Shown: positions 1 through 64,000 of the stretch, in pieces | How positions within the stretch are numbered: position 1 is the first letter of the stretch | How the letters are laid out: every line of letters begins with the position of its first letter | Assembly (NCBI GenBank): GCA_039028935.1 | Contig: JBCCHD010000001.1 | Coordinates: 199,181-263,180, forward strand | Reading direction: 5' to 3' | Source of the DNA: Pseudomonadota bacterium | GTDB lineage: Bacteria > Pseudomonadota > Gammaproteobacteria > Steroidobacterales > SZUA-146 | Length of the DNA stretch: 64,000 nt | Position numbers and translations under genes: made by a program | The notes under the pieces: model-generated | Told to the model about the DNA's origin: nothing | What the model saw: only the letters and a program-made list of their open reading frames with translations | Databases searched by the model: none

Positions 1-1
1 C

Positions 2-3000
2 GAAGCCCCTTCGTTCGAAGCGATTACCGCCGTGCTCCACGATCGCATGACGGAGACGGTGATCGTGGGTGATGTGGTCGCTGAACAGCTCTTTGCGCAC
101 AGCGATCCGGCGCCGTTGGTGACGGTGCCTTTGGTCACAGAAGGTGTGGACGCTCTGGTCAGAGCCAATCGTGATATGGGTTTGGCGCTGTCTGATGACG
201 AGATCGACTATCTTGATCATCACTATCAGCGTATGCAGCGCGATCCGACCGATGTTGAGCTCATGATGTTTGCGCAAGCCAACTCCGAGCATTGCCGGCA
301 CAAAATTTTTAACGCGGATTGGACCATCGACGGGGTCGCGCAGGACAAGACGCTATTTCAAATGATTCGCAACACTCATGAGCAATCGCCTGATCGCGTG
401 TTATCGGCGTATTCAGACAATGCCGCAGTGATGAAGGGTAGCGTGGGTAAGCGTTTTTTTGCGCAGGCAACCACGGGGCAATACGCGGCGATCAACGAAA
501 ACATCGATATCCTCATGAAGGTTGAGACACACAACCATCCAACCGCCATTTCGCCGCACCCGGGCGCGGCAACCGGCAATGGCGGAGAAATTCGTGATGA
601 GGGTGCGACCGGGCGTGGCGCCAAACCCAAAGCCGGACTCACCGGGTTTTCGGTGTCCCATCTGCGCATTCCGGGCCTTGAGCAGCCCTGGGAGGGACCG
701 GAAAACAAATCGTCGCGAATCGCCTCGCCTTTGCAAATCATGCTGGAGGGGCCGATCGGCGGTGCGGCGTTCAACAATGAATTTGGTCGGCCTAATTTAA
801 CGGGCTACTTTCGTACGCAAGAACAGGTCGATGGCCAAAATACGGTGCGTGGTTATCACAAACCCATCATGATCGCCGGCGGCTTGGGGAACATTCGTCG
901 TGATCATGTGCACAAGTGCGATATTCCAGCGGGTTCGCATGTGGTCATTATCGGCGGCCCGGCCATGCTGATCGGCTTGGGTGGCGGCGCCGCGTCATCA
1001 ATGAGTTCGGGCCAGAGCGAGGAGGACCTCGATTTTGCTTCCGTTCAGCGTGATAACCCGGAAATGGAACGTCGAGCCCAAGAGGTGATCGATCGCTGCT
1101 GGGCGATGGGCGAGGACAATCCCATCCTGCTGATCCACGATGTGGGTGCGGGTGGATTGTCTAACGCGGTGCCTGAAAGCATCGACCATAGCGGTTTGGG
1201 TGGCACGCTCGACCTGCGTGAGGTGCCGAACCTTGATCCGGGTATGTCCCCGATGGAAATCTGGTGCAACGAAGCGCAAGAGCGTTACGTACTGATCATT
1301 GCACCAGACAGTCAGTCACGCTTTGATCAACTGTGCCATCGTGAGCGTTGCCCAGCCGTGCGACTTGGCATTACGACCGAGGCGCGCCAGCTCGTGCTCA
1401 ACGACTCAGAGTTTGATGCAACGCCCGTCGACATGCCGATGGACGTGTTACTCGGCAAGACCCCGCGCATGTCGCGTGTCGCGACCCATCACGCAAAACA
1501 CAGCGATGAGCTTGATCTGTCTGGTCTGGATTTGTCGGATGCCATTGAACGGGTGTTGTCACTGCCTGCCGTGGCCGATAAGTCGTTTCTCATCACGATT
1601 GGCGACCGATCGGTCGGCGGACTGTGCAGTCGCGACCAAATGGTCGGGCCTTGGCAGGTGCCGGTGGCTGATGTTGCCGTGACGCTGGCCGATTTCGAGG
1701 GGTACGCCGGCGAGGCCATGGCAATGGGAGAGCGCACACCGATTGCGGCGATCAACGCGGCCGCATCGGGGCGGATGGCGGTGCTCGAGACCATAACCAA
1801 CTTAATGGCTGCCGACATCGACACGCTGGGCGATATTTGTCTGTCCGCGAATTGGATGGCGGCGGCAGGACATGCGCACGACGATGCGGATCTTTACGCC
1901 ACCGTGCGCGCGGTGGGCGAGGAGTTATGCCCTCAGCTGGGCATTGCCATTCCGGTGGGCAAAGACTCCCTGTCGATGAAAAGCACCTGGACGGATACGC
2001 GCGCGCAGTCACACGAAGTGGTCGCGCCAATTTCACTCATTGTGTCCGGATTTGCGCGGGTAGACGATGTACGCAATACCCTGACGCCCCAGCTTGTTGA
2101 TCGTGCCGATACGGAGATTGTCATGCTCGATTTCGGTGCTGGCCGTCAACGCCTTGGTGGCTCGGCGCTGGCGCAGGTGTACGGTGGTCTGGGTGGTGAG
2201 ACGCCCGATGCGCCCCAGCCGGATCTGATCAAAGCGATCTTCGCAACCCTACGCGAATTGCGGGCGCAACGTCTTATTCTCGCCTATCACGATCGCTCGG
2301 ATGGCGGACTGCTGGCGGCGCTCGCCGAGATGTCGTTCGCCTCGCGTCTCGGTTTGGATGTTCCAGTGCCGGATGATCACGACGCGATGCTGCGCCATCT
2401 TTTCAATGAAGAAGCGGGTTGTCTTATCCAGATCGATACGGCTTTGATCGACCGGGTGGTTGGCGTGTGCGCCAAACACGATGTGGCACACGTGCTGCAC
2501 CGGGTTGCGGTGTGCCGTCAGGACCATATGGTGCGGTTGGTAACGAAGCAACAAGTCGCTTTGTTTGAGCGTTCGTTGCTTGATTTGCAGCGCACCTGGT
2601 CAGCGACCAGCTATCATCTTCAGGCGCTTCGCGACAACCCCGATTGTGCTGCGCAGGAGCACGCCCGTTTTGATCATTATGATCCTGGACTTCAAGCTGC
2701 GTTGACGTTCGATCCCGATGAAGATGTGGCGGCACCGTTGATTGCCACTGGCGCACGCCCAAGGCTCGCCGTGCTGCGAGAGCAGGGTGTCAATGGCCAG
2801 GTTGAGATGGCCGCCGCCTTTAGCCGTGCTGGTTTCGACTGTGTCGACGTGCATATGAGCGATTTGGCTGACGGCGCGACGCTGGACGGGTTTTCGGGTT
2901 TGGCCGCTTGCGGCGGTTTTTCCTACGGTGATGTGCTGGGCGCCGGGGAAGGCTGGGCCAAGACCGTGTTGTATAACGCCACGGTTCGCGACGCATTCGA

Positions 3001-3520
3001 ACGATTTTTTGCGGCCCCCAACACCTTTGCGCTCGGCGTTTGTAATGGGTGTCAGATGATGGCGACTCTACGCGATATTGTGCCCGGCGCTGCACATTGG
3101 CCGCGATTTTTGCGCAATCGCTCCGAACAATACGAAGCGCGCGTCGTGAATCTTAAAGTGACCTCCAGTCCGTCTATCCTCCTCCATGGCATGGAAGGGT
3201 CGGTGATCCCCGTCGTGGTGTCACACGGGGAAGGGCGTGCGGCGTTTATTGATGCCGATCAGCGTGCGAAGGCACAGGGACATATCGTGGCGCAATACGT
3301 CGACAATGCCCGGCAAACGACATCGCGCTTTCCCGCTAATCCGAATGGATCGGAATTAGCGGCCGCCGGTTTTTGCAGCGAGGACGGTCGAGTCACGATC
3401 ATGATGCCCCATCCCGAGCGCGTGTTTCGCACCGTGCAAAACTCCTGGCATCCGGCTGCTTGGAATGAAGACGGGCCCTGGACTCGGCTATTTCGTAACG
3501 CGCGCCATTGGCTCGGCTAA
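2..3520 (+). CDS. purL: Phosphoribosylformylglycinamidine synthase, 5' end cut by window
   Basis: Fourth step of de novo purine synthesis: converts FGAR to FGAM using glutamine and ATP in the cytoplasm. The frame is open from base 2, giving 1172 residues; the E. coli enzyme is about 1295 residues, so roughly 120 N-terminal residues lie outside the window, and the GTG at 32 is internal. Two AIR-synthase-like halves are followed by a C-terminal class I glutaminase domain from about residue 920, with the nucleophile Cys at residue 1014 in GVCNGCQMM and the catalytic His/Glu in PHPERVF near the end. This is the large single-chain type, so no purS or purQ is needed. It ends [11 protein letters not shown], as in the family. 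It converges on the minus-strand LysM/FecR gene. Identification is secure. Confidence 0.97.
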
Positions 3521-3608
3521 TGCGTCTCGATCGCGCTCGATGTTTCGGCGCGCAGAGACGGCTGTGGTGGGTGCGATCTGTGCGTTGAAGGGTCGTTTGG
3601 CGCGTGGT

Positions 3609-4847
3609 TTAGTCGCCGAATACTTGACGCCGCAACCATTCGAAAAAATTCATGGGTCGCTCTTCCTCAACGTCCAGATCCAGTTGCACCAGCTCCTCGG
3701 CGTCGTATAACAGCGACGCGGACTGCATGGCCACTTCGGGGGAAGCATTGGGTGCAGCGACATGATAAAACTCGCCGCGGCTTACCGACGTTTTACCGGA
3801 ATTGTTATTGAGGGCGATCACGCCGTTGAGCACCCCCACATAAAGCCCGGGATCGAGCGGGCGACCGTCGCGTATAACGCGACAGGACTGGCGAGCGCAA
3901 ACACGCGCGGAAAATGAGGCGTCCTCCAGGGCAAGCGTGGCAACCGCCGTATTCACCGACAGACGTCGAGTCACTGGATCGCCTGGATCGGCGCCCACAT
4001 AACGAAACCCACCCTTGATGAGCGTGAGAATAAAGTGCCGGTCTGACCCACCCGCATCCGGTGCCTGTTCAATGTGCAATCGACTGTTCGGTATAAGCGT
4101 GAGTAGTGCGCCATCGGTGAGAGCGAACACTGCCGTGGCGTCGGCATCGGTTGCAATCGCGTCCCCTTCGAATACCGGTTCATCCACCGCAAGCGGGCGG
4201 CTGGTCTCGTGTGAGTCGGCGGCCACGACCCGCTGTGTGACTTGGCGCACCGTGCCAGCCACCGCATTGGGTGCGTTTTGGGGCGCCGGCTCGGTTGATT
4301 GCGTATCCGACGTCGGCGCCGTTGCGTCGCGCGATGGGGTGGCCGCGGAGACCGGGTTAGACGCGGCGTTCTGAGGTGCTGGGTTGGTCGCTGTCGCCGT
4401 CGCGCCGTCGCGCCCGGTTGGGTTGGACGCGGGCTCAGAGGCGGTCGCCGGGGCGGACGCCGGCGGCGCCACGGACACGGGTGCTGGCGCGTCGGGATAA
4501 ACCACCAGCGACAGCTCATCGCCTAACCGCATGACGGTGTCCAGGCCGCGTGGAAAGGCATCGGGATTCAATGCGACGATATCCGCCGCGACATCCGTCC
4601 AGCGTGCCATTTTGTCTGGGTAGTAGATGGCCACCACGCCATAGAGCGTGTCGCCAGCGCCCACCACGTGGGTGGGTGCTGCCGCGCTGCTCTCGTTGGT
4701 CTCGCCTTCGCGTGGGGGCGTAGGGTCAACAGCTTGGGCGCTGGCCAACGTTGCCACGAGCGCCAATGCGACGGCGAGCACAGCGGTTCGTTGCGTCGCC
4801 GATGCACGCGGAAGGAGCCGGGCAGGGTGAACCAATGGCGAGCGCAT
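3609..4847 (-). CDS. LysM and FecR domain envelope protein
   Basis: 412 residues. A hydrophobic stretch at about residues 21-38 ending in Ala-Ser-Ala-Gln-Ala looks like a cleavable signal peptide, so the protein is probably periplasmic. A LysM domain (about residues 60-115, starting THVVGAGDTLYGV) should bind glycan, probably peptidoglycan. Next comes a Pro/Ala/Thr-rich, low-complexity linker (about 118-195), then a FecR-type beta domain (about 200-340) with the typical core ALTDGALLTLIPNSRL. LysM plus FecR proteins are a recurring proteobacterial architecture with no fixed function; FecR domains are best known from iron signalling, but there is no sigma factor or TonB receptor here. It starts 9 bases after the ettA stop on the same strand, so the two are probably co-transcribed. 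Family assignment is good, role unknown. Confidence 0.85.
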   Translation of the reverse strand: MRSPLVHPARLLPRASATQRTAVLAVALALVATLASAQAVDPTPPREGETNESSAAAPTHVVGAGDTLYGVVAIYYPDKMARWTDVAADIVALNPDAFPRGLDTVMRLGDELSLVVYPDAPAPVSVAPPASAPATASEPASNPTGRDGATATATNPAPQNAASNPVSAATPSRDATAPTSDTQSTEPAPQNAPNAVAGTVRQVTQRVVAADSHETSRPLAVDEPVFEGDAIATDADATAVFALTDGALLTLIPNSRLHIEQAPDAGGSDRHFILTLIKGGFRYVGADPGDPVTRRLSVNTAVATLALEDASFSARVCARQSCRVIRDGRPLDPGLYVGVLNGVIALNNNSGKTSVSRGEFYHVAAPNASPEVAMQSASLLYDAEELVQLDLDVEEERPMNFFEWLRRQVFGD

Positions 4848-4856
4848 GGGCGAGGT

Positions 4857-6527
4857 CTAACTCAGGCGTTTGTACTTGATGCGCGTGGGGCCTTCAGCCT
4901 CTTTGCCCTTACGCCGTTTGAGGTCATCGGTGTAGTCGGCATAGTTGCCTTCAAACCACTCCACGTGACTGTCTCCTTCAAACGCGAGTATGTGCGTCGC
5001 AATACGATCAAGAAACCAGCGATCGTGAGAAATCACCACTGCACACCCGGGGAAGACCAGCAACGCCTCTTCCAGTGCGCGTAGTGTTTCGACGTCGAGG
5101 TCGTTAGTCGGCTCATCGAGCAGCAAGACGTTGCCCCCTGATTTGAGTAGCTTGGCCAAGTGAACGCGGTTGCGTTCCCCGCCGGATAACGTGCTGATCT
5201 TCTGCTGCTGACCAGTGCCCTTAAAATTGAAACGACCACAGTACGCGCGCGACGGTGTCTGATAATTGCCGACCGTAATGATGTCTTGACCGTCGGAGAT
5301 CTCTTCGAACACGGTCTTGTTGTCATCCAGTGCATCGCGACTTTGATCGACATAGGCAAGCTGAACACTGTCGCCGATGCGAATGCTGCCCGACGAGGGT
5401 GCCTCGACTCCCATCATCATTTTGAACAGCGTACTTTTACCTGCCCCGTTTGGACCAATGACACCAACAATGCCGCCGGGGGGTAACGTAAAATTCATGT
5501 CCTCGACAAGCACGCGGTCGTCGAAGGCCTTGCTCACGCCTTCGGCGACAACCACCATGTCGCCCAAACGTGGGCCCGGTGGGATGTAAATTTCTTGCGT
5601 CTCGTTGCGTTCTTGAAATTCTCGAGACGACATTTCGGCAAACTGTTTGAGGCGCGCTTTGGACTTGGACTGTCGACCGCGCGCATTTGATCGCACCCAC
5701 TCGAGTTCAGCCTGCATGGCTTTGCGTCGTGCGTCCTGCTGTTTCTCTTCATTTTTGAGCCGATTTTCTTTCTGCTCAAGCCATGACGAGTAGTTGCCTT
5801 CCCAGGGGATTCCGTGGCCGCGATCGAGCTCAAGGATCCAGCCCGCCACATTGTCCAAAAAGTAGCGGTCGTGCGTGACCGCAATCACCGTGCCTGGGTA
5901 CTCTTCTAAAAAGCGCTCAAGCCACGCGACCGATTGCGCATCGAGGTGGTTGGTAGGCTCGTCCAGCAAGAGCATGTCGGGTTCGGACAAGAGCAAACGA
6001 CATAACGCGACACGGCGTTTTTCGCCGCCCGACAGGCGGCTCACGTCCGCGTCCCAGGGTGGCAAACGCAGCGCGTCGGCGGCCACGTCCAATTTGCGCT
6101 CGAGTTCCCAGCCGTTGCACGCATCGATGGCGTCCTGAAGTTTTCCCTGCTCCGCCATCAGGTCGTCCATTTCGCTGTCGGTCAGAGATTCGCCGAATCG
6201 CATGCTTACTTCTTCAAACTTTTTCAACAAGTTAGCGGTCTCTGCCACGCCTTCTTCGACATTGCCACGGACGTCCTTGTTTTCGTCGAGACCGGGTTCT
6301 TGCTGCAAAAAACCGATTTTAATCCCCGGTTGCGGGCGCGCTTCGCCGTCGAACTCCTTGTCGAGGCCCGCCATGATTTTGAGTAGTGAAGACTTGCCGG
6401 CCCCATTGAGGCCCAGCACGCCAATTTTGGCGCCCGGGAAAAAACTCAGTGAGATGTCGCGAAGAATCGTGCGTTTGGGCGGCACGATCTTCGAAACACG
6501 GTTCATGGTATAGATAAATTGCGCCAT
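4857..6527 (-). CDS. ettA: Energy-dependent translational throttle protein EttA (ABC-F)
   Basis: ABC-F ATPase of 556 residues that binds the ribosomal E site and gates the first elongation steps according to ATP/ADP level. It has no membrane segment. Two ATP-binding cassettes are visible: Walker A GLNGAGKS at about residue 40 and GPNGAGKS at about 360, ABC signatures LSGGEKRR and LSGGERNR, and Walker [12 protein letters not shown] and [11 protein letters not shown]. Between them is the charged linker characteristic of the family. The start [19 protein letters not shown] is nearly identical to E. coli EttA, which fixes the start and separates it from Uup, YbiT and YheS. A good sigma70-type promoter lies 33-61 bases upstream. 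The LysM/FecR gene follows 9 bases downstream. Confidence 0.96.
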
Positions 6528-6559
6528 TATGTTGCCTGTTGAAGAGATGGATGTGTGGC

Positions 6560-6588
6560 ATTATTCGCTTTCTTGCGGGCGATGCCAA
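6560..6588 (-). promoter_or_regulatory. Predicted sigma70 promoter of ettA
   Basis: Read on the minus strand: TTGGCA (6588-6583), a 17-base spacer, then AATAAT (6565-6560). Each hexamer matches the consensus at 5 of 6 positions with ideal spacing. Transcription would start near 6553, about 25 bases before the ettA ATG. The region is shared with divergent glyA. Confidence 0.6.
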
Positions 6589-6677
6589 TAGCCTTGCCTA
6601 CAACAGATACACAGCGGCTCAATTGATATGCCCGTTTGGGAAGTTTAGGGCCGAAAACACGAGGTGCAACACACGCC

Positions 6678-7946
6678 ATGCTGAGCAAAACAAACAACGT
6701 ACGCGACTTCGATCCGGAACTCATCGTCGCGATTGATGCCGAACGGGCACGCCAGGAAGCCCATATCGAACTCATTGCTTCTGAAAACTACGCAAGCCCT
6801 CGAGTCATGGAACTGCAAGGTTCGGTGCTAACCAACAAATATGCCGAAGGGTACCCCGCTAAACGCTACTATGGCGGATGCGAGCATGTCGATGTGGCGG
6901 AGCGTCTGGCCATTGAGCGCGCATGCGCCCTGTTCGGTGCACGCTATGCAAATGTACAGCCGCACAGTGGCTCGCAGGCGAATGCCGCGGTGTTTTTTGC
7001 CTTACTCGAACCCGGTGACACCGTGCTGGGCATGAGCCTGGCGCATGGCGGTCACTTAACGCATGGCGCGAGCGTGAACTTTTCGGGAAAATTATTTAAT
7101 GCGGTTCAGTACGGCGTGCGAGATGAAGACGGATTGATCGATTATGACCAAATCGAAGCACTCGCCAAGGAGCATCAACCCAAGCTCATTGTCGCCGGAT
7201 TTTCCGCGTACTCCCGAACCATGGACTGGGCGCGCTTTCGCGCCATCGCCGATGAAGTCGGGGCCTATCTTCTGGTTGACATGGCGCATGTCGCCGGCCT
7301 GATTGCCGCCGGGCTTTACCCCAATCCGTTGCCGCACGCCCATGTTTGCACGACGACTACGCATAAGACTCTGCGTGGTCCACGTGGTGGCCTGATTTTG
7401 TCCAACGCCGATGAGTCCATAACCAAGAAGTTTAACTCGCTGGTGTTTCCAGGCACGCAAGGTGGCCCGCTAATGCATGTGATTGCGGCCAAAGCGGTCG
7501 CATTCAAAGAAGCGCAAGATCCGCTGTTTGTAGACTATCAAAAACAGGTGGTGGCCAATGCCAGCGCCATGGCGTCTCGATTGCAGTCTCGGGGCTATAA
7601 AATCGTATCGGGCGGCACCGACAACCATCTATTTTTGGTCGACCTGATTGGCATGGAAGTGACCGGTAAAGATGCGAGTAACGCTTTGGGTGAGGCGAAC
7701 ATTACGGTGAACATGAACACCGTTCCGAATGATCCGCGCTCACCGTTCGTGACCAGTGGATTGCGCATCGGCACGCCGGCCATCACCACGCGCGGTTTCA
7801 AGGTTCCAGAAGCCGAACAAATCGGTGACTGGATTGCCGATGTGGTTGATGCGCTTAATAGCGGCGATGCGTCGAACGAAATTTCGCGCGTGAAATCGGA
7901 AGTGGGTGAGCTGTGCGGTCGCTATCCGGTCTATGCGTCGGGTTAG
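6678..7946 (+). CDS. glyA: Serine hydroxymethyltransferase
   Basis: PLP enzyme of 422 residues that interconverts serine and glycine while charging tetrahydrofolate to 5,10-methylene-THF, the main one-carbon source for purines, thymidylate and methionine. The PLP lysine sits in the motif [13 protein letters not shown], and the N-terminal [10 protein letters not shown] motif is typical. The ATG at 6678 is preferred over an in-frame upstream start at 6636 because the family begins a few residues before this DFDPEL segment; the upstream residues do not resemble it. It is followed by nrdR and the riboflavin genes, the usual gammaproteobacterial order. It is divergent from ettA across a 150-base spacer. 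Confidence 0.97.
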
Positions 7947-8037
7947 ACGCATTGCTGGATCGGCTGTACTGGTGCATCAGCCGGTGAGGGTGGGTCATGC
8001 CCGCTGCGCTAACTCGGCCAGTCACAGGTACTAAACC

Positions 8038-8532
8038 ATGCACTGTCCTTTTTGCGGGAACCTCGAAACGAAAGTGAACGATTCGCGGCTTGCTGCCGAA
8101 GGCAATCAAGTGCGCCGGCGGCGTGAGTGTTTAGCGTGCGCAGAACGGTTTACTACGTTTGAGTCGGCTGAACTGGTGATGCCCTATCTGGTCAAAAGCG
8201 ATGGTCGACGTGAGCCGTTTAATGAACAAAAGTTGCGTTCGGGTATTGTCAAAGCGTTGGAGAAACGACCCGTTGCCGCGTCGGATATCGAAGTGGCTGT
8301 CAACCACATCACACATCAGTTGCGCACGGCAGGCGAGCGTGAGCTGCCGTCGCGACGTGTGGGCGAGCTGGTGATGCAGGAGCTGCGCCAACTTGATGAT
8401 GTGGCCTATGTTCGATTTGCGTCGGTGTACCGACGCTTTCAAGATGCCGCGGAATTTGCTGAAGAAGTCGAGCGACTGCAAGAGAGCAGTAGCGCGACAG
8501 ATGAACAGCTTCCGCTGTTACCCAACAAGTAG
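8038..8532 (+). CDS. nrdR: Transcriptional repressor NrdR
   Basis: 164-residue zinc-ribbon plus ATP-cone repressor of ribonucleotide reductase genes; it senses dATP/ATP and binds NrdR boxes. The N-terminal zinc ribbon is MHCPFCG...[14 protein letters not shown] with four cysteines in CxxC pairs. The ATP-cone follows from about residue 46 ([18 protein letters not shown]). Length is close to the usual 150-ish residues, with a short Ser/Glu-rich C-terminal extension. It lies 91 bases after glyA and 119 bases before ribD, its normal neighbours in gammaproteobacteria. I see no NrdR box in the adjacent spacers, so its targets are elsewhere. Confidence 0.95.
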
Positions 8533-8651
8533 TCTGTCATGACCCTACGACGCTTTCCGGTTCGCCCTACGCGCGTTCATTCAGCCACGCCGCGCTTGCC
8601 GTCTGTTTATAAGACGCGCGTTTCCCGGTCCTCATCGCCGCGTAAACGGTC

Positions 8652-9776
8652 ATGACAACCGGATCCACAGAGATTGATCGTAAGCGCGATGCGTTCAGCC
8701 CGACGGACGAGGCTTTTATGCGCCGCGCCCTCGCGCTGGCGAGATTGGCGGCGTACTCGGTGTCGCCCAATCCCAGCGTTGGGTGCGTGCTGACTCGAGC
8801 TGACGCGATTGTCGGCGAAGGTTGGACCCAGCCGCCTGGTGGCGCACATGCCGAAATCAAAGCGCTTTCGACATGCACCGATCCGCGAGGCACTACCGCG
8901 TATGTCACGCTGGAGCCGTGCGCCCATACGGGCCGAACGGGACCTTGCTGCGAGGCGCTTATCGAAGCGGGCGTCGCGCGCGTGGTGGCCGCCATTGAAG
9001 ATCCATTTGAGGCGGTACGTGGCCGAGGGCTGGCGCGACTGCGGGAAGCGGGTGTGGATGTTCAGCTTGGCTTATTGGCCGATGAGGCTCGTCGACATCA
9101 CGCTGGGTTTCTAACCCGTGTCGCGACCGGGCGACCATTTGTGCGAGTGAAAATCGCGGCGAGTCTGGACGGCGCCACCGCGCTGTCTAACGGTGAGAGC
9201 AAATGGATAACCGGGGAAGCCGCTCGGCGTGATGTGCACTGGCTGCGCGCTGCGAGCGATGCAGTGGTGACCGGAGTGGGGACGGTGATAGCCGATAACC
9301 CGATGCTGACCGCGCGACTCGATCAGTCGCACACCGAGCCGTTGCGGGTAACTCAACCTCGCGCCGTGCTGTTGGATAGCGACTTTAGTTCACCACCGCA
9401 GTCGAATCTCCTCCAGCGCGATTCGTTGGTGTTCACGGCACCCGACACTGACGTGCCGGCGGGCGCGTTCGAACAGGCCGCATTACCACGCGCTGGTCGT
9501 GGCCTGGATCTTGGTGCATTGCTGGATGAGTTGGGACGTCGACAGCACAACGAGGTGTTAGTCGAAGCGGGACCGAGGTTAACCGGTGCGTTTATCGAGG
9601 CGCGCTTGTTGGATGAACTCATTGTGTACCAGGCACCGCGTCTGATGGGCGCGGGTGCGCGTACTATGGCGAATATTGGACCGTTTAGTTCGATGGACGA
9701 CGTGATTCAATTGACGCCGGTGGCGTCGGAGCGGGTCGGGGACTGCACTAAGATGACGTTTACTCGATCGGACTGA
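8652..9776 (+). CDS. ribD: Bifunctional riboflavin biosynthesis deaminase/reductase RibD
   Basis: 374 residues. Catalyses two consecutive steps: deamination of diaminohydroxyphosphoribosylaminopyrimidine and NADPH-dependent reduction of its ribosyl side chain. The N-terminal cytidine-deaminase-like zinc site is visible as GGAHAEIKAL (His/Glu) and PCAHTGRTGPC (two zinc Cys). The reductase half starts near residue 155 (RPFVRVKIAASLDG) with the substrate-binding SKWITG segment. The ATG at 8652 leaves a short N-terminal extension before the deaminase fold. The ribE gene begins 19 bases downstream. No FMN riboswitch is recognisable in the 119-base leader. Confidence 0.95.
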   Translation: MTTGSTEIDRKRDAFSPTDEAFMRRALALARLAAYSVSPNPSVGCVLTRADAIVGEGWTQPPGGAHAEIKALSTCTDPRGTTAYVTLEPCAHTGRTGPCCEALIEAGVARVVAAIEDPFEAVRGRGLARLREAGVDVQLGLLADEARRHHAGFLTRVATGRPFVRVKIAASLDGATALSNGESKWITGEAARRDVHWLRAASDAVVTGVGTVIADNPMLTARLDQSHTEPLRVTQPRAVLLDSDFSSPPQSNLLQRDSLVFTAPDTDVPAGAFEQAALPRAGRGLDLGALLDELGRRQHNEVLVEAGPRLTGAFIEARLLDELIVYQAPRLMGAGARTMANIGPFSSMDDVIQLTPVASERVGDCTKMTFTRSD

Positions 9777-9795
9777 AGATAAACAAAGAGGCGCT

Positions 9796-10386
9796 ATGTT
9801 TACCGGCATTATTCAAGATTGTGGAAAAATCTCGGGGCTTGTGGAGCGCGGCGGTGACGTGCGTCTCACGATCGCTACGGACCAGCTCGATATGCGTCGC
9901 GTGGGTGTGGGCGACAGTGTGGCGGTGAATGGTGCATGCCTGACCGCGCTGGATCCTGACGACAATGGGTTTAGCGCTGACGTATCGCGCGAAACGTTGG
10001 CCGTCACGTCACTGCGTCAGGCGCGTGTGGGCATGTCGGTAAATTTGGAAGCCTCTTTACGTCTCGGCGATGGCTTGGACGGGCACCTGGTGTCGGGTCA
10101 CGTCGACGCGGTGGCCAAAGTCAAAGGCTTGCGCAACGATGGGCGTTCTTGGCGTGTCCGTATCGAGTTGCCCAAGGCACTCGCACGATTTGTGGCGCCC
10201 AAAGGCAGTATTACGGTCGATGGCGTGAGTCTTACGGTGAATGACGTGACCGCGTCGGATTTTGGTGTCAATATCATCCCCCACACGTTTACCCGCACAT
10301 TGTTTCAGCACTATCGCGTGGGCACTCTGGTGAACTTAGAGGTTGATCTAGTCGCTCGCTACACTGCGCGTTTGCTCGGAAAATAA
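9796..10386 (+). CDS. ribE: Riboflavin synthase alpha chain
   Basis: Dismutates two molecules of 6,7-dimethyl-8-ribityllumazine to riboflavin plus the pyrimidinedione that RibH recycles. The 196-residue chain begins with the diagnostic MFTGIIQDCG and contains two lumazine-binding barrel repeats (about 1-95 and 96-190). The first has VAVNGACLTAL and the second SITVDGVSLTVNDV. It is slightly shorter than the roughly 210-residue E. coli enzyme, mostly at the C terminus. It sits between ribD and the ribBA-type gene in the same orientation. Gene naming differs between organisms (ribC in E. coli). Confidence 0.94.
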   Translation: MFTGIIQDCGKISGLVERGGDVRLTIATDQLDMRRVGVGDSVAVNGACLTALDPDDNGFSADVSRETLAVTSLRQARVGMSVNLEASLRLGDGLDGHLVSGHVDAVAKVKGLRNDGRSWRVRIELPKALARFVAPKGSITVDGVSLTVNDVTASDFGVNIIPHTFTRTLFQHYRVGTLVNLEVDLVARYTARLLGK

Positions 10387-10432
10387 GGTTCGCCAGCCAC
10401 TCGGCGAGCCGCCATTGATACGCACTGTTCCT

Positions 10433-11545
10433 ATGACAATACAATTTGATTCCATTGACGCCATTCTCGACGATCTGAAGCAAGGTCGGATGGTCATTAT
10501 CCTTGATGACGAAGATCGCGAGAATGAAGGCGATCTCATTATGGCCGCGGACCACGTTGAGGCCGAGGACATTAATTTCATGGCGCGCTTCGGTCGTGGT
10601 CTGATTTGCCTCACGCTCACACGCGAGCGGTGCCAGCAGCTGCGTCTACCGCTTATGGTCACCGCCACCGATGTGGATGGTTCGACGAACTTCACCGTTT
10701 CCATTGAAGCCTCGCAAGGTGTCACCACCGGCATATCAGCGCACGATCGGGCGCAAACGGTAAAGATGGCTGTGGCGCCGGATGCTGTACCCGAAGATCT
10801 TTGTCAGCCGGGGCATGTCTTTCCCATCATGGCTCAGCCAGGGGGTGTGCTAACCCGAGCGGGCCACACGGAAGCTGGATGCGATCTGGCGCGATTGGCC
10901 GGCTGTGAGCCGGCCGCAGTTATTGTGGAGATACTCAATGATGACGGCACAATGGCGCGCCGCGAGCAGCTGTTCGAATTTGCCAAAACCCACAACCTGC
11001 GCATCGGCACTATCGCCGATCTCATCAGCTATCGACTGTCGAAAGAGGAGTCGGTCGAGCGCATCGATGACACGACGATACCGACTGAGTTCGGTGACTT
11101 TCGCCTGTTGAGCTATGAAGATCACGTCAATAAATCGGTGCATCTGGCGCTCATCAAAGGCCAGGTGAATGCAGACTTACCCGTTTTGGTGCGCGTGCAC
11201 GTGCAAGATACGTTGAGTGACGTGCTCGGCGTAACCTGGTCCAGTTTGGGGTGGCCGCTGCGTGATGCGATGAAGCGGATACACGATGAAGGCAGCGGTA
11301 TCATCATCGTATTACGCGGTCATGAGGGGCCGCGGGACCTTCTCGCGTCGATCCATGCCGGCGAGGCGGGCGTAGGCGGACCCACCAAGGCCAGTGAAGA
11401 AGAGATTGCCGATTTGCGCACGTACGGCATCGGCGCTCAAATTTTGCGTGATCTTGATGTGCGTCAAATGCGTGTGCTGAGTGCACCCAAAAATATGGCG
11501 GCAATTTCAGGCTTTGGTCTCGAAGTGGTCGAGTATGTGGGATAA
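10433..11545 (+). CDS. ribB: DHBP synthase with degenerate GTP cyclohydrolase II domain (RibBX type)
   Basis: 370 residues from the ATG at 10433; an in-frame TTG at 10415 is less likely. The N-terminal half (about 1-200) is 3,4-dihydroxy-2-butanone-4-phosphate synthase, which makes the four-carbon unit of riboflavin from ribulose 5-phosphate. Its acidic loop DDEDRENEGDLIMAA and the AGHTEAGCDLARLAG segment are intact. The C-terminal half has the GTP cyclohydrolase II fold but the zinc motif is gone: where RibA has three Cys, this protein reads VRVHVQDTLSDVLGV and WSSLGW, with no Cys. Cyclohydrolase activity is therefore not expected, as in the RibBX variant known in Proteobacteria. A genuine ribA must lie elsewhere. 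ribH follows 33 bases downstream. Confidence 0.92.
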   Translation: MTIQFDSIDAILDDLKQGRMVIILDDEDRENEGDLIMAADHVEAEDINFMARFGRGLICLTLTRERCQQLRLPLMVTATDVDGSTNFTVSIEASQGVTTGISAHDRAQTVKMAVAPDAVPEDLCQPGHVFPIMAQPGGVLTRAGHTEAGCDLARLAGCEPAAVIVEILNDDGTMARREQLFEFAKTHNLRIGTIADLISYRLSKEESVERIDDTTIPTEFGDFRLLSYEDHVNKSVHLALIKGQVNADLPVLVRVHVQDTLSDVLGVTWSSLGWPLRDAMKRIHDEGSGIIIVLRGHEGPRDLLASIHAGEAGVGGPTKASEEEIADLRTYGIGAQILRDLDVRQMRVLSAPKNMAAISGFGLEVVEYVG

Positions 11546-11578
11546 TCGAATTTTTAGAGGCGCTGCGAGGACAACACA

Positions 11579-12046
11579 GTGAAAGTGATTGAAGGAGATT
11601 TGGTCGCACGAGACGTACCGATTGTGATAATTGCGGGACGCTTCAACGAAGTTATTGTCAATGCGCTTGTCGATGGCGCCAAAGACGCGTTCTTGCGTCA
11701 CGGCATGAGTATTAGCAACATCGATTTAATCAAAGTGCCAGGCGCTTTTGAAATTCCGTTGGCCGCCAAAGCGGCACTCAGCGATGACCGATATGCTGCT
11801 GCGGTGTGTCTTGGTGCGGTGATTCGCGGCGCGACGCCGCATTTTGACTATGTGGCAGGGCAATGCGCTAACGGTCTTCAAAAAGTGCAGCTCGATACCG
11901 GCAAGCCCGCCGTGATGGGTGTGTTGACAACCGACACAGTCGATCAAGCGGTTGAGCGGGCGGGCGGTAAAGCGGGCAACAAGGGCGCCGAAGCGGCGCT
12001 AGTCGCGCTTGAAATGCTCAACATGCTGGATCAACTCAAAGACTGA
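11579..12046 (+). CDS. ribH: 6,7-dimethyl-8-ribityllumazine synthase
   Basis: 155 residues. Condenses 5-amino-6-ribitylaminouracil with the DHBP made by the preceding gene; the family normally assembles into hollow icosahedra or decamers. Family motifs are present: the substrate loop GRFNEVIVNALVDGA, VPGAFEIP, and CLGAVIRGATPHFDYV with the catalytic His. The start is GTG at 11579 (VKVIEGDL). The stop overlaps the nusB start by one base (TGATG), so translation is probably coupled. Confidence 0.95.
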   Translation: MKVIEGDLVARDVPIVIIAGRFNEVIVNALVDGAKDAFLRHGMSISNIDLIKVPGAFEIPLAAKAALSDDRYAAAVCLGAVIRGATPHFDYVAGQCANGLQKVQLDTGKPAVMGVLTTDTVDQAVERAGGKAGNKGAEAALVALEMLNMLDQLKD

Positions 12047-12492
12047 TGAGTGCCCGCCACGCACAGCAGACGGCGATTCGCCGCCGCAGCCGCGCGCGTC
12101 GTCTGGCAATGCAGGCGCTTTACCAGTGGCACATTAACCCGTCGAGCGTCACCGACCTAAAACGTCAGTACACGGAAAAAAAAGAGTATGCCGATGCCGA
12201 TGCGGACTACTTTGACGAGCTATTGCGGCAAGCGTTGCACGATGTAGAAACCAATTCCGACGCCATTGCGTCCCATGCCGATCGGGAATTAAGTGCGCTT
12301 GATCCGCTTGAAATGGCGATCATGATGGTGGCGCTGACCGAGCTGCGACATCATATCGACGTGCCGTATAAAGTGGTGATCAACGAAGCAATCGAGCTGT
12401 CACGGCGGTTTGGTGCAACCGACGGTCATAAGTATGTCAATGCGATTCTCGATCGCGCGGCGGCCCAATTACGCGCGGTCGAAAAACGTTAG
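12046..12492 (+). CDS. nusB: Transcription antitermination factor NusB
   Basis: 148-residue all-helical RNA-binding protein that, with NusE (S10), binds boxA and supports antitermination on rRNA operons. The Arg-rich N terminus (RRRSRARRLAMQALYQW) is the boxA RNA-binding surface; family motifs DPLEMAIMMVALTELRH and VVINEAIELSRRFG...HKYVNAILD follow. It overlaps ribH by one base, the standard ribH-nusB coupling. The 202-base spacer to thiL carries two short hairpins. Confidence 0.96.
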   Translation: MSARHAQQTAIRRRSRARRLAMQALYQWHINPSSVTDLKRQYTEKKEYADADADYFDELLRQALHDVETNSDAIASHADRELSALDPLEMAIMMVALTELRHHIDVPYKVVINEAIELSRRFGATDGHKYVNAILDRAAAQLRAVEKR

Positions 12493-12548
12493 CAACGACG
12501 CGATCAATGATCGTTGCGTGGGTGTTGCTCGAACACGCGATGTGTTCG
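12492..12548 (+). repeat. Two consecutive inverted repeats after nusB
   Basis: GCAACGA (12492-12498) pairs with TCGTTGC (12511-12517) around an inner GATCA-A-TGATC dyad. Then CGAACAC (12530-12536) pairs with GTGTTCG (12542-12548) over a 5-base loop. Neither is followed by a T run, so they are not textbook terminators; they may be mRNA processing or stability elements at the nusB/thiL junction. The rest of the spacer (to 12694) shows nothing I recognise. Confidence 0.4.
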
Positions 12549-12694
12549 CACTCGCGCACTTGATCCATACGCGTGCCGCAGTAAACGTGTGCGAGACACG
12601 CCCTGTCGAGTCGTTTTCGTCAGACCGCACAGTGTAGGCAGCGATCAGAACAGCGGCATTGGGATTTAGATTACTACGATGAGGTGTTGGCAGC

Positions 12695-13648
12695 ATGGGT
12701 GAATTCGATTTGATCCGTGATTTTTTTAGCGACTTAGGCGTCGCGCGCGACGATGTCCTCATCGGTGTTGGTGATGACGGCGCGCTGCTTGAGCCACCGA
12801 CGGGCAAACAGCTCGTGAGCGTCATGGACACGCTCGTAGAGTCCATTCACTTTCCTCGTAATGCCCCGGCTCGTTCTGTTGGTCATCGTTGTCTGGCAGT
12901 CAACTTGAGCGATCTTGCCGCCATGGGCGCCGAGCCGGCTTGGGCGAGCCTGAGTTTGTCCGTGCCGAGCATTGATAGCGATTGGTTGGCCGATTTCACC
13001 GCGGGTTTCGCTGAGTGCGCCAAACAACACTCGGTCTCGTTGGTCGGTGGGGATACGGTCAGCGGGCCGCTGGTGGTCACGGTGCAGGTCACCGGTCACG
13101 TCGCGCGCGAACGCTGTGTATTGCGCTCCGGCGCTAAACCCGGCGACCAGCTGTATGTTACCGGCACACTCGGGGACGCGGCGGCCGGACTGCGCGCCAT
13201 GACGCGTGGCAAAGGACACAGCTTTTTAATGGACCGCTTTTTGTATCCCAATGCGCGCGTTGCGTTGGGCAAACGCCTGGGTAGTGTGGCGTCGGCGGCG
13301 ATCGATATTTCCGATGGATTCGGTCAAGATTTGGGTCATCTGCTCAACGCGTCGGGTGTTGGGGCGGAGGTAGCCTTAGAAGAACTGCCGCTGTCCACTG
13401 TGATGAAGAGCGAGTTCTCTGTCGAAGAGGCGCGATATCTAGCGATCAGTGGCGGCGACGATTACGAGTTGTGTATTGCTGTACCGCTTGAACGCATGTC
13501 CGAATTTGAAGAGCACTGTGTGTCCGCATTGGTGCCCAGTCAGCGCGTGGGTGAAGTGGTGGCCACGCCAGGACTTCGTTTCACGCTCAACGGTCAACCG
13601 CACGCTGTGAATGTCGAAGGACACGAGCACTTTCAGGCGGAGCGCTAG
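12695..13648 (+). CDS. thiL: Thiamine-monophosphate kinase
   Basis: 317 residues. ATP-dependent phosphorylation of thiamine monophosphate to the active cofactor thiamine diphosphate; cytoplasmic. Belongs to the PurM/AIR-synthase-like superfamily. Motifs: GVGDDGALLE (N-terminal metal/phosphate site), LAVNLSDLAAMGAEP, SLVGGDTVSG and, later, AIDISDGFGQDLGHL. It starts MGEFDLIRDFF, typical of the family. Order nusB-thiL-pgpA is conserved in gammaproteobacteria; pgpA starts one base after the thiL stop. Confidence 0.96.
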   Translation: MGEFDLIRDFFSDLGVARDDVLIGVGDDGALLEPPTGKQLVSVMDTLVESIHFPRNAPARSVGHRCLAVNLSDLAAMGAEPAWASLSLSVPSIDSDWLADFTAGFAECAKQHSVSLVGGDTVSGPLVVTVQVTGHVARERCVLRSGAKPGDQLYVTGTLGDAAAGLRAMTRGKGHSFLMDRFLYPNARVALGKRLGSVASAAIDISDGFGQDLGHLLNASGVGAEVALEELPLSTVMKSEFSVEEARYLAISGGDDYELCIAVPLERMSEFEEHCVSALVPSQRVGEVVATPGLRFTLNGQPHAVNVEGHEHFQAER

Positions 13649-13649
13649 G

Positions 13650-14147
13650 GTGAGCGGCTCCGACCGCGCCGTGTCGCCGCGCGATGTATTGACCGATCCG
13701 GTGATGCTACTGGCTTTCGGATTCGGTTCAGGGCTTTCCCCTAAAGCGCCCGGTACGGTCGGTACCGTGGTCGGCATTCCGTTTGCACTTATGTTAAGCC
13801 AGTTGCCACTTTGGGCGGAATGGGCTGCCATTTTACTTATGTCAATTGTCGGCGTGTTTATCTGCGGGTACGCCACAAAAAAGCTGGGTGTACACGATCA
13901 TGGCGGCATTGTGTGGGACGAAATTGTGGGCTACGTCATCGCCGTTGCGTTCGTTCCAGACGGCGCTTTTTGGTTGGTTGCAGGCTTCGGGTTTTTCCGG
14001 GTGTTCGACATCATCAAGCCGTGGCCAATCCGCGAATTGGATCACAGTATCCACGGCGGCCTCGGCATTATGCTTGACGACATTGTCGCGGCTGCTTTTG
14101 CCGCGCTGTGTTTGGCGGCCCTCGCGTGGGGGTTACCCCTGATGTAA
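13650..14147 (+). CDS. pgpA: Phosphatidylglycerophosphatase A
   Basis: 165 residues. Inner-membrane phosphatase that dephosphorylates phosphatidylglycerol phosphate to phosphatidylglycerol. Motifs: FGFGSGLSPKAPGTVGT near the N terminus, the acidic HDHGGIVWDEIVG site and FFRVFDIIKPWPI. About three to four hydrophobic segments are visible. I choose the GTG at 13650, directly after the thiL stop and preceded by GGAG at 13640-13643, rather than the in-frame ATG at 13611 that would overlap thiL by 38 bases. The kinase gene begins 20 bases downstream. Confidence 0.93.
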   Translation: MSGSDRAVSPRDVLTDPVMLLAFGFGSGLSPKAPGTVGTVVGIPFALMLSQLPLWAEWAAILLMSIVGVFICGYATKKLGVHDHGGIVWDEIVGYVIAVAFVPDGAFWLVAGFGFFRVFDIIKPWPIRELDHSIHGGLGIMLDDIVAAAFAALCLAALAWGLPLM

Positions 14148-14167
14148 ACCTGCACACCGAGAGCGCT

Positions 14168-15493
14168 ATGTTAGACAAAATTGGCAAGTACATGATCATC
14201 AAAGAAGTGGGTCGTGGAAGCACCGGAAATGTCTATCTGTCACACGATCCGTTCTACGGTCGTGATGTCGCCATCAAGGTGTACAACAATACCGCGCAAA
14301 GCGAAGAAGACGCCGCTGTGTCGCGCAAAATGTTTTTCAACGAAGCCAATATCGTTGGCATGTTGCAGCACCCCAACATTCTCCCGATTTACGACGCCGG
14401 TGAAGAGAACGGCAACTACTACGTGGTTATGGAGCATATCCATGGCGCGCGTACGCTCTCCGCCTATTGCAAACCGGATAATCTTCTGCGCATCAATGAT
14501 GTGGTACAGATCATTTTTAAATGCGCCAAGGCGCTTCACTATTCGGCCAACCGCGGCGTCGTGCACCGAGACATTAAGCCCAGCAATATCATGCTCACCA
14601 CCAACAGTGATGTGCGCATTATCGACTTTGGTATTGCCATTGTGAAAAACGCTGAGCATTCACAGATTCGCGGTATCGCCGGGTCTCCCAGCTACATGTC
14701 ACCCGAGCAAGTGCAGTCTGCCGAGATCACGCAGGTGTCTGACGTCTATTCACTCGGCGCAGTGATGTACGAGCTGCTTACGGGTGTGCGGCCCTTCCGG
14801 GCCTCGAATCTGACGAAGTTGCTTCACCAGATTGTCTACGCCAGTGCGCAACCTATGCACACGATTCGCCCTGAGATTCCGGAGATTCTTGAGGAGATCG
14901 TGGCAAAAGCGATGTACAAAGACCCGGCCAAACGTTTTCAAAGTGGCAAGGAATTTGCCGCGGCACTGACCCGGGCGTTTCAAGAGCTGAAGGACGACGA
15001 AGACCACATTGACAAGCAAGAGCGGTTTGAGCAGCTTCGTCAACTGTCGTTCTTCCATGATTTCTCACACGCTGAAATATGGGAAGTACTGCGCGCCAGC
15101 GATTGGCGTACCTATGGTCGAAGCCAGGAAATCGTGCGAGAGGGAGAGCTCGACGACCGCTTTTACATCATCGTTGACGGCCAGGTGGATGTGAAGCAAG
15201 CCGGCAACGTGGTCGGTTCGCTGCACAAAGGCGATTGCTTTGGTGAAACCAGTTACGTGACGGCGGCACGTCGAACGGCGACGATCAGTGCGCACAACAA
15301 AGTAACGCTTTTGAGAGTCAGCTCAACGTTGCTTGAGCAGGTGTCGACGGCCTGCCAGCTGCATTTTACGAAGACGTTTTTGCGTGCGCTGATCGAACGA
15401 TTGCAACGTGCGGCCCAGCAGGAAGCGACTCAAACGCGGCTTGAGCGGGAGCGCGCGGCGTTGGCTAAAGAAGCGGCGTCCGCCACAAACTAA
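14168..15493 (+). CDS. Ser/Thr protein kinase with C-terminal cyclic-nucleotide-binding domain
   Basis: 441 residues from the ATG at 14168. The N-terminal Hanks-type kinase (about 7-275) has every catalytic element: glycine loop VGRGSTGNVY, Lys37 in VAIK, HRD at 133-135, DFG at 153-155 and SYMSPEQ. After a charged linker, residues about 300-410 form a CRP/PKA-R-like cNMP domain. The phosphate-binding cassette FGETSYVTAARRTAT keeps the Gly-Glu (369-370) and Arg (378/379) that normally hold the cyclic phosphate, so ligand binding is plausible. A helical, charged tail (420-441) follows. No membrane segment is seen. It lies 20 bases after pgpA and is probably co-transcribed. Substrates are unknown. 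A cyclic-nucleotide-gated kinase is an inference from architecture. Confidence 0.9.
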   Translation: MLDKIGKYMIIKEVGRGSTGNVYLSHDPFYGRDVAIKVYNNTAQSEEDAAVSRKMFFNEANIVGMLQHPNILPIYDAGEENGNYYVVMEHIHGARTLSAYCKPDNLLRINDVVQIIFKCAKALHYSANRGVVHRDIKPSNIMLTTNSDVRIIDFGIAIVKNAEHSQIRGIAGSPSYMSPEQVQSAEITQVSDVYSLGAVMYELLTGVRPFRASNLTKLLHQIVYASAQPMHTIRPEIPEILEEIVAKAMYKDPAKRFQSGKEFAAALTRAFQELKDDEDHIDKQERFEQLRQLSFFHDFSHAEIWEVLRASDWRTYGRSQEIVREGELDDRFYIIVDGQVDVKQAGNVVGSLHKGDCFGETSYVTAARRTATISAHNKVTLLRVSSTLLEQVSTACQLHFTKTFLRALIERLQRAAQQEATQTRLERERAALAKEAASATN

Positions 15494-15593
15494 ATCACGT
15501 TCAGCCGGTCGTCTCCGGTTGAGCCTGTTTCACCCCATCAAGCACTCGTGTCGGTGATGACGCCCGCTCGGGCGATGCCGTTAGGCGTTATCG

Positions 15594-16376
15594 CTAGTCA
15601 CTCTGAATCAGCGCGTAGGCGGAATGGTTGTGAATAGACTCGAAATTCTCTGCTTCGATGCGGTAAGCCGTAATGCGTGAGTCGTTTTGTAGTTCAACGG
15701 CGACGTCTCGTACGAGGTCTTCAACGAACTTGGGGTTGTCGTAGGCTCTCTCGGTGACGAATTTCTCGTCCGGGCGTTTGAGCACGCCGTACACTTCACT
15801 GGACGCTTGACGCTCGGCTACGTCGATGAGTTCCTCAAGCCACACAGGCGCGTTGGTGCGGGCGGCGATGGTTAAATGCGTGCGCTGATTGTGCGCGCCG
15901 TATTCGGAAATGTCTTTGGAACAGGGGCAGAGGCTGGTGACCGGCACTTGCACTTCCAATGTGATATCGGTGTTGTCTTCGTCGCATTCGCCAGACAGTG
16001 TGACACGGTAGTTCATTAGACTTTCGACGCCGGATGCGGGTGCGGTTTTTTTCACAAAATAAGAAAAGCGCGCCTCGATGAATCCACGTGGCGCGTTGAG
16101 GCGCTCGCGCATGGCGTGCAGCAGTTCGCCAAACGAATCGGCCGATACGGTGCCGTGTTGTTCCAGCAGCTCAATAAATCGCGACATGTGTGTGCCTTTG
16201 ACGTCGGGCGGCAGCGACACGTACATGTTGAAGCGTGCGGTCGTTGTCTGATCACCGCTGCGGTCAGCGACACGAACCGGGTACTCAATGTCTTTGATAC
16301 CGACTTTGTTGATCGGCACGTTGCGAGAGTCCGCGCGGTTTTGCACGTCCTCAATATCGTTCGAATGGGCACTCAT
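15594..16376 (-). CDS. folE2: GTP cyclohydrolase FolE2 (type IB)
   Basis: 260 residues. Makes dihydroneopterin triphosphate from GTP, the first step to folate (and queuosine-type products). Type IB enzymes accept metals other than zinc and often replace FolE under zinc limitation. Diagnostic features are the N terminus [28 protein letters not shown], and the active-site Cys segment [19 protein letters not shown]. The sequence ends [12 protein letters not shown]. It starts 12 bases after the xseB stop on the same strand. I do not see a convincing Zur box in the region. It converges with the cNMP-kinase gene; a short GCCCG-CT-CGGGC dyad at 15562-15573 lies between them. Confidence 0.96.
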
Positions 16377-16388
16377 CGTGTTTTCGTA

Positions 16389-16622
16389 TCAATCAGAATC
16401 GAAGGGTCGGGTGTCGCCGCTTTCATTGAGCAGCACATCCACTTTGGCCTGGGTTTTGGCCAGTATTTTTTCGCATGAATCCCGAAGTTTCATGCCTTCT
16501 TCCCACTGTTTCACCGCTTTTTCCAGCGACAAATCGCCGCTTTCCAATTGCTCGACAATGCTCTCTAACTTCTTAAGCGATTGTTCAAAATCGGGTTTTT
16601 TGCTGGTTTTTTTGGTGGCCAC
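16389..16622 (-). CDS. xseB: Exodeoxyribonuclease VII small subunit
   Basis: 77 residues from a GTG at 16622 (E. coli: 80). Small subunit of the XseA/XseB single-strand exonuclease. The typical sequence runs KKPDFEQSLKKLESIVEQLE, SGDLSLEKAVKQWEEGMKL and CEKILAKTQAKVDVL, an all-helical pair. The open frame continues 84 codons upstream to 16874, but those residues do not look like protein and would run over the parE promoter, so the short form is preferred. In many gammaproteobacteria xseB is followed by ispA and dxs; here folE2 follows directly. xseA is not in the window. Confidence 0.9.
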   Translation of the reverse strand: MATKKTSKKPDFEQSLKKLESIVEQLESGDLSLEKAVKQWEEGMKLRDSCEKILAKTQAKVDVLLNESGDTRPFDSD

Positions 16623-16872
16623 GCATGCAACTCCGGGTCGGTGGGCGACTAAAGTACACACCCGCGAAACGGGGGTCAATGTGGCGCCGTGAGCGGGCCC
16701 ATAGCCCCGACGCGGCCAAGACGCCACCCACGGTCCGATGGCAGCGGAAAACAGTGTCTTAGCATTGACTGTACCCGGCAAGAGTGTGACCCATTTGGCG
16801 TCGTTTAGTGCCTCGTAAATCGCCAGTGAGTTCGCTACACTTCCGGCGGTATTTCTTTGACCATAAGAGCTC

Positions 16873-18762
16873 ATGGCAAAAACCTACGACGCGTCTAAGA
16901 TTGAGGTCCTACAAGGCCTTGACCCCGTGCGCCACCGCCCGGGCATGTACACCGACACCGCCCGGCCCAACCACCTCGCACAGGAAGTGATCGATAACAG
17001 CGTTGATGAGGCGCTCGAAGGCCACTGCAATAAGATTGCGGTGACGCTGCTCAAAGACGGCGGACTCGAAGTGGCGGATAACGGTCGCGGCATGCCGGTC
17101 GATAAGCACCCTAAAATGAAAATACCGGGCGTTGAGTTGATTCTCACGCGTCTGCACGCGGGCGGTAAATTTACAGGGGATAACTACCAATACTCTGGCG
17201 GCCTACATGGCGTGGGGGTGTCGGTAGTCAATGCGCTATCCAAACACCTGGAAGTCTGGGTCAGGCGTTCAGGCAAAGAACACAACATGGCGTTTAAAAA
17301 TGGCAATAAGGCGTCGCCGCTTGAGGTTGTGGGTAAGGTTGGGCAGCGCAACACCGGCACCACTTTGCGCTTTTGGCCCGATCCCAAGTATTTCGATTCG
17401 GCCAAGTTTTCGGTAGCCCGACTTAAGCACCTGTTGCGGGCCAAAGCGGTGCTGTGTCCAGGGCTGGAAGTGTCATTCAAGGATGAAAAAAGCGGTGATG
17501 CCGAGACGTGGAAGTATGCGCACGGTCTCGACGATTACCTGGATAAGGCGCTCGACACCAAAAAGCGCGTGCCCGTCGATCTGTATTCTGGCGATGTCAG
17601 TAAAGAGGGTGAACAGGCCGAGTGGGTGCTTTGTTGGCTGGAAGATCAGGGCGATGCCGTGATGGAGAGTTACGTGAATCTCATCCCCACCAATCAGGGT
17701 GGCACGCACGTCAACGGCATGCGGACCGGCCTCACCGAAGCCATTCGCGATTACGCTGAACTGCGTTCGTTGGTACCACGGGGTGTGCGCATTTCGCCCG
17801 AAGACGTATGGGATCGGCTGAGCTTTGTGTTGTCGGTGAAAGTTCGAGAGCCGCAATTTACCGGGCAAACCAAAGACCGACTTTCGTCGCGAGAGGTAGC
17901 CCCGTTTGTCGCCAACGTGATCAAAGACGATTTCGCTACTTGGCTCAATCAACACGTCGAAACCGGCGACGCGTTGGCGACGATGGTCATTACCAAGGCG
18001 CAGCGACGCATCCAAGCCAGCAAGAAAGTTGTGCGCAAAAAAGTTACGACCGGACCGGCGCTACCTGGCAAGCTCGCCGACTGCACGAGTCAGGCGCCTG
18101 AGTTATCGGAGCTGTTTTTGGTGGAAGGCGATTCGGCTGGCGGCTCCGCCAAGCAGGCCCGTGACCGTGAAACACAAGCGATCATGCCGCTGCGCGGAAA
18201 GATTCTGAATACGTGGGAAGTGTCGCCCAACCAGGTACTCGGTTCGCAGGAAGTTCATGACATCAGCGTGGCGATTGGCGTTGAGCCAGGATCGACCGAT
18301 ATGAGTGGCCTGCGCTACCACAAAATCTGCATTCTCGCCGATGCTGATTCGGATGGGCTGCATATTGCCGCCTTATTGTGTGCGCTGTTTCTGAGGCATT
18401 TCAGACCGCTCGTTGAAAACGGGCACATCTTTGTTGCGATGCCCCCGCTGTTTCGCGTCGATGTGGGTAAGCAAGTTTTCTATGCCCTCGACGATGCCGA
18501 ACGCGAGCACATTTTGGCGCGTGTTGAGCAGGAAAAAATGAAGGGTAAAGTGTCGGTAACGCGCTTTAAAGGCCTCGGCGAGATGAATCCAAAACAACTG
18601 CGCGAAACCGCGATGCATGCCGATACCCGACGTTTAGTAAGACTCACGCTCGACTCCCGTGACGGCGCGGACAAAACTTTCGACATGCTGCTGTCTAAAA
18701 AACGGGCGGCCGACAGGAAGAAATGGCTGCAGAAAAAAGGCGACCTTGCCGACATCTTTTAA
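16873..18762 (+). CDS. parE: DNA topoisomerase IV subunit B
   Basis: 629 residues (E. coli 630). ATPase subunit of topoisomerase IV, which decatenates daughter chromosomes. GHKL ATPase motifs: EVIDNSVDEALEGHC (catalytic Glu), DNGRGMPVDKHP, and GGLHGVGVSVVNALS. The TOPRIM segment has LVEGDSAGGSAKQARDR and ILADADSDGLHIAALL. Length and the ending KKWLQKKGDLADIF separate it from GyrB, which is about 170 residues longer. parC follows 18 bases downstream, so the two subunits are co-expressed. The 250-base spacer shared with xseB must hold both promoters; I see no clear hexamer pair. Confidence 0.97.
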   Translation: MAKTYDASKIEVLQGLDPVRHRPGMYTDTARPNHLAQEVIDNSVDEALEGHCNKIAVTLLKDGGLEVADNGRGMPVDKHPKMKIPGVELILTRLHAGGKFTGDNYQYSGGLHGVGVSVVNALSKHLEVWVRRSGKEHNMAFKNGNKASPLEVVGKVGQRNTGTTLRFWPDPKYFDSAKFSVARLKHLLRAKAVLCPGLEVSFKDEKSGDAETWKYAHGLDDYLDKALDTKKRVPVDLYSGDVSKEGEQAEWVLCWLEDQGDAVMESYVNLIPTNQGGTHVNGMRTGLTEAIRDYAELRSLVPRGVRISPEDVWDRLSFVLSVKVREPQFTGQTKDRLSSREVAPFVANVIKDDFATWLNQHVETGDALATMVITKAQRRIQASKKVVRKKVTTGPALPGKLADCTSQAPELSELFLVEGDSAGGSAKQARDRETQAIMPLRGKILNTWEVSPNQVLGSQEVHDISVAIGVEPGSTDMSGLRYHKICILADADSDGLHIAALLCALFLRHFRPLVENGHIFVAMPPLFRVDVGKQVFYALDDAEREHILARVEQEKMKGKVSVTRFKGLGEMNPKQLRETAMHADTRRLVRLTLDSRDGADKTFDMLLSKKRAADRKKWLQKKGDLADIF

Positions 18763-18780
18763 TCCTTTCAGGCTGCTGAC

Positions 18781-21036
18781 ATGAAAAACCAGGAATTCGA
18801 TTTTCAGGCGCTCGAGAACCGCCCGATCAAGGAGTTCACCGAACAGGCGTATTTGGACTACTCCATGTACGTTGTGCTCGATCGCGCATTACCGCATGTG
18901 TGCGATGGACTGAAGCCGGTACAGCGGCGCATCGTTTATGCAATGAGCGAACTGGGGCTGTCAGCGAGCTCCAAACACAAAAAATCGGCGCGTACCGTGG
19001 GCGACGTGATTGGTAAGTTTCACCCGCATGGTGATTCGGCCTGCTACGAGGCCATGGTGCATATGGCCCAGCCATTCTCCTACCGCTATCCGATCGTTGA
19101 TGGGCAGGGGAACTGGGGGTCACCAGACGATCCCAAATCGTTTGCCGCTATGCGTTATACCGAATCAAAGCTCACGCCCTATGCGGCCACGCTGCTCAGC
19201 GAACTGGGGCAAGGCACGACGGACTGGCAGCCCAACTTTGACGGTACGCTGAAAGAGCCGCTGTTGTTACCGGCCCGATTACCAAACGTATTGCTCAATG
19301 GTGCGACGGGTATCGCCGTAGGCATGTCGACAGACATTGCGCCTCACAATATGCGTGAAGTCGTCAGCGCGTGCATCAAGCTGCTTGATGCGCCACGCAC
19401 GCCGGTCGAAGCGTTGAGTAAGCTGGTACTCGCTCCGGATTATCCAAGCGGCGGCGAAATCGTTAATACCGCCGAGGAGCTACTGGAGCTGTACGCTACC
19501 GGTACCGGTACTGTGCGTATGCGTGGTACTTACAAAATCGAAGATGGCAATATCGTAATCGAAGAGCTGCCCTATCAAGTGTCACCAGGGAAAATCCAAG
19601 AGCAGATCGCTGCGCAAATGAGAGCGAAGAAGCTGCCGATGGTGGACGATTTGCGCGACGAATCCGATCACGAGAGCGCGATTCGCATTGTGATTATTCC
19701 GCGTTCTAATCGTGTCAACAAAGACGATCTGATGTCGCACCTTTTTGCGACGACGGATCTTGAGAAAACCGCGCGCGTCAACTTCAACGTGATCGGGCTG
19801 GACGGTAAGCCTCGCGTGATGGACCTCAAATCGCTGCTCACCGCCTGGCTCAAGTTCCGCACAGATACTGTTACCCGGCGCCTGCAGTTCCGTCTGGATA
19901 AAGTGGAACAACGCTTACATCAACTGGAAGGTTTGCTCATCGCGTTTTTAAATATCGATGAGGTCATCGCGATTATTCGCGAAAACGACGAGCCTAAGCC
20001 GGTGCTCATGAAGCGATTTTCGCTCAGCGACCGTCAGGCCGAGGCAATTCTTGAGCTCAAGTTGCGGCATCTGGCGCGACTTGAAGAAATGAAGATCAAG
20101 AGCGAACAAAAAGAGCTCGCCAAGGAACAAAAGTCGCTATCCGCCACACTCAATAGCAAAGCCAAACTGCGCAAGCTCATTCGCGAGGAACTCACAGCGG
20201 ACGCCGAGAAATACGGTGACGAACGACGAACGCAAATTGTTGATCGGCCCGTTGCCAAAGCGATCGACGAGACTCAGCTGGTGCCGAGCGAACCGGTTAC
20301 CGTCGTGCTCAGTGAGCGCGGCTTTGCTCGTGCGGCCAAAGGTCACGAAGTGGATGCAGCGCAATTGTCGTACAAATCGGGCGATCGCTTCTTGGCCGCC
20401 GCTCAAGGCAAGAGCAATCAAAACGCGGTGTTTTTGGATAGTCGCGGTAAAGCCTATTCGTCCATGGCGCACACTTTGCCCTCGGCGCGCGGTCAGGGTG
20501 AGCCACTGGCCGGGCGATTCAAGCCGGCTGATGGTGCTCAATTTCGGTCCGTGATGACAGGCGATGCCACGCAACGTTATGTGCTAGCAAGCAGCGCCGG
20601 TTACGGCTTTGTTGGACGACTCGACGATTTTTACTCGCGCAATCGTGCGGGTAAGTCGGTACTGACGGTGCCAAAAGGCGCGACTGTGGTGCCGGCTTGC
20701 GCGGTGGAAGAAGGCGAGGAGTGCTGGTTGGCGGCGGTAAGTAACGAGGGGCGGTTGTTGATTTTCCCACTCGACGAATTACCGGCGTTGGCGCGCGGTA
20801 AAGGGAATAAAATTTTATCGATCCCGCCAAAACGTGTGGCGGCCGGTGAAGAGTTCATGGTGAGCATGGTTATTCTTGTCGGTGAAGACGTGCTGCGCGT
20901 GCACTGTGGCGAACGGGTCATGTCGTTGAAGCCCGCCGATCAGGAGAAGTACATGGGTCAACGGGGGCGTCGTGGCGCGTTGTTGTCTAAAAACTATCGC
21001 AAAGTGACGCGTTTGAGTGTGCTCGTAAAAGAGTGA
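18781..21036 (+). CDS. parC: DNA topoisomerase IV subunit A
   Basis: 751 residues (E. coli 752). Breakage-reunion subunit of topoisomerase IV. The active-site Tyr lies in [14 protein letters not shown], and the quinolone-resistance region [17 protein letters not shown] follows the usual order. The C-terminal half contains degenerate beta-pinwheel blades rather than the GyrA box, consistent with ParC. At the position equivalent to E. coli Ser80 it has Ser (GDSACYE), the quinolone-sensitive state. It lies directly after parE. The 158 bases to the convergent fimV-like gene hold no obvious terminator. Confidence 0.97.
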
Positions 21037-21194
21037 GTGCGTAGCGGTTTATGCGCCTACCGCGACGCGCGCGTGGCGGCCTCTGCTCGATCTCTTCGGT
21101 GTGGTTAAGCGTATAAGCGCGCGGTAATCTGGCGTCGCGCGAAGATGGCCCCCAGCGCGACACAGTGTCTCACCGTTTTGTCGTGTTACCGAAC

Positions 21195-23546
21195 TTACTC
21201 TTCGCCGGAGTTATCGTCGGTTCCAGTGCGGATATTGCGTTGTCGAAAGCGCAGGATATTGGTTTCGTCGTCGGCGTCTTTTTCGAAGTTGAGCTCCCCA
21301 ACATTCATGATGCTGGACGCTTCGAGGTGATAGAACTCTTCCCCATCCAACTGCGAGGTATGGGTGAGCTCTTCGTTATCCACCAGGTTCTCGATAATTA
21401 GCTCATCGAGCTCTGCCTCCAGTGCGGCCGCGTCTTTCAGGGCGGTGGTGGCCTCGGGGTCAAAATCAGAATGCTCACGCTCTTTGTCTTCTTCGCGCAG
21501 TTTTTGAAGATGTGCGTCGATCGTCGCACCGGCTTCCTCAAGGTCCAGGCCCAAGGGTTCGGTTGGGCTCGTGTCTTCGTCTACGTCGCTACTGCCGATG
21601 TCAAAGTCGACTTTGGAGTCAGACTGAGCGGTAAATTCGATGGTCTCCTGGCCGATGGGTTCACCGTCTTTCGCCACTAAACCCTCGACCGGCGGTGCAC
21701 CGCGACCGGCATTGGCAATGTCTTCGAGATTGGTATTGGTTTCGGTTTGAGCAGCGTAGTCGCGCTCCAGCAGCTCCAGATCGATATCAGCCAGTTCGTG
21801 CTCGCTCGTCGTGTCGAGGCCCAGAGCGTCAGGATCGATAAGCGGTCCGTCGCTGATGAGGAACTGATCGGTAGGGTAGGTTTCTTGGACGAGCGTGTTG
21901 CGCTCTTCTTCCTTAACCACCGACCCGATGACTTCATCGATGTCTTCTTCAGTGATTTTAATGACCGGTGCAGCCGGAGTTGGGTTGGTCACTTCGGCGG
22001 CGGGTTCAACTTCATCGACGGTCTCGTCTTGCGGCGCCTCGGATACGTGAATCGTGGGTCCGCTGATCGATTCGCGGATCGCGGCCTGACGGTTGGTGCG
22101 CACGCGGGCGCGATACCGCTCATGATTCAGGCGAGCCTCAATTTCGTCCGCCATGGTGGCGTCGGCTCGTCGTCGGGACAGCCACCACCCGGCGAAAAAC
22201 GCGCTGAGCAGCATCAATAGGCCACCGGCTACGCCCAAGATCGAAAAGCGACGTTCGCTGCTCGCAACCACCACAGCGGATTCATTGGCGGCGGCGGGAA
22301 CCTGACGTTCTTCAGGCTCTGGTGCCGGTTCGGGCACGTCGGTATTGGCAACTTGCGCACGACGATCGTCGTCCACGAAACTCGGAAGATTGGCGGGCGC
22401 TTGTTCGACGCGGCCCACTTTGCGCAACAGAATGCGTTCGCGCGAGACACTCGAAAACGACGTCGCCATAACCATCACTGGCTTGATCGCACCAATATTG
22501 CCGGTCGCCCCGCTCTGGATGGGCGCAGAGGATGTGTCGAACGCTAGCGGTTCTAGTGGTGTGTCCATTACAGAGTCTGACTTGGGCGAGTTTGAGCTGC
22601 CTTCGTCGGATGGCGTCGAGCGGGTTTCATCATATTGAGATAAGCGCTCGGCATAGCGCGTTGAGGGGGTCGCGTCGTCTGACGTTGCCGCAGACGAGTC
22701 GCTCGGCACCGGCGACGCCGGCACGGTCAGTCCGGCAGTACCTGGCGCGAGGCGCTCGGGGATATACAGTTCGCTACCAGCGATGAGTTCGTTCGGATTA
22801 CCGTTGATGAACGCATGAGGATTGGCCGCCTCGATCGTGGCTGACCAACTCCACACCGTGCCGTACTCGCGTCCTTCAATGCGCGCGGCGATGGTGGACA
22901 GTGCATCCCCGTTTACGACCACATAACGTTCGCCGGGGCGAATGTTTTCGCCACGGTACACCACGACTTGCCGACTGCGAACGGACACACGCGCGTTTTC
23001 AGAGCGGATGACCGGCGCCACGGCAGGCACGGTTGTCGCGGTGTCAATGACCGCGGGTGTGGCGCGTGATTCAATCACATTGCGCGGGTCGAGCATAATT
23101 AGGAAGCTGCGTTTGACCGCTGGTGCGCCTGGGCACTCGACGTGCACCACCAATTCGCTCATCGGTTCGTTAATCGGGCGCGATGTCGTCAGGCGCAGCG
23201 TGCCCGGCGAAATCTGGCGGCTCAACGACAACCGTACGCCACGGATGGCCGGCATGGCGGAACCGACCTCCGCACCGGTGCGGATGCACGAGGCGGCGAG
23301 CGTTTCACCTGGCGCCGCGTTGATCTGTACGACGGCGTCAAGCGGCTCGCCCAGCGCGCTATTGACACGAATCTCATCAATCGACAGCGCGTAGCTTTGC
23401 GAAAACACCAGTATCGAGCCAAAAGCGAGCGTCCAGGCGGCCGAACGCAGCGCTCCCTGCCAGCCTTTCTGCAGGCGCACAAGACGGGTAACTCCCCGTA
23501 AATCTTGCGTTTTATTGTGAGACTCGACCTTGGTTGTCGGGTGCAT
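21195..23546 (-). CDS. FimV-like protein (second FimV/HubP paralogue)
   Basis: 783 residues if translation starts at the ATG at 23546, which has GGAG 7 bases upstream; the frame is open to an ATG at 23606. A hydrophobic N-terminal segment ending near SQSYA is followed by the FimV N-terminal domain (SIDEIRVNSALGEPLDAVVQ), then a LysM domain (VVNGDALSTIAARI), a Ser/Thr/Pro-rich linker, one membrane segment (ILGVAGGLLMLLSAFFAGWWL) and a very acidic cytoplasmic tail. FimV/HubP proteins are polar scaffolds for type IV pili and chemoreceptors. Unlike the canonical FimV at 33.4 kb, it lacks the C-terminal FimV tetratricopeptide-like motif. It follows the FimX-like gene on the same strand. Polar scaffold role inferred. 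Confidence 0.85.
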   Translation of the reverse strand: MHPTTKVESHNKTQDLRGVTRLVRLQKGWQGALRSAAWTLAFGSILVFSQSYALSIDEIRVNSALGEPLDAVVQINAAPGETLAASCIRTGAEVGSAMPAIRGVRLSLSRQISPGTLRLTTSRPINEPMSELVVHVECPGAPAVKRSFLIMLDPRNVIESRATPAVIDTATTVPAVAPVIRSENARVSVRSRQVVVYRGENIRPGERYVVVNGDALSTIAARIEGREYGTVWSWSATIEAANPHAFINGNPNELIAGSELYIPERLAPGTAGLTVPASPVPSDSSAATSDDATPSTRYAERLSQYDETRSTPSDEGSSNSPKSDSVMDTPLEPLAFDTSSAPIQSGATGNIGAIKPVMVMATSFSSVSRERILLRKVGRVEQAPANLPSFVDDDRRAQVANTDVPEPAPEPEERQVPAAANESAVVVASSERRFSILGVAGGLLMLLSAFFAGWWLSRRRADATMADEIEARLNHERYRARVRTNRQAAIRESISGPTIHVSEAPQDETVDEVEPAAEVTNPTPAAPVIKITEEDIDEVIGSVVKEEERNTLVQETYPTDQFLISDGPLIDPDALGLDTTSEHELADIDLELLERDYAAQTETNTNLEDIANAGRGAPPVEGLVAKDGEPIGQETIEFTAQSDSKVDFDIGSSDVDEDTSPTEPLGLDLEEAGATIDAHLQKLREEDKEREHSDFDPEATTALKDAAALEAELDELIIENLVDNEELTHTSQLDGEEFYHLEASSIMNVGELNFEKDADDETNILRFRQRNIRTGTDDNSGEE

Positions 23547-23617
23547 GTCCATGCTCCGTAATTTTAAAACGTGCGGACCGCAGCACTTAACTAGGTCCAG
23601 GAGCATGCTGAAATTTT

Positions 23618-23623
23618 ATTATA
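23618..23623 (-). promoter_or_regulatory. Possible -10 element of the fimV-like gene
   Basis: A perfect TATAAT read on the minus strand (23623-23618) between the FimX-like gene and the fimV-like gene. No good -35 is visible 16-18 bases upstream. A start near 23611 would favour the downstream translation start at 23546. An imperfect dyad ATTGTGA...TCACAAT overlaps the stop of the FimX-like gene just upstream. Confidence 0.35.
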
Positions 23624-23657
23624 TTCAGACACTTGGCCGAAATTGTGAGTCGTTTGG

Positions 23658-25703
23658 TTACTCGATCACAATCTCTTCGGGTCCCTGGACATAGAAGCCT
23701 TGGATGTACTGCAGGCCTATTTGCCATAGTACAGCCATAGTATTCGCATCCTCGACACGCTCCGCGACGGTGCTCACATTTTTCGAAATTGCTCCCTCAA
23801 CAAAATCCTTCACTTTTCGCTGTAAATTCTTGTCGGTTGTGATGCCTTCCATGAGCGAGCCGTCAATTTTGATGAAATGGATGGGCAGATGCTCAAGTAG
23901 CTGCATGGGTTGGCTACCGAGTCCGAAATGCTCTACTGCAAAGCAACATTGGATCTGAGAGAGGTTGGTCGCGAGTGCCTTGATCGGCTTGATGTTATTT
24001 TCGGCGTCCGCCTCGGTGACCTCGAAGATCAAGGACGAGGGGTCGATACCAGCGCCTTGGACTTGCTGTTTGATCCATTCGAACAGGGTGTCATCCAGCA
24101 GAGATTCGACCGACAGTCTGACGAAGATGCGGCAGGTGTTTTGTTGCTTAAGAAAATGGATGGCCGAGGCAATGACCCAGCGATCGACGTTTTTCATCAG
24201 ACCGTGCCGTGAGGCCACGGGCAAAAATACGTTGGGCATGATCTCCCGGCCATCCTCATCCAACATACGCACGAGCGCGTCGAAAATATGCTCGGTTTGG
24301 TCGTTGAGGCTCGCCACAGGCTGATACACAAGACGAAAATTATTGCGCATCAAGGCGGCTTTGATCTGCTGCACTTGAGCGGTATCCCCGCTTTTGTCCT
24401 CTGACTCTTCCTTAGGCGCATTGACCCTGTTGCCACCGGCTTTGACGCCGGCCTGGTAGGCCTTCTGCGCGCTCAAAACAAGATCCGCAACGTCCTCGGT
24501 CGATCGGTCATGTTTGGCCAGACCCACGGTGCAGCTTACCGAAATCGATTTGTCGCCCACCTCAAAGAGACGGGCATTGACGGCGGCATTGAGATTCTCG
24601 GCCCACGCGATCGCGTCGCGCATGGTTCCGCGCGGCATAAGCACCATAAATAGATCGCCGCCGAACTGTCCGTAGAGGTCATCCTTGCGGGCATGTTCTT
24701 GAATAATTTTGGCGAATTCCAATAGCAAGTCATCGCTCGAGATCGGACCAATTTGTTCACGCACCTTGTGAATATTGTCCGGCTTCAGATACGCCAACAC
24801 CCGCAGTCCTCCTTTGGACGGCTGCGCGAGACGCTCCTCGATTTCGGTCAAAAAACGCTGGCGGCGATAAAACCCGGTGAGCGGATGATGTTCACTGCCG
24901 CTTACAATCTGCTGCGGCGTCTCGGGCGCTTTGGACTGATCGATTTCGACGTGGATACGAACGCACGGTTCATCGTCAAATACACCACGCTCAAGATTGA
25001 TGTTTGTTGCCACACGTTCGCCGTGCGCATCACGCATTTTCAGATCGAGTGTGTGACCGTTCCAGTTGCCGAGTGCGCAGGCGGCGAGCGCGCCCTTTAC
25101 GGTGAGGTGCTCGGCGTCGTCAAATACATCCAGTGCGGGTGTACCGACCATGTCCGTCGCGTCCGTGTAGCCCATCAGTTCCAGCCAAGCGGGGTTCGCG
25201 TCGGTAATGATGCCCTCCTGCACATGCAGCAAGGCGTCGGGCGAGTCCTTGACGAGCGACTCGAGTTGACGCTCGAGCGCTTCGGCTGACTCTTGCATCT
25301 CCCGCAATTCTCGCGCCTGTCGACAGCGTTCGATTTCGCGCAGCGCTACGGATTGTAGACGCAACGGATTGCTCAGCGACACCAGGTCGCTCGCCCCGCA
25401 TTCCATTGCGGCTGCAATGCTCTCCTCGGTGACGCGCGGCTGAACAACGACAACGGGTAAGTCGGGTTGGTGCTCGGAGCGGGCCTGCATAGACTGCGTA
25501 AAGCGGTCGGCGGCCAGATCATTGGAAAAGATAAACAGCAAGACCGGTGCCAGTTCTTCCATGGCGATCACCAGCTCTTTGGTGTCGGTCATGCTGTGAC
25601 ACTGTGCCATGGACCCGGCATTTCGCAATGCTTGTTTGATGGCCTCGGCGTCGTCCGGGCGGCTACTGACTACGATGATCGGATCGGCTTGATGGTCGGC
25701 CAC
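23658..25703 (-). CDS. FimX-like degenerate GGDEF/EAL protein
   Basis: 681 residues, no membrane segment. Domains in order: receiver-like (about 8-125), PAS (about 150-260), GGDEF-like (about 275-425) and EAL-like (about 445-681). The GGDEF signature is GGDLF (348-352), lacking the catalytic acidic residue. In the EAL domain EALLR becomes DALVR (475-479), the metal-site Asn is lost (FVRLS instead of VNLS) and DDFG becomes VEHFG, while FEVTE and IKID remain. Neither synthase nor phosphodiesterase activity is expected. Length, domain order and degeneracy match Pseudomonas/Xanthomonas FimX, a c-di-GMP receptor controlling type IV pili. The adjacent fimV-like gene on the same strand supports this. 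Orthology is inferred and no pil genes are in the window. Confidence 0.82.
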   Translation of the reverse strand: MADHQADPIIVVSSRPDDAEAIKQALRNAGSMAQCHSMTDTKELVIAMEELAPVLLFIFSNDLAADRFTQSMQARSEHQPDLPVVVVQPRVTEESIAAAMECGASDLVSLSNPLRLQSVALREIERCRQARELREMQESAEALERQLESLVKDSPDALLHVQEGIITDANPAWLELMGYTDATDMVGTPALDVFDDAEHLTVKGALAACALGNWNGHTLDLKMRDAHGERVATNINLERGVFDDEPCVRIHVEIDQSKAPETPQQIVSGSEHHPLTGFYRRQRFLTEIEERLAQPSKGGLRVLAYLKPDNIHKVREQIGPISSDDLLLEFAKIIQEHARKDDLYGQFGGDLFMVLMPRGTMRDAIAWAENLNAAVNARLFEVGDKSISVSCTVGLAKHDRSTEDVADLVLSAQKAYQAGVKAGGNRVNAPKEESEDKSGDTAQVQQIKAALMRNNFRLVYQPVASLNDQTEHIFDALVRMLDEDGREIMPNVFLPVASRHGLMKNVDRWVIASAIHFLKQQNTCRIFVRLSVESLLDDTLFEWIKQQVQGAGIDPSSLIFEVTEADAENNIKPIKALATNLSQIQCCFAVEHFGLGSQPMQLLEHLPIHFIKIDGSLMEGITTDKNLQRKVKDFVEGAISKNVSTVAERVEDANTMAVLWQIGLQYIQGFYVQGPEEIVIE

Positions 25704-25882
25704 GGTCTAACCTCTGTTTGGGGCGCCCAGTGTACCTATTGTCAGTCCCAATTTCATACTTTATGTCATAGCCTTACAGACGAAACTTGGCGCGCGGGAT
25801 TACCCGGAGATACGCTGGTGTCGCAGCGTCTGCGTTGCATGTATCATGTCCGCTCCTTCTAGGCATCACCCGAGCAAACACC

Positions 25883-26452
25883 ATGGCCACGTTTAGTACG
25901 AACGAATTCAAATCCGGACTCAAGATTATCCAGGATGGCGATCCCTGCACCATCGTTGAGAATGAGTTTGTGAAACCTGGCAAAGGCCAGGCGTTCAATC
26001 GCGTCAAAATTCGTAATCTCAAAACGGGACGTGTGGTGGACAAGACCTTTAAATCCGGCGAATCGGTGGAGGCGGCCGACGTCATGGAAACCGAGATGCA
26101 GTATCTGTACACCGACGGTGAGTTCTACCATTTCATGGAGCCCAACACGTTTGAGCAGCACGCCGCTGACCAAACGGCGATCGGCGATGCGGCCAAATGG
26201 CTCAAAGAAGAAGATCTTTGTGTGGTCACCCTTTGGAACAATTCCCCCCTGCTGGTGGCGCCACCGAACTTTGTCGAACTGACCATCACGCAAACCGACC
26301 CCGGGCTCAAAGGGGACACAGCACAGGGCGGTGTGAAACCCGCTACGCTTGAAACGGGCGCGGTGGTGCGAGTGCCACTGTTTGTCGAAGAGGGCGAAGT
26401 CATCAAAGTGGATACGCGTTCAGCCGAGTACGTGTCTCGAGTCAAAGACTAG
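25883..26452 (+). CDS. efp: Elongation factor P
   Basis: 189 residues from the ATG at 25883. Rescues ribosomes stalled at polyproline by binding between the P and E sites. Three beta domains are present. The modified lysine lies in the loop [10 protein letters not shown], identical to the E. coli site that is beta-lysylated at Lys34. The C terminus ends [18 protein letters not shown]. The next gene is epmA, the ligase that modifies this lysine, which fits a lysylated EF-P. It is divergent from the FimX-like gene across about 180 bases. The longer open frame to 25787 is not supported by family length. Confidence 0.97.
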
Positions 26453-26461
26453 TCTGGCCTG

Positions 26462-27412
26462 GTGGCACCGCGAGGTGGCCGCGCTCTGGATATGAAAAAT
26501 CGCCTGCTTCGGCGCGCACGATTAGCGACGCGAATCCGTGAGTTTATGGCCGCTAACGGCGTGCTGGAGGTGGTCACGCCCGTGCTCAGCGCCGCGGCCG
26601 TAACCGATCCGCAAATCGAGAGTTTCGCTTCGCAGTCGCCATGGGGTACGCGCTATTTGCGGACGTCCCCCGAGTTCGCGCACAAACGGTTGTTAAGCCA
26701 GGGCGCGCCGGATCTGTTTGAAATGGGCCCTGTCTTCCGACAGGCGGAGTGTGGAAACCGACACAACCCCGAGTTTACGCTGCTGGAATGGTATCGGTTG
26801 GGTTATTCCATGCAGCAACTCATCGACGAAGTGATCGAGCTGCTCCGCCGAGTTGACTGTGTGTCGGAACAAGCGCCGGTTGAGCAGCTGCGCTATTTCG
26901 ATGCCTTTGAGCGTGTCCTGGGTTTCTCGGTGACCAGTCTGTCTACGCAGGAGCTGAGCGATGTGGCTCGGCAAGTGGATGGGCCGGTCGGTGAACTCGA
27001 TCGGGATCAATGGTTAGACTTTCTGTTTGCGACACGCGTGCAGCCGACGCTTACCGATCGAACCGTTGTGATCACGCATTATCCGGCGAGCCAAGCGGCG
27101 CTCGCGAAGCTGGACGCGATGGCGCCAGACACCGCGCTACGCTTTGAGGTGTTCGTGCGCGGTTTGGAGCTCGCTAATGGGTTTGAAGAACTCACTTGCG
27201 CAGTCGAGCAGCGGGCCAGGTTTGACAACGACAATGCGCTCCGCGTCAAGCGCGGCCAATCGGCGCTACCGATCGACGAGCGTTTTTTGACGAGTCTCGA
27301 TACACTGCCGCCGTGTGCCGGCGTGGCGCTGGGCATTGACCGACTGCTTATGCTGTTGGACGACTGCACCACGATCGATGAGGTGCTGACCTTTGGCTGG
27401 CATCACATCTGA
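26462..27412 (+). CDS. epmA: EF-P--(R)-beta-lysine ligase EpmA
   Basis: 316 residues from GTG 26462, or 306 from ATG 26492; neither has a strong ribosome binding site. A class II lysyl-tRNA-synthetase-like catalytic domain without the anticodon-binding domain: it activates (R)-beta-lysine and attaches it to EF-P. Family motifs: GVLEVVTPVLS, YLRTSPEFAHKRLL, MGPVFRQAE with NPEFTLLEWYR, and motif 3 CAGVALGIDRLLMLL. It starts 9 bases after efp. The partner lysine 2,3-aminomutase epmB, often divergent from efp, is absent from this neighbourhood and must be elsewhere if the pathway is complete. Confidence 0.95.
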   Translation: MAPRGGRALDMKNRLLRRARLATRIREFMAANGVLEVVTPVLSAAAVTDPQIESFASQSPWGTRYLRTSPEFAHKRLLSQGAPDLFEMGPVFRQAECGNRHNPEFTLLEWYRLGYSMQQLIDEVIELLRRVDCVSEQAPVEQLRYFDAFERVLGFSVTSLSTQELSDVARQVDGPVGELDRDQWLDFLFATRVQPTLTDRTVVITHYPASQAALAKLDAMAPDTALRFEVFVRGLELANGFEELTCAVEQRARFDNDNALRVKRGQSALPIDERFLTSLDTLPPCAGVALGIDRLLMLLDDCTTIDEVLTFGWHHI

Positions 27413-27559
27413 GTTGAAAAGGGCGGCATGGATCCTCTGCGCAGACTCAAACCGCTCGCCGCCGCGATGGTGTGTGACTGAATGGGCAAAAACCATAGCG
27501 ATTTCAATCTCGGCGATGTGTCTCGACATGGCGCTTGAACGACACGAAGGAACTGGACG

Positions 27560-28039
27560 ATGAGTGAAACGGCACAACAATACGACGTGCTCCTGCAACA
27601 GGCGACCGCGCTGTTCGATGGCGAACGTCATTTTGTGGCGAATTGCGCGAATCTGTGTGCGCTGCTGTTCATGACGCTCGAGGATGTGAATTGGGCGGGT
27701 GTCTACCTGATGGATGGCGACGAACTGATCGTCGGGCCGTTTCAGGGATTGCCGGCCTGCACACGCATCGGCATGGGCAAAGGCGTATGCGGGACCGCCG
27801 CACAATCGCGACAAATACAGCGGGTCGACAACGTCCACGAGTTTGACGGACATATTGCGTGCGACAGCGCATCGAACTCAGAAATTGTGCTGCCGATCGT
27901 GCGAGGCGATACGCTGCTCGGCGTGTTGGATATCGACAGCCCAATCTATGCGCGTTTTAGTCAGCACGATGAGGCGGGACTGTCTCGTATCGTCGATGTG
28001 CTGGTGGCATCGAGCGACTCGGCCGGCGCGCGCAGCTAG
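27560..28039 (+). CDS. msrC: Free methionine-(R)-sulfoxide reductase (GAF domain)
   Basis: 159-residue single GAF-domain enzyme that reduces free Met-R-O with thioredoxin, part of oxidative-stress repair. Family signature residues are clear: WAGVYL, VGPFQGLPACTRI with a conserved Cys, GKGVCGTAA with the second Cys, and HIACDSASNSEIVLP with the catalytic Cys. Length matches fRMsr/YebR. It follows epmA after 147 bases and converges on psd. The separation from signalling GAF domains rests on the three cysteines. Confidence 0.93.
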   Translation: MSETAQQYDVLLQQATALFDGERHFVANCANLCALLFMTLEDVNWAGVYLMDGDELIVGPFQGLPACTRIGMGKGVCGTAAQSRQIQRVDNVHEFDGHIACDSASNSEIVLPIVRGDTLLGVLDIDSPIYARFSQHDEAGLSRIVDVLVASSDSAGARS

Positions 28040-28091
28040 TGGCTTAGGCGCTAGCGGAGCACCGTCGTTGGGCAAACAGGTGGGTAACGCG

Positions 28092-28952
28092 TTAGTGCGT
28101 TGATTCCAGCAAATCGGCGAGCGGCATGCCCATGCGCACGGCGTTACCGGCATGCAGCGCGGGGTGCCATTCGAGCATGCCGGGGGCGGCGAGCAAAATG
28201 ACGGTGGAGCCCAGATTAAATCGACCGAATTCATCCCCTTTGTCGAACGAGTGCCGCGTTTCTTTCGGATAGTCCCAGTGCGTAATGCGATTGAGCGCGC
28301 TAGGTGCCACCACGCCATGGTGCACGGTTTCAATACTGCCGACATTGAGCGCGCCCACCAACACCATCGCATACGGACCGTGCGGCGAATCAAAGTGCGC
28401 AATTACGCGTTCGTTACGCGCGAACACACGATCGATGTGTTCGGCCGTTTGTGCGTTGACGCTAAACAGACGCCCAGGCACATAGGTCATCGCGCGTAGC
28501 GTGCCGGCGATGGGCATGTGAATACGATGGTAGTTGTTAGGCGCTAAATACAACGTCGCAAATTGGCCTGTGCGGTAACGCTCGGCACGCGTCTCGTCGC
28601 CAATCAGCGCGGCAGCGGAATAGTATTTGCCTTTCGCTTGTAACATCACATCATCGTTGATCGCGCCAAGCTGGCTAATCGCGCCATCGACTGGGCACGC
28701 GAAGCCGTGTGCACGCTCATCAATGGGGCGGGCGTCGGGTTTGAGCGCACGGGTAAAAAACGCATTGAAGCTTTCGAACGACTCTGGATTATCGATCTCA
28801 TAATCGTCGAGCTCAATTGAGTAGTGGCGCATCACTCGCTGGATCAACAGGTTTTTCAATGGGCGCCAACGACTGTTGGCCGCCAGCCCAACGGCACGCG
28901 AGATCAGATGCTGCGGGAGGTACGGCTGAATGAACGGAAAGAACGGTTTCAT
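28092..28952 (-). CDS. psd: Phosphatidylserine decarboxylase
   Basis: 286 residues from the ATG at 28952, which has GAGG just upstream; an in-frame start at 29000 would overlap the preceding gene. Converts phosphatidylserine to phosphatidylethanolamine, the main membrane lipid. It is a pyruvoyl enzyme that self-cleaves at the LGST motif (FNLGSTVILL) near the C terminus, splitting the chain into beta and alpha subunits. Other motifs: FNAFFTRALKPDARP, CPVDGAISQLG, YHRIHMPIAG and FSVNAQTAEHI. It starts 7 bases after the PCuAC gene stop, making it the third gene of a Sco-PCuAC-psd operon, an unusual partner set. Confidence 0.95.
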   Translation of the reverse strand: MKPFFPFIQPYLPQHLISRAVGLAANSRWRPLKNLLIQRVMRHYSIELDDYEIDNPESFESFNAFFTRALKPDARPIDERAHGFACPVDGAISQLGAINDDVMLQAKGKYYSAAALIGDETRAERYRTGQFATLYLAPNNYHRIHMPIAGTLRAMTYVPGRLFSVNAQTAEHIDRVFARNERVIAHFDSPHGPYAMVLVGALNVGSIETVHHGVVAPSALNRITHWDYPKETRHSFDKGDEFGRFNLGSTVILLAAPGMLEWHPALHAGNAVRMGMPLADLLESTH

Positions 28953-28959
28953 ATTGGCC

Positions 28960-29385
28960 TCAACGACGCTCCACAGGGAAGGTTTGCGTAATGCGTTCAC
29001 CGGAATCGAGATAAAACGTCATTTCGACGTCAGAGCCCTCTGGCGTTGGAGCCAGTCGCTGCATCAGCATCAGATGATAGCCACCGGGTTCCAATGTCAA
29101 TGTGTCACCGGCCTTTAACGTGGCGTCCACCTCGCGCATCGTGGCGCGCCCATCCACCTCTTCGGTAATGTGCAACGACACGTCGCCAAACTGCGGGCTG
29201 CTGAAGCGACTGAATCTCAGTGTTTCGCCGCTCGTGTTGATCAAACGACCATAAGCGGCGGTCATCCCCGAACTCGGGGGTGTTGCCCGAACCCAGCCCT
29301 CGTCAATAACAAGTGGCGTGTCTGAGGGCCCGGAGCAGGCGATCAGCAAGGTGAGCGCGACGCCAACACAATAGTGTTTAAACAT
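28960..29385 (-). CDS. Periplasmic copper chaperone PCuAC family lipoprotein
   Basis: 141 residues. An N-terminal hydrophobic signal with lipobox LLIAC (Cys about residue 17) suggests a membrane-anchored lipoprotein. The single PCuAC domain has the copper-binding pattern His-x(n)-Met...His-x-Met: SLHITEEVDGRATMREV and later GGYHLMLM. The family delivers Cu(I) to the CuA site of cytochrome c oxidase together with Sco proteins. The sco-like gene lies 20 bases upstream in the same operon, which supports a role in oxidase assembly. No oxidase genes are in the window. Confidence 0.9.
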   Translation of the reverse strand: MFKHYCVGVALTLLIACSGPSDTPLVIDEGWVRATPPSSGMTAAYGRLINTSGETLRFSRFSSPQFGDVSLHITEEVDGRATMREVDATLKAGDTLTLEPGGYHLMLMQRLAPTPEGSDVEMTFYLDSGERITQTFPVERR

Positions 29386-29405
29386 GGTGAACCTATTCCT
29401 GACGG

Positions 29406-30023
29406 TTATCGTTCGGCGATGGCCAGCAGATCATTGGCGAGCACATCCGGTACATGGGGGGATGACGAAATGGCCTGCAGGGCGCCTTCGGGATTAATCA
29501 CAAAGAGTGCCGATGTGTGATCGACTGTGTACGCCTGCTCGCCGGTCGGTACTCGGCGGTAAGCGACGCCCATATCGGCGGCGAGAGACTGAATTTGCGC
29601 GGTTGTGCCGGTGACGCCCAGAAAGTCGGGATCAAAGAACGGCACGTACTGTTCGAGCACCTCGGGTCGATCGCGTTCGGGATCGACACTGATCATGATC
29701 ACTTCAAAGGTGCGGTCTGGATCGAGCGTACGCATGCGCTCGCGTGCTTTGGCCAACACGCTCATTGTCGTCGGACACACATCGGGGCAATGCGTGAATC
29801 CGAAAAACAGCACGGTCCAGGCTCGTTCAAGACGCGCGTTATCAAATGGCTCGTTGCGATGGTCGATCAGATCCAGCGTCGGAAGCGCGCGCGGAAAATC
29901 GAGTACGGTGGCGTTTTGCACGACGTATCGTGGCTGTTGCTGCCAATGCGCGAGCCACGCGCCGCCGCCAATGGCGAGCAGGCTCACTAAGGCGAGCAGT
30001 GTCTTGTTGGTCAACAGATTCAT
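29406..30023 (-). CDS. SCO1/SenC family copper/thiol protein
   Basis: 205 residues from the ATG at 30023 (MNLLTNKTLL); the frame is open to 30092 but the extra residues do not resemble a signal. One N-terminal membrane anchor (about 9-25) is followed by a thioredoxin-like domain with the metal/thiol motif FTHCPDVCPTTM and the conserved distal His in YTVDHTSALFVI. Sco proteins insert or reduce the CuA centre of cytochrome c oxidase at the periplasmic face of the inner membrane. First gene of the Sco-PCuAC-psd operon and divergent from prmB. Confidence 0.92.
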   Translation of the reverse strand: MNLLTNKTLLALVSLLAIGGGAWLAHWQQQPRYVVQNATVLDFPRALPTLDLIDHRNEPFDNARLERAWTVLFFGFTHCPDVCPTTMSVLAKARERMRTLDPDRTFEVIMISVDPERDRPEVLEQYVPFFDPDFLGVTGTTAQIQSLAADMGVAYRRVPTGEQAYTVDHTSALFVINPEGALQAISSSPHVPDVLANDLLAIAER

Positions 30024-30125
30024 ATCGAGCGTAATCGGGACAGAAAGTGCGATTGGCAGCGGCCCAAAGCCGGGGCGCAGACGGCATAACATTGATGGTC
30101 GAGGTCAGTTATTATCCCCGTCCTG

Positions 30126-31085
30126 ATGGCGAATGAGAAGACCCGCGAGGAGCTGGCGATGGGCGAAGACGCTCAACTTGATCGAGAGGCGCTCGAACAC
30201 CTTCACACGGTGGGCGACTGGGTGCGTTGGGGGTCCAGCCAGTTTGGGGCGCGCGAGGTGTTTTTCGGACATGGTACCGACAATCCGGCCGACGAGGCGC
30301 GAGCGCTGGTGTTTGCCGCGCTCGCATTGGATCACGCGGTGCCCGACTATTTTAACGCAACGCGACTCACGCCCACCGAGCGTCGCCGTATCTTCGACCT
30401 GTTTGAGCGTCGACTGCTCGAACGTGTGCCGGTACCGTATCTGACGGGTGAGGCGTGGTTCGCCGGTTTGCGGTTTGCGGTGGACGAGCGGGTACTGATT
30501 CCGCGCTCGCCGATCGCGGAGCTGATTCAACATGGTTTTGAGCCTTGGCTGCCTTGGCCGGAGCCGCGCAGCGTGCTGGATTTGTGCACCGGCAGTGGCT
30601 GCATCGCGATCGCGTGTGCCTACGCCTTTCCTGATGCGACGATTGTGGCCAGTGATATCGATCGAGATGCGCTTGAGGTCGCCACGGAGAACGTGGCGCG
30701 TCACGGGCTCGAACATCAGGTGACAGTGCTACACTCGGATCTGTTTGAATCGTTGCGCGATCAGCGTTTCGATTTAATTGTGAGCAATCCGCCGTATGTG
30801 CCGGATTCGTCGATGGCGCAGCTGCCACGCGAGTATCAACATGAGCCGGCTCAGGCACTGAGAGCTGACGAGAATGGTTTAGCGCTGGTGCTGGATATTG
30901 TTTACGGTGCCGCCGACAGGCTGACGGATGACGGGGTGTTAGTGGTCGAGGTCGGTGAGAGCCGCGACGCGGCGGCAGAGGCCATGCATTATTTGGCATT
31001 GAATTGGGTTGAGTTCGAGCAGGGCGGTGACGGTGTGTTTGTGCTGTCGGCTGATGATCTGACTCAACTCCCGCCCCGATCATGA
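30126..31085 (+). CDS. prmB: Ribosomal protein uL3 N5-glutamine methyltransferase PrmB
   Basis: 319 residues. SAM-dependent methyltransferase that modifies a glutamine of ribosomal protein L3. Motif I VLDLCTGSGCIAIACA binds SAM, and the catalytic NPPY is in LIVSNPPYVPDSSM. The following LPREYQHEPAQALRADENGL matches PrmB rather than HemK/PrmC, which lacks the YxHEP signature. The ATG at 30126 gives the family length; the next in-frame ATG is at 30159. aroC follows 45 bases downstream, the usual order. Confidence 0.95.
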   Translation: MANEKTREELAMGEDAQLDREALEHLHTVGDWVRWGSSQFGAREVFFGHGTDNPADEARALVFAALALDHAVPDYFNATRLTPTERRRIFDLFERRLLERVPVPYLTGEAWFAGLRFAVDERVLIPRSPIAELIQHGFEPWLPWPEPRSVLDLCTGSGCIAIACAYAFPDATIVASDIDRDALEVATENVARHGLEHQVTVLHSDLFESLRDQRFDLIVSNPPYVPDSSMAQLPREYQHEPAQALRADENGLALVLDIVYGAADRLTDDGVLVVEVGESRDAAAEAMHYLALNWVEFEQGGDGVFVLSADDLTQLPPRS

Positions 31086-31130
31086 CGCGTCCTATGGCGC
31101 ACGACCGCAACTCAACGACAGGATAAGCAC

Positions 31131-32216
31131 GTGTCAGGCAGTACGTTTGGAAAACTATTTAGTGTCAGTGGGTTCGGTGAAAGCCACGGTGCGGCGGTGG
31201 GGATGACTGTCGATGGCTGCCCCCCCGGACTGGAGCTGACTGAAGCGGATTTGATGGACGATATCGAGCGGCGTCGGACGGGCCAAAGTCGGCACACAAG
31301 TCAGCGTCGCGAGCCAGATCAGGTGCGTATTTTGTCGGGCGTGTTTGAAGGGCGAACAACGGGCGCGCCGATCGGGTTGCTCGTCGACAACATGGATCAG
31401 CGACCAAAAGACTACACGAAAATCAAAGATCAGTTTCGACCTGGGCATGCGGATTACACCTACCACATGAAGTACGGCTTTCGCGATTATCGCGGTGGTG
31501 GTCGGTCGTCGGCGCGCGAAACCGTCATGCGTGTGGCGGCGGGTGGTATTGCGAAAAAGTACCTCTCCGACAAGCTGGGTGTGCACATTTACGGTTACGT
31601 GCGGCAGCTTGGTGAGTTGCGATTTGATGTGGTCGACGCGGCCAGCGCCTACGACAATCCGTTTTTTTGTCCCGACCCTTCTCGAATAGATGAGTGCGAG
31701 CGCTACATGGACAGCGTTCGTAAATCCGGCGACTCGGTGGGAGCCCGACTGGATGTGATTGCGTCCGGTGTACCGGTGGGATTGGGTGAGCCGATTTTCG
31801 ACAAGCTGGACGCCGATATCGCGCACGCCATGATGAGCATCAATGCGGTCAAAGGCGTTGAGATCGGCGCCGGTTTTGCGTCGGTAGAGCAAAAAGGCAC
31901 CGAGCATCGTGATGAAATCACGCCGGATGGATTCCGCAGCAATCACGCCGGCGGCACACTGGGCGGCATTAGCTCGGGTCAAGATATTGTGGTTAGCACA
32001 GCGTACAAACCCACGTCGAGCTTGCGACTCGCCTGCGATACCGTCGACATCAATGGTGAGCCGGTTGAAGTGGTGACGCATGGTCGCCACGATCCCTGTG
32101 TGGGTTTGCGTGCCACACCGATCAATGAGGCGATGCTGGCGATTGTGCTGATGGATCACTACCTTCGACATCGTGCGCAAAATGCGGATGTCACCACGTC
32201 GCTGTCGCCTATCTAG
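31131..32216 (+). CDS. aroC: Chorismate synthase
   Basis: 361 residues. Last step of the shikimate pathway: FMN-dependent elimination of phosphate from EPSP to chorismate. Family signatures: [20 protein letters not shown] near the N terminus, the [14 protein letters not shown] motif, [17 protein letters not shown] and, near the C terminus, [19 protein letters not shown]. The start is GTG at 31131 with [10 protein letters not shown]. prmB-aroC-asd is a common arrangement. Confidence 0.97.
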
Positions 32217-32284
32217 CCGCGAGCAACGCGACAACATAAGATTGCATTGAATCCGATTAATACAAACGAGTACTGAGGTAAATC

Positions 32285-33307
32285 GTGTCCCGAACTTTTG
32301 ACGTCGCCGTAGTAGGCGCCACGGGTCTGGTGGGTGAGACCTTACTGAACATTCTCGAGCAGCGTCAGTTTCCGGTGGGTAATTTATATCCGCTGGCGAG
32401 TGCGCGTTCGGCGGGCAAGACCCTTCGCTTCAATGGCAAGAGTGTGCGCGTCCAGGATTTGGCCGAATTCGATTTTTCGACGGCCGAGGTCGGATTGTTC
32501 TCGGCGGGCGGGTCAATTTCCGCCGAATTCGCACCGAAAGCCGCGGAAGCGGGTTGTGTGGTCGTCGACAACACCTCGCACTTTCGCAATGACGACGACA
32601 TCCCCCTGGTGATCACTGAGGTCAATCCCGAGGACATTGGTCTGTATAAGTCGCGCGGCATCATTGCTAATCCCAATTGCTCAACCATGCAGATGTTGGT
32701 GGCGATTAAACCGCTTCACGACGCGGCGCGTGTGAAGCACATTCAGGTCGCCACGTATCAATCGGTCTCAGGCGCGGGCAAATCCGGCACGGAGATGCTG
32801 GCCCGCCAGACCGCGTTATTGTTAAATGGAAAACCACTGGATTTGGCACCGGATGAGCCACGGATTGCCTTTAATGCGTGGCCACATATCGACCGTTTTC
32901 AGGATAATGGCTACACCCGGGAAGAAATGAAAATGGTATGGGAGTCACAGAAAATCCTGCATGACCCCGATATTCTGGTAAACCCGACGGCCGTACGGAT
33001 ACCCGTATTCTTCGGTCACTCGGAAGCGGTAACTATTGAAACAGAAAGGGATTTATCGGTCGAAGAGGCCACGTCGCTGCTCTCGGAAGCGCCCGGCGTG
33101 AGCGTGATGGACAGTCACGAATTCGGTGGCTATCCAACACCTGCACTCGAGGGTGCCGACACCGATCCTGTGTTTGTGGGTCGGATTCGACGCGATATTT
33201 CGAGGCCTCGCAGCCTCAATTTTTGGGTCGTGGCCGACAACGTAAGAAAAGGTGCGGCATTGAACACCGTTCAAATTGCCGAAATATTGGTAAAACATCA
33301 CTTGTAA
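32285..33307 (+). CDS. asd: Aspartate-semialdehyde dehydrogenase
   Basis: 340 residues from a GTG start. Reduces aspartyl phosphate to the semialdehyde, the branch point to lysine/diaminopimelate, threonine and methionine. The Rossmann motif VVGATGLVGETLL binds NADP; the catalytic Cys lies in NPNCSTMQM; the substrate-binding segments YQSVSGAGKSG and VFFGHSEAVTIE follow. The length and the SVSGAG segment suggest the shorter form that Pseudomonas-type genomes carry next to fimV. The probable fimV promoter overlaps its 3' end. Confidence 0.96.
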   Translation: MSRTFDVAVVGATGLVGETLLNILEQRQFPVGNLYPLASARSAGKTLRFNGKSVRVQDLAEFDFSTAEVGLFSAGGSISAEFAPKAAEAGCVVVDNTSHFRNDDDIPLVITEVNPEDIGLYKSRGIIANPNCSTMQMLVAIKPLHDAARVKHIQVATYQSVSGAGKSGTEMLARQTALLLNGKPLDLAPDEPRIAFNAWPHIDRFQDNGYTREEMKMVWESQKILHDPDILVNPTAVRIPVFFGHSEAVTIETERDLSVEEATSLLSEAPGVSVMDSHEFGGYPTPALEGADTDPVFVGRIRRDISRPRSLNFWVVADNVRKGAALNTVQIAEILVKHHL

Positions 33308-33315
33308 GCTATAGT
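33287..33315 (+). promoter_or_regulatory. Predicted sigma70 promoter of fimV
   Basis: TTGGTA (33287-33292), a 17-base spacer and TATAGT (33310-33315), with the -35 inside the end of asd. The match is 4/6 and 5/6 with ideal spacing. The leader before the fimV ATG would be about 100 bases. Confidence 0.5.
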
Positions 33316-33425
33316 TAGGCGATTTTACTAATAAGACGCTTGAGGTTCCGGCTGGATCTGTGCGGCCAATGGTGGGCCCACATGGGGTGAACCCGGCATA
33401 ACGAAAGTAGGACTAAGGCATCCGT

Positions 33426-36400
33426 ATGTTACGTAAGATTTTGCTCGTTGGATTAGGATTATCAGCTCACGCCAGCGCGCTGGCACTTGGACTCGGTGAA
33501 ATCCAGCTCGATTCGGCACTTAACCAGCCACTCGTAGCCGAAATTCCAATCAACGTGGCCTCGCGCGATGAGCTTCGTGGGTTTGAAGCCCGTGTCGCGC
33601 TCAATGACACCTTCGCCCGTTACGGCCTGGACCGCCCGGTCTTTTTGAATTCGCTGCGTTTTCGAGTGACCAACAACGCGGCGGGGCAGCCGGTATTGGC
33701 CGTCACCTCCACGCGACCGATCGCCGAACCGTTTGTCACCTTCTTACTTGAAGCGACGTGGGACAGCGGGCGGCTGCTGCGCGAATACACCGTGCTACTC
33801 GACCCGCCGGTGTTTAGCGAGGAATCCGTTGCAGCGCCGGTGAACACGGCACAAAGCGTGACGTCACTGCCGTCCAACGGTGGTCGCATCACGAGCGCAC
33901 CTGCTCCGTCTCCTTTGCCGGCACCGGCGCCCGTTTATCGTCAGCCGGCGATCACAGGCCAAACCTATGGGCCGGTGCAGCGCAATCAAAATTTGTGGAA
34001 CATTTCCAAAAGCGTTCAGCTGGACGGCGTGACGATCAATCAAATGATGGTGGCGATTTATCGAGCCAACCCGCAGGCCTTTTTGGGCAATATCAACTTG
34101 CTTAAGGAAGGCTCAACACTGCAAATTCCCGACGCCGCTTCTGTTCGAAACTTGCTGCGTAGCGATGCCAACAGCGTTGTTGTGGCTCACAATGCGGACT
34201 GGCAAAGCGGTCGTGTTTCGGGCGGTGGAAACCGAGTAGCGGCCTCGTCGTCCGATAGCGGCACCCGTAATACCCGACTCAAGCTGGTCGCACCGGAGGG
34301 CAGCGAAGCCGGGGCGGGAAGCGGATCTGACGCACTCGACGCAACGCGCGAGTTACTCAATGAAGAGCAGGCTGAGAACGCTCGCCTCTCCGATGAGCTG
34401 GACAGCGTGCGCGATGAGCTGGCCGACGCCCAGCGCATGATCAGTCTAAAGAACTCTGAGCTGGCGGAACTGCAACAATCACTCGGCCAGACTGCCGACA
34501 GCACCTCGACAGATGCAGTGAGCGACAGCGCGGGCGCCGAACCGGTGGCCGCGGTTGACGCACCCGATGACGCCGAGTCTTCCGTCGATGCCGGGCCGGC
34601 GACGGATGAGGTCGACGAAACGACGGCAGCGGTGTCCGATCCGACGCGTCTGCTTGACGAACCGAAACCGGCTGCCAAGCCGCCTGTTGTGGTCGACACG
34701 CCGTCGGACGAGCCATCGCTCATGTCATCAATCATGGGCGTCTTGACCAACTGGCTGTTCCTGATTCCACTGGCTTTGCTGGGTATTCTCGGCACGCTTT
34801 ATGTGATGTTCCGTAATCGCGGCGAAGAGACGGTCGAACCTTGGGATGCGATTGAAGCGGACGATGACGATGCCAACCTTGACCTGGACGCGTCGCTCGA
34901 CAAGATAGCGCAGCAGACCATGGCCAAGGACACCGCAAACATCAGCGCGCGTGAGGTGGAGTACTTCGAAGACACGGGTACCTTCAAGCCGATCGACTTT
35001 GACAGCAGCGACACCGGTCAGGTGCCCGCGCTCTCCGCCGATGACGCAGCGCCGTTTGAGGACACGCTTGCAGGCGAAACGGGCGTTAAGCTCGATCAGA
35101 CCGATGCCTTGTCGGAAGCCGATTTTCACATGGCGTATGGTCTGTATGACCAGGCTGCCGAGTTGGTGGGTAAGGCCGCCGAGCAGGAGCCTGAGCGCGT
35201 CGATCTCAAGATGAAGTTGCTTGAGATCTTCTTTGTGTGGGGCAATAAAGACGAGTTCCAATCACACGCCGCCGCAGCGAAAGACATGCTTTCTGCGCAC
35301 GCTGGTGAATGGGAAAAAATCATGATCATGGGTAAGCAAATTTGCCCAGGTGAGGAATTGTTTGCGGGTGAAGCAAGCGGCGACGCCATGGCGGACGATG
35401 TCGATTTGCAGCTCATGACGGCGTCCACCGACGTGGCTGGCATCGATTTTGAAACCGACGATTTTGGCGGCGAAGACGTGTTCGCCGAGCAGCCCGAAGA
35501 CGCGGTTGATCTGGATCTCGGCGAGGCCCTCGTGGCGGCAGACGATGCCCCGACTGCGGCCGGTGCCGATTCAAACGCGCTTGATTTTAGTTTTGATGAA
35601 GAAGGCATCAGCGACGATTCGCCTACCGAAACTCAAGAGCGTGTGCGCGCGCAAATCGAAGAAAAACTGGCCGAGACAGTCGGAGAAGACACCGAAGAAA
35701 TGGATCTGGATGAGTTGGGCATCGACCTCGATTTCGGGGACGTGACGTCGGTCAGTGAAGGCACGTCTGGCGAATTCGCGGTACATGATGTGCGCGCCAA
35801 TGAGCAGGAAGCGGAGAACGACGAAGACTTTGACGAATTGTTTGATGGTCTTGGCGACGAAGACGATGCGCCCAGTTCAATGATCGACGCCAACATGATT
35901 GGCGAAGAACAAACCCACGATAAATTACTCGACACTTCCGAACTCAAAGTGGAGATGGAGGAGTTACTCAAAGCGGATACGTCTGGACTGATGGACAATG
36001 ACGAAACGGCTCGCGGTGTTGAAGCCCTCAGCGATGAGGACGCGCCATTTGAAGCGACGGGATCGTTCTCGGCAGAAATTCGTTCACTGGCCAGTGATGA
36101 ACTCGAGATCGGTGAAGAGCTGGCTGCAACGTCCGGCAGCGTCGATTTTGGATTCGGCGACGCCGATGATGACGATGACGATGAGACGGTGCTGCAAGAA
36201 GGGTTGTCACCGGACGCGTTTGAGACCCCGGTCGAGGCCGACTCGGATGAAGAAACGGTCATCGCATCAACACTGGTATCGGACGAAGGTCTCGACTTAT
36301 CGGAACCATTTGGCGATCCATCGCAAGACACCACGGCCATGCCCGTAATCGATGAGACTATTCTGCTTGATGGTGATGTGGAACTCGAGGTTGAAGGGGA

Positions 36401-36800
36401 GCAGAGCGCCGGCGACGCCGACGCCGAAACCTTCCACGGTGTGTTTGGCGATGACAATGACGGCACGCAGGCAATGCCCGCCATGGATGATTTTTCCGAA
36501 GACGTTTTCCCGAGTCCGGAGGGTCGAACGCAGGAGATGCGTGCGATGGATTTGGATGTCGGTGAGACCGTTGACGATTCGGGTGACAACACTACGATGC
36601 GTGTCGCTACTTCTAACCTCGCGCTACCGGAGAACGCCGACTTGGCGGTGAATGAGGTGGGCACGAAGCTGGATCTGGCGCGAGCCTATCTGGATATGGG
36701 CGATCCTGACGGGGCGCGCGGCATTCTCGAAGAGGTGATTCAGGAAGGCAACGATAATCAGCAAGCGGACGCACAAGCACTGCTTGACGGGTTGAGCTGA
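33426..36800 (+). CDS. fimV: FimV/HubP family polar scaffold protein
   Basis: 1124 residues. FimV anchors type IV pilus, chemotaxis and polarity proteins at the cell pole and links peptidoglycan to the cytoplasm. Visible order: signal peptide (1-22), FimV N-terminal domain (GLGEIQLDSALNQPLVAEIP), LysM (about 180-235, RNQNLWNISKSVQL), a coiled coil (about 300-355), a Glu/Asp/Thr-rich linker, one membrane segment (about 438-458, LFLIPLALLGILGTLYVMF), a long very acidic cytoplasmic region and a C-terminal FimV motif (KLDLARAYLDMGDPDGARGI). It has its own promoter and terminator, between asd and truA as in Pseudomonas. The acidic repeats make alignment of the middle unreliable. Confidence 0.95.
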   Translation: MLRKILLVGLGLSAHASALALGLGEIQLDSALNQPLVAEIPINVASRDELRGFEARVALNDTFARYGLDRPVFLNSLRFRVTNNAAGQPVLAVTSTRPIAEPFVTFLLEATWDSGRLLREYTVLLDPPVFSEESVAAPVNTAQSVTSLPSNGGRITSAPAPSPLPAPAPVYRQPAITGQTYGPVQRNQNLWNISKSVQLDGVTINQMMVAIYRANPQAFLGNINLLKEGSTLQIPDAASVRNLLRSDANSVVVAHNADWQSGRVSGGGNRVAASSSDSGTRNTRLKLVAPEGSEAGAGSGSDALDATRELLNEEQAENARLSDELDSVRDELADAQRMISLKNSELAELQQSLGQTADSTSTDAVSDSAGAEPVAAVDAPDDAESSVDAGPATDEVDETTAAVSDPTRLLDEPKPAAKPPVVVDTPSDEPSLMSSIMGVLTNWLFLIPLALLGILGTLYVMFRNRGEETVEPWDAIEADDDDANLDLDASLDKIAQQTMAKDTANISAREVEYFEDTGTFKPIDFDSSDTGQVPALSADDAAPFEDTLAGETGVKLDQTDALSEADFHMAYGLYDQAAELVGKAAEQEPERVDLKMKLLEIFFVWGNKDEFQSHAAAAKDMLSAHAGEWEKIMIMGKQICPGEELFAGEASGDAMADDVDLQLMTASTDVAGIDFETDDFGGEDVFAEQPEDAVDLDLGEALVAADDAPTAAGADSNALDFSFDEEGISDDSPTETQERVRAQIEEKLAETVGEDTEEMDLDELGIDLDFGDVTSVSEGTSGEFAVHDVRANEQEAENDEDFDELFDGLGDEDDAPSSMIDANMIGEEQTHDKLLDTSELKVEMEELLKADTSGLMDNDETARGVEALSDEDAPFEATGSFSAEIRSLASDELEIGEELAATSGSVDFGFGDADDDDDDETVLQEGLSPDAFETPVEADSDEETVIASTLVSDEGLDLSEPFGDPSQDTTAMPVIDETILLDGDVELEVEGEQSAGDADAETFHGVFGDDNDGTQAMPAMDDFSEDVFPSPEGRTQEMRAMDLDVGETVDDSGDNTTMRVATSNLALPENADLAVNEVGTKLDLARAYLDMGDPDGARGILEEVIQEGNDNQQADAQALLDGLS

Positions 36801-36829
36801 TCCTGACAGTCAACGATCACGTGACGAAA

Positions 36830-36856
36830 GGCTCGAACGCAGTTCGGGCCTTTTTT
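36830..36856 (+). terminator. Rho-independent terminator after fimV
   Basis: GGCTCGAAC (36830-36838), loop GCA, GTTCGGGCC (36842-36850), then six T. Nine-base-pair stem with one G-T pair. It separates fimV from truA transcription. Confidence 0.9.
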
Positions 36857-36928
36857 CGTTTTAGCGAGCGAACTATCGATCAAATAATGGCGGTTCCATC
36901 AGTGAGCGTCCTGCCTTAGACTGGCCCC

Positions 36929-37720
36929 ATGCGATGGGCGATCGGGATTGAATATGACGGCACGCGGTATAGCGGCTGGCAAACGCAGCCCGACGGACAA
37001 ACCGTGCAGGATGCGTTACAGCGTGCGTTGAGTCGAGTCGCGGACCATTCCGTTGTGACGCAATGTGCAGGCCGGACCGACGCGGGCGTACACGCCATCG
37101 CGCAGGTCGCGCACTTCGATTCCCACGCATCGCGCACAAACAGGCAATGGTTGCTAGGGATCAACACGAATCTGCCAAAAGACGTCAACGTGTCATGGAT
37201 TAAGCCCGTTGACGAGACATTCCACGCCCGATTCAGTGCCAAAGCCAGGCGTTATCGATATGTGATTCTCAATCGCGAACACCGCAGTGCGTTATTGCGC
37301 CATCGTGTCCATTTTGAGCCGCGTGCGATTGATGTCGAGCGCATGCACGATTCGGCACAAGTGTTGTTGGGTGAGCATGATTTCGCCGCGTTTCGGGCCA
37401 GTGGCTGTCAGGCGCGATCCCCCGTGCGCGTTGTCCACCACATCGCCGTGAGTCGGTATGATGATCTCGTGGCGATTGACATTGAAGCCAATGCATTCTT
37501 ACAAAACATGGTGCGCATCGTGACGGGTGCGCTGTTGCGTATTGGCCGTTTGGAGGCGGACACCCCTTGGTTGCAGCGCGTGCTCGAGTCGCGCGACCGA
37601 CGACATTTAGGCCCCACCGCACCCGCAGATGGTCTCTACCTTACGGGTGTGGACTACCCGGCGCAGTATGGGTTGCCCGTCGTGCAACGCGGCGGCGGTG
37701 CCTTACCGTTCGCGACATGA
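36929..37720 (+). CDS. truA: tRNA pseudouridine(38-40) synthase
   Basis: 263 residues. Isomerises uridines 38-40 in the anticodon stem-loop. The catalytic Asp is in the signature CAGRTDAGVHA; other motifs are IEYDGTRYSGWQ, FHARFSAKARRYRY and FLQNMVRIVTGALL. The start MRWAIGIEYDG is well placed. In Pseudomonas-type genomes truA is followed by trpF and then accD; here accD follows with only 104 bases between, and no trpF. Confidence 0.96.
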   Translation: MRWAIGIEYDGTRYSGWQTQPDGQTVQDALQRALSRVADHSVVTQCAGRTDAGVHAIAQVAHFDSHASRTNRQWLLGINTNLPKDVNVSWIKPVDETFHARFSAKARRYRYVILNREHRSALLRHRVHFEPRAIDVERMHDSAQVLLGEHDFAAFRASGCQARSPVRVVHHIAVSRYDDLVAIDIEANAFLQNMVRIVTGALLRIGRLEADTPWLQRVLESRDRRHLGPTAPADGLYLTGVDYPAQYGLPVVQRGGGALPFAT

Positions 37721-37824
37721 GGCGCGCTGATTGCGCGGTTATCGTGTGCGATCAAATGGTTTATGATGGCGGCATTCGGGGGTACGCGGTGCGATCCGCC
37801 GGGCCGTAGACAAGAGGCACAGTT

Positions 37825-38712
37825 ATGAGTTGGCTCAAGAAAATCATGCCGTCGCGCATACAGACCGACAAGCGCAAACGGTCGGTGCCGGAGGGGCTTT
37901 GGAGTAAGTGCCCGGCCTGCGATGCGGTGCTGTATCGGGCGGAGCTTGAACGCAACCTGCATGTCTGCCCCAAGTGCGGCCATCATGGCAAGATCACGGC
38001 GCGAACCCGCCTGGAGGCGTTTCTCGATGAGGGGGCGCATGAAGAAGTGGCGACCGATCTGCAGTCGCTTGATCCCCTAAAGTTTAAGGACAGCAAAAAG
38101 TACAAAGATCGACTCAATCAAGCGCAGAAAAAATCGGGTGAGAAAGACGCGCTGATCGTGCTGCGTGGCAAATTGCACGATCGCCCGGTCGTTGCGTGTG
38201 CGTTTGAGTTCGATTTTATGGCCGGTTCCATGGCATCGGTGGTGGGCGAAAAATTTTGGCGCGCTACGCAGCTTTGCATCGAACTGCAGTGTCCATTGGT
38301 GTGCTATTCGGCCAGTGGTGGTGCTCGTATGCAAGAAGGTCTGTATTCGCTCATGCAGATGGCAAAAACCAGCGCTGGGCTCGCGCAAATGAGTGAACAG
38401 GGCTTGCCCTACATTTCAGTCATGACCAACCCCACCACAGGCGGCGTGTCGGCTAGCCTGGCCATGCTCGGCGACATCAATATTGCTGAACCATTTGCCT
38501 TGATCGGTTTTGCCGGTCCGCGTGTGATCAAGCAAACGGTTGGTGAGACGCTGCCAGAAGGATTTCAGCTCAGCGAATTTTTGCTCGAGCACGGCGCGCT
38601 CGACATGATTGTGGATCGACGCCAGATGCGAGACGAGATCGGTCGTCTGCTGGCTAAACTCGGTCAGCGGCTGCCGATGGAAATTCCGCCCGAAACACCG
38701 GCCGAAGCCTGA
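37825..38712 (+). CDS. accD: Acetyl-CoA carboxylase carboxyltransferase subunit beta
   Basis: 295 residues. With AccA it transfers carboxyl from biotin-BCCP to acetyl-CoA, making malonyl-CoA for fatty acid synthesis. The N-terminal Cys4 zinc ribbon ([10 protein letters not shown] and [10 protein letters not shown]) is followed by the crotonase-like carboxyltransferase fold with [18 protein letters not shown] and [18 protein letters not shown] weak promoter-like pair, TTATCG and TATGAT with 17 bases between (37739-37767), lies upstream. folC begins 22 bases after the stop. Confidence 0.97.
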
Positions 38713-38734
38713 CACTGAACGGCGATCCCACTCT

Positions 38735-40030
38735 GTGACCCCTCCGGCGCGCACACTGAGCGACTGGCTCACCCGCATCGAAGCGATGCATCCGGCTGAG
38801 ATTGAGCTTGGGCTGGAGCGCGTGGCCGAGGTGTATCGCCGCTTGCCAAAGGCCCGTGTGCCGGCGGTGATCAGCGTGGCGGGAACCAATGGCAAAGGCA
38901 GCACCGTCGAGTGCATACGGCGCTGCGCCCTAGCCAACGGTTGGCGCGTAGGCGCGTATACGTCGCCTCATCTTGTTCATTTTAATGAACGGATTTGCAT
39001 TGACGAATCGAATGCCGGCGATGCCGATATTGTCGCGGCGTTTGCTGCCGTCGAGGCCGCTCGCAACGAGGTGCCTCTGACTTACTTCGAATTCACCACG
39101 CTGGCGGCTCTGGCCTTGTTTCGCGCTGCGGATCTAGACCTTTGGGTGCTTGAAGTGGGTCTAGGAGGTCGACTCGACGCGGTGAACGTGGTCGATGCCG
39201 ATGTGGCGGTGATAACCGCCATCGGTTTGGATCACCAAGACTGGTTAGGTGACACACGTGATGCGATCGCCGCGGAGAAAGCCGGCATCATGAGGCCCGG
39301 TCGAATAGCGGTGTGCAGCGATCCGGATGCGCCAAACCCGATTGCGGAGCACGCCCGCACGATCGGCACAACGCTCTTTCAGATCGGTCGCGATTTTGCG
39401 GTGGAGCGACAGGCTAGCCAATGGACCTACTCGTGTCGTTTGTCGTTGCCGGGTCAATCGTCGTTGACCGAGCGGTCGCGGTCTGAGCTCGACGCACCGC
39501 TGGGTGCGGTGCTAAACAATCTCGCCGGCGCGCTGACGGCGATGACGGCATTAAACGCACTGCCAGCTCCCTCTGCGCTTGAACCGGTCTTCGAAAATTG
39601 GTCGCACCCGGGTCGCTTACAGCGTGTTCGTCGACGCACCACGTGGTGGCTGGATGTCGCTCACAATCGTGAATCGGTTCAGCATCTGGTCAGTGTGCTT
39701 GAGCGGGAGCACCGATCAGCGCGGCCTAAGCAATGCATCGTCGTGGTGGGTATGTTGGGTGACAAACCGGTTGACGATGTGCTCCAATCGTTAGCGTCCG
39801 TCGCAACACATTGGTGTGTGGCGTCGCTTGACTCGCCACGCGCATTATCTGCACAGGAACTCGCGGCGAAAGTGAACCAGGTGAGTGCGCACACGGTCGA
39901 ACGCTTTGACTCCGTCGCGGGGGCGATGGCGGTGGCCCGGGCAAGGGCCGGCGCCCGAGACTGTGTCGTGGTGACCGGCTCGTTTCACACAGTGGGGCCC
40001 GCACTGGCCTGGCTCGGATATTCGGATTGA
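38735..40030 (+). CDS. folC: Folylpolyglutamate synthase / dihydrofolate synthase
   Basis: 431 residues from a GTG at 38735; the frame is open 42 codons further up into accD but those residues are not family-like. Adds glutamate to dihydropteroate and then extends the folate polyglutamate tail. Mur-ligase superfamily: ATP loop SVAGTNGKGSTVECI, YTSPHLVHFNERICI, EVGLGGRLDAVNVV and the C-terminal TTWWLDVAHNRESVQHL. Between accD and the SPOR gene as in other gammaproteobacteria. folE2 in this window feeds the same pathway. Confidence 0.95.
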   Translation: MTPPARTLSDWLTRIEAMHPAEIELGLERVAEVYRRLPKARVPAVISVAGTNGKGSTVECIRRCALANGWRVGAYTSPHLVHFNERICIDESNAGDADIVAAFAAVEAARNEVPLTYFEFTTLAALALFRAADLDLWVLEVGLGGRLDAVNVVDADVAVITAIGLDHQDWLGDTRDAIAAEKAGIMRPGRIAVCSDPDAPNPIAEHARTIGTTLFQIGRDFAVERQASQWTYSCRLSLPGQSSLTERSRSELDAPLGAVLNNLAGALTAMTALNALPAPSALEPVFENWSHPGRLQRVRRRTTWWLDVAHNRESVQHLVSVLEREHRSARPKQCIVVVGMLGDKPVDDVLQSLASVATHWCVASLDSPRALSAQELAAKVNQVSAHTVERFDSVAGAMAVARARAGARDCVVVTGSFHTVGPALAWLGYSD

Positions 40031-40039
40031 GGAAGCTCA

Positions 40040-40822
40040 ATGGAGCGCGCAACACAAGAACGACTCGTTGGGGCAACGCTGCTCATCATGGCGGGCGTTA
40101 TCCTGATTCCCTGGCTGCTCGACGGGGACGTGTCGCCGCCCGCGGTGAACGAAACGCCGTTGGTGCTCCCCGGGAGTGATGAGCGAAACAGTAACGAGAC
40201 GCGACGCATTTCACTCGAGACGCCGCGAAACGAATCGCGCAGTGCGCCCGTCACACTCGACACCCGTAGCGTGCGCGATGTCGATACGCCAGCCCCATTG
40301 AGCTTACCCGCGCCGGTTGAAACGGTGGATGCCGGACCGGCGGCGCCGGACCGTGCCGATACGGCAACGCCAGCTCAAACGTCGGGAGCAGAGGAGGAAC
40401 GCCGCGCTGAGGCGACGGTGCCGGCTCGATTCGCTCGGGCGATGCCACCGGATGATGAGTCGACACCCGCACCACCCGTCGACGTCGCGCGCGAGCCGGC
40501 CGTCTCTGAGCCGGTTACGCCCGCTCCCAGTGTCAGTCAGCCGGCTGCGACGCCGCCACCGGCATCGACACCCACCGCGTCGGTGGCTGAGTCGGGGTGG
40601 GCCGTGCAGGTGGGCAGTTTTGCCAGTGAGGCCAACGCGCGTCGTTTGACCGCTCAGCTCCAGGACAAAAGCTATCGCGCCTTTATCACCGAGAGCGACT
40701 CGAGTGGCCGCACACTCTATCGGGTACGCGTGGGACCGGTCGCCGAGCGCGATGAGGCGGAGCTGCTCGCCGCAGCCTTACGCGAGGATCGGCAACCTGC
40801 GCGGGTGCTACGCCACCGTTAA
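40040..40822 (+). CDS. SPOR domain protein (DedD-like)
   Basis: 260 residues. One N-terminal membrane segment (about 10-28, LVGATLLIMAGVILIPWLL) places the rest in the periplasm. A long Pro/Ala/Thr-rich linker (about 35-185) follows, then a C-terminal SPOR domain (about 187-260: WAVQVGSFASEANARRL...RVRVGPVAERDEAELL). SPOR domains bind denuded peptidoglycan at division sites, and DedD has this topology. The position folC-SPOR-cvpA-purF is conserved and supports dedD orthology; the low-complexity linker prevents more detailed comparison. Confidence 0.88.
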   Translation: MERATQERLVGATLLIMAGVILIPWLLDGDVSPPAVNETPLVLPGSDERNSNETRRISLETPRNESRSAPVTLDTRSVRDVDTPAPLSLPAPVETVDAGPAAPDRADTATPAQTSGAEEERRAEATVPARFARAMPPDDESTPAPPVDVAREPAVSEPVTPAPSVSQPAATPPPASTPTASVAESGWAVQVGSFASEANARRLTAQLQDKSYRAFITESDSSGRTLYRVRVGPVAERDEAELLAAALREDRQPARVLRHR

Positions 40823-41015
40823 GCGCAGTGGGCACAGGACTTTTCGGTGGTCTTCGAGCAGACGTATTGCGCGCCCGCGGTCTCAGGAGGGACATGCGGG
40901 GGCGGATCTGGGCGTTGATGAGCCGTGTTTGTCGGGTTTGCGCGTATTCGTACCTGAGACTTTTCCAACAAGCTGATAGAATGCGCGGCATTACCCACAC
41001 ACGAGATATAACGCC

Positions 41016-41585
41016 ATGATCACGATTGACTATCTGATTATCGCCATCTTGCTGGTGTCGATGATCGTAGGCTTTTTCCGCGGCTTTTTCCCTGAACTTG
41101 TTTCCATTGTCACTTGGATTGTGGCGATCTTTGCAGCGATGAACTTCAGCGGTCTTGTCGAGCCGTATTTGCAAGGCAAACTCGGATCGGTGGTCGTCGA
41201 ACTATGGGCATCACGCATCATCGTTTTTGTCATCGCGTTGATTCTAGGGGGGTTGCTTGGGCAACTCGTGTCGCTAGCGATCGATAAGTCGGGTCTTAGC
41301 GGCACTGATCGAATGCTGGGCTTGGTGTTCGGTGTGGTGCGGGGCGCCGTCATTTTGGGTGTGCTTGTTATTCTTGGTCAGTTGATGGGTTTTCAGCGCG
41401 AGCCGTGGTGGCCCCAATCGCAGCTCATTCCGATGGCTGAGCGCGTGGGCGATACACTAAGGGTGATGGTCCCTGATAGCGTCAATGAATTTCTCGACAA
41501 CCGCATCGAGCCCGTGGGCGACGACATGACGGATCCGCCCCTAGACAATCCGGATGCAGACACTTCCGATAACGGATCGAACTGA
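41016..41585 (+). CDS. cvpA: CvpA family membrane protein
   Basis: 189 residues with four hydrophobic segments (about 5-25, 30-48, 65-90, 102-125). The N-terminal motif DYLIIAILLVSMIVGFFRGF is typical of CvpA, an inner-membrane protein first linked to colicin V export and later to envelope stress tolerance; its activity is not known. A Asp/Asn-rich soluble tail ends the protein. It sits directly upstream of purF, the conserved pair. The 193-base spacer before it contains a TAGAAT -10-like element at 40977-40982 without a good -35. Confidence 0.92.
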   Translation: MITIDYLIIAILLVSMIVGFFRGFFPELVSIVTWIVAIFAAMNFSGLVEPYLQGKLGSVVVELWASRIIVFVIALILGGLLGQLVSLAIDKSGLSGTDRMLGLVFGVVRGAVILGVLVILGQLMGFQREPWWPQSQLIPMAERVGDTLRVMVPDSVNEFLDNRIEPVGDDMTDPPLDNPDADTSDNGSN

Positions 41586-41599
41586 GGCAATAGAAGCGC

Positions 41600-43123
41600 A
41601 TGTGTGGGGTAGTAGGAATCGTCGGGCGCCGCCCCGTTAATCTGGCCATTTACGATGCGCTCACGGTGCTACAACATCGCGGCCAAGATGCCGCCGGCAT
41701 CGTGACGTGTGATGGCAACAAGTTATACGCGCGTAAGTCAAACGGCCTGGTGCGCGATGTGTTTCGTCAAGATCATATGCTTGAGTTGATCGGGAACTAT
41801 GGCCTCGGCCATGTGCGCTACCCCACAGCGGGTTGTTCAAGTTCGCTGGAGGCGCAGCCGTTTTACGTGAATTCTCCCTACGGAATCTGTCTTGGGCACA
41901 ACGGCAATCTGACCAATGCCGCTGAATTGAGCAGCATGCTCGCTCGGGAAGATCGGCGGCATTTGAACACCGGTTCAGATACCGAAGCGCTCCTCAACGT
42001 GTTTGCGCACGAGTTGCAGTCAATCGATCGCGCGGCACTCACAGCGGACGATGTGTTTACCGCCGTGCGAGCGGTGCATCGTCGTTGCCGGGGTGGCTAT
42101 GCGGTAACGGCACTCATAGTGGGGCAAGGCATCGTCGGCTTTCGCGATCCCTATGGCATCCGTCCGCTGGTGCTGGGTAAGCGCGAAACACCCGATGGTC
42201 GCGAACATATGCTGGCGTCCGAAAGCGTGGCGCTGGATGCGCTTGGTTTTGAACTCGTGCGGGATGTCGCGCCGGGGGAAGCGGTCTATCTCGATCTCAA
42301 TGGTCGTGTGCACAGTGAAATGTGCGCACCCAATGCGCAGCTCAATCCCTGTATGTTCGAATACGTGTATTTTGCGCGTCCCGATTCAATCATCGACAAC
42401 ATTTCGGTGTACAAGGCCAGGCTTCGAATGGGCGAGAAGCTCGCCGAGAAAATTCTGCGTGAGTTTCCGAATCACGATATCGATGTTGTGATTCCCGTGC
42501 CGGATACCTCGCGTACGGCGGCGATGCAGGTGGCCCACCATCTGGGCGTCAAGAATCGCGAAGGGTTTATGAAGAATCGTTACATCGGACGCACCTTCAT
42601 CATGCCCGGCCAGACTCTGCGGAAAAAATCCGTTCGGCGAAAGCTCAACGCGATCGAGCTCGAGTTTCGCAAAAAGAATGTGCTGCTGGTGGACGATTCA
42701 GTCGTACGCGGTACCACTTCGCAACAGATAATCGAAATGGCCAGAGAGGCTGGGGCCAACAAAGTGTATTTCGCCTCGGCTGCGCCGGCCGTGCGGCACC
42801 CCAATGTCTATGGCATTGATATGCCCGCGACAAAGGAGCTTATTGCGCACGGCCGCAGTACCGAAGACATCGCCCAACTGATCGGCGCAGACTGGCTGGT
42901 TTACCAGGAATTGGAAGACCTCATCGAGGCGGTAGGTCACGACAAAGCCGATATTGAACAATTCGACACGTCCTGTTTTTCAGGTGATTATGTGACGGGC
43001 GACGTCACGGCAGCCTATCTCAATCGCTTGGAGCAACAGCGCGCGGATTCCGTAAAGAACAAGCCAAATCGGCAGAAAAGTCTGTTTGATGATGACGGTC
43101 GCAATGCGCTGGAGGCCATGTAG
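41600..43123 (+). CDS. purF: Amidophosphoribosyltransferase
   Basis: 507 residues. First committed step of purine synthesis: PRPP plus glutamine to phosphoribosylamine. The N-terminal Ntn glutaminase nucleophile is Cys2 (MCGVVGIVG, Met removed). The PRPP loop is [18 protein letters not shown], and the class signature [10 protein letters not shown] appears as [11 protein letters not shown] near residue 25. Starts 14 bases after cvpA. With purL at the other end of the window this is the second purine gene. Confidence 0.97.
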
Positions 43124-43200
43124 GTCGCACACCAGGACGTCTGGGCGGGTGGTTTGGCGAGCGTCGCACCGCATCAAAGCCGCGGGTTGGCCTGACCTTC

Positions 43201-43216
43201 TGTGACGAAGATCACA
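43201..43216. promoter_or_regulatory. CRP/Vfr-type binding site upstream of the signalling cluster
   Basis: TGTGA-CGAAGA-TCACA, a perfect match to the CRP consensus half-sites with the correct 6-base spacer. The centre is at 43208.5. A CATACT -10-like hexamer lies at 43238-43243; a start near 43250 would put the site at -41.5, the class II activator position. Binding by a CRP homologue is inferred; no crp gene is in the window. Confidence 0.65.
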
Positions 43217-43352
43217 GTGCAGGTATCATGTGATCCGCATACTAAACGTGGACGGCTGCTCAGAGCGCGTCGACGCATCCGATACCGTCTACTTGGAACG
43301 CCACGTTCAACGGATGGCCTTTGCCAACCAATTTTCGCCTGGGATAGACAAC

Positions 43353-43655
43353 ATGCTTGAATCCGCAACACCGGCTACTGAAGAGCTGGATCCGGCCGTG
43401 AGGGCCTTGCTTCCTAATTACATTCGACGTCGAGAATCGGACGTTGAGATGATGGCCGTGTTGCTGGGTCGGCGAGACTACAAAGAAGTCGGCAAACTGG
43501 CGCATAATATGCGAGGCTCCGGCACGGCCTACGGCTTTCCGCGCATCACCGAACTGGGTGGCCAAATTGAACACGCTGCGATGACAAGCGATACCGAGAC
43601 ATTGGAACGTCTGGCGGGCGAGCTGGGTGAATTTGTAGCGACAATGCGTCCCTGA
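43353..43655 (+). CDS. Hpt (histidine phosphotransfer) domain protein
   Basis: 100 residues from the ATG at 43353; the frame is open to 43230, but that start would lie upstream of the predicted transcription start. A single four-helix Hpt domain: the phosphorylatable His (residue 51 of the short form) is in KLAHNMRGSGTAYGF, followed by ITELGGQIEHAA. No kinase domain or membrane segment is present. Stand-alone Hpt proteins carry phosphate from the receiver of a hybrid kinase to another receiver; the cluster provides both (hybrid kinase at 48.8 kb, receivers at 43.7 and 45.0 kb). First gene of the cluster, 53 bases before the next. The exact start is uncertain (ATG 43314 is also possible). Confidence 0.85.
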   Translation: MLESATPATEELDPAVRALLPNYIRRRESDVEMMAVLLGRRDYKEVGKLAHNMRGSGTAYGFPRITELGGQIEHAAMTSDTETLERLAGELGEFVATMRP

Positions 43656-43708
43656 CTCGGTTGGGGCGCGAGGCATTCTCGCATGACGCTCCACCGACCA
43701 ACTCATCA

Positions 43709-44956
43709 ATGAACAATGCCGGCATGCTTCGGGTGCTGGTGCTGGACGACGATGCCGCTTTTTCGGCGTCGGTCGAGCAGCGTCTCAGCCAGCTGTGGCC
43801 CGAGCTCTCCTTAGTAGCGCGTAAGTCGACACATTACCGCGACACCTTGTCGCACGATGTGCAACAAGCAAACATTGTGTTTCTGGATCACGAGTTCGAC
43901 CAACGTTCGGGCCTAACGCTGTTGCGTGAACTGCGTGCTGAACGGCGGGCACCGGCCATTATTTTCGTCACCCATAATAGCGATGAACGACTCGCCGTGG
44001 CGGCCATTAAATACGGCGCCGACGACTATCTGCCAAAAGCGACGAGTAGCGCGGAACGTCTCGTGACCACGGTGAAAGAGTGCCTGCGGGCGACGCGCGT
44101 GGTGGCGTCACGTCGACCATCCGGCGCTGCGCGCACACAGCCGGTGACCGGCGTGTTGGTCAAGGGCTATCGATTGATCGATAAAATTGCCATGGGCATG
44201 GGGTCGGTTGTGTACCTGGCGTACAGTGAGTCACGTCGTGAGGACGTCGTGCTCAAAGTGCTGGACGGAGCGTTTGAGTTAGCCGATCAGGACGAAACAT
44301 TCGAGCGTTTTCTCATCGAGATTCAGTCCGCTGCGGAGGTGACACATCCCAATGTGATCCGAATTCACGATGTGGGGGTGGCCGACCACCGCTTATTTAT
44401 TGCCATGGAGTACATCCGGGGTGGAAGTTTGCGTCAGCGCATCGCGCGCGACGGCGCACTCCGTCCGCGCGACGCGCTCGACCTCGCGCTCAACATTGGT
44501 GACGCGCTGGGCGTCATTCACGCGCAGGGCATTCTCCATCGTGACCTAAAGCCGGGCAACATTTTGTTTCGCGACGACGGAACGCCGTGCCTGATCGACT
44601 TCGGTCTTGCCAAGCATGTGCAGCTTGATCAGGAAATCACGCTGCCGGGGCGAATCTACGGTACCCCTTATTACATGAGTCCCGAACAGGGATTGGGCGA
44701 AGAAATCGATGCGCGCAGCGATTTTTACAGTCTCGGAGTGGTGTTATTTGAGGCGCTGACCGGTCGTAAGCCGTTTATGGCCGGCACACCCGTGGCCATG
44801 CTCTATAAGCATCGCTTTGCACCGATTCCCGAAATCAACGACAAAAACAAACAATATCAGCCACTTATCCATTCTCTGATGGCCAAGGATCCCGCCGAAC
44901 GACCCACCTCGGTCGAGGATTTATTGGCGGTACTAAATCACTATAAAAGTCTGTAA
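43709..44956 (+). CDS. Response regulator receiver / Ser-Thr kinase fusion
   Basis: 415 residues from the ATG at 43709 (43724 also possible). Residues about 6-125 are a receiver with all key residues: Asp13-15, phosphoacceptor Asp60 (IVFLDHEF), Thr88 and Lys110. Residues about 142-410 are a complete Hanks kinase: MGMGSVVYLAY loop, Lys173 (VVLKVL), HRD 267-269, DFG 287-289 and YYMSPEQ. No membrane segment. The fusion implies that phosphorelay input switches a Ser/Thr kinase directly. The upstream Hpt protein is the obvious phosphate donor. Kinase substrates could be the neighbouring coiled-coil or OmpA-like proteins, but nothing in the sequence shows it. Confidence 0.9.
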   Translation: MNNAGMLRVLVLDDDAAFSASVEQRLSQLWPELSLVARKSTHYRDTLSHDVQQANIVFLDHEFDQRSGLTLLRELRAERRAPAIIFVTHNSDERLAVAAIKYGADDYLPKATSSAERLVTTVKECLRATRVVASRRPSGAARTQPVTGVLVKGYRLIDKIAMGMGSVVYLAYSESRREDVVLKVLDGAFELADQDETFERFLIEIQSAAEVTHPNVIRIHDVGVADHRLFIAMEYIRGGSLRQRIARDGALRPRDALDLALNIGDALGVIHAQGILHRDLKPGNILFRDDGTPCLIDFGLAKHVQLDQEITLPGRIYGTPYYMSPEQGLGEEIDARSDFYSLGVVLFEALTGRKPFMAGTPVAMLYKHRFAPIPEINDKNKQYQPLIHSLMAKDPAERPTSVEDLLAVLNHYKSL

Positions 44957-44972
44957 ACTTAAGAGGTTAAGT
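44957..44972 (+). repeat. Perfect inverted repeat between kinase and regulator genes
   Basis: ACTTAA-GAGG-TTAAGT, six-base arms with a 4-base spacer, starting one base after the kinase stop and 35 bases before the regulator TTG start. It could be an operator or a weak hairpin; there is no T run. Confidence 0.4.
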
Positions 44973-45007
44973 GATTCTTCACACAAATTTCGCAGGGTGG
45001 ATAGACG

Positions 45008-45736
45008 TTGACTAACACTTCACAACGCACGCGGCTCCGTATTGCACTGCTCGAGGACGACCAGGATCAGGCAGAGTTGGTCAACGCCTGGCTCCAGGCG
45101 GCCGGGCACAGCGTGAACCATTTTTCCTCAAGCCGGGTATTTCTAAGGGAAGTGCTTAGAGATAGCTATGATTTGTTGGTGCTCGATTGGATCGTGCCCG
45201 AGATGGACGGCATAGAGGTGATGCGGCGTGTGCGGGAAAGTGCACGCCACTACACGCCGGTGCTGTTTGTGACGGCAAAAGACACCGAAGACGACGTGGT
45301 CGCTGCGCTCGGGGCGGGCGCCGACGATTACATGGCCAAGCCACTCCGGCAGCGTGAATTTGCCGCGCGTGTGCTGGCGGTCATCCGCCGCGGGCGGGAT
45401 GGCGCGGGCAAGGATGAGCTACCGGATGCGGCGCCGTTTGTGATCGACCTCAAACGCAAGCAAATCGAGCTCAATGACGATGTCATTGAATTAACGCACC
45501 GCGAATTTGATCTCGCTGTGTTTATGTTTCGAAATGCCGGTCGGGTCGTGTCGCGCAGCCACATCCTTGAGAGTATCTGGGGCATGCACGGCGCGGAACT
45601 CAATACCCGCACGGTGGATACGCACATTAGCCGGTTGCGCAAGAAACTGGGCATCAAAGCGGAAAACGGCTGGAAGCTATCCGCCATCTATCAACACGGC
45701 TATCGACTGGAGCGTACCGATACGCTCGAGGCCTGA
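45008..45736 (+). CDS. OmpR/PhoB-family response regulator
   Basis: 242 residues from a TTG at 45008 with AGGGTGG upstream. Receiver (about 10-125): acidic pocket Glu16-Asp17-Asp18, phosphoacceptor Asp60 (LLVLDWIVPEMDG), Thr89 and Lys111. C-terminal winged helix (about 140-238): LTHREFDLAVFMFRNAGRVV, then the recognition-helix region TRTVDTHISRLRKKLG and the wing YQHGYRLE. It should bind DNA as a phosphorylated dimer. No dedicated orthodox kinase is adjacent; the hybrid kinase 3 kb downstream plus the Hpt protein could phosphorylate it. Targets unknown; the inverted repeat just upstream is a candidate autoregulatory site. Confidence 0.93.
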   Translation: MTNTSQRTRLRIALLEDDQDQAELVNAWLQAAGHSVNHFSSSRVFLREVLRDSYDLLVLDWIVPEMDGIEVMRRVRESARHYTPVLFVTAKDTEDDVVAALGAGADDYMAKPLRQREFAARVLAVIRRGRDGAGKDELPDAAPFVIDLKRKQIELNDDVIELTHREFDLAVFMFRNAGRVVSRSHILESIWGMHGAELNTRTVDTHISRLRKKLGIKAENGWKLSAIYQHGYRLERTDTLEA

Positions 45737-45816
45737 GGACACTCGGCGACAGTCCATTCCAACGAGCCTGATGGGTGTGATGCTTGTCAGGCGATCATTC
45801 TGCAACGGGTAGTGTG

Positions 45817-46395
45817 ATGAGCAAAGACACCAAAACCAATTCACCGTCTCAATCGAGTGCCGCTGAGCACGACGAGAGTCAGGAAAATGTCGACAAGATA
45901 CGCGACATACTATTCGGCGGCCAAATGCGCGACTATGAATCGCGCTTTCGTCAGCTCGATGGCCACATATCCAAAGAGATCAATCGCATCAGCACGGACA
46001 TCAATTCGCGGCTTGATCAGCTCGACCATTACATCAAAAACGAATTCACCATTCTGACGGAAAAGCTTAATGGCGAAGTAAAAGAGCGGGCCAGTGCGGC
46101 CGACGAGCTTGCAGGCAGTATGGCCGACATGCGCAAAGTACTTGAAAACCGCATCGCGGACGTTGATGAGGTGCACGGTGCCGCAGCACAGGAAATGCGT
46201 GGTCGTATGCATGAACAGGCGACCGAGCTATTGGAAGCGATTCGCAATAATCAGGCCGCCATCGAGAGCAGTCTACGTGATGAGTCGCGTAAACTCGGCG
46301 ATGAAAAAGTAGCCAGGACCGATCTTGCCAGTTTGTTTACCGAGGTGGCGATGCGTCTTCAACGCGATTTCGATTTACCCGACGAGAAAGGATGA
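45817..46395 (+). CDS. Coiled-coil protein with N-terminal KIxxILFG motif
   Basis: 192 residues from the ATG at 45817. I cannot assign a named family. A polar N terminus is followed by KIRDILFGG (about residues 27-35), then a long heptad-rich helical stretch (about 38-165, for example RFRQLDGHISKEINRISTDI), and a conserved-looking end ARTDLASLFTEVAMRLQRDF. There is no signal peptide or membrane segment, so it is cytoplasmic. The KIxxILFG element recurs at the start of the next protein (KIKNILFG), suggesting a shared binding partner. It lies 80 bases after the regulator and 18 before the OmpA-like gene. A filament, tether or effector role is possible but unproven. Confidence 0.75.
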   Translation: MSKDTKTNSPSQSSAAEHDESQENVDKIRDILFGGQMRDYESRFRQLDGHISKEINRISTDINSRLDQLDHYIKNEFTILTEKLNGEVKERASAADELAGSMADMRKVLENRIADVDEVHGAAAQEMRGRMHEQATELLEAIRNNQAAIESSLRDESRKLGDEKVARTDLASLFTEVAMRLQRDFDLPDEKG

Positions 46396-46413
46396 AGTCG
46401 CTGAGTCGCCGCT

Positions 46414-48270
46414 TTGAACGATCTTGAAAAAATAAAGAACATCCTTTTCGGTAACGAAAAGAAAGCCCTGGATTCCTTGGTGCGGCGTCTAGAGCGACCG
46501 GAAGCACGAACCGCGGATGTCGCCGACGTTCTCCCCGATGCTGTCACCCGCAGTTACAACACAGACGAGCGCCTGGGTAAAGCACTCAGCCAGCCACTCG
46601 AGTCCACGCTCAGCGAAGCCATTCGACGCGAACCCAAAAAATTTGCCGATGCTTTGTTTCCCGTGATGGGGCCGGCGATTCGTAAGGCCATCAGCGAAGC
46701 GATTAAATCCACACTGCAAACCATCAACACGGCCATCGAAGAGAAATCGATTGGCAACCGAATTCGCGCGGCACGTGCCGGCGTGCCGCTTGCGGAGTAC
46801 GTGTTTCTCAAGAGCGTGGTCTACCGCGTTGATGAAGTGTATCTGGTCGACCCCGAGTCCGGTCGCCTCATTCATTACCTGCACCATCGGGACGTTGACA
46901 GCAAAGACGAAGACGCGGTGTCGGCCATGCTCACCGCTATACAGGACTTTGTACGCGATTCGTTTAGCAAAGGCACCGGCGGCGGGTTGCAGCGTGTGGC
47001 GATTGATGAGTACACGGTATTGGTCTCGCAGGGGCCTCATGCCATGTTGGCGTGTGTTGTGCGCGGCGGGCCACCGCAGTCGCTGTTGACCAATATCGAC
47101 GCCGCCAACGAGCGCGTGCATCTGCGTCACGCGGAGGCGCTTGCCGAGTTCGACGGACAGGCCGGCAGTATCGCCGGGTTGGATGCGGAGCTTGAAACAC
47201 TGTTGCAGGTGCAAAAACAGGAGACGGCGGCCACTCGTCCGCTGTTCGGCTGGAAGTCGAAACTGCTGGCGCTCGGGGTGTTGCTGTTGGTGGGCTATTT
47301 GATAGCAAACGCCTGGACGGTGAATCAAAAAATGCGCGCGCTGGCCGATCTTGTGCGCGCCACTCCCGGTATTCTCACGACCGAGTTGGCGCGTGACGGT
47401 CATCGCGCCATTGCGATTGAAGGGCTTCGTGATCCGCTCGCGCCACAGCCGCTTGATTTGGCGCGCCAAGTGGGCATCGATCCCAAACACTTTACGGCGA
47501 GCTTTCTGCCCTTTCAATCGTTGGAAGCGGCGATAATCGAGCAGCGTGCGCAGTCCACACTCGAGCCGCCGGCGGGCGTGTCATTAACGTTTGAAGACGG
47601 CACACTGTCCGCGAACGGCAGTGCGGCGGCGGGATTTCGCGAGCGGTTTATCAATCTTGCGCCATTGCTCGGCGGCGTGACGGACGTCGACGCGACGCAG
47701 TTGCGTTTAGATGATGCCTCACTACTCAAGTCGCTTGAGCAGGCGCTGGAACCGCCGCCGACGGTCGATCTGAGCGTGACGCAGGCGGTCGCCGTCGTGT
47801 CGGGTTCGGCGCCGCAGGCGTGGCACGATAAACTCCAAACCGTCAAAACGCTGGTGCCTGGCATCACTGATGTAAATCGAAAAGCGCTCAAACTCGAAGA
47901 GCGGGTCACGTTAGCCGGCCTGGTGGCATCGCTGCATAATCGAGCGGTGTTTTTTTCCTCGGGTGATCAGCTGGTGCCTAATCAAGAGGCGCAGATCAAT
48001 CGCACCGCGACACGACTGCGCTCGTATGAGGAACTGGCGATCGGTCTGGGACTCAAACCTGTTGTGCGAGTCATTGGCGAAGTCGATGGGAGTGGCGATC
48101 CGCGTGTCAACGAGTCGTTGATGGCGCGGCGCGCGAGCGTCTATCGAGAGGCGCTCATCGCGTATGGCGTGAATGCTGCGTTGCTTCGTATTGAGGCCTC
48201 TGCCGTACCTCAGTCCGAAGTGGTTGATCCTGCCAAGCGCCGGGCCATCATCAAAATGTCATCACAATAA
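46414..48270 (+). CDS. Inner-membrane protein with cytoplasmic sensor-like domain and periplasmic OmpA-like domain
   Basis: 618 residues from a TTG at 46414. No signal peptide. Cytoplasmic part (1-283): KIKNILFG at 6-13, a helical segment with KKFADALFPVMGPAIRKAIS, then about 130-222 an alpha/beta region (VYRVDEVYLVDPESGRLIHY) that looks roadblock/longin-like to me. One membrane segment at about 284-301. Periplasmic part: two BON-like repeats (about 385-450, 460-515, each ending GVTDVD/GITDVN) and a C-terminal OmpA/MotB domain (about 515-618) with the Asp and Arg (VIGEVDGSGD, ARRASVYREAL) used to bind peptidoglycan. It would connect the cytoplasmic module to the cell wall. The GTPase gene follows 18 bases later. 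Confidence 0.82.
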   Translation: MNDLEKIKNILFGNEKKALDSLVRRLERPEARTADVADVLPDAVTRSYNTDERLGKALSQPLESTLSEAIRREPKKFADALFPVMGPAIRKAISEAIKSTLQTINTAIEEKSIGNRIRAARAGVPLAEYVFLKSVVYRVDEVYLVDPESGRLIHYLHHRDVDSKDEDAVSAMLTAIQDFVRDSFSKGTGGGLQRVAIDEYTVLVSQGPHAMLACVVRGGPPQSLLTNIDAANERVHLRHAEALAEFDGQAGSIAGLDAELETLLQVQKQETAATRPLFGWKSKLLALGVLLLVGYLIANAWTVNQKMRALADLVRATPGILTTELARDGHRAIAIEGLRDPLAPQPLDLARQVGIDPKHFTASFLPFQSLEAAIIEQRAQSTLEPPAGVSLTFEDGTLSANGSAAAGFRERFINLAPLLGGVTDVDATQLRLDDASLLKSLEQALEPPPTVDLSVTQAVAVVSGSAPQAWHDKLQTVKTLVPGITDVNRKALKLEERVTLAGLVASLHNRAVFFSSGDQLVPNQEAQINRTATRLRSYEELAIGLGLKPVVRVIGEVDGSGDPRVNESLMARRASVYREALIAYGVNAALLRIEASAVPQSEVVDPAKRRAIIKMSSQ

Positions 48271-48288
48271 AAAAACAGGGGCGTCACT

Positions 48289-48795
48289 TTGGCTGAGCTC
48301 ACAAAAAAAGTATGTATCATCGGCGATTTCGCTGTTGGTAAAACCAGTTCCGTCGCGCGTTGTGTCAACAACGTGTTTTCCGAAAAATACCTCACGACTG
48401 TGGGCGTTAAGATCGATACGAAAGAACTGTCACTGAGCAATCGAAGCGAACCGGTTAAGCTTGTGATTTGGGATATTGCCGGCACCGATCGTTTTTCGGC
48501 GGTTGAGTTTTCATACCTGCGCGGATCAAACGGCTTCATTTTGGTGATTGACGGCACGCGACAACACACGCTGGATGTGGCGAAAAAACTGCGTGCTGAG
48601 GCGTTTGAACGCTACGGTGAGCAACCGTGCGTGACGTTGATCAATAAGTCGGACCTGGAGGACGAGTGGCAAATCAGTGACGAGATGGTCGCTGAACTCG
48701 ACGAACAAGGTTTCATGCCGTTTGTGACGAGCGCTAAAACCGGCGCGAATGTCGAGGCGGCGTTCACGCGCTTGGCCGAGTTGGTTGTGGACTGA
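48289..48795 (+). CDS. Rab/Ras-like small GTPase
   Basis: 168 residues from a TTG at 48289 with AGGGG upstream. A complete small G domain: P-loop GDFAVGKTS (12-20), switch I YLTTVGVKID with Thr37, G3 WDIAGTDRF (61-69), G4 NKSD (119-122), G5 TSAK (147-150). Switch I and WD.AG..RF are more Rab-like than MglA-like. The residue equivalent to catalytic Gln61 of Ras is Thr66, so intrinsic hydrolysis may be slow and dependent on a partner. There is no C-terminal cysteine for lipidation; membrane contact would need a partner such as the preceding OmpA-like protein. It is 18 bases after that gene and 2 bases before the hybrid kinase, so tightly co-translated. Function unknown. Confidence 0.92.
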   Translation: MAELTKKVCIIGDFAVGKTSSVARCVNNVFSEKYLTTVGVKIDTKELSLSNRSEPVKLVIWDIAGTDRFSAVEFSYLRGSNGFILVIDGTRQHTLDVAKKLRAEAFERYGEQPCVTLINKSDLEDEWQISDEMVAELDEQGFMPFVTSAKTGANVEAAFTRLAELVVD

Positions 48796-48797
48796 TC

Positions 48798-50351
48798 GTG
48801 TCGCTACCGTCCGCTGTTTCTCGTTACTTATTTCGTCTCGATCGAATTCAACGTCAGGCGCTGTGCCTCATGGTCGATGACCGCTATCGCGTTCATGAGG
48901 CGTGGGGAGATTGGCAAGGAATGGGTGTGTCAACGACACTCGATACCGACGCACGCGAGCTCGTTCCCGCACTGCATGGATTGCCGCTCGATGAGGTGGC
49001 CGTGCTTGAGTTTGTCGGGTTGCCCGGTGCAGGGACCTTCGATTTGCATGTGTTTACCGAGGGTAGCGACCGTTTTGTGTTGTTGTTGCCCTGCGATGCC
49101 GCCGAGCGACGCACCGCTGACATGCAGCAGGTGGCCAATGAAGTGCGCTTGCTCAACGAGCGACAAACTCGTTTGCTTAAAGAGCTTGAGGAGGCCCGTG
49201 CGGACCTCGAGGAAAAGAAACGCCAAGCTGATCATGCCAGTGCCATTAAATCACGGTTTATTGCGAGCATGTCACACGAGTTTCGTACCCCGCTGACATC
49301 GGTTATTGGCTATACCGAACTATTGCTGTCGGACCCAGGGACAGACGACATGAGTATGTCGCACGCCAGCGCCATACGACGATCGGCACACCATTTGTTG
49401 TCGATGGTCGACAACATTCTCGACCAAGCTCGGATCGAAGAGGGTAATGTCGCGATTCGACTGGCGGCAATGAATGTACGTCAGGTGACGGACGACATCA
49501 CGGCGATGCTCGCACCGCTTGCCGCAGAGAAGTTTTTGGGTTTTGCCGCGTTTGTGGCGCCCGATGTGCCCAAATGGGTGTATACGGACGAAGTTCGCGT
49601 GCGGCAAATATTGGTAAACCTCGTGGGCAACGCGATCAAATTCACCGACACGGGTTCGATTCGGCTCGAGATCACGTGGCAATCCGATCGTCTGACTTGT
49701 GTGGTTATCGATACCGGTCCCGGCATCGAACCCGATCAGCAGGCACTGATCTTCAACGCGTTTCATCGGGTGAATGGCCAAGACACAAAGCGCGGTACAG
49801 GACTTGGGCTGAACATCACGGCGCGTTTGGTTGAGTTGCTCAAAGGCACCGTTGCACTCGCATCGCAGCCAGGGCACGGCAGCACGTTTACCGTGGAGCT
49901 ACTGGCGCCCATTTCAGAACCTGAGGCGTTGACGGCTGACCCCAGTGTCAGTGCACAAGGGGGCAATGCTCGGGTGATGGTCGTGGAGGACGATCCTGAT
50001 TTGGTGGAGCTACTGAGTTTGTTTTTGGCGCGCGGTGGCTACGACGTAGTGCTTGCGCATGATGGCCAGCAGGCGATCGACGTGGCGTTGAGTGAACAGC
50101 CTGATTTGGTGCTGATGGACGTCAATATGCCGGTCATGGATGGCTTGTCAGCCGCGAAGGCACTGCGAAGCGAAGGCTATCAAAAGCCGGTGATCGCCTT
50201 GACCGCAAGTTTGAGTGTCAATGATCGCGATCAAGCCTTCGACTATGGGTGCGATGGCTATTTGGTCAAACCAATTAGCATGCCCGAGCTGCTGTCATCG
50301 GTTGAGCGATACCTCAACGAAGCGGCTCAGAGCGCCGAGGCGATACGATGA
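48798..50351 (+). CDS. Soluble hybrid histidine kinase
   Basis: 517 residues from GTG 48798. No membrane segment. An uncharacterised N-terminal region (1-105, possibly PAS-like) and a coiled coil (about 108-148) lead into HisKA with His160 in SMSHEFRTPLTSVIGY. HATPase_c has the N box (NLVGNAIKFT), DTGPGIEPDQ and GTGLGLNITARL. The C-terminal receiver has Glu397-Asp398-Asp399, phosphoacceptor Asp441 (LVLMDVNMPVMDG) and the YLVKP lysine. His160 to Asp441 to the Hpt protein at 43.4 kb to one of the two other receivers gives a complete phosphorelay; these pairings are inferred from proximity. The last four bases overlap miaE (ATGA). Confidence 0.93.
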   Translation: MSLPSAVSRYLFRLDRIQRQALCLMVDDRYRVHEAWGDWQGMGVSTTLDTDARELVPALHGLPLDEVAVLEFVGLPGAGTFDLHVFTEGSDRFVLLLPCDAAERRTADMQQVANEVRLLNERQTRLLKELEEARADLEEKKRQADHASAIKSRFIASMSHEFRTPLTSVIGYTELLLSDPGTDDMSMSHASAIRRSAHHLLSMVDNILDQARIEEGNVAIRLAAMNVRQVTDDITAMLAPLAAEKFLGFAAFVAPDVPKWVYTDEVRVRQILVNLVGNAIKFTDTGSIRLEITWQSDRLTCVVIDTGPGIEPDQQALIFNAFHRVNGQDTKRGTGLGLNITARLVELLKGTVALASQPGHGSTFTVELLAPISEPEALTADPSVSAQGGNARVMVVEDDPDLVELLSLFLARGGYDVVLAHDGQQAIDVALSEQPDLVLMDVNMPVMDGLSAAKALRSEGYQKPVIALTASLSVNDRDQAFDYGCDGYLVKPISMPELLSSVERYLNEAAQSAEAIR

Positions 50352-50980
50352 GCGCCCGACCGTTGCGGCAGGACAGCGGGACCGAGGTCAACGCCTTTTT
50401 GGCAGTGCCGACGTCCGATGAATGGGTGGCGTGGGCGCTTGAAAACGAAGCGGCATTGCTTTGGGATCATGGCAATTGTGAGAAGAAGGCCGCCTCAACG
50501 GCGCTGCAACTGCTTTATCGCTACCCGCAAAATGACGCGTTGGTTTATCGCATGTCGCGATTAGCGCGGGAAGAACTGCGTCATTTTGAACAGGTGCAAA
50601 AGCTCATCAAGCAGCGTGGCCACGAGTTTGTGCTGGTGCCAGCGGCTAAGTACGCGGCCCGACTGCTCAAAGCCGTGCGAACGCATGAACCGCAGCGACT
50701 CATCGATCAGCTCATTATTGGCGCCTTTATTGAGGCGCGCAGCTGCGAGCGCTTTGCGCGGGTGGCACCGAACCTCGACGCGCCGCTCAAAAAGTTCTAC
50801 CTGGGCTTGATGGAGTCGGAAGCGCGACATTTTCGCGAGTATCTCACGCTCGCCGAGCCGCTTTGCCAAACTGACGAACTCGATGCACGCATTGCGTTTT
50901 TTCGTGCGCTAGAAGCCGATGTTATTTCAGAGCCGGACGACGTGTTTGCGTTTCACAGTGGTCCACCACGCAACGAATAG
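50348..50980 (+). CDS. miaE: tRNA 2-methylthio-N6-isopentenyladenosine(37) hydroxylase
   Basis: 210 residues. Non-heme di-iron monooxygenase that hydroxylates ms2i6A37 to ms2io6A37 using O2. The ferritin-like four-helix fold is shown by repeated metal motifs: HGNCEKKAASTALQLLYRY, REELRHFEQV (ExxH), FIEARSCERF and SEARHFREY (ExxH). It overlaps the hybrid kinase by 4 bases (ATGA), so expression is tied to the signalling cluster. miaA/miaB are not in the window. The start at 50348 is supported by the overlap. Confidence 0.94.
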   Translation: MSARPLRQDSGTEVNAFLAVPTSDEWVAWALENEAALLWDHGNCEKKAASTALQLLYRYPQNDALVYRMSRLAREELRHFEQVQKLIKQRGHEFVLVPAAKYAARLLKAVRTHEPQRLIDQLIIGAFIEARSCERFARVAPNLDAPLKKFYLGLMESEARHFREYLTLAEPLCQTDELDARIAFFRALEADVISEPDDVFAFHSGPPRNE

Positions 50981-51157
50981 GCCATTTTTGTCGTACAGCG
51001 CCTCCCCGTTTGTGTCGGCATCGGATCGACCACGCCCGCCGGCAATGCGCGTCCACCCAAATGGCTCAAGCGCGAACCCACTGTCTGGCAAACCATCGCG
51101 ATGAGGGGCGAATCGATCCCGTGCTCGGCATCGTTGATCGCGCGGGGAACGGTTGGG

Positions 51158-52024
51158 TTAGCGAGGTAGGCGCTGCAGTTCGGCACCTTGCGCTGACCAG
51201 TACAGAACGCTGCCGTGTTCGAACCAATCGCCCAGCACAATGCGCTGATGGGTCTGCTGCTCGTATTCGATTGTGTGCACTCTAGGTCGATGGGTGTGAC
51301 CGTGCAATAGGATCTTCACGTCATGACGAGCAAATGCATCACGGACGGCGTCGGCGTTGACGTCCATGATGTCCTCGCTTTTGCTCGACATTTCCGACGC
51401 GCTGGCCGAACGCAATTGTTTGGCCAGGTCCAGGCGCTGCGGCACACTCATGGCCAAGAGGTTGGCCTGAAAATCGGGGTTGCGTAACGTGGCGCGTAGC
51501 GTTTGATAGTCGGTGTCATCGGTACAGAGTGTGTCACCGTGCATAAGCAGCAGGCGTGTTCCATAGCAGCTGATCACCGTTTCATCGGGCAGCACCGTGA
51601 GGCCGCAGGCGTCGGCAAACGCACTGCCAATCAGAAAGTCGCGATTACCGTGTGTAAAGAAAATGGCAATGCCGCGCGCAGTCACGCCGCGCAATACTTC
51701 GATCATCGCGTCGCCGGTTTCCCCCGGTGCATCATCTCCGATCCAGGCTTCGAACAAATCGCCAACGATATAAAGGTTTTCGGTGGTGGAGGGAAGCGCG
51801 TTGAGAAAATCGAAAAGCTGTGCAGTGATCTCTGGTCGTGTGGGATCAAGGTGTACATCGGATAAAAACACCGTATGCGGGTCAGTCGAGAAATCTCGGC
51901 CGACGGCGCTACTGATCGCCTCAGTTTGTTTGAGCAGCGCAACGGCACCGTCTCCGGAGTGGTTGGCGTGCTTGATTGACGGGCGTGCGTTCAAGAACGA
52001 ACCGTGTACGGCAGGTTGAACCAC
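51158..52024 (-). CDS. lpxH: UDP-2,3-diacylglucosamine diphosphatase LpxH
   Basis: 288 residues from a GTG at 52024. Hydrolyses UDP-2,3-diacylglucosamine to lipid X in lipid A synthesis, on the cytoplasmic face of the inner membrane. Metallophosphoesterase motifs: FLSDVHLDPTRPEI, YIVGDLFEAWIGDD, THGNRDFLIG, LLMHGDTLCTDD and LLHGHTHRPRVH. The catalytic core starts near residue 50, so about 45 N-terminal residues are extra relative to typical LpxH (about 240); no good internal start codon is visible. It starts 5 bases after the cyclophilin stop, as in gammaproteobacterial ppiB-lpxH pairs. It converges on miaE. Confidence 0.94.
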   Translation of the reverse strand: MVQPAVHGSFLNARPSIKHANHSGDGAVALLKQTEAISSAVGRDFSTDPHTVFLSDVHLDPTRPEITAQLFDFLNALPSTTENLYIVGDLFEAWIGDDAPGETGDAMIEVLRGVTARGIAIFFTHGNRDFLIGSAFADACGLTVLPDETVISCYGTRLLLMHGDTLCTDDTDYQTLRATLRNPDFQANLLAMSVPQRLDLAKQLRSASASEMSSKSEDIMDVNADAVRDAFARHDVKILLHGHTHRPRVHTIEYEQQTHQRIVLGDWFEHGSVLYWSAQGAELQRLPR

Positions 52025-52029
52025 AGGGG

Positions 52030-52653
52030 CTACTTGCGCAGTTTTGCCGATTTGAGCATCACGGTTTCAAGGGGTACGTCGGATGGGAAACTGCCCTTCG
52101 AGCCGGTCTTAACCGCGCCGATTTTGTCGAGCACATCCAATCCTTCGATGACCTCACCAAACACGGTGTAGCCCCACCGTTTTTCGCTTGGGTCGAGGCT
52201 GTGATTGTCGACAAGATTGATGAAGAACTGGGACGAAGCGGTGTGGGGCGGACCGAGCCGCGCCATGGCGATCGTGCCGCGGTAGTTACGCAGACCATTG
52301 CCCGATTCGTTAGGAATTTCAGGCTTAGTGGGTTTTTCGGCGAAGTCGCTATCATAGCCACCGCCTTGGACCATGAAGTCGCCGATCACGCGATGAAAAA
52401 TGGTGCCGTTATAGTGGCCGCTGCGTACATATTCGACAAAGTTCTTTACCGTGATGGGCGCGCGACGGCCATTGAGTTCGAGCACGATCGTGCCCAGGGT
52501 AGTTTCCATTTCAATGATCGGAAAGGTTGGAATACGCGGCGTGCGTTTTTTCTTGGCGGGCTCCTGGGCGTGGGCACCGGTTGAGAACAACAGCGATAAC
52601 ATAATGCCAGCCAGCCAGCGGTGAGCAACAAAAGTGGATACAGCCTGTTTCAT
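52030..52653 (-). CDS. Periplasmic cyclophilin-type peptidyl-prolyl isomerase
   Basis: 207 residues. A signal peptide (about 1-29, ending STGAHA) indicates export, so this is the PpiA-like periplasmic form although its place beside lpxH and cysS is that of cytoplasmic ppiB in E. coli. The cyclophilin domain (about 47-205) has FHRVIGDFMVQGGGYDSDF with the catalytic Arg, SQFFINLVDN and GYTVFGEVIEGLDVLDKI. It catalyses cis-trans isomerisation of prolyl bonds. It is divergent from cysS across a 200-base spacer in which I see no clear elements. Confidence 0.92.
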   Translation of the reverse strand: MKQAVSTFVAHRWLAGIMLSLLFSTGAHAQEPAKKKRTPRIPTFPIIEMETTLGTIVLELNGRRAPITVKNFVEYVRSGHYNGTIFHRVIGDFMVQGGGYDSDFAEKPTKPEIPNESGNGLRNYRGTIAMARLGPPHTASSQFFINLVDNHSLDPSEKRWGYTVFGEVIEGLDVLDKIGAVKTGSKGSFPSDVPLETVMLKSAKLRK

Positions 52654-52853
52654 AAGTTGAGTTCCTCTAGAGAGTGCCAGGTCGTCTGTTCGTGGCGGAG
52701 CGCCTCTTCGGTCCGCCTGTCGGTCTTGCCAATCGCCCGGTTTACGCTACCATCTGCCGACGCGCTCCACGCTTGGAGGCGAAGACGGCCGGTGAGTTCC
52801 CGCGCAATAATCAATAAATGTGTCCGCCCCTAGGGGCCAACAGCAGGTGTCGC

Positions 52854-54236
52854 ATGACCATTCAATTGTACAACAGCCTGAGTCGGCAAAAGGAAACCTT
52901 CGAGCCGATGGTGCCTGGCAGGGTCGGAATGTATGTCTGCGGCCTGACGATCTATGATCACAGTCATCTTGGACACGCGCGCATGCTCACTGCATTTGAC
53001 GTCATCGCGCGGCATTTCTCGGCGGAAGGCTTTGAGGTTACCTATGTCCGCAATATCACGGACATCGATGACAAGATTATTCAGCGCGCTGCCGAGAATG
53101 GCGAGACCGTTGACGAACTAACGGCGCGATTTACGGCGTCGATGCACCAGGATTGCGACGACCTGGGCCTTTTGCGCCCGACCATCGAGCCGACTGCGAC
53201 AGGCTCGATCGCCGAGATCATCGCCATGATTGAGGTGCTGGAAGCGAAAGGGTTTGCCTATCAGGGTAGCAACGGCGACGTATTTTACGCGGTCAAGAAG
53301 TTTGCGCCGTACGGCAAGTTATCGGGCAAGCAGATTGACGATCTCCGCGCGGGTGAACGTGTGGATGTGGACGACGCCAAGCGTGATCCGCTCGATTTTG
53401 TTTTGTGGAAAGCGGCCAAGCCTGGTGAGCCAAAATGGGATAGCCCGTGGGGCGAGGGCCGACCCGGCTGGCATATCGAGTGCTCTGCCATGTCAACCAC
53501 CCATCTTGGTAATGAGTTTGATATTCACGGTGGCGGCATGGATCTGCAGTTTCCGCATCACGAAAACGAGATTGCGCAAACGTGTGCAGCGACCGGTCAA
53601 GATTTTGCGCGGTATTGGATGCATAACGGTTTTGTCCAGGTCGACAATGAAAAAATGTCCAAATCGCTGGGCAACTTTTTTACCATTCGCGACATCATCA
53701 AGCTCTACAAACCGGAAGAAATTCGGTTGTTTTTGCTCAGCGCACATTATCGTAAACCGATAAACTTCTCCGATGGCGAGTTAAATCAGGCGAGCACGAA
53801 TCTAACCCGGCTGTATCTGTCGTTGCGTGGTCTTACTGACGGCACGCCGCCGGTTGAAGAATCCTACACCGAGCGGTTTCGAGCTGCGATGAATGACGAC
53901 TTCAACACCGCTGGTGCGATGTCGGTCCTGTACGAGCTGGCGCGCGATATCAACGTCGCCCGTGAGCGTGATCGCGATCAGGCGGCTGACCTGGCGGCAC
54001 TGCTCAAGGTACTCGGTGGCCGCTTGAATATCCTTCAGGCCGATCCGGAGGCTCAGTTGCGCGGCGATTCAGGGGACGGACCGTCGGATGCGGAAATCGA
54101 TGAGATGGTGGCAGAACGGACGGCGGCGAAAGCCGCCAAAAATTGGGCGAAGGCAGACGCGATCCGCGAGACGCTCTCCGCCCAAGGAATTGTGCTGGAA
54201 GACAGCGGCAACGCCACTACCTGGCGGCGACAATGA
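52854..54236 (+). CDS. cysS: Cysteinyl-tRNA synthetase
   Basis: 460 residues from the ATG at 52854. Class I synthetase charging tRNA-Cys. Catalytic zinc and ATP motifs: MYVCGLTIYDHSHLGHAR (zinc Cys and a HIGH-like HLGH), the zinc pair region WHIECSAMS and FDIHGGGMDLQFPHHENE, and the KMSKS motif as NEKMSKSLGNFF. The start fits the family consensus MTIQLYNSLSRQKE. Followed by the tRNA cluster, the order found in Pseudomonas-type genomes. Confidence 0.97.
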   Translation: MTIQLYNSLSRQKETFEPMVPGRVGMYVCGLTIYDHSHLGHARMLTAFDVIARHFSAEGFEVTYVRNITDIDDKIIQRAAENGETVDELTARFTASMHQDCDDLGLLRPTIEPTATGSIAEIIAMIEVLEAKGFAYQGSNGDVFYAVKKFAPYGKLSGKQIDDLRAGERVDVDDAKRDPLDFVLWKAAKPGEPKWDSPWGEGRPGWHIECSAMSTTHLGNEFDIHGGGMDLQFPHHENEIAQTCAATGQDFARYWMHNGFVQVDNEKMSKSLGNFFTIRDIIKLYKPEEIRLFLLSAHYRKPINFSDGELNQASTNLTRLYLSLRGLTDGTPPVEESYTERFRAAMNDDFNTAGAMSVLYELARDINVARERDRDQAADLAALLKVLGGRLNILQADPEAQLRGDSGDGPSDAEIDEMVAERTAAKAAKNWAKADAIRETLSAQGIVLEDSGNATTWRRQ

Positions 54237-54319
54237 CCCCGGTGGGCGGTCGTTCGCAGCGCGATTTTGTCGCGCAGACCGAACGCTGAAAAGGTCTGAA
54301 ATTTACGGCTTTTTGCTTG

Positions 54320-54348
54320 TTGACCTGACCTAAACCCGCACGTATTAT
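54320..54348 (+). promoter_or_regulatory. Predicted sigma70 promoter of the tRNA cluster
   Basis: TTGACC (54320-54325), 17-base spacer, TATTAT (54343-54348), each 5 of 6 to consensus. The bases after the -10 are very GC-rich (CCCAGTCCCGCGCGCGG), as expected of a stringently controlled discriminator. The start near 54355 gives a leader of about 40 bases before tRNA-Pro. Confidence 0.75.
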
Positions 54349-54392
54349 CCCAGTCCCGCGCGCGGCGTGTGGAACGTTTGGATCGTTATGAT

Positions 54393-54469
54393 CGGGGTAT
54401 GGCGCAGTCTGGTAGCGCATCTGCTTTGGGAGCAGAGGGTCGGGAGTTCGAATCTCTCTGCCCCGACCA
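54393..54469 (+). tRNA. tRNA-Pro (TGG)
   Basis: 77 bases including CCA. Seven-pair acceptor stem (CGGGGTA with TGCCCCG), anticodon loop TTTGGGA with TGG, and T-loop GTTCGAATC. First of four clustered tRNAs behind one promoter. Confidence 0.95.
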
Positions 54470-54502
54470 CCTAACTTCCTGAATTTCATTGATAAATGAC
54501 TT

Positions 54503-54579
54503 GCGCCCGTAGCTCAACTGGATAGAGCATCGGCCTTCTAAGCCGAGGGTTGCAGGTTCGAGTCCTGCCGGGCGCGCCA
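54503..54579 (+). tRNA. tRNA-Arg (TCT)
   Basis: 77 bases including encoded CCA. Acceptor GCGCCCG pairs with CGGGCGC; anticodon stem CGGCC/AAGCCG encloses TCT; T-loop GTTCGAGTC. Confidence 0.95.
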
Positions 54580-54601
54580 CGCTTGGTGCGACAACACTAT
54601 G

Positions 54602-54677
54602 GTGGGCGTAGCTCAGTTGGTAGAGCCCCGGATTGTGATTCCGGTGGTCGTGGGTTCGAGCCCCATCGTCCACCCCA
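54602..54677 (+). tRNA. tRNA-His (GTG)
   Basis: 76 bases including CCA, with the diagnostic extra G (-1) encoded at 54601 opposite discriminator C. Acceptor GTGGGCG with CGTCCAC (one G-T pair); anticodon GTG in the loop of CCGGATTGTGATTCCGG. Confidence 0.95.
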
Positions 54678-54813
54678 TTTATTGTCGCGGCCGATTCGTC
54701 GGCAGCGACTCCGCGCACGCTGCAAAGCTGGCGCGGAGGCATCGTCGATGTGCGCGGCGAGTTCGGGGTCACGATGAACGCCGAATTGGTCGCCGTCGGG
54801 GATGAGTGAATTG

Positions 54814-54834
54814 GGCCGCAGTGCGGCCTTTTTT
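54814..54834 (+). terminator. Rho-independent terminator between tRNA-His and tRNA-Leu
   Basis: GGCCGC, loop AGT, GCGGCC, then six T. It ends the Pro-Arg-His transcript, so tRNA-Leu probably has its own promoter. The 136 bases between tRNA-His and this hairpin show nothing recognisable. Confidence 0.85.
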
Positions 54835-54903
54835 GTTGGTCCGAATGGCCGCAAATCGCGACCAAGCGCGACCGTGGTTTATACTTTGACAGTGACATAA
54901 TTT

Positions 54904-54988
<85 letters not shown>

Positions 54989-55061
54989 TTTCATACCGGC
55001 TTTCATGGCGCGCCCGACATCGAAAACCGGCAGACACAAACAGGGCGTAGAGGCGCACGAC

Positions 55062-56351
55062 ATGCAAGTTTCCGTAGAATCCACCGGCACACTGGAACGC
55101 AAAATGACCGTTCAGGTGCCGGCTGACAAAATTGGCTCCGAAGTCGAAAGCCGGCTCAAAGAAGTGCGCAAAACGGCGCGCCTCGACGGCTTTCGCAAAG
55201 GCAAGGTTCCGTTCAGCGTCGTGCGTAAGCGCTTCGGTGGTCAGGTGCGGCGCGAAGTACTTGGGGATCTCATCGAATCGAGCTATCGCGATGCCCTCAT
55301 CGAAGAAAAATTAAATCCAGCGGGTCAGCCCAGTATCGAACCGTCGTCGATGGAGCCCGGTAAAGATCTGGAATACGTGGCGACGTTTGAGGTCTTTCCA
55401 GAGGTTGAGCTCAAGCAGATCGAAGGCTTAAAGCTCGAAACCGTGACGGCTGATGTCGCGGACAGTGACCTGGATACCATGATCGAGACCCTGCGCAAAC
55501 AGCGGGCGACATGGGTCGACAACGACGCCGCGGCCGCGCGCGATGATCGCGTGACGATCGACTTTGTCGGCACACTCGACGGCGAGCCGTTCGAGGGCGG
55601 GTCGGCAGAGGACTACCCAGTCGTCATCGGCGCGGGCCAGCTTCTGCCAGACCTCGAGGACGGCCTCGAAGGGATGAAAATCGGCGACGAGAAGTCGGTG
55701 GAAGTGAATTTTCCCGACAACTACCAAGCCGAACAGCTCGCGGGAAAGAAGGCCGATTTTGCGGTCACTGCGAAAAAAGTCGAAGTGCAGGCGCTGCCCG
55801 AATTGAATGAGGAATTTATTCAGCAATTCGGCGTCGAAGACGGCACGATGGAGGCCTTTCGAGATTCTGTGCGTGACAACATGCTGCGCGAGCTGGGCGA
55901 GCGTCTTAGCGGTCAACGCCGGCAGGTAGCGCTCGATGCACTCTGGGAGGCCAACGAGTTTGAGCTACCCAAAGCGCTCGTTGAGCAGGAAACTCAGGCC
56001 ATGCGCGAGGACACGGGCCGGCGTATGGGCGTGACCGACGAGGCGCAGTTGCCGCCCGCCGACATGTATGCGGAGCAGGCCAAGCGTCACGTTGGGCTTC
56101 GATTGCTGATCAACGAGATCATTACCAGTAAAGAATTGACCGTAAATGCCGATCAGATTGAAGAGAAGCTAGCGAGTATTACGGGTAGCTACGAGCAAAG
56201 TGAAGAGGTGCTCAAGCAATACCGTAGTAATCCGCAGATCATGCAGCAGATCGAAGCGATGGTCATGGAAGAACAAGTGGTTAACCTGCTTGTCGACCAG
56301 GCCGATGCGACCGAAAAGTCGGTAAGCTTCGATGAGGCGATGAACGGCTAA
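55062..56351 (+). CDS. tig: Trigger factor
   Basis: 429 residues (E. coli 432) from the ATG at 55062. Ribosome-associated chaperone and prolyl isomerase that binds nascent chains at the tunnel exit. The ribosome-binding signature is GFRKGKVPFSVVRKRFG (about 44-60). The FKBP-like PPIase domain (about 155-240) has DDRVTIDFVGTLDGEPFEGG, and the C-terminal helical cradle completes the fold. The start MQVSVESTGTLERKMTVQVP matches the family; the longer frame to 55005 runs into the tRNA-Leu 3' flank. First gene of the tig-clpP-clpX-lon-hupB-ppiD proteostasis block. Confidence 0.97.
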   Translation: MQVSVESTGTLERKMTVQVPADKIGSEVESRLKEVRKTARLDGFRKGKVPFSVVRKRFGGQVRREVLGDLIESSYRDALIEEKLNPAGQPSIEPSSMEPGKDLEYVATFEVFPEVELKQIEGLKLETVTADVADSDLDTMIETLRKQRATWVDNDAAAARDDRVTIDFVGTLDGEPFEGGSAEDYPVVIGAGQLLPDLEDGLEGMKIGDEKSVEVNFPDNYQAEQLAGKKADFAVTAKKVEVQALPELNEEFIQQFGVEDGTMEAFRDSVRDNMLRELGERLSGQRRQVALDALWEANEFELPKALVEQETQAMREDTGRRMGVTDEAQLPPADMYAEQAKRHVGLRLLINEIITSKELTVNADQIEEKLASITGSYEQSEEVLKQYRSNPQIMQQIEAMVMEEQVVNLLVDQADATEKSVSFDEAMNG

Positions 56352-56380
56352 CGTCCGGGAAAGACTGCCGCGGGTGAGCG

Positions 56381-56410
56381 CTTGAAAACGGCATCACCCG
56401 TGCACATATT
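56381..56410 (+). promoter_or_regulatory. Possible sigma32 heat-shock promoter of clpP
   Basis: CTTGAAA (56381-56387), a 15-base spacer and CACATATT (56403-56410), close to the sigma32 consensus CTTGAAA-N13/15-CCCATNT. It lies about 100 bases before the clpP ATG. clpP is a heat-shock gene in E. coli, which fits. Confidence 0.5.
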
Positions 56411-56510
56411 GAATAGGACGGTCAGCAGTAAAGTCGGGCCGACCACCCACGGCGGCGCGGCGCGATCGGACCGCCATCGATCGGGCGTAAGCCCTTGCAG
56501 GAGTGCAGAC

Positions 56511-57158
56511 ATGACAGCCCACAATTCCAATTCCGGCCCCTTAGGGGCGATCGATAATGCGCTGGTGCCAATGGTGGTGGAGCAAACCGCCCGTGGTGAG
56601 CGCTCCTACGACATCTACTCGCGTCTGCTCAAAGAGCGCGTGATTTTCGTGGTGGGGCCGGTTGAGGACCACATGGCGAATTTGATTGTGGCCCAGCTTC
56701 TGTTTCTTGAGTCAGAAAACGCGGACAAGGACATCAGTTTGTACATCAACTCACCGGGCGGAGTGGTGAGTGCCGGCCTGTCGATTTACGACACCATGCA
56801 GTTCATTAAGCCCGATGTGAGCACCATCTGCCTGGGTCAGGCGGCGAGTATGGGTGCTGTGCTGCTCGCTGGCGGCGCCCATGGCAAGCGCTATTGCCTG
56901 CCGCACTCCCGCATGATGATCCACCAGCCATTGGGTGGGTTTCAGGGCCAGGCGACCGATATTGATATTCACGCGCGTGAAATCCTGCTTGTCAGGGAAC
57001 GCCTGAACACGATTTTGGCCAATCACACCGGTCAATCCGTTGAAACGATTCAAAAAGACACGGAGCGCGACAACTTCATGGATGCCGCCACGGCGACGTC
57101 CTATGGACTCATCGATGAAGTTTTGGACCGGCGACCGGACGCACCGAAGGCCGATTAA
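56511..57158 (+). CDS. clpP: ATP-dependent Clp protease proteolytic subunit
   Basis: 215 residues from the ATG at 56511, which has AGGAG upstream; the frame is open to 56382 but that part is upstream of the family N terminus. Serine protease forming a tetradecameric barrel with ClpX. Catalytic triad: Ser in [11 protein letters not shown], His in [10 protein letters not shown] and Asp in [10 protein letters not shown] short N-terminal propeptide is normally removed; here it is [17 protein letters not shown]. clpX follows after 141 bases. Confidence 0.97.
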
Positions 57159-57299
57159 CAAAATATCTTTATAAACAGGAGTTTGTGTTTATACTGATTC
57201 CAGCTCGGCGCTGTTTTTCTTTGCCAATACGCGGTAAGGTCGCTATCATCAAAGAGAGGCGTGCTGGGCGCTGAACCTGTACTAGTCGGAGACCGCTGC

Positions 57300-58607
57300 A
57301 TGAGCGACGATACACGAGGCAAAAACGAAGACGGCAAGCTGCTGTATTGCTCGTTTTGCGGCAAGAGCCAGCACGAGGTGCGTAAGCTCATCGCCGGCCC
57401 TTCGGTATTCGTGTGCGACGAATGCGTCGAGCTGTGCAATGACATTATTCGCGAGGAGCTCGAAGAACGCGGCGACGAGGGTAATGAGAAGCTGCCAACG
57501 CCGCACGAGATCAAAGCGACACTCGACGAGTATGTGATCGGTCAGCAACGGGCGAAAAAAGTCTTGTCCGTCGCGGTTTACAACCATTACAAACGTCTGC
57601 AGACGCATCGCAGTGACAACAGTAAAAGCGATGTCGAGTTGTCAAAGAGCAACATCTTGCTGATCGGGCCCACCGGCTGCGGCAAAACGCTGTTAGCCGA
57701 AACGCTGGCACGATTGCTGAACGTACCGTTTACGATCGCTGACGCCACGACCCTAACCGAAGCGGGTTACGTGGGCGAAGACGTCGAGAACATCATTCAA
57801 AAGCTTCTGCAAAAGTGCGACTACGACGTCGACAAGGCACAAACTGGCATTGTCTACATTGACGAGATTGACAAGATCTCTCGCAAATCCGACAACCCCT
57901 CTATCACCCGTGATGTGTCGGGTGAAGGGGTGCAGCAAGCCCTTCTGAAACTCATTGAGGGGACGGTTGCGTCGGTTCCGCCGCAGGGAGGTCGTAAACA
58001 CCCGCAGCAAGAGTTTCTGCAGGTCGATACCTCCAATATCTTGTTCATCTGCGGTGGCGCGTTTGCCGGTCTGGAAAAGATTATTGTTAATCGGTCCCAG
58101 AAGAGTGGCATTGGGTTTGTGGCCGAGATTAAAGGCAGTGAAGAAGACATCAATATCGGCGAAGTATTCCATGACACCGAGCCAGAAGACCTCATCAAAT
58201 TTGGCCTAATTCCTGAATTTGTCGGTCGTTTGCCGGTGGTCGCCACGCTCGAAGAACTCGACGAAGACGCGTTGGTCACGATTCTCGTTGAGCCCAAAAA
58301 CGCGCTCACCAAACAGTACCGTCGGCTGTTTGAAATGGAAGGCGCGGAGCTCGAGCTGCGCGAAGACGGCCTGCGCGCCATCGCCAAGCGGGCAATGGAG
58401 CGAAAAACCGGTGCGCGCGGGCTGCGGACCATACTTGAAAACGTCTTGCTCGACACCATGTATGACCTACCCGACATGCTAAATGCAACCAAGATCGTGG
58501 TGGATGAGTCGGTGGTGACTGGCGAGAACACGCCCTACATCATTTACGAATCAGAGGATGGAGCAAGCGGCGAACACCCGCAGCGACCAACCGGTTCCGA
58601 CATCTAA
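57300..58607 (+). CDS. clpX: ATP-dependent Clp protease ATP-binding subunit ClpX
   Basis: 435 residues from the ATG at 57300. AAA+ unfoldase that feeds tagged proteins into ClpP. The N-terminal Cys4 zinc domain is [12 protein letters not shown]...[10 protein letters not shown]. Walker [18 protein letters not shown] and Walker [13 protein letters not shown]; the ClpP-docking IGF-type loop appears as SGIGFVAEI. The 141-base spacer after clpP contains TTTATACT around 57190, a possible separate -10, so it may be transcribed both with and without clpP. Confidence 0.97.
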
Positions 58608-58618
58608 CCTATCGTTTT

Positions 58619-58680
58619 GAGGTGTCGAACACACCTCTCGCTACACCGTTTTTCCGCGCGTCGGTGCGCACAAACCGACG
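58619..58680 (+). repeat. Two inverted repeats in the lon leader
   Basis: GAGGTGT-CGAAC-ACACCTC (58619-58637) and CGTCGGT...ACCGACG (58659-58665 with 58674-58680). Neither has a terminal T run of the usual kind. They lie between clpX and lon and may be operator or mRNA structures. Confidence 0.4.
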
Positions 58681-58734
58681 TGTAGATGACGCCGCAGGCT
58701 GCCGGGCGCCCAAGCGCTTCAAAGGAATCAATCA

Positions 58735-61161
58735 GTGTCTGATAAACCCAGTAAAACACTAACCGCGCTGCCCGAAGGTCAGCTTCCGGTAGTCCCACTT
58801 CGCGATGTTGTGGTGTACCCCCACATGGTCATTCCGTTGTTCATGGGGCGTGAGAAATCCAAACTCGCGCTCGAGCAGGCTGTTGAGCAGGGCAAACAAA
58901 TTGTTCTGGTGGCTCAAAAGCAGGCCGATACGGACGACCCGGGATTGGACGACGTCTACCGGGTTGGCACGCTCGCCAATATTCTGCAGCTCGTAAAAAT
59001 GCCGGACGGCACCGACAAGGTGTTGGTCGAAGGCAAGCAGAGAGTGCGTCTTGTCGACCTAGAGCTCGACAGTTACTTTACCGCGTCGGTAGACGCGCTC
59101 GAAGTCGACGTCGAGCATTCAGAACAAGAACTCAAAGTGTTGTCACGATCAGTCGTGTCGCAGTTTGAGCAGTACGTGAAACTCAATAAGAAAGTCCCGC
59201 CTGAGGTACTAACCTCGCTGTCGGGTATCGATGACAGCAGTCGATTGGCCGACACGATCGTCGCGCACATGTCGCTGGGCGTCGACATCAAACAACAGGT
59301 GCTCGAAACCGGTGAAACGCAGCCGCGTTTGGAGATGGTGCTCGGTTTGATTGAAGGCGAAATCGACTTGCTGCAAGTCGAAAAACGCATTCGTGGCCGT
59401 GTTAAGCAGCAAATGGAAAAGAGCCAACGCGAGTACTATTTGAATGAGCAAATGAAAGCCATTCAAAAAGAGCTCGGCGAAATGGAAGATTCGCCGAACG
59501 AGCTGCAAGATCTTGAGAATCGCATTGAAGCAGCGGGCATGTCTGACGAGGCGGTGGAGAAGGCGACGTCCGAGCTCAATAAACTCAAAATGATGTCTCC
59601 CATGTCGGCGGAAGCGACCGTCGTACGAAATTACATTGACTGGCTGGTCAAAGCGCCGTGGACCAAGCGCACCAAAATTTCGCGTTCGCTGTCTAAGGCT
59701 GAAAAGGTACTTGAAGCCGATCACTATGGCTTGGAGAAAGTGAAAGAGCGCATTCTGGAATACCTCGCTGTGCAGCAGCGCGTGCGAAAACTGAAAGGCC
59801 CAATCTTGTGTTTGGTTGGTCCCCCCGGTGTGGGTAAAACCTCGCTGGGCCAGAGCATCGCGCGAGCCACGAATCGCAAGTTTGTGCGCATGTCGCTCGG
59901 TGGCGTGCGCGACGAGGCCGAAATTCGCGGGCACCGTCGTACCTACATTGGCTCGATGCCAGGCAAGATCGTGCAAAATCTGTCCAAGACAGGCGTACGA
60001 AACCCGCTCTTTTTGCTTGATGAAATCGACAAAATGTCGATGGACTTCCGGGGTGACCCGTCATCGGCCCTGCTCGAAGTGCTCGATCCTGAGCAGAACA
60101 CCTCATTTAATGATCACTATCTCGAAGTCGATTTCGATTTATCCGACGTGATGTTTGTGTGCACAGCGAATAGTCTCAATATTCCAGCACCCTTGCTGGA
60201 TCGTATGGAAGTCATTCGCCTCGCCGGTTATACCGAAGACGAAAAAACCAATATTGCGCGACGTTATTTGGTGCCCAAGCAAATGAAGCAGAACGGGCTC
60301 AAAAATACGGAGCTGGAAATTGCCGATGAAAGTCTGCTGGACATCGTTCGCTACTACACACGCGAAGCGGGCGTACGCAATATGGAACGCGAAGTATCCA
60401 AGATTTGCCGAAAAGTAGTGAAAAAGCTGCTGTTAGAGAAGCCAGAAAAACCGGTGGTCGTGAACAGTGACAACCTTGAAGACTACCTCGGTGTTCGCAA
60501 ACATCGCTTCGGCCTTGCTGAAGAACACAATCAGGTCGGACAGGTGACTGGGCTCGCTTGGACCGAAGTGGGTGGTGAACTGCTCACCATCGAAGTGGCC
60601 AACGTGGCCGGTAAAGGCAAGCTTATCCAGACGGGTCAGTTGGGCGATGTGATGCAGGAGTCGATTCAAGCGGCGATGACCGTGGTGCGCAGTCGCGCCA
60701 AGGTGCTTGGCTTGAGCGACGATTTCCATGCGAATCACGATATCCACGTGCACGTGCCGGAGGGCGCGACACCCAAAGATGGCCCAAGCGCTGGTATTGG
60801 GATGTGTACGGCGCTGGTGTCGTCTCTAACCAACACACCCGTGCGCGCCGATGTGGCGATGACCGGCGAGATTACACTGCGCGGCGAAGTGCTGCCCATT
60901 GGCGGTCTGAAAGAGAAGCTGCTGGCGGCACATCGAGGCGGCATCAAGACGGTGATCATTCCGGACGAAAACGCCAAAGATCTGGTTGAGATCGCGGACG
61001 ACATCAAGGGTGACCTGGAAATTATTCCGGTTAAGTGGTTTGATCAGGTGGCGGAGATTGCACTGTCGCATTCGCCGGTACTTGGCAAATCGGGCAAGAA
61101 GCCAGCCACAACCAAAAAGAAGACGACGAAGGGCGCTTCGACAACCGTGAGACCGCACTAG
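58735..61161 (+). CDS. lon: Lon protease
   Basis: 808 residues from a GTG at 58735. ATP-dependent serine protease degrading misfolded and regulatory proteins. N-terminal substrate-binding domain (about 15-205), AAA+ domain with Walker [18 protein letters not shown] and sensor elements, then the protease domain with catalytic Ser in [12 protein letters not shown] and Lys in [18 protein letters not shown] Lys/Thr-rich tail ([13 protein letters not shown]) ends the protein. Position clpX-lon-hupB is conserved. No clear sigma32 site is seen in the 127-base leader. Confidence 0.97.
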
Positions 61162-61295
61162 CGGCTGATGGTGTTCGGGGTGGGTTCATTCTGCGAGTAG
61201 GCAGTCTCCCCGACCGAAGCGTCTCGATAGATCGGAAGTCGCCCAGTTACGACGCCGGATGCGGGCACGGGCACAACGCATTGACGAGGCCGATC

Positions 61296-61336
61296 CTCGC
61301 GGCTGACACCGCGAGCAACGGGGCGCAACAGCGCCC
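61296..61336 (+). repeat. Tandem hairpins in the hupB leader
   Basis: CTCGCGG-CTGACA-CCGCGAG (61296-61315) and GGGCGC-AACA-GCGCCC (61321-61336), perfect stems 5 bases apart. They end 27 bases before the hupB ATG. No T run, so probably leader structure rather than a terminator. The rest of 61162-61363 shows nothing clear. Confidence 0.45.
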
Positions 61337-61363
61337 GCTATCTGGAATCAAAGGAGATACCGC

Positions 61364-61636
61364 ATGAATAAAGGTGATTTAATCGATGCCGTAGCGGCCA
61401 GTGCCGATATGGGTAAATCCGACGCTACCGATGCCGTGAACGCTGTTTTTGACAGCATCAAGAGCACGTTGGCCGACGGTGGTTCGGTAAGCATTGCGGG
61501 CTTTGGCAGCTTTGTGGTCCGGGATCGAAAAGCCCGTACCGGCCGCAACCCGAAAACCGGTGAACCGTTGCATATTCCGGCGAGTAAGGCGGCTGCGTTT
61601 AAGGCTGGTAAAGCGCTAAAGGATGCCGTAAACTAG
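61364..61636 (+). CDS. hupB: DNA-binding protein HU-beta
   Basis: 90 residues, the standard HU length. Nucleoid-associated, dimeric DNA-bending protein. Signature: SIAGFGSFVVRDRKARTGRN (beta-arm base), GRNPKTGEPLHIPASKAAAFK. Start MNKGDLIDAVAASAD with AAAGGAG upstream of the ATG. Between lon and ppiD as in most gammaproteobacteria, but here two tRNA genes stand between hupB and ppiD, the first only 21 bases after the hupB stop. Confidence 0.97.
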   Translation: MNKGDLIDAVAASADMGKSDATDAVNAVFDSIKSTLADGGSVSIAGFGSFVVRDRKARTGRNPKTGEPLHIPASKAAAFKAGKALKDAVN

Positions 61637-61657
61637 CGCGCCTTCAAGGCTGAGACT

Positions 61658-61733
61658 GGGTGCTTAGCTCAGCTGGGAGAGCGGCGCCCTTACAAGGCGT
61701 AGGTCGGGGGTTCGATCCCCTCAGCACCCACCA
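61658..61733 (+). tRNA. tRNA-Val (TAC)
   Basis: 76 bases including CCA. Acceptor GGGTGCT with AGCACCC, anticodon TAC in GCCCTTACAAGGC, T-loop GTTCGATCC. It starts 21 bases after the hupB stop with no room for its own promoter, so it is probably processed from a hupB transcript. Confidence 0.95.
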
Positions 61734-61740
61734 TTAAATA

Positions 61741-61817
61741 GGAGTGGTAGTTCAGCTGGTTAGAATACCGGCCTGTCACGCCGGGGGTCGCGGGTTCGAG
61801 TCCCGTCCACTCCGCCA
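61741..61817 (+). tRNA. tRNA-Asp (GTC)
   Basis: 77 bases including CCA, 7 bases after tRNA-Val. Acceptor GGAGTGG with CCACTCC; anticodon GTC in GCCTGTCACGC; nearly identical to E. coli tRNA-Asp. Confidence 0.95.
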
Positions 61818-61821
61818 TACG

Positions 61822-61849
61822 AACGGGGCGCATCTGCGCCCTGTTTTTT
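61822..61849 (+). terminator. Rho-independent terminator after tRNA-Asp
   Basis: ACGGGGCGCA, loop TC, TGCGCCCTGT, ending in a run of T (61844-61849). It closes the hupB/tRNA transcript before ppiD. Confidence 0.88.
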
Positions 61850-62011
61850 AAATGGCTGCTGAACTACCTCACACCTAATCCATACTCATCAGGTCCACCT
61901 GTGTCGATTGCCCGAGGCGATTGCACGCCTTTCTCGTGCGAGTTTCGGATGAAAATTGCGCGTTTTGGACTAGAGCCGCACGCCCTGAAACGCTAAACTA
62001 GCGGGCTTTAA

Positions 62012-62031
62012 GGCGCCCTGTGGCGCCATTT
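62012..62031 (+). repeat. Hairpin in the ppiD leader
   Basis: GGCGCC-CTGT-GGCGCC followed by ATTTCTTT, about 25 bases before the ppiD ATG. It resembles a weak terminator or attenuator. Upstream of it, 61850-62011 shows no convincing promoter pair. Confidence 0.35.
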
Positions 62032-62056
62032 CTTTAGCAAAACTGGAACGCAGATT

Positions 62057-63937
62057 ATGTTACAGAATATCCGCGACAACGCCCGAGGCGTTGGCGCCAT
62101 CATCATGCTCGGCCTGCTTATCATTGCGTTTGCAATCTGGGGCATCGATTTTCAGTTTGGCGCCAATCAGCCAGTGGTGACGGTCAACGGCAAAGAGGTG
62201 TCCAACAACCTTATCGCGAATGCTTACCAGCAGCAGATTCAGCGGTTCCAAGAGTTCTACCCAAATGGCATTCCCGATGTTGCTCAGGAAGAACTTAAGC
62301 AAAACGTGATCGATTCGTTTGTGCGAAGCGAGCTACTTAACCAGCACGTGGTCGAACAAGGTTACGCACTGTCGAATGCGAGTGTGATGGACGCAATACG
62401 TGATCTGCCCGCGTTCCAGCTCGACGGCAAATTCAGCACCACGCAATTCGATTTTCGGGCGCGCACAGCCGGTATGACACAGGATGGTCTGTTCAACGAA
62501 TTCCGCGATTCCATGCTGCTTCAGCAGCTGTCCAACGGTTTTGTCAATTCGTCGTTTATCACGCCCGCTGAAGCGATGTTGCGTGGTCGTCTGGAAAGCG
62601 AGCAGCGTACAATTCGGGAGCTTCGCGTGCCGGTCAGCACATTGATATCGACCGTGACCCTCGACGACAATGCGATTGCGGACGACTACGAATTCAATAA
62701 TGACGACTACCTGACCGAAGAAATGGTGCGCATCGACTATATTGAATTGGATCCTGCGAAACTCGGCGAGCGGGTCGACATCAGTGATGAAGCACTCCAG
62801 CAGCGTTACGAACAGGGCGTGGATGCCGATGAGTATTCCAGTCCCGAGCAACGCAATGCCCGCCACATCCTAGTGGCAATCAATGATGATCGCGATGATG
62901 AGACCGCGCGCAGTGAGGCAAGCGCGCTACGGGATCGAATTCTGGCTGGCGAAGAGTTTGCGAGTCTCGCGTCGGAGTATTCGGATGATGCCGGATCGAA
63001 GCCCGCGGGCGGCGAGCTCGGTTGGAACAATGGCGAAGGCTATGTGGGTCCGTTCCGTGATGCGCTGTTTTCCATGACGGAAGATCAGATCAGCGAGCCC
63101 ATCAAAACCCGGTTCGGCTATCACATTATTAAGGTCGAAGGCATTCGCGGCAACGAACCGAAGCCTTTCGAAGACGTGCGTGATCAGATTGAAGCTGAGC
63201 TGCGCAATGATGCCGCGCTCGACCGACTCAGCGAACTGGTGATCGAGTTGGATGAGCTGGTGTATGACATCGACGACAGTCTGACCACAGCGGCGGAAGA
63301 AGCGGAAGTCGAGGTTCAACAGCTCCCGTGGTTTACTCGCGCCAGTGGAACCGGTATCGCGACCTATCCCGAGGTGCGCGACGCGGCATTCTCAGAGCAG
63401 GTGCTCAACGATCGGCTGAACAGTACTTCTATCAATCTGGATGGCAAGATCGTGTATTTGCGCCTCAACGATCATCGACCATCGCGCACCATGACCCTCG
63501 AAGAGGTGTCGCCGCGCATCGAGATGCGCCTCCGACGTGAAGCAGCATCGCAGCAAGCGTTGGTGCTGGGTAACGATTTATTGGCCAAACTTAATAGCGG
63601 CTCATCGATTGATACGGTGGCCGGTGAGGTAGACCTCTCTGCCGGTGAACTAAAAACGGTGGCCCGCCTTGAACAATCGCTGCCCATCGAAGCGCGCAAT
63701 GAGCTGTTTGCGACCGACTACGAAGAAGGACGCTATTCCTACGGCGGTGTGGCGCTTCCGAACGGCGACTTTTTCCTGTTTGAACTGCATGGCGTCGAAA
63801 CGGGTGAGCCTCTTAACGCCGCAGCCGCTCAAGACGTCGCGCGGGCCAACGCAAACTCTGAGCTGGCAGCGTATATTGCCAGTTTGCGTGAGGCTGCCGA
63901 TGTTGAAGTACGCCCGGATCAACTGATTACGCGCTAG
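62057..63937 (+). CDS. ppiD: Periplasmic folding chaperone PpiD
   Basis: 626 residues. Inner-membrane-anchored chaperone near the Sec translocon. One N-terminal membrane segment (about 14-33, [20 protein letters not shown]) with the body in the periplasm. SurA-like N-terminal helices, then a parvulin-type domain (about 270-365) with [35 protein letters not shown] and [10 protein letters not shown], and further helical regions to the C terminus. PpiD parvulin domains are often catalytically weak. Start [15 protein letters not shown] is typical. The remaining 63 bases of the window contain only a short dyad, ATCACGTGAT (63957-63966). Confidence 0.95.
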
Positions 63938-64000
63938 CACGAATCAATACCGGCTGATCACGTGATGATCAGTGATGCATCAATCTAAAGAGCGGCACAG

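Follow-up and report, generated by a model that had tools for sequence, protein, structure and literature searches.

A bacterial Ser/Thr kinase carrying its own C-terminal cyclic-nucleotide-binding domain, conserved within an order of Gammaproteobacteria and probably switched by cAMP

The window, by which we mean the whole 64,000-nucleotide stretch of gammaproteobacterial DNA analysed here, holds a complete gene that joins a Ser/Thr kinase to a cyclic-nucleotide-binding (CNB) domain, hereafter STPK-CNB (Table 1). Pfam recognises both parts above its cut-offs, Pkinase at residues 8–258 (E 9.5e-50, 169.9 bits) and cNMP_binding (PF00027) at residues 314–392 (E 9e-14, 51.7 bits against a cut-off of 27.5), confirming the proposal of an initial sequence-only reading that the two share one chain. 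Upstream lies the block ribD-ribE-ribBA-ribH-nusB-thiL, which forms the conserved neighbourhood of the kinase across 80 named loci; one kinase from outside the order (G304, L164) also adjoins a gene of the AIR-synthase family, that of ThiL.

The sequence-only reading had further stressed a link to a lipid-phosphate phosphatase, pgpA, placed 20 bases upstream. That spacing holds in the window, where pgpA ends at 14147 and the kinase starts at 14168, and pgpA adjoins the kinase in 31 of the 80 named loci, as might be expected of a lipid-metabolism kinase working with PgpA. Against this, the kinase comes straight after thiL in 45 of the 75 loci with thiL upstream, across a gap of 140–380 bases that is too short for pgpA. 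Because of this arrangement we regard the adjacency as incidental, reject pgpA as a partner on grounds of synteny, and hold a joint role in lipid metabolism to be improbable in the extreme; the emphasis on the phosphatase falls away.

Table 1. Coordinates of the STPK-CNB gene, its parts and the genes discussed with it (window positions unless a locus is named)
Feature	Location	Strand	Remarks
STPK-CNB gene	14168..15493	+	complete ORF, ATG start, 441 aa, soluble protein; homologues align from residues 1-4
Protein kinase domain (PknB/PknA-like Hanks kinase)	14189..14941	+	residues 8-258; Pfam, PDB sequence match, model compared with PknB
Helical linker, kinase C-lobe to CNB	14945..15040	+	residues 260-291; AlphaFold2 helices 260-277 and 280-291
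Cyclic-nucleotide-binding domain	15107..15343	+	residues 314-392; Pfam, profile against PDB, structure comparison
Phosphate-binding cassette FGETSYVTAARRTAT	15239..15283	+	residues 358-372, including Glu360 and Arg369
Long C-terminal helix, candidate dimer coiled coil	15347..15487	+	residues 394-440; full-length and CNB-only models
pgpA-like gene upstream	13650..14147	+	NCBIfam PRK11068, 164 bits, below cut-off of 226; adjacency not conserved
thiL, conserved upstream neighbour	12695..13648	+	NCBIfam TIGR01379, 312 bits, over cut-off
Soluble class III cyclase-FHA gene	L167:1452-2411	+	also L169; linker Thr invariant, order-wide

The kinase half has a GRGSTG Gly-rich loop, Lys37, Glu59, His-Arg-Asp at 133–135, Asn140 and Asp-Phe-Gly at 153–155, and in a 70-sequence alignment all of these except the Gly-rich loop are invariant, as is the segment 169–182. 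The catalytic residues are thus all present, as first read, and with its Lys, HRD Asp, Asn and DFG Asp the domain is, judged by sequence, a complete Hanks-type kinase domain. Its nearest relatives in a PDB sequence search are PknB, PknA and StkP (StkP, E 3.9e-44), and the modelled kinase superposes on PknB with Z 33.4 and rmsd 1.6 over 254 aligned residues. The full-length AlphaFold2 model from which this comes has a pLDDT of 83.3 and a pTM of 0.73; its activation loop (157–171) and cassette loop (361–368) are of low confidence. While the kinase domain resembles those of PknB, PknA and StkP, the window protein has a cytosolic CNB domain in place of their membrane or PASTA part; the NCBIfam PASTA-kinase model reaches 267.8 bits against a cut-off of 450, matching 7–283 of 563, which places the protein outside the PASTA-kinase (PknB/Stk1) family on this full-model score. 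No NCBIfam model reaches its cut-off on the protein, and the STPK-CNB family is therefore unnamed in NCBIfam. Matches to the anti-phage PADLOC models PD-T4-6 and mad6 stay within the kinase part, reaching to about residue 302, and we consider a defence-system reading unlikely, the generic kinase domain being all that matches; the locus is a conserved riboflavin/nusB/thiL block.

As a fold search with the whole model tested the kinase part alone, we folded and searched the CNB domain separately. The CNB-only model (pLDDT 87.5) has the same layout as in the full-length model, its cassette loop again of low confidence. Its first Foldseek match is cAMP-bound GlxR, and it aligns with 8-pCPT-cGMP-bound PKG I CNB-B (Z 16.1, rmsd 2.1, 119 aligned) and with cAMP-bound Toxoplasma PKA-R (Z 16.1, rmsd 2.2, 130 aligned); in profile searches against the PDB the best matches are likewise ligand-binding CNB domains of PKG and PKA. 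By Pfam score and structure comparison alike, the domain has the CNB (PF00027) fold. Within the phosphate-binding cassette, a close-homologue alignment that includes the window protein shows Glu360 in all 93 sequences and Arg369 in 91 of them. The whole Cys-Phe-Gly-Glu stretch at 357–360 is invariant in this set, an invariance that may partly reflect ascertainment because one of the six search patterns used to gather the close homologues covered CFGE. Distant homologues found by whole-protein searches without the motif nevertheless retain FGE, with Glu360, in 27 of 27 cases and Arg369 in 26 of 27, so that the cassette Glu and Arg noticed at the outset are a feature of the wider family, and the window protein has the pair that marks CNB proteins. 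Fourteen of these 27 distant STPK-CNB homologues (among L119–L140) have DFS in place of DFG, with Lys, HRD and Asp retained.

Two cysteines flank this region, Cys357 immediately ahead of the cassette and Cys396 where the C-terminal helix begins, and their conservation (93/93 and 89/93, both present in most distant homologues) might speak for redox rather than nucleotide control of the kinase. Such control would leave the retention of the cassette Glu and Arg unneeded, and a Cys ahead of FGE also occurs without a known redox role; we consider it very unlikely.

In combining kinase and CNB in one chain, the window protein is like PKG (for example Plasmodium PKG, 4rz7 and 5ezr), and both of its domains match PKG by sequence. 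PKG, however, places several CNB domains before an AGC-like kinase, the order being CNB first and kinase last, whereas the bacterial window protein has a single CNB after a PknB-like kinase. The reversed order proposed at first sight is borne out by the matches themselves: the window protein runs from kinase (8–258) to CNB (314–392), while the matches to Plasmodium PKG run from CNB to kinase, and by its sequence the protein therefore lacks the N-terminal CNB of a PKG. We recognised no pseudosubstrate segment in the window protein, a further difference from PKG. With the PKA holoenzyme it would share a PKA-R-type CNB controlling a Ser/Thr kinase, but PKA uses separate subunits for the two roles and the window protein does not. 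The CNB fold and the long C-terminal helix (394–440), which in the models resembles the CRP dimer helix, are alike in CRP and GlxR, whose output is DNA binding where that of the window protein would be phosphorylation. Through this helix STPK-CNB probably dimerises.

The window's own genome (G000) is that of a kinase-rich gammaproteobacterium: 16 of its 17 Pkinase matches exceed the cut-off, and it has 10 CNB matches, one match of each kind falling in a single ORF. Close relatives of STPK-CNB occupy the 80 named loci at 64–91% identity, all in MAGs and nearly all from Gammaproteobacteria or Proteobacteria, Steroidobacteraceae and Woeseiaceae among them. A relative is carried by 30 of 39 genomes of the same order and by 47 of 275 genomes sampled from the class (E<=1e-90; the match in G200 is partial), where carriers often hold two to four paralogues and the kinase-then-CNB order is common; in a sample of 397 genomes confined to the phylum, the five that match (E<=1e-75) all belong to the same class. 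Judged by these homologues, STPK-CNB is strongly conserved within one order of Gammaproteobacteria, and what computation recovers is an intact kinase and an intact CNB fold and cassette, conserved as one unit. In seven class-mate loci (L150, L152, L153 and L155–L158) two STPK-CNB paralogues flank a small gene group, which includes phosphoglucose isomerase in five of the seven and a paired-CBS-domain protein in five of the seven; these neighbours hint that the role of the family has to do with carbon or energy.

Within the order, the kinase never occurs apart from the other elements of the cyclic-nucleotide system. One set of 30 among the 39 genomes carries the kinase together with Pfam-recognised CNB proteins and a class III cyclase, and all three are missing from the other nine (G006, G013, G014, G020, G026, G027, G033, G037 and G038); class I cyclase was found in 0 of 39. 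The nine negatives represent three families (f5, f12 and f13) in which few kinases are left, and, because they have lost the system wholesale, the co-occurrence amounts to some three events and gives this kinase no special place, CRP-type proteins showing the same pattern. It groups the kinase with the cyclic-nucleotide system within the order, a statement that wholesale loss confounds. Across the class, a class III cyclase accompanies the kinase in 40 of its 47 carrier genomes and is present in 134 of the 228 non-carriers (Fisher p 4.5e-4). Of the seven kinase-bearing genomes without one (E<=1e-6), two have a class I cyclase and five have neither, and the latter five tell against cAMP as a strict rule. 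A cyclase gene adjoins the STPK-CNB gene in one of 130 loci searched: in this class genome (L149:771-5213) the kinase gene is divergently adjacent to a gene for a GAF-GAF-PAS-class III cyclase.

These five genomes, which lack class I and class III cyclases at the thresholds used, could also mean that the CNB is no longer a cAMP switch, having become a dimer or scaffold module or a sensor of another ligand, with the kinase constitutive or regulated by a partner. The modelled C-terminal helix would suit dimerisation, but CNB homologues without ligand tend to lose the cassette Glu and Arg, which here are nearly invariant, and every genome of the order that has the gene also has the cyclic-nucleotide system. 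Although many CRP-fold sensors read other signals, according to the relevant section of one comparative study (PMC2246266), we think loss of the switch possible but doubtful. We prefer cAMP control: carrying its own CNB domain, the kinase is probably cAMP-switched much like PKA and PKG, and we give a probability of roughly 0.6 to its being a Hanks-type Ser/Thr kinase of the cytosol on which cAMP acts in cis through the C-terminal CNB. In the mechanism we envisage, cAMP would fill the CNB, the cassette and helices would rearrange, and the change would reach the kinase via the helical linker (260–291), with the long C-terminal helix forming dimers; the kinase would then phosphorylate itself and further targets, cAMP setting its activity on or off.

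The window's own genome has two class III cyclases. One is a membrane type with CHASE2; the other is soluble, 320 codons long, and ends in an FHA domain (cyclase-FHA). The latter is found in all 30 kinase-bearing genomes of the order, the L174 copy ending at a contig edge inside the FHA domain, and lies beside PEP carboxykinase in both loci scanned (L169, L173). Both metal Asp residues, a Lys-Asp pair and the Arg are present in 30 of 30, while His replaces the transition-state Asn in 25 of 30, a change reported as compatible with activity in Rv1900c by a paper that also gives the Lys-Asp pair as the mark of ATP-specific cyclases (PMC4886424). The order's core cyclase-FHA thus has, by sequence, ATP-type substrate residues in all 30 copies.

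This bears, for the cyclase-FHA only, on whether the ligand could be cGMP. Next to the cassette Arg stands Thr370, which gives the RTA of PKG: the window's cassette reads RRTAT, and Table 1 of Kannan et al. 2007 gives a PKG consensus of GELALLYNDPRTATVIA as against GELALIYGTPRAATVVA for PKA (PMC2246266). The best PDB matches, in sequence and structure, are also to PKG. Position 370 varies, however (Thr in 58, Gln in 16 and Asn in 6 of 93), and with the ATP-type pair fixed in the conserved cyclase-FHA we judge cGMP an unlikely ligand.

FHA domains favour phosphothreonines whose pT+3 position is hydrophobic or acidic. The linker between cyclase and FHA contains an invariant Thr in T-[SRA]-[ML]-[LV] (30/30), and the FHA residues are retained in all 29 complete copies. 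Mycobacterial GarA is described as switched by a phosphorylated ETTS motif to which its own FHA domain binds (PMC5448819). Outside the order, the linker Thr is kept in 21 of 22 cyclase-FHA proteins from kinase-positive genomes and in 28 of 31 from kinase-negative ones; we therefore rejected it as a mark of this kinase, and other kinases may write the phosphate there. Nor does the phyletic pattern single out cyclase-FHA as a specific partner. Among the 275 class genomes, 26 have both genes, 21 the kinase only, 31 cyclase-FHA only and 197 neither (OR 7.9, p 4.9e-9). When each family is represented by a single genome, however, the association fades to OR 2.6 (p 0.077) in the 70 genomes with at least three kinase matches and to OR 1.9 (p 0.37) in the 45 with at least five, kinases being counted among the best nine or so matches per genome. 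Kinase-richness explains much of the association.

Cyclase-FHA remains a plausible, unproven target that would close a feedback loop. By analogy, we tentatively suggest a two-way circuit, itself rather unlikely, in which STPK-CNB phosphorylates the linker Thr, the protein's own FHA domain binds it, and cyclase output changes. The kinase would then write phosphate and read cAMP while cyclase-FHA wrote cAMP and read phosphate, and, were the two partners, second messenger and phosphorylation would regulate one another.

In eukaryotes the classic output of cAMP is a protein kinase, while bacteria use it mostly for transcription through CRP. If our reading is right, a widespread, conserved kinase with a built-in sensor would mean that bacteria have cAMP-to-phosphorylation signalling too, and the window offers one defined gene in which to test it. 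The parts are known: Table 1 of Kannan et al. 2007 lists kinases among the domains joined to 'Other_bacterial' CNB proteins, and the text suggests that CNB domains may act through protein phosphorylation (PMC2246266), a mention that, in the sections read, is made in passing, names no family and describes neither domain order nor residues nor genomic surroundings. A 2024 survey of Planctomycetota counts CNB, in one passage, among the domains common to bacterial and eukaryotic kinases. Text searches gave one passing mention in PMC11032199, no cyclic-nucleotide match in PMC2877116 or PMC6213207 and none relevant in PMC1262709, PMC2176072 or PMC1183210, and in the open-licence literature searched we found no experimental study or characterisation of a bacterial STPK-CNB. 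The bacterial kinase-then-CNB family is unnamed in the libraries used, though not categorically new. Elsewhere in the window, a gene at 43661–44956 (+), whose TTG start codon is uncertain, encodes a REC domain (25–138) fused to a Pkinase domain (170–418), and is followed at 45008–45736 by an ORF that we named by eye as an OmpR-like regulator.

Follow-up and report, generated by a model that had tools for sequence, protein, structure and literature searches.

The window, a 64,000-nucleotide stretch of genomic DNA, carries on its forward strand an operon-like run of genes that includes a small GTPase gene (48289-48795), which begins at a TTG start codon and encodes a protein of 168 amino acids. 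Upstream of it lie, in order, the genes for a 203-residue cytoplasmic protein whose only Pfam matches are coiled-coil-like (45784-46395) and for a 618-residue transmembrane protein with an OmpA-like domain (46414-48270). Downstream lies the gene for an output protein, a 517-residue hybrid histidine kinase with HisKA, HATPase_c and receiver (Response_reg) domains (48798-50351). Further upstream on the same strand are genes encoding an Hpt phosphotransfer protein (43230-43655) and an OmpR-family response regulator (45008-45736), both frequent members of the cluster in related genomes. A receiver-Ser/Thr kinase fusion (43661-44956) is encoded between these two. Only the closest relatives have it in their cluster, and most Woeseiaceae loci showed no such gene. 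A MiaE-type tRNA hydroxylase gene (50348-50980) overlaps the last 4 bases of the histidine kinase gene and is the next gene in several relatives too. The coiled-coil protein, a conserved neighbour of the GTPase, and the N-terminus of the OmpA-like partner (46414-46470) have an IRDILFG-type motif in common (hhalign P 1.1e-3), perhaps because they share a docking helix or because a segment was duplicated.

Residues 7-166 of the GTPase match the Pfam Ras family (1.8e-31), and the protein consists of a single G domain with motifs G1-G5, its length falling within the 150-240 amino acids of the Ras superfamily. G1 reads GDFAVGKTS, switch I YLTTVGVKID, G3 WDIAGTDRF, G4 NKSD, and G5 SAK. The closest PDB match is a Rab from Thorarchaeota (7ezb, 3.3e-25), with eukaryotic Rabs next. 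An earlier note on this DNA had described the switches as Rab-like and the catalytic Gln as replaced by Thr. Both descriptions hold: the open reading frame has WDIAGT where Rabs have WDTAGQ and places Thr66 (codon 48484-48486) at the position of Gln61. Motifs G1, G2, G4, and G5 are all present, and the GTPase is therefore intact except for this Gln. The note was also right that a lipidation cysteine is missing: the only Cys residues are at positions 9, 25, and 114, and the C-terminus (AELVVD) contains none.

Relatives of the GTPase were gathered from 26 contig loci, nearly all of them from Gammaproteobacteria, and from genomes of the same class, giving 44 distinct sequences. None has Gln at the Gln61 position, which is instead occupied by Thr (16 sequences), Glu (8), Ser (7), Asn (5), Ala (4), Arg (2), Lys (1), or His (1). 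T66 is therefore neither a chance substitution nor a sequencing error, and what had been presented as an oddity of a single protein is a family-wide rule of 'not Gln', in which Thr itself is nothing special. A Gln aligned elsewhere in the active site would have counted against the earlier note's reading, but no conserved Gln column was found elsewhere in the GTPase, the most frequent one being present in 11 of the 44 relatives. The residue equivalent to Gly12 of Ras, F14, is also unlike its Ras counterpart and is Phe in 39 of the 44 sequences. The idea of an invariant P-loop Phe is weakened by distant members, which have Tyr, Ser, Gln, or Ala at this position.

The Rup family of small GTPases and its Group 1 were defined by Wuichet and Sogaard-Andersen in 2014 (PMC4316618). 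Group 1 Rups lack the Gln of G3 and are encoded together with a predicted coiled-coil protein, with a protein whose domain of unknown function commonly precedes a membrane helix and an OmpA domain, and with an output protein, either a histidine kinase or a GGDEF/EAL protein, whose N-terminal region contains an invariant Gln (PMC4316618). The window contains the same set: a GTPase whose G3 has no Gln, coiled-coil and domain-TM-OmpA neighbours, and an output protein with an N-terminal Gln. Because the neighbours and the missing Gln fit the published definition, the GTPase can be assigned on sequence grounds, with near certainty, to Group 1 Rup. The missing Gln is an already described trait of this group, of which the window holds a further member. 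The earlier note's suggestion that the protein may rely on a partner for catalysis is in keeping with the proposal made in 2014 for the whole of Group 1 (PMC4316618).

The earlier note had also called for a phylogeny with MglA and Rab proteins. In a tree comprising 45 Rup rows, MglA, and Rabs, built without the 71 published Group 1 Rup sequences, the GTPase nests among the bacterial Rups, outside both MglA and the Rabs. The split between Rup and MglA is supported at 100/100, while that between Rup and Rab is weaker (77/48), and a single, very long Roc branch adjoins it. Sequence motifs separate the families in the same way: MglA-family proteins have a G3 of TVPGQ or GTPGQ rather than WDIAGT, and eukaryotic Rabs have the G3 Gln and a C-terminal prenylation Cys in place of T66 and a Cys-free C-terminus. 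Weaker Ras-like matches in other genomes (G100, G155, G199, G214, and G310) were set aside as different, mostly longer Rab-like proteins, one of them with an intact WDIAGQ, from which the Rup partners are absent. Such Rab-like proteins of other genomes of the class, found without Rup neighbours, span about 200-340 amino acids (L136-L140), and one genome (G125) contains several larger Roc-like GTPases (frames of about 590-800 amino acids) besides its Rup.

The OmpA-like partner contains one hydrophobic stretch, at about residues 284-303 (KD peak 2.0 at residue 285), and its C-terminus gives a YiaD-type OmpA match (3.8e-5). D558 and R573 are invariant among 15 sequences, and their 15-residue spacing is that of the peptidoglycan-binding Asp/Arg pair of OmpA. 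The charges flanking the transmembrane helix give no orientation signal. Because OmpA-like domains are periplasmic, the C-terminal domain is predicted to lie in the periplasm and the N-terminal region in the cytoplasm. This N-terminal cytoplasmic part has 32 invariant columns across 21 sequences. It had been singled out in the earlier note as a possible partner of the GTPase, which proved a good lead, as residues 126-245 (46789-47148) are predicted to form a roadblock/longin domain. In one family (L080 7809-10466, L085 4085-7009, and L097 6799-9678) the OmpA-longin protein is longer, at 885-974 amino acids, and an insertion divides its N-terminal match into two parts.

No Pfam family matched the longin region of the partner, and PDB profile searches with this region and with the PAS region of the output protein (see below) returned insignificant matches only. 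No protein with a Pfam match to Robl_LC7 (the MglB type) was found anywhere in the source genome, the predicted longin-like domain being one that escapes Pfam. In an AlphaFold2 model, residues 126-245 adopt the order H-EE-H-EEE-H, which is that of the roadblock/longin fold (beta-beta-alpha-beta-beta-beta-alpha). Model confidence is modest (mean pLDDT 66.6, pTM 0.47), rising to about 80 over residues 141-160 and 201-260, which cover the last helix and portions of the sheet. In a Foldseek search of the PDB with this model, proteins of the roadblock/longin fold dominated the 50 best matches, 24 of which had E <= 0.001. The proteins of this fold include TRAPP subunits (the best match, 8.1e-5), Mon1-Ccz1, Sec22b, Ragulator, Asgard and Streptomyces roadblock proteins, MglB, and adaptor sigma and COPI zeta chains. 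Also among the matches listed is a RagA/RagC structure (6s6a), the C-terminal domains of which are roadblock-like as well. The search discriminates between folds, since the same search with the N-terminus of the output protein gave PAS domains. Alignment of the longin region to 33 Robl_LC7 roadblock sequences with hhalign gave a weak match (P 8.6e-4, HH probability 24%) over the same segment, GLLI...D.DAVSAM..AI. No column-shuffled version out of 200 reached this score, and control profiles of the GTPase, the PAS region, and the coiled coil all scored below the longin region. Topology, fold search, and profile comparison agree, the last of them weakly, and residues 126-245 of the OmpA-like partner very probably have the roadblock/longin fold, as judged from the model. 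Among the later papers searched, we found none that gives another account of this domain.

The genes for Rup and for this longin-OmpA protein are closely linked. Among 275 genomes of the class, with Rup scored at a threshold of E <= 3.6e-28, the longin-OmpA gene is present in all 23 genomes with a Rup and in 24 genomes in all. The exception (G261, locus L097) has the coiled-coil and longin-OmpA genes and no detectable Rup in its genome, owing either to gene loss or to an assembly gap. Rup adjoins the longin-OmpA gene in 18 of 20 fetched loci, and, among the first 26 loci, in all 23 whose contig extends that far. One genome (G358) has a divided operon, in which Rup and its PAS-kinase lie side by side on a separate contig.

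The N-terminus of the output protein is predicted to comprise a PAS domain (residues 1-99; 48798-49094) and a signalling helix (residues 100-149; 49095-49244). A Pfam scan of the PAS region gave nothing usable. The AlphaFold2 model of the first 150 residues shows a PAS domain that leads into a long helix (mean pLDDT 91), and Foldseek matched it to the PAS domains of phytochromes and FlrB (best 6.9e-4). A match of this region to MglB in the PDB profile search (E about 0.6) was dropped, as the model shows a PAS domain. Within the helix, Q111 (codon 49128-49130) is present in 35 of 38 output proteins and E115 in 33 of 38. Apart from the start Met, Q111 is the sole nearly invariant residue of the PAS-helix region in these proteins, and it is probably the counterpart of the Gln for which a trans-acting role was suggested in 2014. 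The catalytic parts of the output proteins vary between systems (a hybrid histidine kinase here, a histidine kinase alone, or an HD-GYP protein) while the PAS-helix region and Q111 stay, as would be expected if this region reads the GTPase. In the modelled helix, Q111, E115, and L118 lie on one face (i, i+4, i+7), and Q111 and E115 may simply be coiled-coil core residues. We regard catalysis in trans by Q111 as possible, though less likely than not.

Roadblock/longin dimers are established platforms for small GTPases, acting as GEFs and sometimes as GAPs (PMC10933270), and MglB is both GAP and GEF for MglA (PMC11016934). The longin-OmpA protein is probably a direct regulator of Rup. Co-occurrence and adjacency of the two genes count in favour of the mechanism set out next, whereas the modest confidence of the longin model and the Rup-less genome G261 count against it. 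With slightly more reserve, we propose that the Group 1 Rup operon encodes a transmembrane G-protein relay between the envelope and two-component signalling, for which we infer the following binding partners and roles in exchange and hydrolysis. The OmpA-like partner would hold peptidoglycan through its periplasmic domain and present the roadblock/longin domain to the cytoplasm, where this domain would bind Rup and set its nucleotide state according to the state of the envelope, acting as MglB does on MglA or as TRAPP or Mon1-Ccz1 do on Rabs. Rup-GTP would then bind the PAS/signalling-helix N-terminus of the hybrid histidine kinase and alter its kinase activity, and the kinase would feed the Hpt protein and the response regulators encoded upstream. 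As Rup has no catalytic Gln, GTP hydrolysis in this mechanism would depend on partners, through Q111 of the signalling helix in trans or else through the longin platform, which would order other residues. The fuller reading, in which a peptidoglycan-bound longin protein controls a Gln-less Rup that drives interchangeable outputs through a PAS-helix region which may also supply the Gln, has in our judgement about an even chance of being right.

A simpler account of hydrolysis, possible though not the one we favour, is that the longin platform alone activates Rup in the manner of MglB, using residues of Rup itself, so that Q111 is structural and the output protein a mere effector. MglB does arrange the active-site loops of MglA (PMC11016934), and the trans-acting Gln was suggested in 2014 on the basis of conservation only (PMC4316618). 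The helical face that Q111 shares with E115 and L118 also fits a structural role. However, there is no conserved Gln inside Rup for such a platform to position, and Q111 is nearly invariant and is kept ahead of unrelated outputs. Loss of the Gln impairs hydrolysis in Ras-family proteins, and the Phe found in most Rups at the position of Ras Gly12 can be expected to obstruct a classical Arg finger, so both features would suit a Rup that hydrolyses GTP very slowly and is for the most part a GTP-bound on-switch, set by synthesis or exchange only. We consider this unlikely, as the other nucleotide-binding motifs and the two candidate regulators are strictly conserved, which suggests a nucleotide cycle. 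Conservation of the partners likewise makes a cycle driven by them likelier than the earlier note's alternative of a protein that just remains in the GTP state. Finally, the Rabs that head the PDB matches could point to a eukaryotic Rab gene that was acquired recently and is unrelated to its neighbours. This is very improbable given that the GTPase nests with other bacterial Rups, which stand apart from the Rabs (albeit weakly) and well apart from MglA, and that gene order is conserved.

The analysis adds two things to what was known: the membrane partner is likely to carry a roadblock/longin domain, and the region that bears the Gln is predicted to be a PAS domain with a signalling helix. Rup probably does have a platform of the MglB/TRAPP kind, one tied to peptidoglycan. 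If so, the roadblock/longin domain of a conserved membrane partner supplies the missing regulator of Rup, Rup systems are no exception to the pairing of GTPase and roadblock protein, and that pairing is perhaps general among prokaryotic Ras-like proteins. The hypothesis of a Gln acting in trans would become testable with three soluble fragments. The fold predicted for the partner is the one that regulates Rab switches in human cells, and would give Rup signalling a testable wiring diagram.

The system in the window resembles the published four-gene systems of Group 1 Rup (PMC4316618) in its missing Gln, coiled-coil protein, domain-TM-OmpA protein, and Gln-bearing output. It adds to them in that the unknown domain of the OmpA partner is predicted to be roadblock/longin and the output N-terminus to be a PAS domain with a signalling helix, and in that HD-GYP outputs occur beside the histidine kinase and GGDEF/EAL types named then. 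MglA/MglB and the actinobacterial conservon (Cvn/Mfp) likewise place a small GTPase beside a roadblock-fold partner (here predicted), and the conservon also includes two-component parts. MglA differs from the window Rup in having a G3 of xxPGQ with its Gln, a soluble Robl_LC7 partner, and a position in a separate clade. TBC-domain RabGAPs use a dual-finger mechanism in which Gln is supplied in trans. They would share with Rup the principle of a partner-supplied Gln hypothesised here, with no sequence or fold relation seen between them and the Rup partners. Eukaryotic Rabs differ in having the Gln, a prenylated Cys, and no peptidoglycan-bound transmembrane longin protein, but together with the longin GEFs TRAPP and Mon1-Ccz1 they resemble the window Rup both in their switch sequences and in having a partner of the longin fold, which is here predicted.
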